30,005 bases of DNA from a virus. Each line of letters starts with the position of its first letter. Within the stretch, counting starts at the first letter, position 1. A program made the position numbers and the translations under genes. Positions 1 to 30,005 of the stretch are shown one piece after another. The notes beneath the pieces were generated by a model. That model was not told where the DNA came from and made no database searches. It was given only the letters and a program-made list of their open reading frames with translations. Location: the IMG/VR virus record IMGVR_UViG_3300045136_000824, positions 1 through 30,005 of that record; one strand, 5' to 3'.

Positions 1-2
1 GC

Positions 3-409
<407 letters not shown>

Positions 410-913
410 TCACTTCAACCGGATCTCGTGTAGGCGGGACTCCAAGGAAAGGAAGCGATCTGCAAGGGTCTTGATGGACAGCGCCACATTCTCATAGAAG
501 GCGATCTCGACTTTCCATCCCTTCTGTTGAAGCCGCGGGATCAGGGTTTGGTAGTCTCCGTCACCGGCTAGAAGAACCATGGTTGAAGGCGGCGTCACGT
601 CGCGAGACAACTCGAACATGTCCAGCGCGATTTCGATGTCCAGCCCCTTTTCCTTGTCCGCTTGATTTCGCTGAATGGTCTTGACGTCCCACCCTTGCTT
701 TTCCATAGCACGCCACAGTGAATCGTTTGGCGGCGGGACTGACCCATACAGTTTTGCCTGAGACACTGGGCGGTTGTCAGCTACGACGGTGAGGAGTTGG
801 CCGTAGTCGATCCTGAACTCGGTATTCGGCCCGCGCATACCGTCGGCCCGCCCTGCAGCCCACTGGCCTTCAATGTATATGTTCGAGTTGTCGCAAAAGA
901 TATACACGCCCAT
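410..913 (-). CDS. NYN-domain (PIN-like) putative RNase, LabA/DUF88 type
   Basis: The protein is about 167 residues and matches the NYN fold, a PIN-like metal-dependent RNase family. It opens with a strand and the motif FCDNSNIYI, which carries the first catalytic Asp. A middle segment DKEKGLDIEIALD supplies further acidic residues, and LLAGDGDY near the end is the typical last motif. The start MGVYIF at 913 was chosen because the fold begins there and a purine-rich GAAAG lies upstream. The frame stays open to 1120, but those residues look unlike the family; an alternative start is at 934. It is transcribed away from the recombinase operon. Family members cut structured RNA, including tRNA; the target here is unknown, and it may be host or island DNA. 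Confidence 0.85.
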   Translation of the reverse strand: MGVYIFCDNSNIYIEGQWAAGRADGMRGPNTEFRIDYGQLLTVVADNRPVSQAKLYGSVPPPNDSLWRAMEKQGWDVKTIQRNQADKEKGLDIEIALDMFELSRDVTPPSTMVLLAGDGDYQTLIPRLQQKGWKVEIAFYENVALSIKTLADRFLSLESRLHEIRLK

Positions 914-1118
914 CGACTTTCTATGATCCCACATGGAGGGCTCAGGAGAGGTCGCAATGTGCCTCGGCATCTGTTGCAGTCCAAGCCGGACAAACCGCCC
1001 TCGTGCGGCGTACATAGTTAACGGACGCGGCAACACGCCGCGTCGATCCCATCCACCAGACGGCGTGTCGACCGCGCAGCGGAGATCGTCGTGGGTGGTC
1101 TTCTGAAGGAGACCGCTC
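914..1118. promoter_or_regulatory. Divergent intergenic region with GC-rich hairpin
   Basis: This 205 bp lies between the leftward NYN gene and the rightward DUF2924/recombinase operon, so it should hold both promoters. It contains a perfect 8-bp hairpin, GACGCGGC (1024-1031) and GCCGCGTC (1037-1044), with a 5-nt loop. A TACATA at about 1011 could be a -10 element, but no matching -35 was convincing. Operator or terminator roles for the hairpin are guesses. Confidence 0.35.
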
Positions 1119-1268
1119 ATGCGCGAACGCGACGCCGCGCTCGATCAAGCCATCCGCGAGGTCGCCGCCATCCTGGGCGATGTACTCGTCCGCCTTCTCT
1201 TGCCCGACCCTCGCGTCCGGCAAGTTGACTTCCCGGAGACAGAGAGCCCTCATGTCACTGGTGGTTGA
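1119..1268 (+). CDS. Small protein (49 aa) heading the recombinase operon
   Basis: This short frame starts at ATG 1119 with a strong Shine-Dalgarno AAGGAG at 1106-1111 and 7-nt spacing, and stops at TGA 1266-1268. The product begins MRERDAALDQAIREVAAIL, a charged then hydrophobic helix, followed by a Pro/Arg-rich tail. It ends 4 nt before the chosen start of the DUF2924 gene, so the two are probably translationally coupled. I do not recognise a named family. The good ribosome site and tight spacing make it more likely a real small gene than chance. Confidence 0.6.
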   Translation: MRERDAALDQAIREVAAILGDVLVRLLLPDPRVRQVDFPETESPHVTGG

Positions 1269-1272
1269 TGCC

Positions 1273-1797
1273 ATGAAGACCGAAAACGAAATCCGAGAAG
1301 AGATCGAGGCGCTCCGCAGCCTGACCACGGCGCAGCTCAAGGAGAAGTACCGCGAGGTCTTCGGCGAGGAGTCCCGATCCAATCACAAGCAGTTCCTGTT
1401 CCGCCGCATCGCCTGGCGCATCCAGGCCAACGCCTGGGGCGGCCTCTCCGAACGCGCCCGCCGCCGCGCGCTCGAGATTGCGGACGACGCTGATCTCCGT
1501 ATCCGGGCGCCCAAGAACTTCTTGCGGGAGCCGGTTGATGATGGCCGCACATCGGAGGCGCGAGTGAAGCCATCGCTTGACCCGCGGCTGCCGCTACCTG
1601 GCACGCCGCTCATCCGCCGCTATCGGGGCAAGGACATCATCGTCCACGTCCGTCCCGATGGCGGCTTCGAGTGCAACGGCAGGATCTACATGTCGCTGAG
1701 CCGCGCGGTGACCGAGGCGACGGGCACGCGGTGGAACGGCTTTGCCTTTTACAACCTTGGCCACCGGCCAGGAGCGAAGCATGGCAAACGGGAATAA
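1273..1797 (+). CDS. DUF2924 domain protein
   Basis: The protein is 174 residues and shows the DUF2924 pattern: EIEALRSLTTAQLKEKY, then RSNHKQFLFRRIAWRIQ, GGLSERARRRA and a C-terminal RWNGFAFYN. The function of DUF2924 is not established; family members commonly lie directly before serine recombinases, as here. The start at ATG 1273 leaves a 4-nt gap from the small upstream gene. An in-frame ATG at 1252 would overlap that gene by 17 nt and is the alternative. The 3' end overlaps the recombinase start by 17 nt. The basic, Arg-rich character suggests DNA binding, perhaps as an accessory or directionality factor, but that is inference from context. Confidence 0.85.
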   Translation: MKTENEIREEIEALRSLTTAQLKEKYREVFGEESRSNHKQFLFRRIAWRIQANAWGGLSERARRRALEIADDADLRIRAPKNFLREPVDDGRTSEARVKPSLDPRLPLPGTPLIRRYRGKDIIVHVRPDGGFECNGRIYMSLSRAVTEATGTRWNGFAFYNLGHRPGAKHGKRE

Positions 1798-3310
1798 CGG
1801 CAACGGCGCGCCAAAGCCGGTCCGTTGCGCCATCTACACGCGCAAGTCCACCGACGAGGGCCTGAATCAGGACTTTAACTCCCTCGACGCGCAGCGCGAC
1901 GCCGGCGAGGCTTACATCCGCAGCCAGGCCGGCGAGGGCTGGACGCTGGTACCCATGCAGTACGACGACGGCGGCTACACCGGCGCCAACATGGACCGTC
2001 CGGCGCTGCGCCGTCTGCTGGCGGACATCCAGGCCAAGAAGGTCGATTGCGTCGTGGTCTACAAGGTGGACCGGCTCAGCCGGTCGATCCGGGACTTCGG
2101 CCGGATCATGGAGATCCTGGAGAAGCACGGCGCGACGTTCGTTTCGGTCACCCAGCAGTTCAACACGACCACCTCCCTCGGCCGGCTCACGCTCAACATC
2201 CTGCTTTCCTTCGCGCAATTCGAACGGGAGATCATCAGCGAGCGCACCCGCGACAAGCAGATCCTGGCGCGCAAGCGCGGCAAGTGGACCGGCGGCCACG
2301 TCCCGCTGGGGTACGACCTTGTGGACGGCTGCCTGGCGGTCAACGAGGAGGAGGCCGCGCGCGTGCGCCGAATCTTCGAGTGGTACCTGGAAGGTCACTC
2401 CGTCCATGGCATCGTGGCGAAATGCGAGGGCTTCGGTTGGCGCAACAAGGAGTGGGCCACCAAGGAAGGTAAGACGTTCGGCGGCCATCCTATGCGGAAG
2501 TGCCACATCTACACGATGCTGGCCAACCCGCTGTACGCCGCGCAGATCCGGGCAGGTGACGAGATCGTCGCCGCGGCCCACCCCCGGATCGTCGACGACA
2601 ACACCTTCGACCTGGTCCAGCAGAAGCTGAAGGAGAACACGCGGAATCCCGGCGGTGCGCACGGGCCAAGAGTGGAAGCCCTGCTGCGCGGACTCCTCTA
2701 TTGCGCTGCCTGCGGATCGGCCATGTCACCGAGCTACTCTTCGAGCAAGAACCGGCGCTACCGGTACTACGTCTGCCTTCGCAGCATGCAGCGGAACGGT
2801 GACGGGTGCACAACGCGCGCCGTGTCCGCGCCGGTGGTCGAGGAGGCGGTCATTGAGAGCGTCCGGCGGTTCGCCGCGCAGCCCGAGGTCGTGGAAGCGA
2901 TCGCCCGTGCGGCGCGCCAGCGGTTGAGCGAAGAACTGGACCGGCACCGCGAGGAGCTGAAGGCGATCAACGTCCGCCTGCGGAACGCGAAGTCGCAACT
3001 CGTGCGCGCGAAGAACCTCGACGCCGACCGGGAGGCCGCGCTCCGCGACCTCGTTTCGTCGGGAGAGGCCAAAGCGGACCAACTCCGCAGCTTGGTGGAG
3101 CGCGGCGAACGGCTTAGGTTCGATGACCAGATGGTGCGCCAGCGCATGGCGACGTTTGACGAGGTCTGGAAGACCATGACGATCCAGCAGCAGGCCGCGC
3201 TGCTGCGCCAATTGATCGAACGGGTCGGCTACGACGCCCGCGGCGACAAGGTCAAGGTCACCTACCACTCGAACGGCATCCGGGAGTTCTCGAAAGGAGC
3301 GTCAAAGTGA
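1781..3310 (+). CDS. Large serine recombinase (resolvase/integrase family)
   Basis: At 509 residues this is the size of a large serine integrase. The N-terminal resolvase domain (about 14-160) has the motif RCAIYTRKST with likely catalytic Ser23 and nearby Arg21, then YKVDRLSRS and the long helix with FEREIISERT. The central recombinase domain follows (about 180-290), then a zinc ribbon beginning CAACGSAM at about 308, paired with later Cys residues, and a coiled coil (about 380-450). ATG 1781 is preceded by AGGAG at 1770-1774; a longer in-frame start at 1742 lacks this. Such enzymes integrate and excise phages or islands through a Ser-DNA covalent intermediate. It is the best candidate for the recombinase that moves this element. 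Confidence 0.95.
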   Translation: MANGNNGNGAPKPVRCAIYTRKSTDEGLNQDFNSLDAQRDAGEAYIRSQAGEGWTLVPMQYDDGGYTGANMDRPALRRLLADIQAKKVDCVVVYKVDRLSRSIRDFGRIMEILEKHGATFVSVTQQFNTTTSLGRLTLNILLSFAQFEREIISERTRDKQILARKRGKWTGGHVPLGYDLVDGCLAVNEEEAARVRRIFEWYLEGHSVHGIVAKCEGFGWRNKEWATKEGKTFGGHPMRKCHIYTMLANPLYAAQIRAGDEIVAAAHPRIVDDNTFDLVQQKLKENTRNPGGAHGPRVEALLRGLLYCAACGSAMSPSYSSSKNRRYRYYVCLRSMQRNGDGCTTRAVSAPVVEEAVIESVRRFAAQPEVVEAIARAARQRLSEELDRHREELKAINVRLRNAKSQLVRAKNLDADREAALRDLVSSGEAKADQLRSLVERGERLRFDDQMVRQRMATFDEVWKTMTIQQQAALLRQLIERVGYDARGDKVKVTYHSNGIREFSKGASK

Positions 3311-3696
3311 AGGACCGCTGTGAAGACGAGATTCCGCTCAAGTGGCCGGCGGGCCAGGCGGCGGGCAGGCCGAAGAAGAGTGCGGCTCCGGCGCCGCCGC
3401 GCATTCCCCGGATCACCCGCCTGATGGCGCTGGCGATTAAGTTCCAGGACATGATCGACCGTGGCGAGGTGAAGGACTACGCGGAATTGGCCCGCCTGGG
3501 CTTCGTGACGCGAGCGCGGGTCACGCAGATCATGAACCTGCTCAATCTCGCGCCGCAGATCCAGGAAACGCTCTTGTTTCCGAATGAGAACACGAGTGGT
3601 CGATCGCTGGTCAGCGAGCACGACCTCAGATCAGTCACGCGTGCGGTGCTGTGGCAGGACCAGATTTCCGCTTTTGACCCTCGACTAGACGCTTGA
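3307..3696 (+). CDS. Small helix-turn-helix protein downstream of recombinase
   Basis: The start GTG 3307 overlaps the recombinase stop by 4 nt (GTGA), which implies coupled expression. The 129-residue product has a Pro/Lys-rich N-terminus (AGRPKKSAAPAPPRIPR), then a helical segment and an HTH of the ParB/KorB kind: DYAELARLGFVTRARVTQIMNLLNLAP (about residues 58-84). Proteins of this form are often found directly after serine recombinases. A role as DNA-binding partner or regulator of the recombinase is inferred from position; no target site could be assigned. Confidence 0.75.
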   Translation: MKDRCEDEIPLKWPAGQAAGRPKKSAAPAPPRIPRITRLMALAIKFQDMIDRGEVKDYAELARLGFVTRARVTQIMNLLNLAPQIQETLLFPNENTSGRSLVSEHDLRSVTRAVLWQDQISAFDPRLDA

Positions 3697-3745
3697 CGTG
3701 GCCCGCCGAGCTTGATATAGCTTATGACTTATCATTCACTATGAA
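3693..3745 (+). promoter_or_regulatory. Sigma70-like promoter for the type I R-M operon, with possible operator
   Basis: TTGACG (3693-3698) is followed after 17 nt by TATAGC (3716-3721), a close sigma70-type match. Just downstream lies AT-rich DNA with short inverted elements, such as ATGA-CTTA-TCAT and TTCACTATGAA. An operator for the XRE protein encoded at 3782 could sit there and block transcription. The promoter is read from the sequence; the operator is inference. Confidence 0.55.
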
Positions 3746-3781
3746 TCGGCTTCGGCTGCACTCATATCCTGGAGGCGTTTC

Positions 3782-4018
3782 ATGAACAAACGCGGAGGGA
3801 CGGCGCAACTGGTCAGAGATCTGCGTCAACGCCTGGGGCTGACCCAGGAGAAGATGGCGGCGCGCCTCGGGGTGACGTTTCCGACGATCAACCGCTGGGA
3901 AAACGGCCGCGCGAAGCCATCGCCCCTGGCACTGAAGCAAATCGAGGAATTGCTCGTCGGTCTCGGCGACAACGGCCTGGACCTGCGGGCCAAGTACTTC
4001 ACCAAGGAAGGAATCTGA
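3782..4018 (+). CDS. XRE-family HTH regulator of the R-M operon
   Basis: The 78-residue protein is essentially one Cro/CI-type HTH domain: [20 protein letters not shown], then [17 protein letters not shown] as the recognition helix region. ATG 3782 is preceded by CTGGAGG. It stops one base before the hsdM start, so it is the first gene of the R-M operon. By comparison with controller proteins of other R-M systems, it probably binds its own promoter and tunes methyltransferase and nuclease expression during establishment. The autoregulation is inferred from gene order. Confidence 0.88.
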
Positions 4019-4019
4019 C

Positions 4020-5577
<1,558 letters not shown>

Positions 5578-5588
<11 letters not shown>

Positions 5589-6921
5589 GTGGATCGAAAT
5601 CCCTATTGGCGAAATCGCAGAGATATTCGATGGGCCTCACGCTACGCCGGCTAAGACAGAATCTGGCCCTATTTTCCTCGGCATTTCTAATCTCGATCGG
5701 GGCCGATTAAATCTCACCGAAACCGAGCGGCTATCAGAAGACGATTGGAAGCGCTGGACACGCCGTGTTACGCCTCGACCAGGCGACGTAGTGTTCTCTT
5801 ATGAAACCCGAATTGGAGAAGCTGCGCTCATTCCGGAGGATCTCAAGTGCTGCCTCGGGCGGAGAATGGGACTGTTGCGTGCGCGGCCAGGAAAAGTAGA
5901 ACCGCGGTTTCTGCTTTATGCGTACCTCGGTCCGCAATTTCAGGAAATGCTCAGGTCACGCACGGTTCACGGCAGCACCGTTGACCGCATCCCACTCATC
6001 GAAATGCCCGGGTTTCCGATTCGTTTGCCGAAGGAACAGGCGACACAGCGCGCCATCGCCTGCATCCTCGGCTCTCTGGACGACAAGATTGAATTGAATC
6101 GGCGGATGAACCGGACGCTGGAGGAGATGGCGCGGGCGATCTTCAAGAGCTGGTTCATCGACTTCGACCCGGTGCGCGCCAAGGCCCGAGTCCGCCGCGA
6201 GCATCCGAAGTGGACCGACGACCAGGTCAGCCGCGCCGCCTGTCCGAAGCTGAAACCCGAAATCGCCCGCCTCTTCCCCGACAGCTTCGAGGACTCCGAA
6301 CTCGGCGAGATTCCGAAGGGGTGGGCCGCACGAACCCTAGCCGACCTCGCGGAACTGAACCCGGAAAGCTGGTCCAAGGAGACGGCTCCGGACTGGATCG
6401 AGTATGTGGATTTGTCGAACACGAAGCGGGGCGTTATTGAGTCCACGACTGAATTCTCGTGGGAGAGTGCCCCAAGCCGCGCTCAGAGAGTTCTCCGGCC
6501 AGGAGACACAATCATTGGAACTGTGCGTCCAGGGAACTGCTCCTATGCCCTTATCTCCCGCAACGGCTTGACTGGTAGCACGGGATTCGCAGCACTGAGA
6601 CCGCACCGACCTGAATTCGAAGAGTTTGTCTATCTTGCGGCGACATACCCTGAAAACATTGATCGCTTGGCACATCTTGCAGATGGGGCGGCTTACCCGG
6701 CTGTGCGGCCTGAGGTGGTCCTTAACTCACCTACTGTTCGGTCGCCAGATCAGGTGCTGCGGGAGTTCCATAGAATCACGGATCCTATGCTGGCGAAGAT
6801 TGCCGCGCAATCCACTCAGTCGCGCACCCTTGCCGCCCTTCGCGACGCCCTGCTACCAAAGCTGATTTCCGGCCAATTGCGTATCCGTGACGCCGAACGT
6901 ATTGTTCAAAGAAAGGTTTAA
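5578..6921 (+). CDS. hsdS: Type I restriction-modification specificity subunit HsdS
   Basis: The 447-residue protein has the two-TRD layout of HsdS. TRD1 covers about residues 5-160, the central conserved helix is [30 protein letters not shown] (about 162-195), TRD2 covers about 245-400, and the distal helix ends with [15 protein letters not shown]. Each TRD should recognise one half of a bipartite DNA target, and the helices set the spacer. The recognition sequence cannot be read from the protein. The DNA of both TRDs is visibly less GC-rich (about 52% in a sampled 60 bp) than hsdM, a usual sign of TRD exchange. The start lies within the 3' end of hsdM. Confidence 0.96.
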
Positions 6922-6924
6922 GTC

Positions 6925-8157
6925 ATGGCCAGACGAAAACAACCCGGCCGCGCTCGGATCGAGCAGCTTCGCGTGGAGAACTACCGCGCCTTGCGGTCCA
7001 TTGAAGTCAAGGACATCACGCCCTTCACCGTCCTGCTCGGCCCGAACGGCAGCGGCAAGTCCACCATTTTCGACGTATTCAATTTCCTGGCGGAGTGTTT
7101 CCAGTTCGGCTTGCGGCATGCTTGGGACCGGCGGGGACGCGGCAAAGAATTGAAGACCCGCGGCCAGACCGGACCCGTGGTGATCGAACTGAAGTACCGG
7201 GAGCAGCCGGGCCAGCCGGTCATCACCTACCATCTCGCTCTCGACGAAGGGCAGAAGGGCGCCTATGTCGCTGAGGAATGGCTCCAGTGGCGGAGGGGAA
7301 GGCGGGGGCAACCATTCCGCTTTCTCGACTATCGCGAGGGGAAAGGCCGTGCCGTTAGCGGCGAGTTACCAGATGAAAGCGATCAACGGATAGACATACC
7401 GCTGAAGGCCCCGGATCTGATTGCGGTCAACGCCTTAGGACAGTTTGCCGAACACCCTCGGGTGGCTGCTTTGCGTGAGTTCATTACCGATTGGTATGTC
7501 TCGTACCTCTCGATCGAAGACACGCGGGGACAGCCGGAGGCCGGACCGCAGGAGCGCTTGAGCAAGACGGGCGACAACCTGGCTAACGTCATCCAGTACC
7601 TGCGGGAACGGCACCCGCAGCGGTTGGATCAGATCTTCGACACGTTACGGAAGCGCGTGCCGCGCCTGGAGAAGGTGCTGGCGGACTCGATGCCTGATGG
7701 CCGGCTGCTGCTGCAAATCAAGGATGCTCCCTTCGAGCAGCCGATCCTGTCGCGGTTCGCCTCCGACGGGACACTCAAAATGCTCTCGTATCTGGTCGTG
7801 CTCTACGACCCGGACCCGCCGCAGTTCATCGGCATCGAAGAACCGGAAAACTTTCTCCACCCCCGGCTCTTGCCGGATCTCGGGGAAGAGTGCCGCAAGG
7901 CGACGCAGCATTCACAGCTTCTCGTCACGACGCATTCCCCTTTCTTCCTCGATTCGGCGAAACCCGAGGAAGTCCGTATCCTCTATCGGGACGACAACGG
8001 GTATACCCAGACGGTCCGCGCCGCGGACGTTCAAGGGGTGAAGGAATTCATCGCAGCCGGCGCATCGATGGGGCATCTCTGGCTCGAAGGCCGGTTCGGA
8101 GTGGGTGATCCCCTGGTCAACTCGGGCGCGCCGCGCCCAAGGGGGCGCGCGCGGTGA
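6925..8157 (+). CDS. AAA ATPase (ABC/OLD-like) embedded in the R-M operon
   Basis: The 410-residue protein has a complete ABC-type ATPase core. It starts [17 protein letters not shown] and carries Walker [10 protein letters not shown] (38-46), a signature-like [10 protein letters not shown], Walker [13 protein letters not shown] (about 300-310) and the H-loop TTHSPFFLD (about 334). This is the AAA_21/AAA_15 group that includes the ATPase parts of OLD nucleases and PARIS AriA. There is no C-terminal TOPRIM domain; the next gene supplies a candidate. It starts 3 nt after hsdS and overlaps the next gene by 4 nt. It probably forms a sensor/effector complex with the DUF4276 protein; anti-phage function is inferred from family and position. 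Confidence 0.9.
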
Positions 8158-8768
8158 TGGTTTCGCACGTAGAGATCCTGGTTGAGGAGCCGTCGATGGA
8201 GGCGGCGTTGCGGCTGATCATTCCCAAGATCAGTAATGCCTTGTCCTTCGAGATCTATTCACACCGGTGCAAGCAGGACCTGCTGGGCAAGCTCCCCGCA
8301 CGGCTGAAAGGCTACGCCGCGTGGTTGCCGCAGGACTGGCGCATCGTGGTGATTGTGGACCGGGACGACGACGATTGCGCGGCCTTAAAACGGAAGTTGG
8401 AAAGGGCGGCCAAAGACGCGGGCCTGACTTCGAGAACCCAAAGGGGCAGCGGCGGGTTTCAAGTGGTGAATCGCCTGGCCATCGAGGAACTCGAGGCGTG
8501 GTTCTTCGGAGATTGGGATGCTGTTTGCGCCGCCTATCCCGGTGTGGATCAGAATGTTCCGAACAAGAGCAAATATCGTGATCCGGATGCGATATCTGGA
8601 GGCACTTGGGAAGCGCTGGAGCGAGTCCTCCGAAGAGCAGGACATTTTCAAACGGGTTTGAGAAAGATCGAAGCCGCTCGGGCGATCGCGCAGCACATGA
8701 ACCCGACGGCGAACCGTTCGCAGAGCTTCCGTGCGTTCCGGGATGCGCTGAGCGAAATGACGTCATGA
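8154..8768 (+). CDS. DUF4276 protein, TOPRIM-like putative nuclease partner of the ATPase
   Basis: The 204-residue protein resembles DUF4276. It shows a TOPRIM-type layout: a first strand ending in acidic residues (VEILVEEP, Glu11/Glu12), then a strand followed by [10 protein letters not shown] with Asp69 and Asp71 as a DxD motif. [14 protein letters not shown] further on is typical of the family. TOPRIM domains bind metal and cut or rejoin nucleic acid. It is coupled on both sides: GTGA overlap with the ATPase gene and ATGA overlap with hsdR. ATG 8157 is an alternative start. The pairing parallels AriA/AriB of PARIS and two-gene OLD-like systems. The TOPRIM assignment is by motif only. Confidence 0.82.
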
Positions 8769-11700
8769 GCCACGCAGCCCGAGGTTTCACCGAATCCATT
8801 GTCGAGCAAGCCGCGCTGGCTTGGCTTGAAAGCCTCGGCTATGCCGTCCTTGCCGGACCGGAGATCGCCCCGGGCGAGCCCCAGGCCGAGCGCGAGGACT
8901 ACCGCCAGGTGGTGCTCGAACGGCGGATCCGGCAGGCGCTCGAACGTCTGAATCCTCGGTGCTCCAGTGACGTGCTGGAGGAGGCGTACCGGAAGCTCAC
9001 GCGGCCGGAGTCGCCCTTGCTGGTGGCAAACAACCGCACGGTTCACAGGTACCTCGTCGAGGGCGTGCCCGTTGAATTCACGCGGCCGGATGGGTCCATC
9101 GGCAGCGACGCAGCGCGGGTTCTCGATTATGAACGGCCGGATCAAAACGACTTCCTCGCCGTGCACCAATTCACGGTGGTGGAAGATCATCGCGAGCGCC
9201 GCGCGGACGTGGTGATCTTCGTCAACGGCCTGCCACTCGCGGTGATCGAACTCAAGAACGCGGTCTCCGGCGGCGCGACGATCTGGTCGGCGTTCAACCA
9301 GCTCCAAACGTACAAGCAGGACATCCCGTCGCTCTTCACATTCAACGAGGCGCTGGTCATCTCCGATGGCGTCGAGGCGCGCATTGGGACCTTGACCGCT
9401 GACCGGGAATGGTTCATGCCCTGGCGAACGGTCGAGGGAGAAGACCTGGCCGATACGCGGCTCCCGCAACTCCAGGTTGTCCTGGAGGGGGTGTTCGACA
9501 AACGCCGGTTCCTGGATCTGATCCGCTATTTCATCGTGTTCGAAGATACCGGCGGCGGAACACTCGTAAAGAAGATGGCCGGCTATCACCAGTACCACGC
9601 GGTGAATCTTGCCGTGGAATCCACGGTGAGAGCCGCTGGCGCGGGCGGCGACAGGCGCGCGGGCGTGGTTTGGCACACGCAAGGGTCGGGGAAAAGCTTG
9701 ACGATGGCGTTCTACGCCGGGCGAGTGGTGCAGCATCCGGCAATGGAGAACCCAACGCTGGTGGTGATCACCGACCGGAACGATCTGGATGACCAGCTTT
9801 ACGGAACGTTCGCCCGTTGCCACGAATTGCTCCGGCAACAACCGAGCCAAGCTCTCAACCGGGCGCATCTCCGCGAGCTGCTCACGACGGGTTCGGGTGG
9901 TGTGATCTTCACAACGGTACAGAAGTTCTTCCCCACCGAGGGCGAAGACCAGCATCCGTTGCTGTCAGACCGTCGAAACATTGTGGTGATTGCCGACGAG
10001 GCCCACCGGAGCCAGTACGACTTCATCGACGGCTTCGCGCGCCACATGCGGGAGGCCCTGCCGAACGCTTCGTTCATTGGTTTTACGGGCACGCCGATCG
10101 AACTCGAAGACAAGAACACCCGGGCGGTTTTCGGTAACTACGTCAGCATTTACGACATCGAGCGCGCCGTGAAGGACGGCGCCACGGTGCCCATCTACTA
10201 TGAAAGCCGTCTCGCAAGGCTGGCGCTGGATGAGAGCGAAAAGCCCAAATTGGACGAGGAGTTCGAGGAGCTCACCGAGGGCGAAGAGGTCGAGCACAAA
10301 GAGCGGCTGAAAACCAAGTGGGCGCAGTTGGAGGCCTTGGCCGGCACCGAGAAACGCGTCGCTTTGATCGCACAAGATCTCGTCGATCATTTTGAGCGGC
10401 GCCTGGAAGCGATGGAAGGCAAGGCGATGGTGGTCTGCATGAGCCGGCGTATCTGCGTAGCTCTATACAACGCCATCGCGAAGATTCGGCCCGGCTGGCA
10501 CCACGAGGATGACGACAAGGGCCAGTTGAAGATCGTGATGACCGGCTCGGCCGCTGACCCGCTCGACTGGCAACCCCACATCCGCAACAAGCAGCGGCGC
10601 GAAGGGCTGGCCGCGCGATTCAAGGATCCGAAGGACCCATTCCAGATCGTCATCGTGCGCGACATGTGGCTGACCGGATTTGACGTCCCTTGCCTGCACA
10701 CGATGTACCTGGATAAGCCGATGCGCGGCCATGGCCTCATGCAGGCGATCGCGCGCGTGAACCGGGTGTTCCGGGACAAACCCGGCGGCCTCGTGGTGGA
10801 TTACCTCGGTCTGGCCCACGAACTCAAGCAGGCGCTGGCCAACTACACCGAGAGCGGGGGGAAAGGTCAGACGGCGGTGGACCAGACTGAAGCGGTCGCC
10901 GTGATGCTCTCAAGATATGAGGTGTGCTGTGGTATGTTCCACGGGTTTGACCGCTCCCAGTGGAACGCAGGGACGCCGCAGCAACGCCTCTCCGTGCTGC
11001 CCGCCGCACAGGAACATATTCTCAGGCAGGAAGACGGGAAGAACCGTTTCCTGAAAGCTGTCGGCGACTTGTCCAAGGCCTTCGCTCTGGCAGTACCCCA
11101 CGACAACGCGCTGGAGATACGGGATGACGTGGCGTTCTTCCAGGCGGTCCGGACGGTCCTGACAAAGAGTGCGACCGGCGGACGGCGCAGTCCCGAGGAC
11201 TTGGAACTAGCCATCCGGCAGATCGTGTCGCGCGCGGTGGCTTCCGATGGGGTCATCGACATTTTCGAGGCTGCCGGGCTGAACAAGCCGGACATCTCGA
11301 TCTTGTCGGATGAATTCCTCACTGAAATTCGGGGCATGCCGCACAAGAACCTCGCGGTCGAGATGCTTCGCAAGCTTCTTGAAGGCGAAATCCGGACCCG
11401 CGGCAGAAAGAACATCGTGCAAGGGCGCGCATTCTCGCAGCTTCTGGAAGACGCGATCCGGCGATACCAGAACCGGGCTATTGAAACGGCCCAGGTGATT
11501 GAAGAGTTGATCGCTCTTGCGAAGGACATGCGTGAGGCGGACCGCCGCGGCGAGAACTTGGGGTTGACCGAGGACGAGATTGCCTTCTATGACGCGCTCG
11601 AAGTCAACGATAGCGCCGTGAAGGTCCTGGGGGATGAAACGCTGCGCACGATTGCGCAAGAGCTGGTGCGCACCGTTCGGGAAAACGTGAGAATCGACTG

Positions 11701-11863
11701 GACTGCCCGCGAGAACGTGCGCGCCCAGATGCGGGTGATGGTGAAGCGAATCCTCCGGCGATACGGCTATCCGCCAGACAAACAAGCCCGGGCAACGGAA
11801 CTTGTCCTGGAACAGGCGGAAGTGCTGTGCCTGGACTGGGCCGAACAAGATTCGCCGGTGTAA
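8765..11863 (+). CDS. hsdR: Type I restriction endonuclease subunit HsdR
   Basis: The 1032-residue protein has the HsdR architecture. The N-terminal nuclease domain contains [20 protein letters not shown] (about 147-163), a PD-(D/E)xK site. The SF2 translocase has Walker A HTQGSGKS (about 304), DEAH in [13 protein letters not shown] (about 409), FTGTPIE, and the later [15 protein letters not shown] motif. A helical C-terminus binds the methylase core. It translocates DNA from unmethylated sites using ATP and cuts far from the site. ATG 8765 overlaps the DUF4276 stop by 4 nt; an upstream in-frame start at 8606 would run deep into that gene. No damage is visible. Confidence 0.97.
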
Positions 11864-11920
11864 CATTGAGGTGAAGAACGCCGTCGCAGTCAAGCGCGAA
11901 TTCGCTAGACGGGAGCAGGC

Positions 11921-12344
11921 ATGGCATATACGTCGGAACAGCTGAACAGGATTTACGATCGAACGTCAGGATACTGCCACATCTGCTGCAAGAAGCTCTC
12001 GTTCAAGCACTACGGCCGGTACGGCGAGAGAGGGGCGTGGCACGCGGAGCACTCGCGGCCGCGGGCGAGAGGCGGCACCAACCACGGCAACAGCTGTACG
12101 CCGCCTGCATCGATTGCAACCTCGAAAAGTCAACGGTGAGCTCTCGCGCACGGCGCGCGCATGGAATGGCCGTCGAAAAGCCCCACTCTCTCGCGAGCGT
12201 AGGATCGGGGCCAAGAAGTCCGCCGCCATGGCTGGAGGGCTTCTGGGTGCAGCGGTTGGCGCGCTGGCGGGCCCCTGGGGCGCCATAGCCGGCGCGGCGA
12301 TCGGAGCGAGGCTGGGGTACGAGACCGACCCGAACGAGCGCTGA
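11921..12344 (+). pseudogene. HNH endonuclease with glycine-zipper tail, broken by two frameshifts
   Basis: Three consecutive reading frames together give one protein. Frame 1 from ATG 11921 starts [20 protein letters not shown] and reaches [18 protein letters not shown]. It then jumps near 12093 to [17 protein letters not shown], and near 12145 to ARAWNGRRKAPLSRERR, ending in a Gly/Ala-rich GGLLGAAVGALAGPWGAIAG stretch. The jumps fit loss of one base and gain of two. The CHIC / EH / N / CxxC set is that of an HNH (McrA-like) nuclease, and the tail is a membrane-type glycine zipper. It follows hsdR by 57 nt. Sequencing error cannot be excluded; otherwise the nuclease is inactive. Confidence 0.8.
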
Positions 12345-12636
12345 CCGGCCGAAGCGTTGTCCGCTGACATCGAATTCTTCGCCAGCGGATCGTCAGAATT
12401 CCGTCGCAGTTGACGCCGGGCGCAACGTACCTCAAAGCCGTGCTGGTCTACACGCCAATCGCTTGATTCCTAAGATGTTTTCCTGATGCGAGTCTGTCTG
12501 TTCTACCGATTGCATTTGCCCCGGACTCTAGAATTAGGATGGAAATTGGTCTCGCTTTTCCCTCCGCCCGAGCGGGAGTCACGCTTCGGCCATCGGCGGC
12601 GCGCGACCGGCAAGCAAGGCTAGGCTGACCCCTGCG
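12345..12636. other. Intergenic region before the unknown two-gene cassette
   Basis: About 290 bp carry no convincing gene. The middle (about 12465-12550) is less GC-rich than its surroundings and includes TAGAAT at 12529-12534, which could serve as a -10 element, but no good -35 lies at 16-18 bp. It probably contains the promoter of the cassette that starts at 12637. Confidence 0.4.
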
Positions 12637-13803
12637 ATGGCAAAGCACCGGGCGTTCAACGCTGACAGATACCTCGACAAATTCGAGGGCCATGAAGGCC
12701 TCCTCCGTTCCTACGCGGGCATCTGGAACGACGGCCTCCTGGTCGATGTCGCTTTACTGGACGTGCAGAGCTTCAAGGAGTTCATCGTCAACGGCGACGG
12801 CGACCGGAAGGACGAGTTCATGGAGGGCCTGTACCGGGCGTATGACCTCAGCAACGAGCGCGGCCATGAGGACTTGGCCGCCTCGTGCCGGGATCTCGGC
12901 TACGATCCCGATCCTGGCGGCGTGCTTCCCGTGGAGTGTCTCAGCCTGAAGGTCCGCACCGACAACGAGGAGGCCTTCAACCTGGCCTATGACCGGTGCG
13001 CCATTCATCAGGCCGAGCGCTTTTCCGTATTCCAGGGGGAGGCCGGCCGGAGCATCCCGGATGTGAAGGCCGCCACGGACCAGCTACAGGAGAAGCTGTC
13101 GGCGGTCTTCAAAGGTGACAAGAACAGTGACCGCGTGCTGGTGCGCCAGTATCAGGAGGGCGCTTACACGAACTTCATCGTCTATCACGAGAAGCGCACG
13201 CAGGCGATGCTGGTTTTCAAGGGCTCCCGGATCAAACCCAGGGTGTCGCCGACCGTTCTCCGTCCCGCTCAACAAGACTTCCTCAGCTACAACACCGAGA
13301 CCGGCCAAGTCGAAATCGAAGCCAGATTCGAGAAGGAAGAGAGCGCCCTCCGGAAGAGTTTCGCGGAGTGCTGCTTCGGCGACCCGGAGTTGTTCGAGAA
13401 GCCCGAAGCGGCCCAGAAGTTCACGCTCGGCGTGATCGCCTGTGAGGACTTTGCGCTGGAGGTGGACGACGGCGATTCGGCCGCCCTGGTTGAGCTTCAT
13501 TTCAGGCTCAAGCAGAAGCATGGCCCGGCATTTGTCATCCGATCCAAGAACGTCCTGGAAACGCTGGACTTGAACTCCCTCCGCAAGCGGCTTTCGGGCG
13601 CAACCATCCAGAAGGCCGTCTTCAAGATCGGGTTCCCTGATGACCGGCGCGGGAAACGCGTCGAGGTGAGCGGGACGAACAAGATCTCGTTCAAGTGCGC
13701 CACGCACGCGGAAGACGTGTTCCGGTATTTGGAAAGGTGGAAGATCCTCGGTGCCGGCAAGCCTGCTCCATCTGGTTCTGCGGTTATTGAACAGCTGCAA
13801 TGA
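12637..13803 (+). CDS. Unknown protein, first gene of a two-gene cassette
   Basis: The 388-residue protein was not recognised. It starts at ATG 12637 with only a weak ribosome site. Alternating hydrophobic stretches in the middle (VLVRQYQEGAYTNFIVY, QAMLVFKGSRI) suggest a mixed alpha/beta fold. The C-terminal segment ISFKCATHAEDVFRYLERWKIL could be a small winged-helix-like or strand-helix element. It has no signal peptide, membrane segment or obvious catalytic motif. It overlaps the next gene by about 50 nt, so the two are probably made together. It lies between an R-M system and phage replication genes, where accessory or defence functions are common; no function is assigned. Confidence 0.85.
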   Translation: MAKHRAFNADRYLDKFEGHEGLLRSYAGIWNDGLLVDVALLDVQSFKEFIVNGDGDRKDEFMEGLYRAYDLSNERGHEDLAASCRDLGYDPDPGGVLPVECLSLKVRTDNEEAFNLAYDRCAIHQAERFSVFQGEAGRSIPDVKAATDQLQEKLSAVFKGDKNSDRVLVRQYQEGAYTNFIVYHEKRTQAMLVFKGSRIKPRVSPTVLRPAQQDFLSYNTETGQVEIEARFEKEESALRKSFAECCFGDPELFEKPEAAQKFTLGVIACEDFALEVDDGDSAALVELHFRLKQKHGPAFVIRSKNVLETLDLNSLRKRLSGATIQKAVFKIGFPDDRRGKRVEVSGTNKISFKCATHAEDVFRYLERWKILGAGKPAPSGSAVIEQLQ

Positions 13804-14956
13804 ACCTGTGATCGCTGCATCGGATGTGGCGAGGTACCCTGCCGATCAGTTCCTGGAGTTGGCCGGCGCCGGGATCTTGCGGGAAACCAGCCGAGCCACC
13901 GAGATCGCGCGGCCGATGCGGTACGGGCCTGGCGAAAGTCTGATTGTGTGCGAGACGGCGCGTGGGCTGTTCGGCGTAGCTTCCGAAGACGATTACCACG
14001 ATCCGTTGCCGCTGACCGAGGAAGATGTCAGACAGTATTCGGTCTCGATAATAGGATTAGTGAAGGAGATACGGCGCCGGAACGAGATCATCGGAGGCGA
14101 TGTCCGCAATGACGATGGGCTGATCCTGATCGGGACAAAGCAAGTTCCGGGGATCGCGAGGTTCCCGGTCTACTTATCGCTGCCAAACATCGACCAGGCG
14201 GCGCTGCTCGAACGATGCCTGCGTGCCAGGCGAGGGACCGCCAGCGCAATCGCGGTAGTGATCGTCCCGGAGGAAACCTGCGTCACCGCAGAGCTCCAAC
14301 GGACGCTCGACGAAAGCGGAGTGCGGGTCATCTCATTGCCGCCGACGGATGCGCTGGAAGACCTGGCCCTGGATTGGTCAGCCGCCTTGCAGCCGCTGCC
14401 GGGAAGCTCCTCCGAGAAGGAGCGGTATGTCTTCCGGAAGAAAGGGCAGTCGTGGGAGCTCACCTTTGAAGGACGGGCCACTCTGGTGAGCGAGAGCAAG
14501 GGCATTCTTTACATCGCGGAACTGATGCGGTCCCCTGGGCGCGAGGTTTTCGTTGCGGAACTTCTGGCTGCCGCGCGCGGGGTGGCCCAAGTGCCCGTTG
14601 GTGCCGCTGGCGAGACCCTCGACGATAAGGCTCGGCGAGACTACCGCCGGCGTGCCGAAGATCTGAAGTACCAGCTTGCCGAGGCGGAAAGGAACAACGA
14701 CTCGGGCCGATTCGAGAGCATCCGGTGGGAACTCGAGGAGTTGGCGGGCCAGATCCTCGCCGGGAGGGGACTTTCCGGGCGTCCACGCCGAAGTCAGGAC
14801 GACCGGGACCGTATTCGGAAATCCGTGTCGATGGCCATTGAGCGTGCCATCGGGGCCATACGCAAGCACGCCCCCGCCCTTGGGGAGCACCTCGACAAGC
14901 ATATCCACCGAGGCTACTTCCTCTCCTACTCGGGATCGATCCCCTGGAAATTCTGA
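13751..14956 (+). CDS. Unknown protein with winged-helix-like ends, second gene of the cassette
   Basis: The 401-residue protein probably starts at GTG 13751, inside the upstream gene. The resulting N-terminus (LLHLVLRLLNSC, then FLELAGAGILRE) reads like a winged helix; GTG 13808 is the shorter alternative. The middle alternates strands and helices (GLILIGTKQVPG, AIAVVIVPEE). The C-terminal third has GILYIAELMRSPGREVFVAELL, a charged coiled coil (about 295-335) and an ending with AIGAIRKHAPALGEHLDKHI. I recall this C-terminal module from bacterial proteins with BTAD-like or regulatory domains. It may be a DNA-binding sensor or regulator, but this is tentative. Confidence 0.8.
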   Translation: MPASLLHLVLRLLNSCNEPVIAASDVARYPADQFLELAGAGILRETSRATEIARPMRYGPGESLIVCETARGLFGVASEDDYHDPLPLTEEDVRQYSVSIIGLVKEIRRRNEIIGGDVRNDDGLILIGTKQVPGIARFPVYLSLPNIDQAALLERCLRARRGTASAIAVVIVPEETCVTAELQRTLDESGVRVISLPPTDALEDLALDWSAALQPLPGSSSEKERYVFRKKGQSWELTFEGRATLVSESKGILYIAELMRSPGREVFVAELLAAARGVAQVPVGAAGETLDDKARRDYRRRAEDLKYQLAEAERNNDSGRFESIRWELEELAGQILAGRGLSGRPRRSQDDRDRIRKSVSMAIERAIGAIRKHAPALGEHLDKHIHRGYFLSYSGSIPWKF

Positions 14957-14969
14957 AATTCCTCGCGAT

Positions 14970-15006
14970 GCCACGCCATTTGTGGCAATGCCACGCCGGA
15001 TGTGGC
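14970..15006. promoter_or_regulatory. Two tandem 17-bp dyads, probable operator
   Basis: GCCAC-N7-GTGGC occurs at 14970-14986 and again at 14990-15006. The arms are identical and the spacing is exactly 20 bp, close to two helical turns, so bound dimers would sit on one face of the DNA. The first dyad begins 14 bp after the stop of the unknown cassette, and the pair lies about 120 bp before the first gene of the replication operon. There is no T-run, so a terminator is unlikely. The binding protein is not known. Confidence 0.6.
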
Positions 15007-15124
15007 GCCTCGTTCTTGAAGGCGTTGCCCCCGGCGTTCGATGTGAAGACGCGAGGAACGGTGAGAACCCCTCCGTGGCCTCCCGACACCGGGCAACTCC
15101 TTGATTTCGAACGAGGAGTTCTCG

Positions 15125-15475
15125 GTGAAACCACCCAGGTCAAAATCCTCCCTCTCTGGGCCGCAGCAGCGACTTGTCGAGTTGATGCAGCAGATCAACT
15201 TCGGCCGGATCGAGGACCTATTGGTACGGAATGGATTACCGGTCTTCAATCCGCCTCCCCGTGTAATCCGGAAGCTGAAGGTTGGCGCTGATAATTCTCC
15301 CCGTCCCGAATACAGCTTCGATGACTTTCTGCTGAGGCAGCAGACGGAAGAGCTGCTATCGGCCATCGAGCAGATGGGCGACGGCGAGGTTCTGGTCATC
15401 GATGTCCGCCACGGCTTGCCGTTTTCTCTCGAGATTGAGCACCTGCCGGAGACAACGGGGGCGCGCCGTGGCTGA
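15125..15475 (+). CDS. Small unknown protein opening the replication operon
   Basis: GTG 15125 is preceded by AGGAG (15114-15118) at 6 nt, which makes it a better start than the upstream in-frame TTG at 15101. The 116-residue product begins KPPRSKSSLSGPQQRLVELMQQ and has a helical N-terminal half (VELMQQINFGRIEDLLV). A strand-rich end contains GEVLVIDVRHGLPFSLEIEH. I do not recognise a named family. It overlaps the sigma-like gene by 8 nt and is the first gene of a long operon, so it probably belongs to replication or early regulation. Confidence 0.72.
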   Translation: MKPPRSKSSLSGPQQRLVELMQQINFGRIEDLLVRNGLPVFNPPPRVIRKLKVGADNSPRPEYSFDDFLLRQQTEELLSAIEQMGDGEVLVIDVRHGLPFSLEIEHLPETTGARRG

Positions 15476-15980
15476 TAAGAAGTTCGAGCCGGCATTGCCC
15501 TTCGCCATGCGCGCCGTTCAGGTGCGCGGTGCGGCGGCAGTGGCCAGTGGCCGGGTGACACCCGCCGATCGCGAGGACCTCGAGCAGGAAGCCCTCCTGG
15601 GACTGTGGTTGGCCCTGCGACACTATGATGCATCGCGCGCCAGCCTCCGGACTTTCCTCGAGCGCGTGGCGGACAAGCGCTTCGCCTCCCTGCTGCGGCG
15701 CCGCCGGAAGCCCCTTGTGATTGAGCCTCTCGACAGCCAACGGTTCGCTACCGCTGACGGGATCCCGGCGGTCCGGTTCCATGTTGACTTCGAGCGCGTC
15801 CTCGCGCTGCTCGGCGACGCCGACCGCACGCTGGCGCTGCTGCTCATCGACCACGGCCCCACAGAAATCAGCCGGATGCTCGGCGTCGCTCGGTCCACCG
15901 TGTACGCCCGCATGGCGCGGCTGCGCCGGGCGTTCCTCGAGGCAGGTTACGGCCCGGCCCCTACGGGAGGCGCGCGGTGA
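15468..15980 (+). CDS. Sigma-70-like HTH protein
   Basis: The 170-residue protein resembles a small sigma factor. A region-2-like part contains TPADREDLEQEALLGLWLALRHYDASRASLRTFLERVADKRF, with the DLEQEAxLGLW signature. A linker follows, and then a region-4-like HTH, HGPTEISRMLGVARSTVYARMARLRRAF. Start GTG 15468 lies inside the preceding gene; in-frame codons further upstream give residues unlike sigma factors. The stop overlaps the ParB-like gene (GTGA at 15977). It could direct host RNA polymerase to element promoters, or act only as a DNA-binding regulator; the sequence cannot decide. Confidence 0.8.
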   Translation: MADKKFEPALPFAMRAVQVRGAAAVASGRVTPADREDLEQEALLGLWLALRHYDASRASLRTFLERVADKRFASLLRRRRKPLVIEPLDSQRFATADGIPAVRFHVDFERVLALLGDADRTLALLLIDHGPTEISRMLGVARSTVYARMARLRRAFLEAGYGPAPTGGAR

Positions 15981-16924
15981 ACCACGCTCAGGAAATCATC
16001 GAGATTCCCTGCGACCAGATCCGCATCGGAGAACGCCACCGGAAGGACATGGGTGATCTGGAAGTCCTGGCCGACAGTATCGCCACCGAAGGACTTCTTC
16101 AGCCCGTCGGGATCACCGAAGAGAACCTCCTGGTGTTCGGCGAGCGCCGTTTGCGCGCCGTCCGGGACGTATTGAAGCAAGCCACGATCGCTGCGCGCAT
16201 CGTGAGGGTCTCGAGCATCCTGGCCGGCGAGTATGCGGAGAACGAGATCCGGAAAGACTTCACCCCCTCCGAGCGCGTCGCCATCGGGAAAGCCATCGAA
16301 GCGGAGATTGGAAACCGCCAGGGACAAAGGTCAGATCGGGGACTTCCGCTCAATTGCGCGGAAGTTTCACCAGGGGTGGAAACCCGGCAGATCGCGGCCG
16401 AAAAGGCTGGCTTCGACAGCAAAGACACCTATGAGCGCGCCAAGAAGGTTGTCGAGAAAGCCGTCGATGAAGTCCTGGCCCAGATGGATTCCGGCGATCT
16501 GTCGATCAGCGCCGCAGCGGTGATCGCCGAGCAACCTCCGGAGGCGCAGCGCGAGATCGTCCAGATGCCCGCCGCGGTGCGCCGCCAGATCGTGCGCCAA
16601 CTGCGCGAGGCCAGCGAACTCCCTTCCACCGCCGAGGCACGGCGCATCGCGCGCGCGACGGGCATGCTCGTGGCGGATCGGACCGGAAGATACCGCTCGG
16701 GCCTCTCGGACGAGGAACGCAAGGCGCTCAAGGAAGACCTTGACTCGATCTGGGCAGTGACGCGCGCCGTCCTGGCTCTGGCCGAGACGCCACTCAATCC
16801 TATTGAACTCGCTTCGCGGCTTGAGTACTGGCACTGCCCGGGCATCCGGGCCAAATCGCCGGTCGCCCTCGACTGGCTCCACCGCTTTGAGGAGGCAATC
16901 CGTGACAAGACCCAGATTTCATGA
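15977..16924 (+). CDS. ParB/Spo0J-like protein
   Basis: The 315-residue protein has a ParB N-terminal domain. EIPCDQIRIGERHRKDMGDLEVLADSIATEGLLQPV is followed by the GERRLRAV motif (about residues 55-62), the classical ParB nucleotide-binding Arg patch. An HTH-like middle follows (DFTPSERVAIGKAIEAE to KVVEKAVDEVL). No ParA ATPase gene lies nearby, so simple partitioning is less likely; many phages carry solo ParB-like regulators. GTG 15977 overlaps the sigma-like gene by 4 nt. Likely roles are DNA binding, CTP-dependent clamping or regulation of the replication operon. Confidence 0.9.
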   Translation: MNHAQEIIEIPCDQIRIGERHRKDMGDLEVLADSIATEGLLQPVGITEENLLVFGERRLRAVRDVLKQATIAARIVRVSSILAGEYAENEIRKDFTPSERVAIGKAIEAEIGNRQGQRSDRGLPLNCAEVSPGVETRQIAAEKAGFDSKDTYERAKKVVEKAVDEVLAQMDSGDLSISAAAVIAEQPPEAQREIVQMPAAVRRQIVRQLREASELPSTAEARRIARATGMLVADRTGRYRSGLSDEERKALKEDLDSIWAVTRAVLALAETPLNPIELASRLEYWHCPGIRAKSPVALDWLHRFEEAIRDKTQIS

Positions 16925-17414
16925 TTCGGAGCTCTCGCGCCGGATTGACGAGGTGATCCTGGCGCACCTGGAGACGCGCGAGCCCACCGCTGAAGAAGTC
17001 AGCGCCGAGGTGCTGGAGCGCTACGGGGATCTGGTCGACGAGTACGGCCGCGAACTGGCCGTGGCGCAGGTAAGGTCCATCGTCAGCGATCGCATGAAGA
17101 AGACGCTGGCGACGCGGAAAGGGCGCGCGCTGCAACTGCGGCTCGACATGCGCTTCGGAGGTCTGGAGCCCGAGTCGGCGCTCACCTTCCGCGATGACAG
17201 CGGAGCCATCCGCTACGTGGCCACGGCGCGGGCAACCGAGGAACATCACCGGCGCTACATGGCGCTGCTCAAGGAGCAGATTAATGCCGACACGGCGCGC
17301 CTCAAGGTGGCCGAGTGGTTCTACGCCTGGCTGGAACCGGTCTTCGCAAAACATCCGGGCATCACCACCGCCGAGGCGATCGCATTGCTCGCGCCGGAAG
17401 GTCAGGCGGCGTGA
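16902..17414 (+). CDS. Unknown phage-type helical protein
   Basis: GTG 16902 has a GGAGG at 16891-16895 with 6-nt spacing and lies inside the 3' end of the ParB-like gene. The 170-residue product is charged and mostly helical, opening TRPRFHDSELSRRIDEVIL. In the middle is RFGGLEPESALTFRDDSGAIRYV, a conserved-looking strand segment, and EWFYAWLEPVFAKHPG lies near the end. No catalytic motif is evident. Its place between ParB-like and helicase genes suggests a DNA-metabolism role, not further defined. Confidence 0.75.
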   Translation: MTRPRFHDSELSRRIDEVILAHLETREPTAEEVSAEVLERYGDLVDEYGRELAVAQVRSIVSDRMKKTLATRKGRALQLRLDMRFGGLEPESALTFRDDSGAIRYVATARATEEHHRRYMALLKEQINADTARLKVAEWFYAWLEPVFAKHPGITTAEAIALLAPEGQAA

Positions 17415-17422
17415 GGGGCCCC

Positions 17423-18820
17423 ATGGCAACAACGATGCCAGTTCTGCTCCGCACCACGCCCTGGCGGCACCAGCGCGAAGCTGTGGCTTTTGTCCGCAGC
17501 CTCTATCGGCGCGGTAAGCGCGGGGCAATGATCGCTGCCGTCATGGGCACGGGCAAATCGGCGATGACCGTGTACATCTGCGTCGAGGAGGGGTTTCAAC
17601 TGATCCTCATCCTCTGTCCGCTGCGGGTGGTGCAGGTGTGGCGGCCGCAGTTCGAGATGCACTCGAACCTTCCGTTTCTGGTTGTGCCACTCGATGATTC
17701 CTTCGCTAGCGTGCGCGCCAAGCGGGCCGAGGCCGAGCGGCAGATTGCCCTCGGCAAGGCGCGCGGCGTGGCGGTTGTGGTCGTCATCAACTACGACTCA
17801 GCCTGGCGGGCACCGTTTGCCGAATGGGCGCTCAAGCAAAAGTGGGATCTGGTGGTCGCAGATGAACTTCACAGATGCAAGGCGCCTGGCGGCAAGGCCA
17901 GCCGGTTTCTCGCGCGGCTCGGCCAAGCGGCACGCTTCCGGCTCGGGCTTTCGGGCACGCCGATGCCGCACTCGCCGCTCGACGTTTACGCCTACTTCCG
18001 CTTCATCGACCCCTCCATCTTCGGCTGGAGCTTCCACAAGTTCCGGCAGCACTACGCCGTCATGGGCGGATACCAGAATCACCAGGTCGTCGGCTACCGG
18101 AATCTCGACGAGCTGAACCGGAAGTTCTACTCCGTCACCTTCGCTTGCGGGAAAGACGTGCTCGATCTGCCCGCCGAGGTTCACATCACCTATACCTGCC
18201 AGCTCGGCGCGGAGGCCCGGAAGGTCTACCGTTCCCTCGAGCGCGATCTGATCGCCGAGGTCCAAGCCGGCGAGGTCACCGCGGCAAACGCCCTCGTGAA
18301 GCTGCTGCGGCTCCAACAGATCACTGGGGGCTATATCCGCACCGATGACGGGCACGACGTGCAGATCGACTCGGCCAAGATGAACCTCCTGCGCGACGTG
18401 CTCGAAGACATCGCGCCCGATGAGCCAGTCGTCGTCTTCTGCCGCTTCCACAAGGATCTCGAAGCGGTGAACCGCGTCGCCGATGAGACGGGGCGGCGGT
18501 CCCTCGAACTCTCCGGCCGCATCGACGAGTTGAAGCGCTGGCAGGCGGGCGAGGCGCCCGTGCTGGCCGTACAGATCGACTCGGGCGGCGTCGGCGTGGA
18601 TCTGACCCGGGCCCGCTACGCCATCTACTACTCCCTCGGCTTTTCGCTCGGCTCTTACGAGCAGAGCCTGGCGCGCGTCCACCGGCCCGGCCAGACGCGG
18701 CCCGTTGAGTACATCCATCTGCTCGCCGAAGGCACCGTCGACGAGAAGGTCATGGCCGCGCTGGCGCGCCGCTCCGATGTCGTCAACACCGTTCTCCAGC
18801 AGATGAAAGGACTCCCATGA
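17423..18820 (+). CDS. SNF2-type DEAD-like helicase
   Basis: The 465-residue protein is a compact SF2/SNF2 ATPase of the kind found in phage replication regions. It has RHQREAVAFV (Q-motif-like), Walker A MGTGKS (about 40), a DELH Walker B in VVADELHRCK (about 146), LSGTPMPHSPLD (motif III), and the helicase C half with VFCRFHKDLEAV, DSGGVGVDLTRA and RVHRPGQTRPVEY (motif VI). It probably moves along double-stranded DNA or remodels protein-DNA complexes at the origin. ATG 17423 has GAGGGG just before it; GTG 17411, overlapping the previous stop, is the alternative start. Confidence 0.93.
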   Translation: MATTMPVLLRTTPWRHQREAVAFVRSLYRRGKRGAMIAAVMGTGKSAMTVYICVEEGFQLILILCPLRVVQVWRPQFEMHSNLPFLVVPLDDSFASVRAKRAEAERQIALGKARGVAVVVVINYDSAWRAPFAEWALKQKWDLVVADELHRCKAPGGKASRFLARLGQAARFRLGLSGTPMPHSPLDVYAYFRFIDPSIFGWSFHKFRQHYAVMGGYQNHQVVGYRNLDELNRKFYSVTFACGKDVLDLPAEVHITYTCQLGAEARKVYRSLERDLIAEVQAGEVTAANALVKLLRLQQITGGYIRTDDGHDVQIDSAKMNLLRDVLEDIAPDEPVVVFCRFHKDLEAVNRVADETGRRSLELSGRIDELKRWQAGEAPVLAVQIDSGGVGVDLTRARYAIYYSLGFSLGSYEQSLARVHRPGQTRPVEYIHLLAEGTVDEKVMAALARRSDVVNTVLQQMKGLP

Positions 18821-19212
18821 ACACCGAAGAATTGAAACGCTTCGTCGCGCTTGAAGAGCGCCGCCGGCAACTCGAGACCGAGATCGACTCAATCAAGGCC
18901 GAGGCCGCAGAACTCGAAGAACGCCTGCTGCCGCAGTTCGAGCAGACCGGCATGGAGCGCGTCTCGATCGACGGCCGCACCGTGTATGTGGAGCGCAAGC
19001 TCTGGGCCAAGGCCAAGGACGGCGATAAGCCCGCCGTGTGCAAGGCCCTGAAGCGCTGCCACCTCGGCGACTACGTCGAAGAAACCTTCAACACCAATTC
19101 CCTCAGCGCCTATGTCCGGGAACTCGATCGCGAGGGGCGGTCTTTGCCGCCCTCTCTGGCCGCGGTTCTGGATGTGAGCGAGGTTTTCAAACTCAGAACA
19201 AGGAGAAGCTGA
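18817..19212 (+). CDS. Small coiled-coil phage protein
   Basis: The start ATG 18817 overlaps the helicase stop (ATGA). The 131-residue product has an N-terminal coiled coil (about 1-45: LKRFVALEERRRQLETEIDSI and on), then a short beta segment (MERVSIDGRTVYVERKLWAK). A helical tail carries LGDYVEETFNTNSLSAYVREL. The layout resembles phage proteins usually left unnamed next to SSB, helicase and primase genes. It may be an oligomeric accessory factor; no enzymatic motif is visible. Confidence 0.8.
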   Translation: MNTEELKRFVALEERRRQLETEIDSIKAEAAELEERLLPQFEQTGMERVSIDGRTVYVERKLWAKAKDGDKPAVCKALKRCHLGDYVEETFNTNSLSAYVRELDREGRSLPPSLAAVLDVSEVFKLRTRRS

Positions 19213-19214
19213 CC

Positions 19215-19967
19215 ATGGCAAGCAAGGAAGTCATCAAGAAGAACCAGGAAGCGGCGATCAATCCGTTCGTCGTTTTCCAGACGCCGGTTGCGGAGATCCG
19301 CGACGCGGTGGCGGCCAACCTCGGAGACAGTGGCATGAGCGCCACCGACTTTGAGCGCATCAAGATTCCGGCGGGCGGCGGCACGGCGTGGACGCTGCAA
19401 ACCCTCGACGGCGAGGAGATGGTGAAGGAACTCGCCGGCATCATCGTCGCATGGCGCGACACGCGCGCTTACTGGAGCGTGCCGCTTGAACAGTCGGATG
19501 GGAACATGCCCCCGGACTGTTACTCGCTCGATGCCCGCACGGGCACGGGCAAGCCGGGCGGCGACTGCCACAAGTGCCCCTTCGCGCAGTTCGGCAGCGA
19601 CCCGAAGGGCGAGGGCCAAGCCTGCAAGCTGGTGCGCCAGTTGTTCTTCGTGCGCGAAGAGAACCTGCTGCCCGAGATCGTGAGCCTGCCCGCGAGTTCG
19701 GTCAAGCCGGCGCGGCAGTACTTCATGCGCCTGGCGTCGAAGGCCGTGCCCTGCTACAGCCTGATCACCAAGATCGGCCTCGAGAAGACGAAGAACGCGC
19801 AAGGCATCGTGTACTCGCGGGCGACGTTCACCTCGGGCGGTCGGCTCTCGCCTGAACAGGCCGCGCGCATCAAAGAGTATGCCGCGATGCTCAAGCCGTT
19901 CCTCGAATCGGCGCCCTCGGCCCCCACGGCGAAAGACGTTCAGCACGGCGAAGGCGAAATCATCTGA
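19215..19967 (+). CDS. Phage-type DNA-metabolism protein with Cys cluster
   Basis: ATG 19215 follows AAGGAGAAG and lies 2 nt after the previous stop. The 250-residue product contains C-x2-C within GDCHKCPFAQFGS and a further Cys in GQACKLVRQLFF (about residues 117-140), so it may bind zinc. Its shape, an N-terminal helix, a central domain with the Cys cluster and an acidic end HGEGEII, recalls single-strand-binding or annealing proteins of phages. The acidic C-terminus would fit that role. The family is seen beside primases, but its function is not firmly known to me. Confidence 0.8.
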   Translation: MASKEVIKKNQEAAINPFVVFQTPVAEIRDAVAANLGDSGMSATDFERIKIPAGGGTAWTLQTLDGEEMVKELAGIIVAWRDTRAYWSVPLEQSDGNMPPDCYSLDARTGTGKPGGDCHKCPFAQFGSDPKGEGQACKLVRQLFFVREENLLPEIVSLPASSVKPARQYFMRLASKAVPCYSLITKIGLEKTKNAQGIVYSRATFTSGGRLSPEQAARIKEYAAMLKPFLESAPSAPTAKDVQHGEGEII

Positions 19968-19990
19968 CACGGCCGGCGTGGGGAGGAAGC

Positions 19991-22558
19991 ATGGAGGTTG
20001 GCGAACTGGCCATCCGGCAATTCATCGAGCGGGTCCACGGTCCCGAGCCACAAGGGTGGCTCGTGGTGTGGACCCGCCAGGACAAGGCGTCGAGGGCCTT
20101 TCCTCTCTCGCAAGAGGGCGCCCTCGATGCCGCTGTCGCCTATTGCGCGGATCGGGCCCCGCGGCAGGACGTCTACGCCGCCGTCGGATTGCAGGGCCAG
20201 GCGCCCGAGAACGGGAGCCGCGGAAAGGAAGCCGGCGTGGTGTCGGTGCCGGGCGTGTGGGCCGACATCGACATCGGCGGCGCGGCGCACAAGGCGAAGG
20301 ATCTTCCCGGCAGTGAAGAAGAGGCGCTGTCCCTCGTTGAGGCCGTCGGACTCCCGCCGTCGGTCATCGTGCGCAGCGGCTTCGGGCTCCAGGTGTACTG
20401 GCTCTTCCGGGAGCCGTTCGTAATCGAGACGGCGGCCGAACGGCAGGATCTCAAATCGCTGTCGCGGCGCTTTCAGCACATGCTTCGCTTGCAGGCCCGG
20501 GCGCGGGGCTGGACCATCGATCCGACCGCCGATCTCTGCCGCGTTCTCCGTGTCCCGGGCACCTTCAACCGCAAGATCCCTGGCGACGTGCGTCCGGTGA
20601 CCGCGGAGTACTTCGACCGGGCGTACTGCCTCGACGACATCGCCGAAATCCTTTGCGGGCTCGATGATCCCGGCGAGCCCGCGCCCAGCCAGCCGCCACC
20701 GGACCTGCCGCCAGCGCAGTTGCCGCTCATCCTCGAAGGGTGCGCCTGGATGCGCCACTGCCGGGACGATGCGGCGACGCTGCCCGAGCCCGAGTGGTAC
20801 CGGATGCTGACCGTAGTCGCCCGGTGCGAAGATCCAGAGCGATGGGCGCACGAATTGAGTCAGGCGCATCCGAAGTACACCCGCGGCGAAACCCAGCGCA
20901 AGCTGAAGCAGGCCTCGAGTGAGCAGGTAGCCCCCGTCACGTGCGCCTATGTCGAATCCGACCTCGGCGGTGCACGATTTTGCAACGAGTGCTTGTTCCG
21001 CGGCAACGTGAACTCGCCCATCGCGATCGGGCGGCTGGACCTGAACGGCGAAGCCGGCGAGTCCGGGCCACCCGAGGATGTGGAACCAGCGGAGGGAGAC
21101 GGATCCGATCCGCCGCCCCCGGCGGTCACCGCCGCCGCCTCCCAGATTGAGCACTTCACGGACCTCGGCAACGCCAAGCGCTTCGCCGCCCGCTACCGCG
21201 GCCAGCTCCTGTACTGCGAGAAGTGGACCCGCTGGTTCGAATGGGACAACATGCGCTGGCGCGAGGACGAGACGCTCGAGGTCTACCGCCTGGCCGGCCT
21301 CCTGATCCGGAGCCTGTACCCGCTCGCCAAGCGAATCCGCGACGACGAAGAGCGGCAGGCCTTCCTGAAACACCTGGCGCGGTCCGAATCCTTCCGGGCG
21401 CAGACCGCCATGATTAACCTCGCCAAGGCCGACCCGGCCTTCGCGGTCCGGCCCGGCGACCTGGACCGTGACCCATGGCTGCTGACCGTCGAAAACGGCA
21501 CGCTCGATCTGCGCACCGGCACGTTGCGCCCGCATGACCAGCGGGACCGCATCACCAAGCTCGCGCCGGTTCGCTTCGACCCCACGGCTTCGTGCCCCAA
21601 CTGGCTCGAGTTCCTGCACATGGTCATGGGCGGCAATCAACGGCTCGTTTCTTTTCTCCAACGCGCCTTCGGCTGCTGCCTCACTGGGATCACGTCCGAC
21701 AAGGCCATGTTCATCCTCTACGGGGCGAGCGGGGATAACGGCAAGTCGACCATGGTCGACGTCATCCAACTGCTGCTCGGCGACTACGCCGTGCGCACGC
21801 CCACCGAAACATTCCTCCGCAAGAAGGACGGGGCGATCCCGAACGACGTGGCCAAGCTCAAGGGCGCCCGCTTCGTGTGGGCTTCCGAAAATGAGCGCGG
21901 CTCGCGGCTGTCGGAGTCGCTGATCAAGGAGATGACCGGCGGCGACAAGCTTTCGGCGCGGTTCATGCGGGGCGAGTTCTTCGAGTTCTACCCCGAGTTC
22001 AAACCGTGGCTGGCCACCAATCACAAGCCGCAAGTGCGCGGCGACCGCGCGCTGTGGAACCGGCTGAAGCTGATCCCCTTCCACGTCACGATCCCCAAGG
22101 ACCGCCAGAAGCCGCGCCACGAGGTCATGGCGATGTTCCGGCGGGAGTTTCCGGGGATCTTGAACTGGGCGCTCGAGGGGTGCCTGGAATGGCAACGGAA
22201 CGGCCTCGGCGTGCCCGAGGAGGTCGTGGCGGCCACGCGCGAGTACGAGGCCGAACAGGACACCTTCGCGATGTTCCTCGAAGAGAAGTGCGTGAGGGCG
22301 CCCAACGCGCGCGTGCTGTCGCTGGCGCTGTACCGCGAGTACAAATCCTGGGCCGAGCAGTACGGCGAGTCGCCGGTCAGCCACAAGATGTTCGCCTCGT
22401 TCATGAGCGAACGGGGATTCGAGAAGACCAAAACCATGAAAGGCGCGCTGTACTCCGGCGTGGGTTTGCGTACCGAGGACCACTACGACACGCCGCGCGG
22501 TTCAGCGCCACCACGGCAAACTCACCTGGTCCACGAGGAAGAAGGGGAGGAAGTGTGA
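19991..22558 (+). CDS. Bifunctional primase-helicase (P4/D5 type)
   Basis: The 855-residue protein joins two parts. The N-terminal domain (about 10-240) looks like a RepB-like archaeo-eukaryotic primase with WADIDIGG (DxD metal site, about 88-95), SGFGLQVYW (about 128-136) and CRVLRVPGTFNRK. The position often held by His in SGxGxHxYW is Gln here. The C-terminal SF3 helicase (about 480-770) has Walker A GASGDNGKST (about 578), FVWASENERG, and LWNRLKLIPFHVTIP. It should prime and unwind DNA at the element's origin. ATG 19991 is preceded by GGGAGG. The candidate origin lies immediately downstream. Confidence 0.95.
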   Translation: MEVGELAIRQFIERVHGPEPQGWLVVWTRQDKASRAFPLSQEGALDAAVAYCADRAPRQDVYAAVGLQGQAPENGSRGKEAGVVSVPGVWADIDIGGAAHKAKDLPGSEEEALSLVEAVGLPPSVIVRSGFGLQVYWLFREPFVIETAAERQDLKSLSRRFQHMLRLQARARGWTIDPTADLCRVLRVPGTFNRKIPGDVRPVTAEYFDRAYCLDDIAEILCGLDDPGEPAPSQPPPDLPPAQLPLILEGCAWMRHCRDDAATLPEPEWYRMLTVVARCEDPERWAHELSQAHPKYTRGETQRKLKQASSEQVAPVTCAYVESDLGGARFCNECLFRGNVNSPIAIGRLDLNGEAGESGPPEDVEPAEGDGSDPPPPAVTAAASQIEHFTDLGNAKRFAARYRGQLLYCEKWTRWFEWDNMRWREDETLEVYRLAGLLIRSLYPLAKRIRDDEERQAFLKHLARSESFRAQTAMINLAKADPAFAVRPGDLDRDPWLLTVENGTLDLRTGTLRPHDQRDRITKLAPVRFDPTASCPNWLEFLHMVMGGNQRLVSFLQRAFGCCLTGITSDKAMFILYGASGDNGKSTMVDVIQLLLGDYAVRTPTETFLRKKDGAIPNDVAKLKGARFVWASENERGSRLSESLIKEMTGGDKLSARFMRGEFFEFYPEFKPWLATNHKPQVRGDRALWNRLKLIPFHVTIPKDRQKPRHEVMAMFRREFPGILNWALEGCLEWQRNGLGVPEEVVAATREYEAEQDTFAMFLEEKCVRAPNARVLSLALYREYKSWAEQYGESPVSHKMFASFMSERGFEKTKTMKGALYSGVGLRTEDHYDTPRGSAPPRQTHLVHEEEGEEV

Positions 22559-22801
22559 TGACGGATCCGTCATGCCTCGACCAAGCAAGTCCTTTGTTTT
22601 CAATAGACCATTCTGGATATGACGGGTTATGACGGATAGACTCTATTATCCGCCTATACGAAAAAAAGAACCCATGCCCTTCTACACGTATAGAGCTTAT
22701 ATAGGAAAATCCGTCATAACCCGTCATATCTGTCATCGTTCGCCGTATCTTACTGCACACACGACAGTTAGGGCCATGACAGATTCAGCGCAATCCGTCA
22801 T
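22558..22801. repeat. Iteron-like cluster, candidate replication origin
   Basis: Between the primase stop and the next gene, ATGACGG occurs seven times on either strand: forward at 22558, 22619 and 22629; reverse at 22567, 22711, 22721 and 22795. The variant ATGACAG occurs twice (reverse at 22730, forward at 22776). The first two form a 16-bp palindrome, ATGACGGATCCGTCAT (22558-22573). Neighbouring copies are spaced 9-10 bp, one helical turn. The core (22638-22708) is only about 38% GC, far below the flanks. Iterons plus an AT-rich segment beside a primase-helicase gene fit an origin; an operator cluster is the alternative. An open frame inside it looks spurious. Confidence 0.65.
22616..22730. 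repeat. 22-bp perfect inverted repeat inside the iteron cluster
   Basis: The arms at 22616-22637 and 22709-22730 are exact reverse complements, 22 bp each, separated by 71 bp of low-GC DNA. Each arm holds two ATGACGG copies 10 bp apart. Nested within are smaller inverted pairs: CTATACG (22654-22660) with CGTATAG (22687-22693), and CTCTAT (22641-22646) with ATAGAG (22690-22695). The arrangement could form a cruciform or be opened by the SF3 helicase. Confidence 0.85.
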
Positions 22802-22812
22802 AGAGGGTGGCC

Positions 22813-23259
22813 GTGGACGTTGAAGCGGTTCTGGACCGTCTGATGCAAGCCGGGGTCTCGGTCTGGCTGGACGACGAGGGCAAGCTGCGCATTGACAAAG
22901 GCGCGCCGGAGGAGATCAAGCAGCTCGTGCGCGAGCACAAGCAGGAGTTGATCGACGTGCGCCGGGCGCAGGACTTTATGAACCGTGCCGGCATCCGGAT
23001 CATTCGCCTGCCGCTGGGCCATCTTGCCCTGGCCTATCCGCCCCGCACCGATATGGACGAACTGCGCTGGGCGGCCCGCACTCTCCGCATGGACTCGATG
23101 CCGCTGGTCATCAACGACGAGGGGCTCGAGTGGATCAGCCCCGAGGAATGGCGGCGACGCCAAGTCGCTCGGATCTGCGAAGAGTACCGGCGCGAGCGGC
23201 TGAGGAAGGCGACGCCGGAAGCCGCCGAGCAGTCGATGCCTCGAAGGAGGCGGGCGTGA
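22813..23259 (+). CDS. TubC_N-like docking-domain protein
   Basis: GTG 22813 is preceded by GAGGG at 22803-22807; GTG 22807 is an alternative. The 148-residue product starts VEAVLDRLMQAGVSVWLDDEGKLRI and continues IKQLVREHKQELIDV. This is the pattern of the TubC N-terminal docking domain, a small protein-interaction fold also common beside phage primases. The rest (IIRLPLGHLALAYPP, ARTLRMDSMPLVIND) has no recognised motif, and the tail is Arg-rich. It overlaps the nuclease gene by 4 nt. A role as a primase or replisome interaction protein is inferred. Confidence 0.8.
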   Translation: MDVEAVLDRLMQAGVSVWLDDEGKLRIDKGAPEEIKQLVREHKQELIDVRRAQDFMNRAGIRIIRLPLGHLALAYPPRTDMDELRWAARTLRMDSMPLVINDEGLEWISPEEWRRRQVARICEEYRRERLRKATPEAAEQSMPRRRRA

Positions 23260-23588
23260 CGACCGAACGTGCGATCGTGAAGGCGATCCTGACGTACCTG
23301 AACGGTCTTCCTGGGTGCCTGGCGCGCAAGCGTTGGGGCGGCGGCATGGGCGTGGCGGGCGACCCTGACATCGACGCCTGCCTCCGCGGCCGCAGCGTAC
23401 AACTCGAGGTAAAGCGCCCAGGCGAGAGGCCTACGGCCTTGCAAGCGAGGCGGCTGGAAGAGTGGGGTCGGGCCGGCGCGATCGTGGCGGTGGTTCATGA
23501 CGTCGCCGAGGTTCGGGCGGTGCTCGAAGAAAATCAGCTTCTCGGCCGGACACTTGGGGACGGTCCGGCGTACATAGTAAGCGAATAA
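23256..23588 (+). CDS. VRR-NUC domain nuclease
   Basis: The 110-residue protein is a minimal VRR-NUC, a PD-(D/E)xK nuclease subtype. GDPDID (Asp38) and LEVKRPG (Glu51, Lys53) form the active site, and ALQARRLEEWGRAGAIVAVV is the usual following helix and strand. GTG 23256 overlaps the previous stop (GTGA) and has AAGGAGG at 23244-23250. Phage VRR-NUC proteins probably resolve branched DNA or assist replication. All catalytic residues are present. It is the last gene of the replication operon; a short hairpin lies just after it. Confidence 0.92.
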   Translation: MTTERAIVKAILTYLNGLPGCLARKRWGGGMGVAGDPDIDACLRGRSVQLEVKRPGERPTALQARRLEEWGRAGAIVAVVHDVAEVRAVLEENQLLGRTLGDGPAYIVSE

Positions 23589-23606
23589 CGAGAGACGGGA
23601 CTCTCG
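23589..23606. other. Short hairpin after the VRR-NUC gene
   Basis: CGAGAG (23589-23594) and CTCTCG (23601-23606) pair around a 6-nt loop directly after the TAA stop. No T-run follows, so intrinsic termination is doubtful; it may protect the mRNA end. Confidence 0.35.
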
Positions 23607-23640
23607 CGAAACTCCTTCCCTTACGCCTCTCACACCCGAC

Positions 23641-23982
23641 GTGTCTTCCAGGAACCAACAGATCCCGCTGTATGCCCCCGATGGCAGGTCGCTCGGTTTC
23701 CGTTCGCCAGACGCGGCCAAGCGACTGATCGAGGGCGGCTTCGTAAAGCCGTCGTACGGGCGCAAAGGGCACCTGAAGGCGATCTGGCGGTGTCAAGATG
23801 ACGGCGGTAACCCGGTTCAGCCGAGTGTCAGGGCCGGAACGAAATACAGCTTCATCGAGAACCTGGAGCACGGTCGGTGCTGGAAGCTGCGGCGGCTGGA
23901 CGGGAAGGACGAGGACGGAGTGCCGTTTTCAACGCGCGGCGTCTTCCTCCAGGTCGTCGCCGACTGCCTGGTAACGCGATGA
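23641..23982 (+). CDS. Unknown small phage-type protein
   Basis: The 113-residue protein starts at GTG 23641. It contains YAPDGRSLGFRSPDAAKRLI, then a basic GRKGHLKAIW, and a second half with GTKYSFIENLEHGRCWKLRRLDG. It is basic in charge and looks like a small strand-rich domain, possibly nucleic-acid binding. I do not recognise a family. It overlaps the next small gene by 4 nt (ATGA). The ribosome site is weak, so the exact start is uncertain. Confidence 0.65.
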   Translation: MSSRNQQIPLYAPDGRSLGFRSPDAAKRLIEGGFVKPSYGRKGHLKAIWRCQDDGGNPVQPSVRAGTKYSFIENLEHGRCWKLRRLDGKDEDGVPFSTRGVFLQVVADCLVTR

Positions 23983-24107
23983 AGCAACGCAAGAAGCAGG
24001 TCGGCGCGCGCTGGATCGCCAAGGTGCGGGGAGCGTTCCTGAAGGGGAAGCTTCCTGAGCATCAGCATCAGTCTCTGCGGACAGCGTGTGCAGCGAAGGG
24101 CTGCTGA
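23979..24107 (+). CDS. Very small basic protein (42 aa)
   Basis: ATG 23979 overlaps the preceding stop in an ATGA junction. The product is strongly basic, opening KQRKKQVGARWIAKVRGAFL, and ends in KGC. The junction and the charge support a real small gene, but there is no homology that I recognise and chance remains possible. Confidence 0.4.
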   Translation: MKQRKKQVGARWIAKVRGAFLKGKLPEHQHQSLRTACAAKGC

Positions 24108-24125
24108 GGGATCACAAGGAGGCAC

Positions 24126-24200
24126 ACCCAGACACAGCGACTTCAAACCAGAGCGGTGAGCCATCTTCGGAAATTCCGAAGATGCGAGGCACGTCTGGGT
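24126..24200. repeat. Nested inverted repeats in an intergenic region
   Basis: A perfect 9-bp hairpin, CATCTTCGG (24162-24170) and CCGAAGATG (24176-24184) with loop AAATT, sits inside an outer 8-bp inverted pair, ACCCAGAC (24126-24133) and GTCTGGGT (24193-24200). The transcript could fold into a two-level stem. No T-run follows. It lies in the 210 bp between small phage genes, which otherwise hold nothing recognisable. It might be a structured leader, a small RNA or an operator. Confidence 0.5.
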
Positions 24201-24317
24201 CCTTCCTGGGGCTCGGCGGCGGCGGTGGTTGGGTGGCACGATTTCGCTTGCGTCACGCGCCGGAAAAGGTTGTCGGTGGTCGGTTGTCACCCGGCGCTCT
24301 GAGTTCATTACAAGACC

Positions 24318-24677
24318 ATGGCTGATTCTCCCTCCCTCCAGCCGCGATCGTTGGGAAGGATCGCGGTCCCGACGCCAGGAACGCCCGTCCGGGTGACCTC
24401 CGACACCTCGATCCGGGCCCACCGGATCCGGTTTGCCGTCGTCATCGGCGAGACGGGGCGAGTGTTCCTCGGCGTCCAGGGGATGAACAAGGCGACCGGG
24501 GCAGGCGTCTTGAAGGAGTTCTGGCCCACGGGCGCGGGCGGCGGCGTGGCCGACGAATTTGTGATCGATTCTGCTGCGGGCGAATTGCGGCCGTCGGACT
24601 ACTTCGTCGATGCCAACACGGCCGGCGAGGGGTTGCTCGTCGCCTACTGGACCTGGGTTCCGAGCTATGCCAGTTGA
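24318..24677 (+). CDS. Unknown beta-rich phage-type protein
   Basis: The 119-residue protein appears mostly strand: TPGTPVRVTSDTSIRAHRI, FAVVIGETGRVFLGVQGM, ELRPSDYFVDANTAGEGL, LLVAYWTWV. Repeated Gly and strand patterns recall small phage structural or decoration proteins, but I cannot assign one. ATG 24318 has no strong ribosome site. The 3' end overlaps the following methyltransferase gene by 11 nt if that gene starts at 24667. Confidence 0.7.
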   Translation: MADSPSLQPRSLGRIAVPTPGTPVRVTSDTSIRAHRIRFAVVIGETGRVFLGVQGMNKATGAGVLKEFWPTGAGGGVADEFVIDSAAGELRPSDYFVDANTAGEGLLVAYWTWVPSYAS

Positions 24678-26127
24678 TCGCGTGACGCCGGCGATGGCGA
24701 AGCGGATCGAGCTGTGGCCTCTCAAGCGGCTGGCGCCTTATCAGCGAAACCCGAGGACCCATTCCGAGGAGCAGGTGACGCAGATCGCGGCCTCGATTGC
24801 CGAGTTCGGCTTCTGCAATCCGATTCTGGTCGACTCGCGCGACGGCATCATCGCCGGGCATGGGCGGCTGCTGGCGGCGAAGAAACTGGGTCTCGACGAA
24901 GTGCCGGTGATCGTGCTGGATCACCTCGACGAGCACCAGCGGCGAGCGTACTTATTGGCCGACAACCGGCTGTCGGAGTTGGCCGGATGGGATCACGAGT
25001 TGCTGGCGCTCGAGTTGAAGGAACTGGCGGACGCCGGATTCGACGCGACGCTGGCCGGGTTCGACTCGAAGGAGATCGACGACATCCTGGCGTCGCTCGA
25101 ACGCCACGCGGAGCCGGAGTCCAGCGAGGCCGAAGAGGCTGTCCCGGAAGTGCCCGCGGAAGCGGCCACGCGGCCCGGCGACCTGTGGCTGATCGGTCCC
25201 CATCGCCTCATTTGCGGAGACTGCCGCGATCTCGGCGTGATCGCGCGGTTGTTCGAGGATCGGAAGGCGAACGTCGTCATCACGTCGCCGCCTTACGCCA
25301 CGCAGCGCCAGTACGATCCATCAAGCGGCTTCGAGCCCGTGCCGCCAGAGAAGTACGTCGCCTGGTTCAAGGACGTCGCCACGGCGATCGAATCGGTGCT
25401 GGCGCCGGACGGCTCCTACTTCCTCAACATCAAAGCCCACGCCGAGGAGGGCGAGCGCCACACCTACGTGATGGACCTCGTGCTCGCGCACAAGCGCGAG
25501 TGGGGCTGGCGGTTTGTCGACGAGTTCTGCTGGCGCAAGACCGACGATGGCGTGCCGGGTGGCTGGAACAATCGCTTCAAGAACGCCTGGGAGCCGATCT
25601 ACCACTTCTCGCGCGAGCGCAAGATCAAGTTCCGGCCGCGCGAGGTGGCGCACTGGTCCGACGACTGTTTCGACTACTCGCCCGACAATCCGAAGTCGAC
25701 CTCGGGCAGCGGGCTGCTCGGCACGGGGCCGCGTGGCGCAGCGGCCGACAAAGGCAAAAACCATGCGGCCTGGCAGACCACACGGCGCAACGCCAACGAC
25801 CTCGAAGGGCGACACGGTGGCCTGGCGCGCCCGTCAAACGTGATCGAAGCCAAGACCGAGTCCTCGCAGGGGAATCATTCGGCCCCGTTTCCGCGCGCGA
25901 TCCCGGAGTTCTTCATCAAGGCGTTCTCGGACTCGGGTGACGTGATCTTCGATCCGTTTGCGGGCAGCGGCACGACACTGGTCGCCGCCGGGCTGCTCGA
26001 TCGGTCTGGCTTCGGCGTCGAGATCAGCCCGGCTTACTGCGATGTGATCCTGCGCCGGATGCAGGAGACCTTGAAGCTCACGCCCGTGCATGCGGTGACG
26101 GGCGAACCATTTCAACCCCACACTTGA
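24667..26127 (+). CDS. ParB-domain DNA methyltransferase, SPPY type
   Basis: The 486-residue fusion has an N-terminal ParB-like domain (about 10-120: RNPRTHSEEQVTQIAASIAE, then IIAGHGRLLAAKKLG). A beta-class methyltransferase follows, with catalytic TSPPY (Ser207-Tyr210) before the SAM site DPFAGSGTT (about 428-436). SPPY is usual for N4-cytosine enzymes, though N6-adenine use is possible. All key motifs are present and no restriction partner is adjacent, so it is likely a phage-type solitary methylase that protects or marks element DNA. ATG 24667 overlaps the previous gene; ATG 24694 is the alternative. It is a paralogue of the gene at 27586. Confidence 0.93.
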   Translation: MPVDRVTPAMAKRIELWPLKRLAPYQRNPRTHSEEQVTQIAASIAEFGFCNPILVDSRDGIIAGHGRLLAAKKLGLDEVPVIVLDHLDEHQRRAYLLADNRLSELAGWDHELLALELKELADAGFDATLAGFDSKEIDDILASLERHAEPESSEAEEAVPEVPAEAATRPGDLWLIGPHRLICGDCRDLGVIARLFEDRKANVVITSPPYATQRQYDPSSGFEPVPPEKYVAWFKDVATAIESVLAPDGSYFLNIKAHAEEGERHTYVMDLVLAHKREWGWRFVDEFCWRKTDDGVPGGWNNRFKNAWEPIYHFSRERKIKFRPREVAHWSDDCFDYSPDNPKSTSGSGLLGTGPRGAAADKGKNHAAWQTTRRNANDLEGRHGGLARPSNVIEAKTESSQGNHSAPFPRAIPEFFIKAFSDSGDVIFDPFAGSGTTLVAAGLLDRSGFGVEISPAYCDVILRRMQETLKLTPVHAVTGEPFQPHT

Positions 26128-26141
26128 AGGAGGGAATCACC

Positions 26142-26579
26142 ATGCCGGAAGTTGCCACGCCGAACCAGGCCGAACGCGAGTTCGAGACCGGGACGGACGA
26201 ATCGTTCAAGAACACGAGCGCCACCTCTGGAGCCGCGCACAGCGAGAACCAGCGCGTGACGTTCGCCAACATCAAGCGCACTTACGACGTCTACCAGGAC
26301 CTGGACATCCAGGCTGCGCGGCAGGCGTTGGTCGAACAGACGCGGCTGAACCAGATCGCCTCGCAGGCGCTCCAGAACGCCGTTGAGACCGCGAACCTGG
26401 TGTCGAAGCAAGCGGTGCGCCATGGCGACATCGCCATCGACGGCCAATGGAATCCTTTGCAGCAAGGCGCGGGCGACACTCTGACCGCGCGGGCAGTGTC
26501 GATCGACGACGTCTCGCTGAAGGCCATCGGCGCGGTGGTCGCGGCTGCCGTCGCTGACGCGCTGGCTGGCCGCAAGTAG
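26142..26579 (+). CDS. Unknown small helical phage protein
   Basis: ATG 26142 follows AAGGAGGG, a near-perfect ribosome site, 14 nt after the methyltransferase stop. The 145-residue product has a Glu/Ser/Thr-rich N-terminus, a helical middle (YQDLDIQAARQALVEQTRLNQ) with a conserved-looking KQAVRHGDIAIDGQW, and an Ala-rich hydrophobic helix at the end (IGAVVAAAVADALAGRK). Strong translation signals suggest abundant production, as for a structural or scaffold-like protein. The family is not recognised. A terminator lies 25 nt after its stop. Confidence 0.75.
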   Translation: MPEVATPNQAEREFETGTDESFKNTSATSGAAHSENQRVTFANIKRTYDVYQDLDIQAARQALVEQTRLNQIASQALQNAVETANLVSKQAVRHGDIAIDGQWNPLQQGAGDTLTARAVSIDDVSLKAIGAVVAAAVADALAGRK

Positions 26580-26604
26580 TCTTTCTCCTCAAGGGCGCAA
26601 GGAA

Positions 26605-26645
26605 GGGGCGGCTGGGCATCCCCGTGCCGGGCCGCCCCGCTTTTT
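26605..26645 (+). terminator. Intrinsic terminator
   Basis: GGGGCGGC (26605-26612) and GCCGCCCC (26631-26638) form a strong stem, and GC then TTTTT (26641-26645) follow. It lies just after the gene ending at 26579 and before the tRNA, so it should end transcription of the methyltransferase unit. Confidence 0.85.
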
Positions 26646-26662
26646 CACGACACGAATTCCGA

Positions 26663-26737
26663 TGCGGAGTGGCGCAATGGCAGCGCGGCGGACTCATCAT
26701 CCGCAGGCCGCGGGTTCGATTCCCGCCTCCGCTACCA
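26663..26737 (+). tRNA. tRNA with CAT anticodon (Met or Ile2 type), unusual
   Basis: The cloverleaf has D-stem GCGC/GCGC, anticodon stem GCGGA/TCCGC, T-arm GCGGG-TTCGATT-CCCGC, discriminator A and encoded CCA (26735-26737). The loop CTCATCA gives anticodon CAT at 26695-26697. Two features are odd: position 37 is C, where CAT tRNAs normally have A (loop CTCATAA), and the first acceptor pair is T-T while the other six pair well. The initiator-type GGG/CCC pairs are absent. It lies within element genes 18 bp after a terminator. It may be a divergent phage tRNA or a decaying one. Confidence 0.85.
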
Positions 26738-26747
26738 GTCATTGCTG

Positions 26748-27017
26748 ATGATCCGCGAACTGCGGCTGTGGTGGCGGCTGCGGCCGCTGGTCAACCAATT
26801 CCAGGAGCTCACGAAGATGAAGTTTTCCGTGAACGTCGCCATTCAGATGCTGGCGCTGGTGGCGCAGGGCTTGAACGCCTCGATCGACCTGCTGCCCGGG
26901 CGCGGCAAGTTCTGGGCCATGGTCGGGCTGTCGGCGGTGCAGGGTCTCACGGCCGTGCTCGCCCATTTCGCCAACCCGGACGGTACGCCCGCTGAGGCGC
27001 CCTATCGCAAGTCGTGA
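26748..27017 (+). CDS. Small membrane-type protein, possible holin-like
   Basis: The 89-residue product starts at ATG 26748, just after the tRNA. It has a basic N-terminus (IRELRLWWRLRPLV) and two moderately hydrophobic helices, VNVAIQMLALVAQGLN (about 29-44) and FWAMVGLSAVQGLTAVLAHF (about 57-76), with a polar tail ending YRKS. Size and two-helix form would suit a holin or small phage membrane protein, but hydrophobicity is moderate and no holin family was recognised. It overlaps the homing-endonuclease start by 4 nt. Confidence 0.65.
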   Translation: MIRELRLWWRLRPLVNQFQELTKMKFSVNVAIQMLALVAQGLNASIDLLPGRGKFWAMVGLSAVQGLTAVLAHFANPDGTPAEAPYRKS

Positions 27018-27589
27018 TGAGCCTTGCCCTGGCTGCTACATCCCAACAGGCAGCGACAACTTGCCACAGGTCAGCGCCTACCGCTGAAGAGTGGCGCGAA
27101 GTTGTCGGTTTTGAAGCCCACTACCAGGTCTCCTCATGGGGTCGCGTCCGGCACAAGGAGACAGGGCGCGTCCTCCGTCCCTGGATCGCTGCCCATCGGT
27201 ACCACTACGTACACCTGTGCCGTTGCGATTACAGACGGAAGGTAGGCGTCCATGTACTTGTCGCCGAAGCCTTTCTCGGACCCAAACCGTCGCCCCGGCA
27301 CGAGGTGGCGCATTGGGATGGTGTAGGCACGCATAACATCGTGACTAATCTCCGATGGGCCACGCACGCTGAAAATGTTCAAGATCAGAGACGTCACGGA
27401 ACGCTGCACCCTCCCCGCTTCCGAGGATCGTCGCATCCACGGGCTAGGCTACGCGAAGAAGACGTGCTGCGACTTCGCTGTCTCTACTCAGGCCGTCGCG
27501 GCGAATTGGCCCAGCTCGCCCGGCTCTATGGCGTCCATCCGAGCACACTTAAACGCGCGGTGGTCGGAAATGGTTGGACCCATCTATGA
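27014..27589 (+). CDS. NUMOD4/HNH homing endonuclease
   Basis: The 191-residue protein has an N-terminal NUMOD4 motif (EEWREVVGFEAHYQVSSWGRVR) and an HNH core. In the core, HVLVAEAFLGPKP leads to EVAHWDGVGTHNIVTNLRWATHAENVQD, with the His, Asn and Asn/His set of HNH_3. A C-terminal HTH (ELAQLARLYGVHPSTLKRAVVG) would bind DNA. Such enzymes are free-standing homing nucleases of phages that cut alleles lacking them. Its DNA looks less GC-rich than its neighbours. Both ends overlap adjacent genes by 4 nt (ATGA), so it is neatly placed within the operon. It sits just before one ParB-methyltransferase paralogue. Confidence 0.92.
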   Translation: MMSLALAATSQQAATTCHRSAPTAEEWREVVGFEAHYQVSSWGRVRHKETGRVLRPWIAAHRYHYVHLCRCDYRRKVGVHVLVAEAFLGPKPSPRHEVAHWDGVGTHNIVTNLRWATHAENVQDQRRHGTLHPPRFRGSSHPRARLREEDVLRLRCLYSGRRGELAQLARLYGVHPSTLKRAVVGNGWTHL

Positions 27590-28854
27590 AAACAGTCTGT
27601 CCTAACATTCAGATCCAGCGATGGCCCGTTGAGCGACTAATTCCTTTCGCCAGGAACCCGCGCACTCACACCGAGGAACAGGTGGCGCAGATCGCAGCGT
27701 CGATCGCCGAGTTCGGGTTCGTCAATCCCGTGCTCGTCGGGGCCGACGGGGTCATCATCGCCGGCCACGCGCGCGTGATGGCCGCCCGAAAGCTGGGGAT
27801 GAGTGAAGCACCAGTGATCGTGCTCGATCACTTGAGCGAGGCGCAACGGCGCGCGCTGGTCATCGCGGACAACAAGCTTGCCCAGAACGCCGGGTGGAAT
27901 GAGGAGATGCTGCGGCTGGAACTGGAGGCCCTGCGCGAGGACGACTTCAACCTCGATCTACTGGGCTTCGAGGACGCGGAGATCGAGGCTCTACTTGCGG
28001 ATCCTGATGAGGCCATCGCCGGCAACACAAAGGACGATGCACTCCCGGAGACACCCGGGACGGCGGTCACGGTTCCAGGCGATGTGTGGCTGCTCGGCGA
28101 TCATCGCCTGTTGTGCGGCGACTCGACGCAGATGGAAGCGGTGGAGAGGGTGCTGGCGGGCGGGCTGGCCGACATGATTTTCACCGACCCGCCGTACAAC
28201 GTCAACTATGGCGCAACCATGAAGGACACGCTGCGCGGCAAGAAGCTGGCCATCAGGAACGACAACCTGGGCGACGGCTTCGAGCAGTTCCTCTGCAACG
28301 CCTGCTCGAACATCCTCGCCGTCACGAAGGGCGCCGTCTACATCTGCATGTCCTCGTCGGAGCTGCACACGCTCCACAAGGCGTTCACCGAGGCGGGAGG
28401 CCACTGGTCCACCTTCCTCATCTGGGCCAAGAACACGTTCACCATGGGCCGCGCCGATTACCAGCGGCAGTACGAGCCGATCCTCTACGGCTGGAAGGAA
28501 GGGACGGACCATTACTGGTGCGGCGCTCGCGACCAAGGCGACGTGTGGTTCGTCAAGAAGCCGGTTGCGAACGACCTGCACCCGACGATGAAGCCCGTCG
28601 AGTTGGTCGAGCGAGCGATCCGCAACTCGAGCAAGAGCCGCGACACGGTGCTTGATCCGTTCGCCGGTTCGGGTTCGACACTCATCGCTTGCGAGAAGAC
28701 CCGCCGCCAGGCGCGGCTGATCGAACTGGAGCCCAAGTACTGCGATGTCATCATCCGCCGCTTTGAAGAGTTTTCCGGCAAGCGCGCCGTGCTCGCGTCC
28801 GACGGACGAGGGTTCGCAGAGATCGCCCTGGAGCGAGGAGCGGTGGCGGCGTGA
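27586..28854 (+). CDS. ParB-domain DNA methyltransferase, DPPY type
   Basis: The 422-residue protein has the same plan as the gene at 24667. The ParB-like domain (about 10-120) has RNPRTHTEEQVAQIAASIAE and IIAGHARVMAARKLG. The beta-class methyltransferase carries DPPYNVNYG (Asp201-Tyr204) and DPFAGSGST (from Asp357). DPPY indicates N6-adenine methylation. The N-terminal halves of the two proteins are clearly paralogous, while the catalytic parts differ in length and motif, so the element may methylate two different sites. ATG 27586 overlaps the HNH stop. No restriction gene is adjacent. ParB domains may aid sliding or dimerisation; this is inference. Confidence 0.94.
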   Translation: MKTVCPNIQIQRWPVERLIPFARNPRTHTEEQVAQIAASIAEFGFVNPVLVGADGVIIAGHARVMAARKLGMSEAPVIVLDHLSEAQRRALVIADNKLAQNAGWNEEMLRLELEALREDDFNLDLLGFEDAEIEALLADPDEAIAGNTKDDALPETPGTAVTVPGDVWLLGDHRLLCGDSTQMEAVERVLAGGLADMIFTDPPYNVNYGATMKDTLRGKKLAIRNDNLGDGFEQFLCNACSNILAVTKGAVYICMSSSELHTLHKAFTEAGGHWSTFLIWAKNTFTMGRADYQRQYEPILYGWKEGTDHYWCGARDQGDVWFVKKPVANDLHPTMKPVELVERAIRNSSKSRDTVLDPFAGSGSTLIACEKTRRQARLIELEPKYCDVIIRRFEEFSGKRAVLASDGRGFAEIALERGAVAA

Positions 28855-28855
28855 C

Positions 28856-29047
28856 GTGGCGCGATGCGAACGCGAACTCGCCGAGGCCGAGGCGCTGCTA
28901 CGCGCCGGCCATCCCGACGTCGCGGGCCTATGCCTCGCGCTTCACGACTGGGCGCAGGAACTGCGGATCTTGCAGAGGGAGCGTGAGCAATGGATGAACG
29001 GATCCTGGCGGCCATCGTGCCAGCCATCGGGCTGGTCTCGGGGTTGA
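28856..29047 (+). CDS. Small charged helical protein (63 aa)
   Basis: GTG 28856 lies one base after the methyltransferase stop. The product opens ARCERELAEAEALLRAGHPD and continues LALHDWAQELRILQRERE, two amphipathic helices with a balanced charge pattern. The end overlaps the next gene by 58 nt, so the last residues (Trp/Pro/Ser-rich) are probably read-over. It may be a small phage protein; no family was recognised and the start is uncertain. Confidence 0.5.
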   Translation: MARCERELAEAEALLRAGHPDVAGLCLALHDWAQELRILQREREQWMNGSWRPSCQPSGWSRG

Positions 29048-29244
29048 TCGCCACCTACGTGAGCCTCCAGAACCGCGCGCTACTCGCCGAGGTCCGCAAG
29101 GAACTGGCCGAGCTCGAGAGCCGGATCATTTTGCGCCTGAACGGCCTGTACGTGAGGCGGTCCGAGTGTGAGTTGCACAATGCGCTGCTGGAAGAACGGA
29201 TCGAGGGGATCGTACGGCAGAAGAGAGAAGCCGCCAGCGATTGA
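28990..29244 (+). CDS. Small membrane-anchored coiled-coil protein
   Basis: ATG 28990 begins an 84-residue protein with a hydrophobic N-terminal helix (ILAAIVPAIGLVSGLIATYV, about 5-24). A coiled coil follows (LLAEVRKELAELESRIILRL), then a charged helix with two closely spaced Cys-flanking acidic residues (SECELHN). The single membrane anchor with a cytoplasmic or periplasmic coil is typical of small phage lysis or membrane proteins such as spanin- or holin-associated factors, but no family could be assigned. It is the last gene before a convergent hairpin. Confidence 0.72.
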   Translation: MDERILAAIVPAIGLVSGLIATYVSLQNRALLAEVRKELAELESRIILRLNGLYVRRSECELHNALLEERIEGIVRQKREAASD

Positions 29245-29254
29245 GGCTGGCGGC
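29230..29254. terminator. Hairpin between convergent genes, possible bidirectional terminator
   Basis: GCCGCCAGC (29230-29238) and GCTGGCGGC (29246-29254) form a perfect 9-bp stem with a 7-nt loop that contains the stop of the upstream gene. On the minus strand it is followed by a pyrimidine-rich CTTCTCTCTT, so it may end the leftward DUF3489 transcript. On the plus strand there is no T-run. Confidence 0.6.
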
Positions 29255-29272
29255 GGAGGGGCGAGGCCGGTG

Positions 29273-29827
29273 CTATTGAGGTTTGATCCGATACGCCCGG
29301 GCGCCTTCGGCGGTCTTGAGAGATTCGACTGTGAGGCCCATCTTCTTGCCGAGCGCGCCGCTGAGGAAGCCGCGGACGCTGTGGGCCTGCCATCCGGTGG
29401 CGGACATGATGTCGGCAAGCGTGGCGCCTTCGGGGCGGCGCAGGAGCTCGAGGACGATGGCTTTCTTCGAGCCTTCGCGCGCGGGCTTTGCTCCGTCACC
29501 GGTGGTGGCCTGTTTGGTGGCCTTGGCCGGCTTCGGCGCGACAGGCGCGGCCTGGGGCGCGGCGGTGGGCGTCAGGGCCTGGATGGCGCGCCAGATCCGC
29601 GCGACCGCGGTCTTGCGGTCGGTGAACTTTTTCACCGGCTTCAGGTCGCCGAAGGGCGGCACGCCAGCGAAACCGTTCCAGATCTCGACCAGCCGCTCGG
29701 TGGGCCAGTTGGCGGCGAGCTTGGCCAGTTCCTTTTCGCTCGAGAATTGAGCATGGTCCTCGGGAATCGCTTCCCCGGCGAGATAGGCGGTGATCGTGTT
29801 GTCTTGGTCGATGGCAAACGTGGTCAT
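29273..29827 (-). CDS. DUF3489 domain protein
   Basis: The 184-residue protein has the DUF3489 C-terminus: SKKAIVLELLRRPEGATLADIMSATGWQAHSVRGFLSGALGKKMGLTV, a winged-helix-like region, ending YRIKP. An N-terminal part (TFAIDQDNTITAYL, then WNGFAGVPPFGDLKPVKKF) and an Ala/Pro/Lys-rich linker precede it. DUF3489 genes often travel with DUF2924 and serine recombinases; here they are about 27 kb apart and point toward each other. Start 29827 has AAAGGA upstream on its strand. It is probably a DNA-binding regulator, of unproven function. Confidence 0.9.
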   Translation of the reverse strand: MTTFAIDQDNTITAYLAGEAIPEDHAQFSSEKELAKLAANWPTERLVEIWNGFAGVPPFGDLKPVKKFTDRKTAVARIWRAIQALTPTAAPQAAPVAPKPAKATKQATTGDGAKPAREGSKKAIVLELLRRPEGATLADIMSATGWQAHSVRGFLSGALGKKMGLTVESLKTAEGARAYRIKPQ

Positions 29828-29841
29828 GTCGGTTATCCTTT

Positions 29842-30005
29842 CTATCGGGTCATGCCGGCGAGTTGATCGTCGGCGGTGAGATGCAAGTTCTTGTAGTAGC
29901 CGCTGGCCAGGCGGACCCAGCCGTGCGGCGTCGAGATTTCATGGCGGGCGGCGATGCGGCTCAGCTTGATGCGGTGCGTCGCGCCGGGCAGTTCCTTTTT
30001 GAGGT
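29842..30005 (-). CDS. Partial unknown protein at window edge, upstream of DUF3489
   Basis: Reading leftward from the window end, a frame runs without stops to TAG at 29842-29844. It gives at least 53 residues with LPGATHRIKLSRIAARHEI, then GWVRLASGYYKNLHL and a final DQLAGMTR. It is separated by 14 nt from the DUF3489 start, so the two form an operon. The N-terminal part lies outside the window. The family is not recognised; similar small proteins probably accompany DUF3489 genes. Confidence 0.6.
   Translation of the reverse strand, partial: LKKELPGATHRIKLSRIAARHEISTPHGWVRLASGYYKNLHLTADDQLAGMTR

Follow-up and report, generated by a model that had tools for sequence, protein, structure and literature searches.

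What do two overlapping genes, belonging to no family that we could recognize, do between the restriction-modification (R-M) genes and the early genes of a virus? We addressed this question in the virus record IMGVR_UViG_3300045136_000824, analyzed over its whole length of 30,005 bases (hereafter, the window). The genes of the window are ordered as a DUF2924 gene, a serine recombinase, g3307, a type I R-M operon enclosing an HEC-01-like pair, and gene A, followed by gene B, gene C, the sigma-like gene D, a ParB-like gene, a helicase, and a primase. The features on which the analysis relies are:

1742..3310, + strand: large serine recombinase (integrase; Pfam Resolvase, 1.3e-37)
3307..3696, + strand: g3307, a small gene of HTH-like type that follows the integrase and forms the left border of the cargo slot
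4020..11863, + strand: variable cargo, type I R-M genes with the embedded HEC-01-like pair, outside the A-B unit (PADLOC)
12637..13803, + strand: gene A, 388 aa, a protein of predicted RdgC/CENP-N-L fold and predicted non-specific DNA clamp (open reading frame, relatives, fold matches)
13751..14956, + strand: gene B, 401 aa, GTG start; the N-terminal half is conserved and the C-terminal half swappable
14420..14953, + strand: Bc, the C-terminal domain of B (residues 224-401), a predicted OmpR/PhoB-like winged helix with a coiled-coil insertion
14969..15007, + strand: two tandem palindromes, predicted Bc binding sites
15008..15124, + strand: conserved leader before gene C (alignment of five loci, consensus fold)
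15125..15475, + strand: gene C, a small conserved protein and the first gene past the sites (GTG start inferred; the longest open reading frame begins at 15101)
15402..15980, + strand: gene D, sigma-70-region-2-like, start of the early operon (Pfam Sigma70_r2, 3e-10; phrog_1740)

Within the cargo (window 4020-11863), the HEC-01A/B-like ATPase and its partner sit between the specificity and restriction genes of the R-M operon. The left end of the record encodes an NYN-domain protein on the minus strand (410-1120, Pfam 1.1e-20).

The initial annotation described A and B as two overlapping genes next to an R-M operon and suggested looking for the same pairing in other genomes. The open reading frames do overlap, by 53 nt. 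As A has relatives in 20 other records (50-90% identity) and a distant one in a 21st (33%), we consider A and B to be real genes. The pairing was readily recovered: B adjoins A on the same strand in all 21 further records with A. Most of these records went into building the A and B profiles, so that the matches arise by construction, which is not true of the adjacency. In this set, one B runs off the end of its contig, and one A contains an interrupting stop. In the phage record L007 (8001-8939), a stop interrupts gene A and B stays open.

To sample loci independently of A, we used g3307 as bait in viral contigs and took the best 80 of its 246 relatives, two of which (L065 and L068) repeat records already in the set. 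An iterated profile detected A in 22 of these 80 loci; B adjoins it in 21 of them, and in the last one B is cut off. Profile comparison placed A directly upstream of B in six further B loci (94.7-96.9%). The pair is thus present in 28 of the 80 loci and absent or undetected in 52; among the 28 A-bearing loci of this integrase-anchored sample it is intact in 27, the 28th being cut off. What lies between g3307 and A varies considerably. In 9 of the 22 loci there is no cargo, the A frame starting within about 150 bp of the g3307 frame, while the gap spans about 0.5-9 kb in 11, and the pair is inverted in 2. Where it could be resolved, the slot of the remaining g3307-anchored loci holds different genes, for example QatC-like proteins that have a 262-288 aa partner. 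This occurrence, together with the differing slot content, indicates that A-B is neither universal in the family nor tied to R-M. An association of the pair with the R-M operon, as initially proposed, was therefore rejected: relatives have other cargo between g3307 and A, or none. The R-M neighbor is variable cargo, whereas A-B keeps its partner and its place.

Further pairs came to light in these surveys. A distant A-B pair lies in a Planctomycetota genome (L046, 2673-4899), beside a divergent integrase and a DUF2924-like gene; its A was detected at E=7.9e-8, and both halves were confirmed by profile comparison. Unnamed two-gene pairs occupy the same slot elsewhere, namely c21-c22 (L090, L101, L127, and L132) and c55-c56 (L069 and L125), one of which has a weak SAP-like segment. 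We considered c21-c22, c55-c56, and c58 as distant versions of A-B and discarded them, as no profile matched. Searches with A gave no match in plasmids, A and B gave none in phage records, and B as a single query gave none in viral contigs. Among the titles and abstracts listed in searches of PMC, none describes the pair.

We next consider the genomic setting. A Bryobacteraceae relative carries terminase, portal, capsid/protease, and tape measure genes further along, and a second relative, the source record of L005, carries terminase and portal genes; these genes mark the family of the record as tailed prophages. The terminase family PF03354 is absent from the window and was found in 1 of 15 source records, which indicates only that this terminase family is not the one used. 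The record belongs to a serine-integrase prophage family, in which the place of A-B is the border between the integrase and cargo side and the early genes.

Six of the 21 relatives (L002, L005, L016, L017, L018, and L019) have a LexA/S24 repressor gene whose end lies 4-13 bp ahead of A. Pfam identified the one in L002 (LexA_DNA_bind, 5e-20; Peptidase_S24, 3.6e-32), and the other five were recognized by BLAST to that copy. No S24 repressor stands directly before A in the window or in the other 15 relatives. In L086, L090, and L132, a repressor of this type stands ahead of other occupants of the slot.

Neither protein could be assigned to a recognized family, in agreement with the initial annotation. 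For A, we found no Pfam or NCBIfam family at E up to 10 and no match to a curated RdgC family, and for A and B no PADLOC-DB 2.0 family at E up to 1. B had no match above cut-off in Pfam, NCBIfam, or PADLOC, with DUF7553 (E=0.023) and GTP-bdg_M falling below it. The weak PHROGs match of A, to the unnamed family phrog_37634 (E=0.004), covers part of the protein. The same annotation saw no catalytic motif in A, and conservation over 39 homologues agrees: we found none, and the most-conserved residues are mostly hydrophobic or structural.

The structural model of A was more informative. An AlphaFold model based on 21 sequences (pLDDT 79.5, pTM 0.57) matched the PDB structure of RdgC (2owl_A; 224 residues, E=8.4e-6, Z 9.8) with an rmsd of 10.2, which indicates that the domains are shifted. 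It also matched CENP-L (7qoo_L, E=3.9e-6) and CENP-N (6eqt_B, Z 8.6, 185 of 205 residues, rmsd 4.2), and its best match in BFVD was a phage protein annotated as recombination-associated (E=3e-6). With modest TM-scores (about 0.3 to 0.54), the statement holds at the level of the fold: the predicted fold of A is that of RdgC and the kinetochore proteins CENP-N/CENP-L (Chl4/Iml3), a likeness that extends over most of the protein. A differs from these proteins in having no Pfam match and another gene partner, and from CENP-N in about 60 extra N-terminal residues outside the match. Its beta-rich residues 126-375 are basic (pI 8.9) and its N-terminus is acidic (4.6). We detected no sequence relation between A and lambda RexA (0.1% by profile comparison); RexA is also not among the PDB fold matches listed for A, which is no evidence of absence.

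B appears to be modular. In alignments, its N-terminal half (about residues 1-213) is kept together with A, and its C-terminal half is exchanged between loci. The initial annotation had read winged-helix-like segments and a coiled coil from the sequence of this gene, and the AlphaFold model of B (mean pLDDT 81.6) bears this out with a C-terminal winged helix, long helices inserted in it at about residues 292-338, and helical, HTH-like elements at the N-terminus. The fold of Bc (residues 224-397) resembles SaeR (Z 8.4) and PhoB (Z 8.3) over 91 residues each, with a best rmsd of 3.5, at moderate Z. Bc is basic (pI 9.8). It thus resembles OmpR/PhoB DNA-binding domains in predicted fold (Z about 8 over about 90 residues) and in having direct tandem sites, but differs from them in its long coiled-coil insertion, its lack of a receiver domain or a match to the OmpR/PhoB sequence family in Pfam, and the location of its sites just 3' of the gene.

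No membrane segment was found in B: on the Kyte-Doolittle scale, none of its 19-residue windows exceeds 1.6, compared with 51 such windows in lambda RexB. We also examined B as a nuclease, given fold hints to Cdn1, Can2, and RPB5. This candidate was dropped, as the hints are weak and the catalytic residues are not conserved: across 44 homologues, the N-terminal half has no conserved acidic-acidic-lysine set of the PD-(D/E)xK type, and only G128 is invariant.

Bc is not confined to B. It also ends QatC-like proteins, a STAND-like ATPase of a Streptomyces plasmid, TPR proteins, and others, and was found in 8 of 297 genomes of the Acidobacteria (the phylum of G010) and 30 of 246 genomes of the Planctomycetes (that of G021). 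QatC-like proteins ending in Bc occupy the same integrase-linked slot in L087 (3946-6769), L115 (1646-4526), L116 (3096-5925), and L047 (2858-5125). A small partner gene lies beside the QatC-like protein in L087, L115, and L116, and Bc-type palindromes follow the QatC-like genes at all four loci.

The initial annotation also noted a possible operator after the two genes. Here we found two perfect palindromes, TGCCACGCCATTTGTGGCA at 14969-14987 and TGCCACGCCGGATGTGGCG at 14989-15007, 20 bp apart. These are the sole exact matches in the window; allowing up to 3 mismatches, the window holds 5 matches, compared with a shuffle mean of 1.01, and none of 100 shuffles reached 5. Relatives of the same C-terminal class carry tandem palindromes in the same place, in which the arms are different and still self-complementary and the core, containing GCC, is mostly conserved. 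More generally, Bc-bearing genes often have AC-N7-GT palindromes just past their stop.

We therefore compared Bc genes with control ORFs. In a first set of 17 non-redundant Bc genes, from which the site rule itself was drawn, at least one site followed 16 of 17 genes, compared with 422 of 2868 control ORFs, and two or more sites followed 9 of 17, compared with 54 of 2868. A strict rule (AC-GC[C/G]...GT), written before the test, was then applied to newly fetched Bc loci. At least one site was found in 14 of 40, compared with 2 of 245 control ORFs, and two or more in 6 of 40, compared with 0 of 245; two of the 40 (L142 and L151), each with two sites, are repeats of known loci. Once the output of the strict rule had been seen, we loosened the loop and dropped L142 and L151, so that this further test is not blind. 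The looser rule found sites after 21 of 38 new Bc genes, compared with 8 of 245 controls and 0 of 38 at 300-450 nt past the stop, and tandem pairs after 16 of 38; such pairs were seen in 3 of 245 controls, in none of the 38 genes at 300-450 nt, and in 1 of 3800 shuffles. On the first set plus the window, the same rule gave sites after 14 of 18 genes and tandem pairs after 10 of 18. In these tests, genes with under 100 nt past the stop were dropped, and near-identical regions were merged in the first-set and strict tests. Overall, the statistics tie the Bc winged helix to tandem palindromes just 3' of its gene. As 17 of the 38 new Bc genes lack a full unit, the link is strong and not universal.

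At some loci, other C-terminal classes of B come with repeats of their own, including 11-bp direct repeats in L012, L013, L005, and L016. Repeats after B reached p<=0.05 at 9 of 33 non-redundant loci overall, so that the link to sites is firm for the Bc class only. Co-variation between Bc and the palindrome arms was positive, without reaching significance (15 genes, rho 0.26, permutation p=0.087). The asymmetric core, the self-complementary arms, and the location 3' of the gene would also allow the sites to be read as RNA hairpins; a repeat spacing of about 20 bp, together with the winged helix, speaks for DNA as the target of Bc. Taken further, the C-terminal domain of B and the tandem palindromes right 3' of it could form a transferable, so far unnamed control cassette. 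Such a cassette would have become joined to proteins that are unrelated to one another, of which several are immune-like (QatC-like, STAND, TPR, and the partner of the RexA/CENP-N-fold clamp), in prophages, plasmids, and chromosomes, and would read its own 3' flank as DNA or RNA, keeping the module off until needed. We regard this broader reading as tentative.

Past the sites, the leader of gene C shows 77% mean column identity across five loci. It contains an inverted repeat (15095-15120) whose hairpin would cover the ribosome-binding site of C, and the leader may serve the early operon as an element of translational control. Rfam gave no match at 12300-15500 up to E=1, and promoter-like and terminator-like sites in 11800-15500 were at about shuffle level.

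Which known system does the pair resemble most? Lambda RexA has the RdgC/IML3/CHL4 fold, binds DNA non-specifically, and acts on the lambda switch, and its actinophage homologues measure 337-372 aa, according to a published report (PMC11077077). The same paper still calls the molecular mechanism of Rex modules largely unknown. Like lambda RexAB and its Rex-like counterparts in actinophages and in the Pseudomonas putida prophage P1, A-B is a two-gene prophage unit whose first protein has a predicted fold of the RdgC/IML3/CHL4 type, the link to RexA running through this shared fold as reported in that paper. The S24-type repressor directly before A in several relatives (6 of 21) recalls the lambda order. 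This order is cI-rexA-rexB; the lambda record shows three genes arranged accordingly, but labels all three 'rexb'. Two differences stand out: B is a soluble winged-helix protein with its own sites, whereas RexB is a four-helix membrane protein, and A has no sequence similarity to lambda RexA. With a partner that is no membrane protein and an indirect fold link to RexA, A-B is a Rex-type variant by likeness rather than a member.

On the basis of A's predicted fold, the repressor-A-B order seen in some of the relatives, and the prophage location, we propose that A-B is a Rex-like immunity-region module of a temperate phage in which a DNA-binding partner replaces RexB, a reading to which we give about an even chance. 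The pair is probably made in the lysogen, and its role is probably prophage control and exclusion, apart from the neighboring R-M system. By analogy with RexA and RdgC, A would clamp DNA without sequence preference. B, in the position of lambda's membrane protein RexB, would use its C-terminal domain to bind the palindromes and its N-terminal half to bind A. The two proteins would jointly set the expression of their own module and of the early operon and would react to foreign or replicating DNA, with the outcome that the lysogen would exclude a second phage or shift its own switch. The outcome may be exclusion of other phages, control of the phage's own switch, or both.

Other readings of the locus must be weighed against this one. 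The pair could be the prophage's own lysogeny switch with no exclusion role, B and its co-factor A forming an immunity repressor that would sit on the tandem sites and shut off C, D, and the early operon, and the swapped C-terminal halves representing immunity specificities. The location of the sites between B and the early operon fits, as does the exchange of C-terminal halves while the N-terminal half and A are kept, and no S24 or CI-like repressor was recognized among the window proteins scanned. However, six relatives have a separate LexA/S24 repressor directly before A, and the link between Bc and its sites also holds in QatC-like, TPR, and STAND genes, some on plasmids or chromosome contigs without a demonstrated early operon. 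We consider a pure lysogeny switch rather doubtful, though the strongest of the competitors.

The initial annotation favored a defense or accessory unit. Its tie to R-M fell away, while a defense role as such gains from the RexA-relative fold of A and from the QatC-like pairs in the slot. In its explicit form, A-B would be a stand-alone accessory defense cassette of the R-M cargo, with A detecting phage DNA and B as the effector. R-M and HEC-01-like genes adjoin, and QatC-like pairs that share Bc and its sites hold the same slot in sister prophages; these pairs are related to a published minimal QatBC defense unit (PMC13279940). Through them, the QatB-QatC pair of qatABCD is among the known systems closest to A-B; the QatC-like catalytic part is unrelated to A or to the N-terminal half of B. 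Yet the R-M neighborhood is not conserved, PADLOC matches neither protein, and B lacks conserved nuclease residues and a membrane segment, so we judge this reading unlikely. Least probable by far is a partition or segregation device of a phage-plasmid, by analogy with CENP-N/CENP-L at centromeres. CENP-N and CENP-L are among the fold matches of A and a ParB-like gene lies downstream, but the window has only two exact site copies, the L014/L015-type pattern occurs once per genome in 2 of 6 genomes searched, and Bc is linked to its sites alongside unrelated proteins.

If the Rex-like reading is true, A-B would represent a second architecture for Rex-type prophage modules, with a site-specific partner that would make a Rex-like pair directly testable. 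The Rex-type fold and gene order are of an already known kind; what is new is the partner B and its sites. The link between domain and site provides a clear prediction for many unannotated genes. The reading would also extend the RdgC/RexA/CENP-N-L fold to a phage family of Acidobacteria, Planctomycetes, and others, an extension that bears on the origin of kinetochore proteins.

Follow-up and report, generated by a model that had tools for sequence, protein, structure and literature searches.

The alpha protein of phage P4 is a primase-helicase whose C-terminal winged helix binds the repeats of the origin (the ori and crr iterons). In PICIs and SaPIs, the origin lies immediately 3' of the gene for the initiator, a self-loading helicase, and has two sets of iterons around an AT-rich region, a layout that has been stated to be unique to PICIs among known replicons (PMC6092414). 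The Cch2 protein of SCC(mec) elements binds iterons just downstream of its own gene, and its isolated C-terminal domain is enough to do so (PMC7581432). In pRN1, where the initiator unites primase, SF3 helicase and winged-helix parts, the origin is an essential inverted repeat with a 58-nt loop that starts 54 bp 3' of the initiator gene (PMC4234260). Two phage records, whose origin status we take from their annotation only, place the origin at the end of the primase gene as well. In Streptococcus phage Sfi21 (NC_000872), positions 34487-34784, overlapping the 3' end of this gene, are marked as origin of replication and phage inhibitory sequence, and comprise, in order, an outer palindrome near the gene end, two copies of TTAGTTAC, an AT-rich core, two copies of GTAACTAA and outer copies. 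In Lactobacillus phage A2 (NC_004112), the origin of replication (32208-32717) likewise lies 3' of the primase gene and contains ACGGGAG repeats.

The window studied here, a virus record of 30,005 bases from IMG/VR, carries a repeat array that had been predicted to let an island replicate on its own. A relative of 44.9 kb is colinear with the window and has genes for terminase, portal and protease as well as for the major head and minor tail proteins; these begin with the terminase, about 1 kb past the point that matches the end of the window. Judged from this gene order, the window is part of a tailed phage or prophage; we rejected an island, a satellite or a PICI as the type of element because the relative possesses the terminase, portal, protease and major head genes. 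Nearly all genes of the window point the same way, and a large serine integrase gene is found at 1742-3310. The group to which this phage belongs comes from metagenomes and Acidobacteriota MAGs. A tRNA-Asn gene (3-77) at the extreme left end of the record is a possible attachment site. Positions 4020-11863 hold an apparent type I restriction-modification system, with HsdM-, HsdS- and HsdR-like frames and an AAA ATPase gene, named from their translations only. Further right lie two related genes for fusions of ParB-N and DNA methyltransferase (24610-26127 and 27574-28854), with a tRNA-Met gene (26663-26737) and an HNH endonuclease gene (27014-27589) between them.

The features that matter for the array are the following:

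19991-22558, plus strand: gene for the D5-type primase-helicase P0001 (855 aa), by Pfam and PHROG matches; proposed initiator
22223-22468, plus strand: C-terminal winged-helix domain, about residues 745-826, by AlphaFold2 model; proposed iteron-binding domain
22433-22450, plus strand: codons of the wing turn, residues 815-820 (T-M-K-G-A-L), by covariation; proposed specificity determinant
22558(+), 22567(-), 22619(+), 22629(+), 22711(-), 22721(-), 22730(-), 22776(+) and 22795(-): the nine ATGAC(G/A)G iterons, by first position
22558-22573, no strand: 16-bp palindrome ATGACGGATCCGTCAT, an outer pair of divergent, back-to-back iterons
22616-22637, plus strand: left arm, two tandem iterons (ATGACGG at 22619 and 22629)
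22638-22708, no strand: AT-rich core between the arms; proposed melting site
22709-22730, minus strand: right arm, two inverted iterons (CCGTCAT at 22711 and 22721)
22730-22736, minus strand: third right-arm iteron, ATGACAG, also present in relative L003
22776-22801, no strand: right outer pair, ATGACAG (plus strand) at 22776 and ATGACGG (minus strand) at 22795
22807-23259, plus strand: downstream gene with a weak TubC_N-like match

The anatomy announced in the original prediction is borne out by the sequence. All nine iterons are present within 244 bp (22558-22801), seven as ATGACGG and two as ATGACAG. The whole window contains 15 matches to ATGAC(G/A)G where shuffles give 7.5, so that about 0.06 copies are expected per 244 bp; nine lie far beyond chance (Poisson estimate of about 1e-17), and this comparison excludes a fortuitous clustering of the 7-mer. 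The array sits directly behind the primase-helicase gene, as had been proposed: the first position of the 16-bp palindrome, itself among the predicted elements, is the last base of the stop codon. The 22-bp inverted repeat is indeed perfect, its arms being 100% complementary and separated by 71 nt, and a search of the window for further inverted repeats of at least 14 bp with a spacer of up to 200 found none besides it. Within the arms the iterons follow each other at 10, 10 and 9 bp, in agreement with the helical-turn spacing claimed. GC content is 63% in the window (the prediction gave above 60% for the surrounding DNA), 45% in 22558-22801 and 39.5% in 22577-22710, close to the core value of about 38% first put forward. 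Nowhere in the window is a 75-bp stretch less stable than 22636-22710, which the inverted repeat encloses. At the left edge of this core (22638-22650), TATTATCCG or a near variant of it, which is not a DnaA box, is retained across the clade despite changes of the iterons. Between 22400 and 23000 we found no DnaA box (TTWTNCACA, up to 1 mismatch) and no promoter or terminator consensus, and comparing the array DNA with phage records returned chance matches of about 30 bases only.

We consider it very probable that the array at 22558-22801 serves a tailed (pro)phage as replication origin and that P0001 is the initiator, which would bind the iterons via its C-terminal wing, melt the core and prime bidirectionally. 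Of the original prediction, the origin is well supported by conservation, annotated phage origins and published homologous systems, while the island gives way to a fragment of a tailed (pro)phage. In the mechanism that we propose, the RFX-like winged helix at the C-terminus of P0001 would bind the ATGACGG iterons, and the turn of its wing (T-M-K-G-A, residues 815-819) would read their sequence. The oppositely oriented copies flanking the 71-bp core would assemble two opposed hexamers, these would melt the AT-rich core, and P0001 would then unwind and prime in both directions. Binding by the C-terminal domain is suggested by the analogy with Cch2 (PMC7581432), and recognition through the wing by RFX1, which recognises the major groove of DNA in this way (PMC4333399). 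Directly observed are the anatomy of the sequence, the conservation of the array behind D5 primases, and the joint variation of the wing turn with the iterons.

P0001 matches the D5_N profile of Pfam (E=5.9e-36), DUF5906 above the cut-off and, at its C-terminus, Pox_D5 slightly below it; among PHROGs it matches phrog_2478, DNA polymerase/primase (E=2.6e-140). Its family profile matches solved D5-type primase-helicases, including PDB 7ola, a 'DNA primase' (E=1.8e-20). The AlphaFold2 model, made for the C-terminal 122 residues with 56 relatives, has helices and a two-strand wing whose turn falls on residues 815-818, with a pLDDT of about 90 across most of the domain. The closest fold is the RFX DNA-binding domain (1dp7), from a eukaryotic transcription factor, at a modest E=1.9e-3 with no match below 0.001; we claim no membership of that family. 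Antisense to the primase gene runs an open frame of 847 aa (19940-22483), probably a by-product of high GC content.

The array could also be looked at as a single-strand hairpin, either a rolling-circle unit or a stem-loop like that of pRN1, instead of a set of double-stranded iterons. Indeed, the strand folds with -28.7 kcal/mol (z = -8.0), and the origin of pRN1, 3' of a related initiator gene, has been described as a 100-bp stem-loop (PMC4234260). We nevertheless hold this to be highly improbable: the arms are tandem copies of a unit that is also found singly outside the hairpin, the copies change together in relatives, and P0001 has no match to a rolling-circle nuclease in Pfam or PHROGs. 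The arms of pRN1, too, hold two TGTCC units each, 10 bp apart, which suggests that the pRN1 stem may itself consist of iterons.

A further reading is that the repeats are transcriptional operators, bound by the primase or another regulator to control downstream genes, and the original prediction had named operators as an outcome that would speak against it. The array does lie between two co-directed genes, some initiators autoregulate, and a protein bound here could regulate as well. However, the region lacks the promoter and terminator consensus sought, and from relative to relative the gene behind the array varies, the array itself remaining with the primase (the gene at 22807-23259 is not directly behind the origin in L005, L006 and L009). 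Operators would also fail to explain why two arms enclose the least stable 75 bp and why the site resembles annotated origins, and we deem it very unlikely that the repeats serve only this purpose. That the array is a partition site (centromere) or a packaging site might come to mind since the phage encodes several ParB-N-domain proteins. Yet no ParB-like gene adjoins the array here, the array is found behind the primase in a wide variety of viral contigs, and the sites of like layout in Sfi21 and A2 are annotated as origins, all of which makes this explanation extremely improbable.

The original prediction had asked for the same repeats behind related primases, and conserved arrays are found there. 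They lie immediately 3' of D5 primases that share 29-97% identity, and close relatives of the window retain the layout, with variations at its edges: outer pairs resembling the palindrome at 22558-22573 occur in L003 and L007 as well as in phage Sfi21, and the right outer pair (22776-22801) is found in L003 and absent from L007 and L008. A pattern search for two tandem ATGACGG, blind to proteins, recruited loci of which eight have repeat clusters; six unrelated or distant ones adjoin a D5 primase, as does the window's family, several of these primases being just 29-37% identical, and two clusters (L057 and L114) do not adjoin one. We then looked for arrays within 510 bp spanning the stop codons of 136 nonredundant D5 primases, a survey seeded from the primase family of the window. 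An exact tandem-inverted array was present in this 3' region in 42/136 cases with 7-mers and 64/136 with 6-mers, counts that are slightly inflated by the few loci recruited through the iteron itself. The same test gave 2/135 and 5/135 inside the primase gene, 0/119 and 3/119 upstream of it, 0/118 and 6/118 further downstream, and 0/2720 and 36/2720 on shuffles (7-mers and 6-mers, respectively). Most units are spaced by 9-10 bp; the gap has a median of 68 bp, and in 63/64 arrays the core has a lower GC content than the gene. About half of the 136 relatives have no exact array at k=6, and since iteron calling requires exact repeats, degenerate arrays are missed. We found none in relative L144, whose primase is 72% identical, nor, even with 5-mers, in phages Dubu and phiC31; MissSwiss and Rollins give weak 5-mer matches only. 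The plan of two tandem iterons, an AT-rich core and two or three inverted iterons 3' of the primase gene recurs behind many unrelated D5 primases.

What is new here is that the iterons change in concert between relatives, and that the wing turn of the primase tracks these changes. The iterons are GTGAAGG in L005 and L006, ATGTAGG in L010, L011 and L013, GTGACGG in L012, and GTGTAGG in L009, where one copy deviates; each variant occupies most or all copies of the array in which it is found. Several pairs look like switches caught in the act. The primases of L149 and L150 are 93% identical and their wings read G-M-R-G-M and G-K-H-G-M, with ATGTAG and GTGTAG as iterons. L238 (T-K-H-G-A, GTGACGG) and L391 (T-M-K-G-A, ATGACGG) have primases that are 76% identical. 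Among Lactobacillus phages, A2 (KKNSGIF, ACGGGAGG) and R9.2 (RKMDGRF, ATGACGGA) are 67% identical in their primases; R9.2, picked from an evenly spaced list regardless of its iteron, agrees with the wing rule set out below.

We measured covariation over 86 loci with a called iteron, comparing iteron similarity with residue identity after removing overall primase identity, a correction for relatedness that is weaker than a phylogenetic model and under which the wing turn (815-820) has a partial correlation of 0.41 with iteron similarity. Six-residue windows across the body of the protein have a mean of 0.00 (sd 0.07, maximum 0.17), and the recognition helix reaches 0.20. Without the iteron-recruited loci the value for the wing turn is 0.32. 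After correction for relatedness, clear tracking of the iterons is confined, within the primase, to the wing turn. It could be argued that this is linkage only, the origin being swapped together with the 3' part of the gene as a cassette, which would weaken the reading of the wing and not that of the origin. The case of L005 and L006 resembles such an exchange: their primases are near-identical to the window's family up to about residue 812, from which codon the DNA diverges through wing, tail and origin, with an extra gene inserted. In contrast, L149 and L150 differ in iterons and wing but have an unchanged core between the arms and almost identical flanks, which argues against a mere co-transfer of the block. 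Also, the tail, closer to the origin than the wing, tracks the iterons less (0.13 versus 0.41), and Met816 together with ATGACGG recurs in primases of just 29-38% identity. On balance we find linkage alone unlikely. Immediately behind the origin of L005 (G002:C1:38803-39039, minus strand) there is a separate small gene resembling the C-terminal winged-helix domain of the primase (E=3e-16), with similar reading frames in L006 and L009; its product could be a competitor for the iterons that acts as a copy-number control.

Residue 816 is the best single column for covariation with the iterons. By lineage, ATGACG iterons accompany Met816 in 5/6 cases and are found in 0/36 without it. In a looser class of iterons, and with residue classes at 816 chosen after inspection of the data, Met816 goes with A in 5/6 lineage combinations (Fisher p=0.002 for Met and A) and Lys, Arg, Asn or His816 with G in 14/16. 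Scanning for the Met wing returned 12 unrelated proteins, which lack ATGACGG arrays, and 14 D5 primases, all of which (14/14) have them, nearly all of the 14 coming from contigs or lineages already seen, with L409, a relative of L074, as the only new one. The scan for the K-H-G wing pattern returned one already known contig only, so this prospective scan is confined to the Met/ATG side. We lean, by a modest preference, towards a shared origin plan and a readable rule among the D5-type initiators of phages, satellites and plasmids, in which the wing turn specifies the iteron: the first base of (A/G)TG... would be A with Met816 and G with Lys, Arg, Asn or His816, and TGAC would go with Ala819, TGTA with Met819. 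If this is true, all iterons switch along with changes in the turn, so that new incompatibility groups, each with its own origin specificity, arise while the rest changes little, and the primase gene alone could be used to predict where many phages, satellites and plasmids have their origins and which of them are compatible. The switch pairs described above offer a natural test of joint change in initiator and repeats.

How does this locus compare with the systems described before? A classical iteron origin of the Rep plasmid type was rejected: DnaA boxes are absent, and the adjoining gene codes for a D5-type primase-helicase, not for an initiator of the RepA/RepB type. What we find is an array on the stop codon, opposed iterons around an AT-rich region, and an initiator with a D5 helicase and a modelled winged helix. 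The layout of pRN1, in which the initiator gene is followed by a long inverted repeat with a loop of about 60 nt, is also seen (22-bp arms, 71-nt loop), pRN1 differing in being an archaeal plasmid whose origin is described as a stem-loop without iterons. P4 alpha has a Toprim-type primase and different iterons. Cch2 shares with P0001 a helicase of the D5_N/Primase_Cterm type and repeats 3' of its gene; it differs in its three AAGTG direct repeats and in having the primase on separate proteins, and the study did not show replication in vivo (PMC7581432). The origin plan of PICIs and SaPIs is alike, whereas the window belongs to a tailed (pro)phage and our survey finds the plan in many kinds of viral contigs; an arrangement reported as PICI-specific is common behind D5 primases in such contigs, and a phage group known here from metagenomes and MAGs only gains a predicted origin. 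Phages Sfi21 and A2 share the tandem iterons, the AT-rich core, the inverted iterons and the outer copies, all directly 3' of the primase gene; they differ in their iterons (TTAGTTAC in Sfi21, ACGGGAGG in A2) and hosts, and the gap of A2, at 134-146 bp, is wider than that of the window. This match in layout, together with the PICI/SaPI plan, suggests that the array of the window belongs to a kind of origin that is already known.
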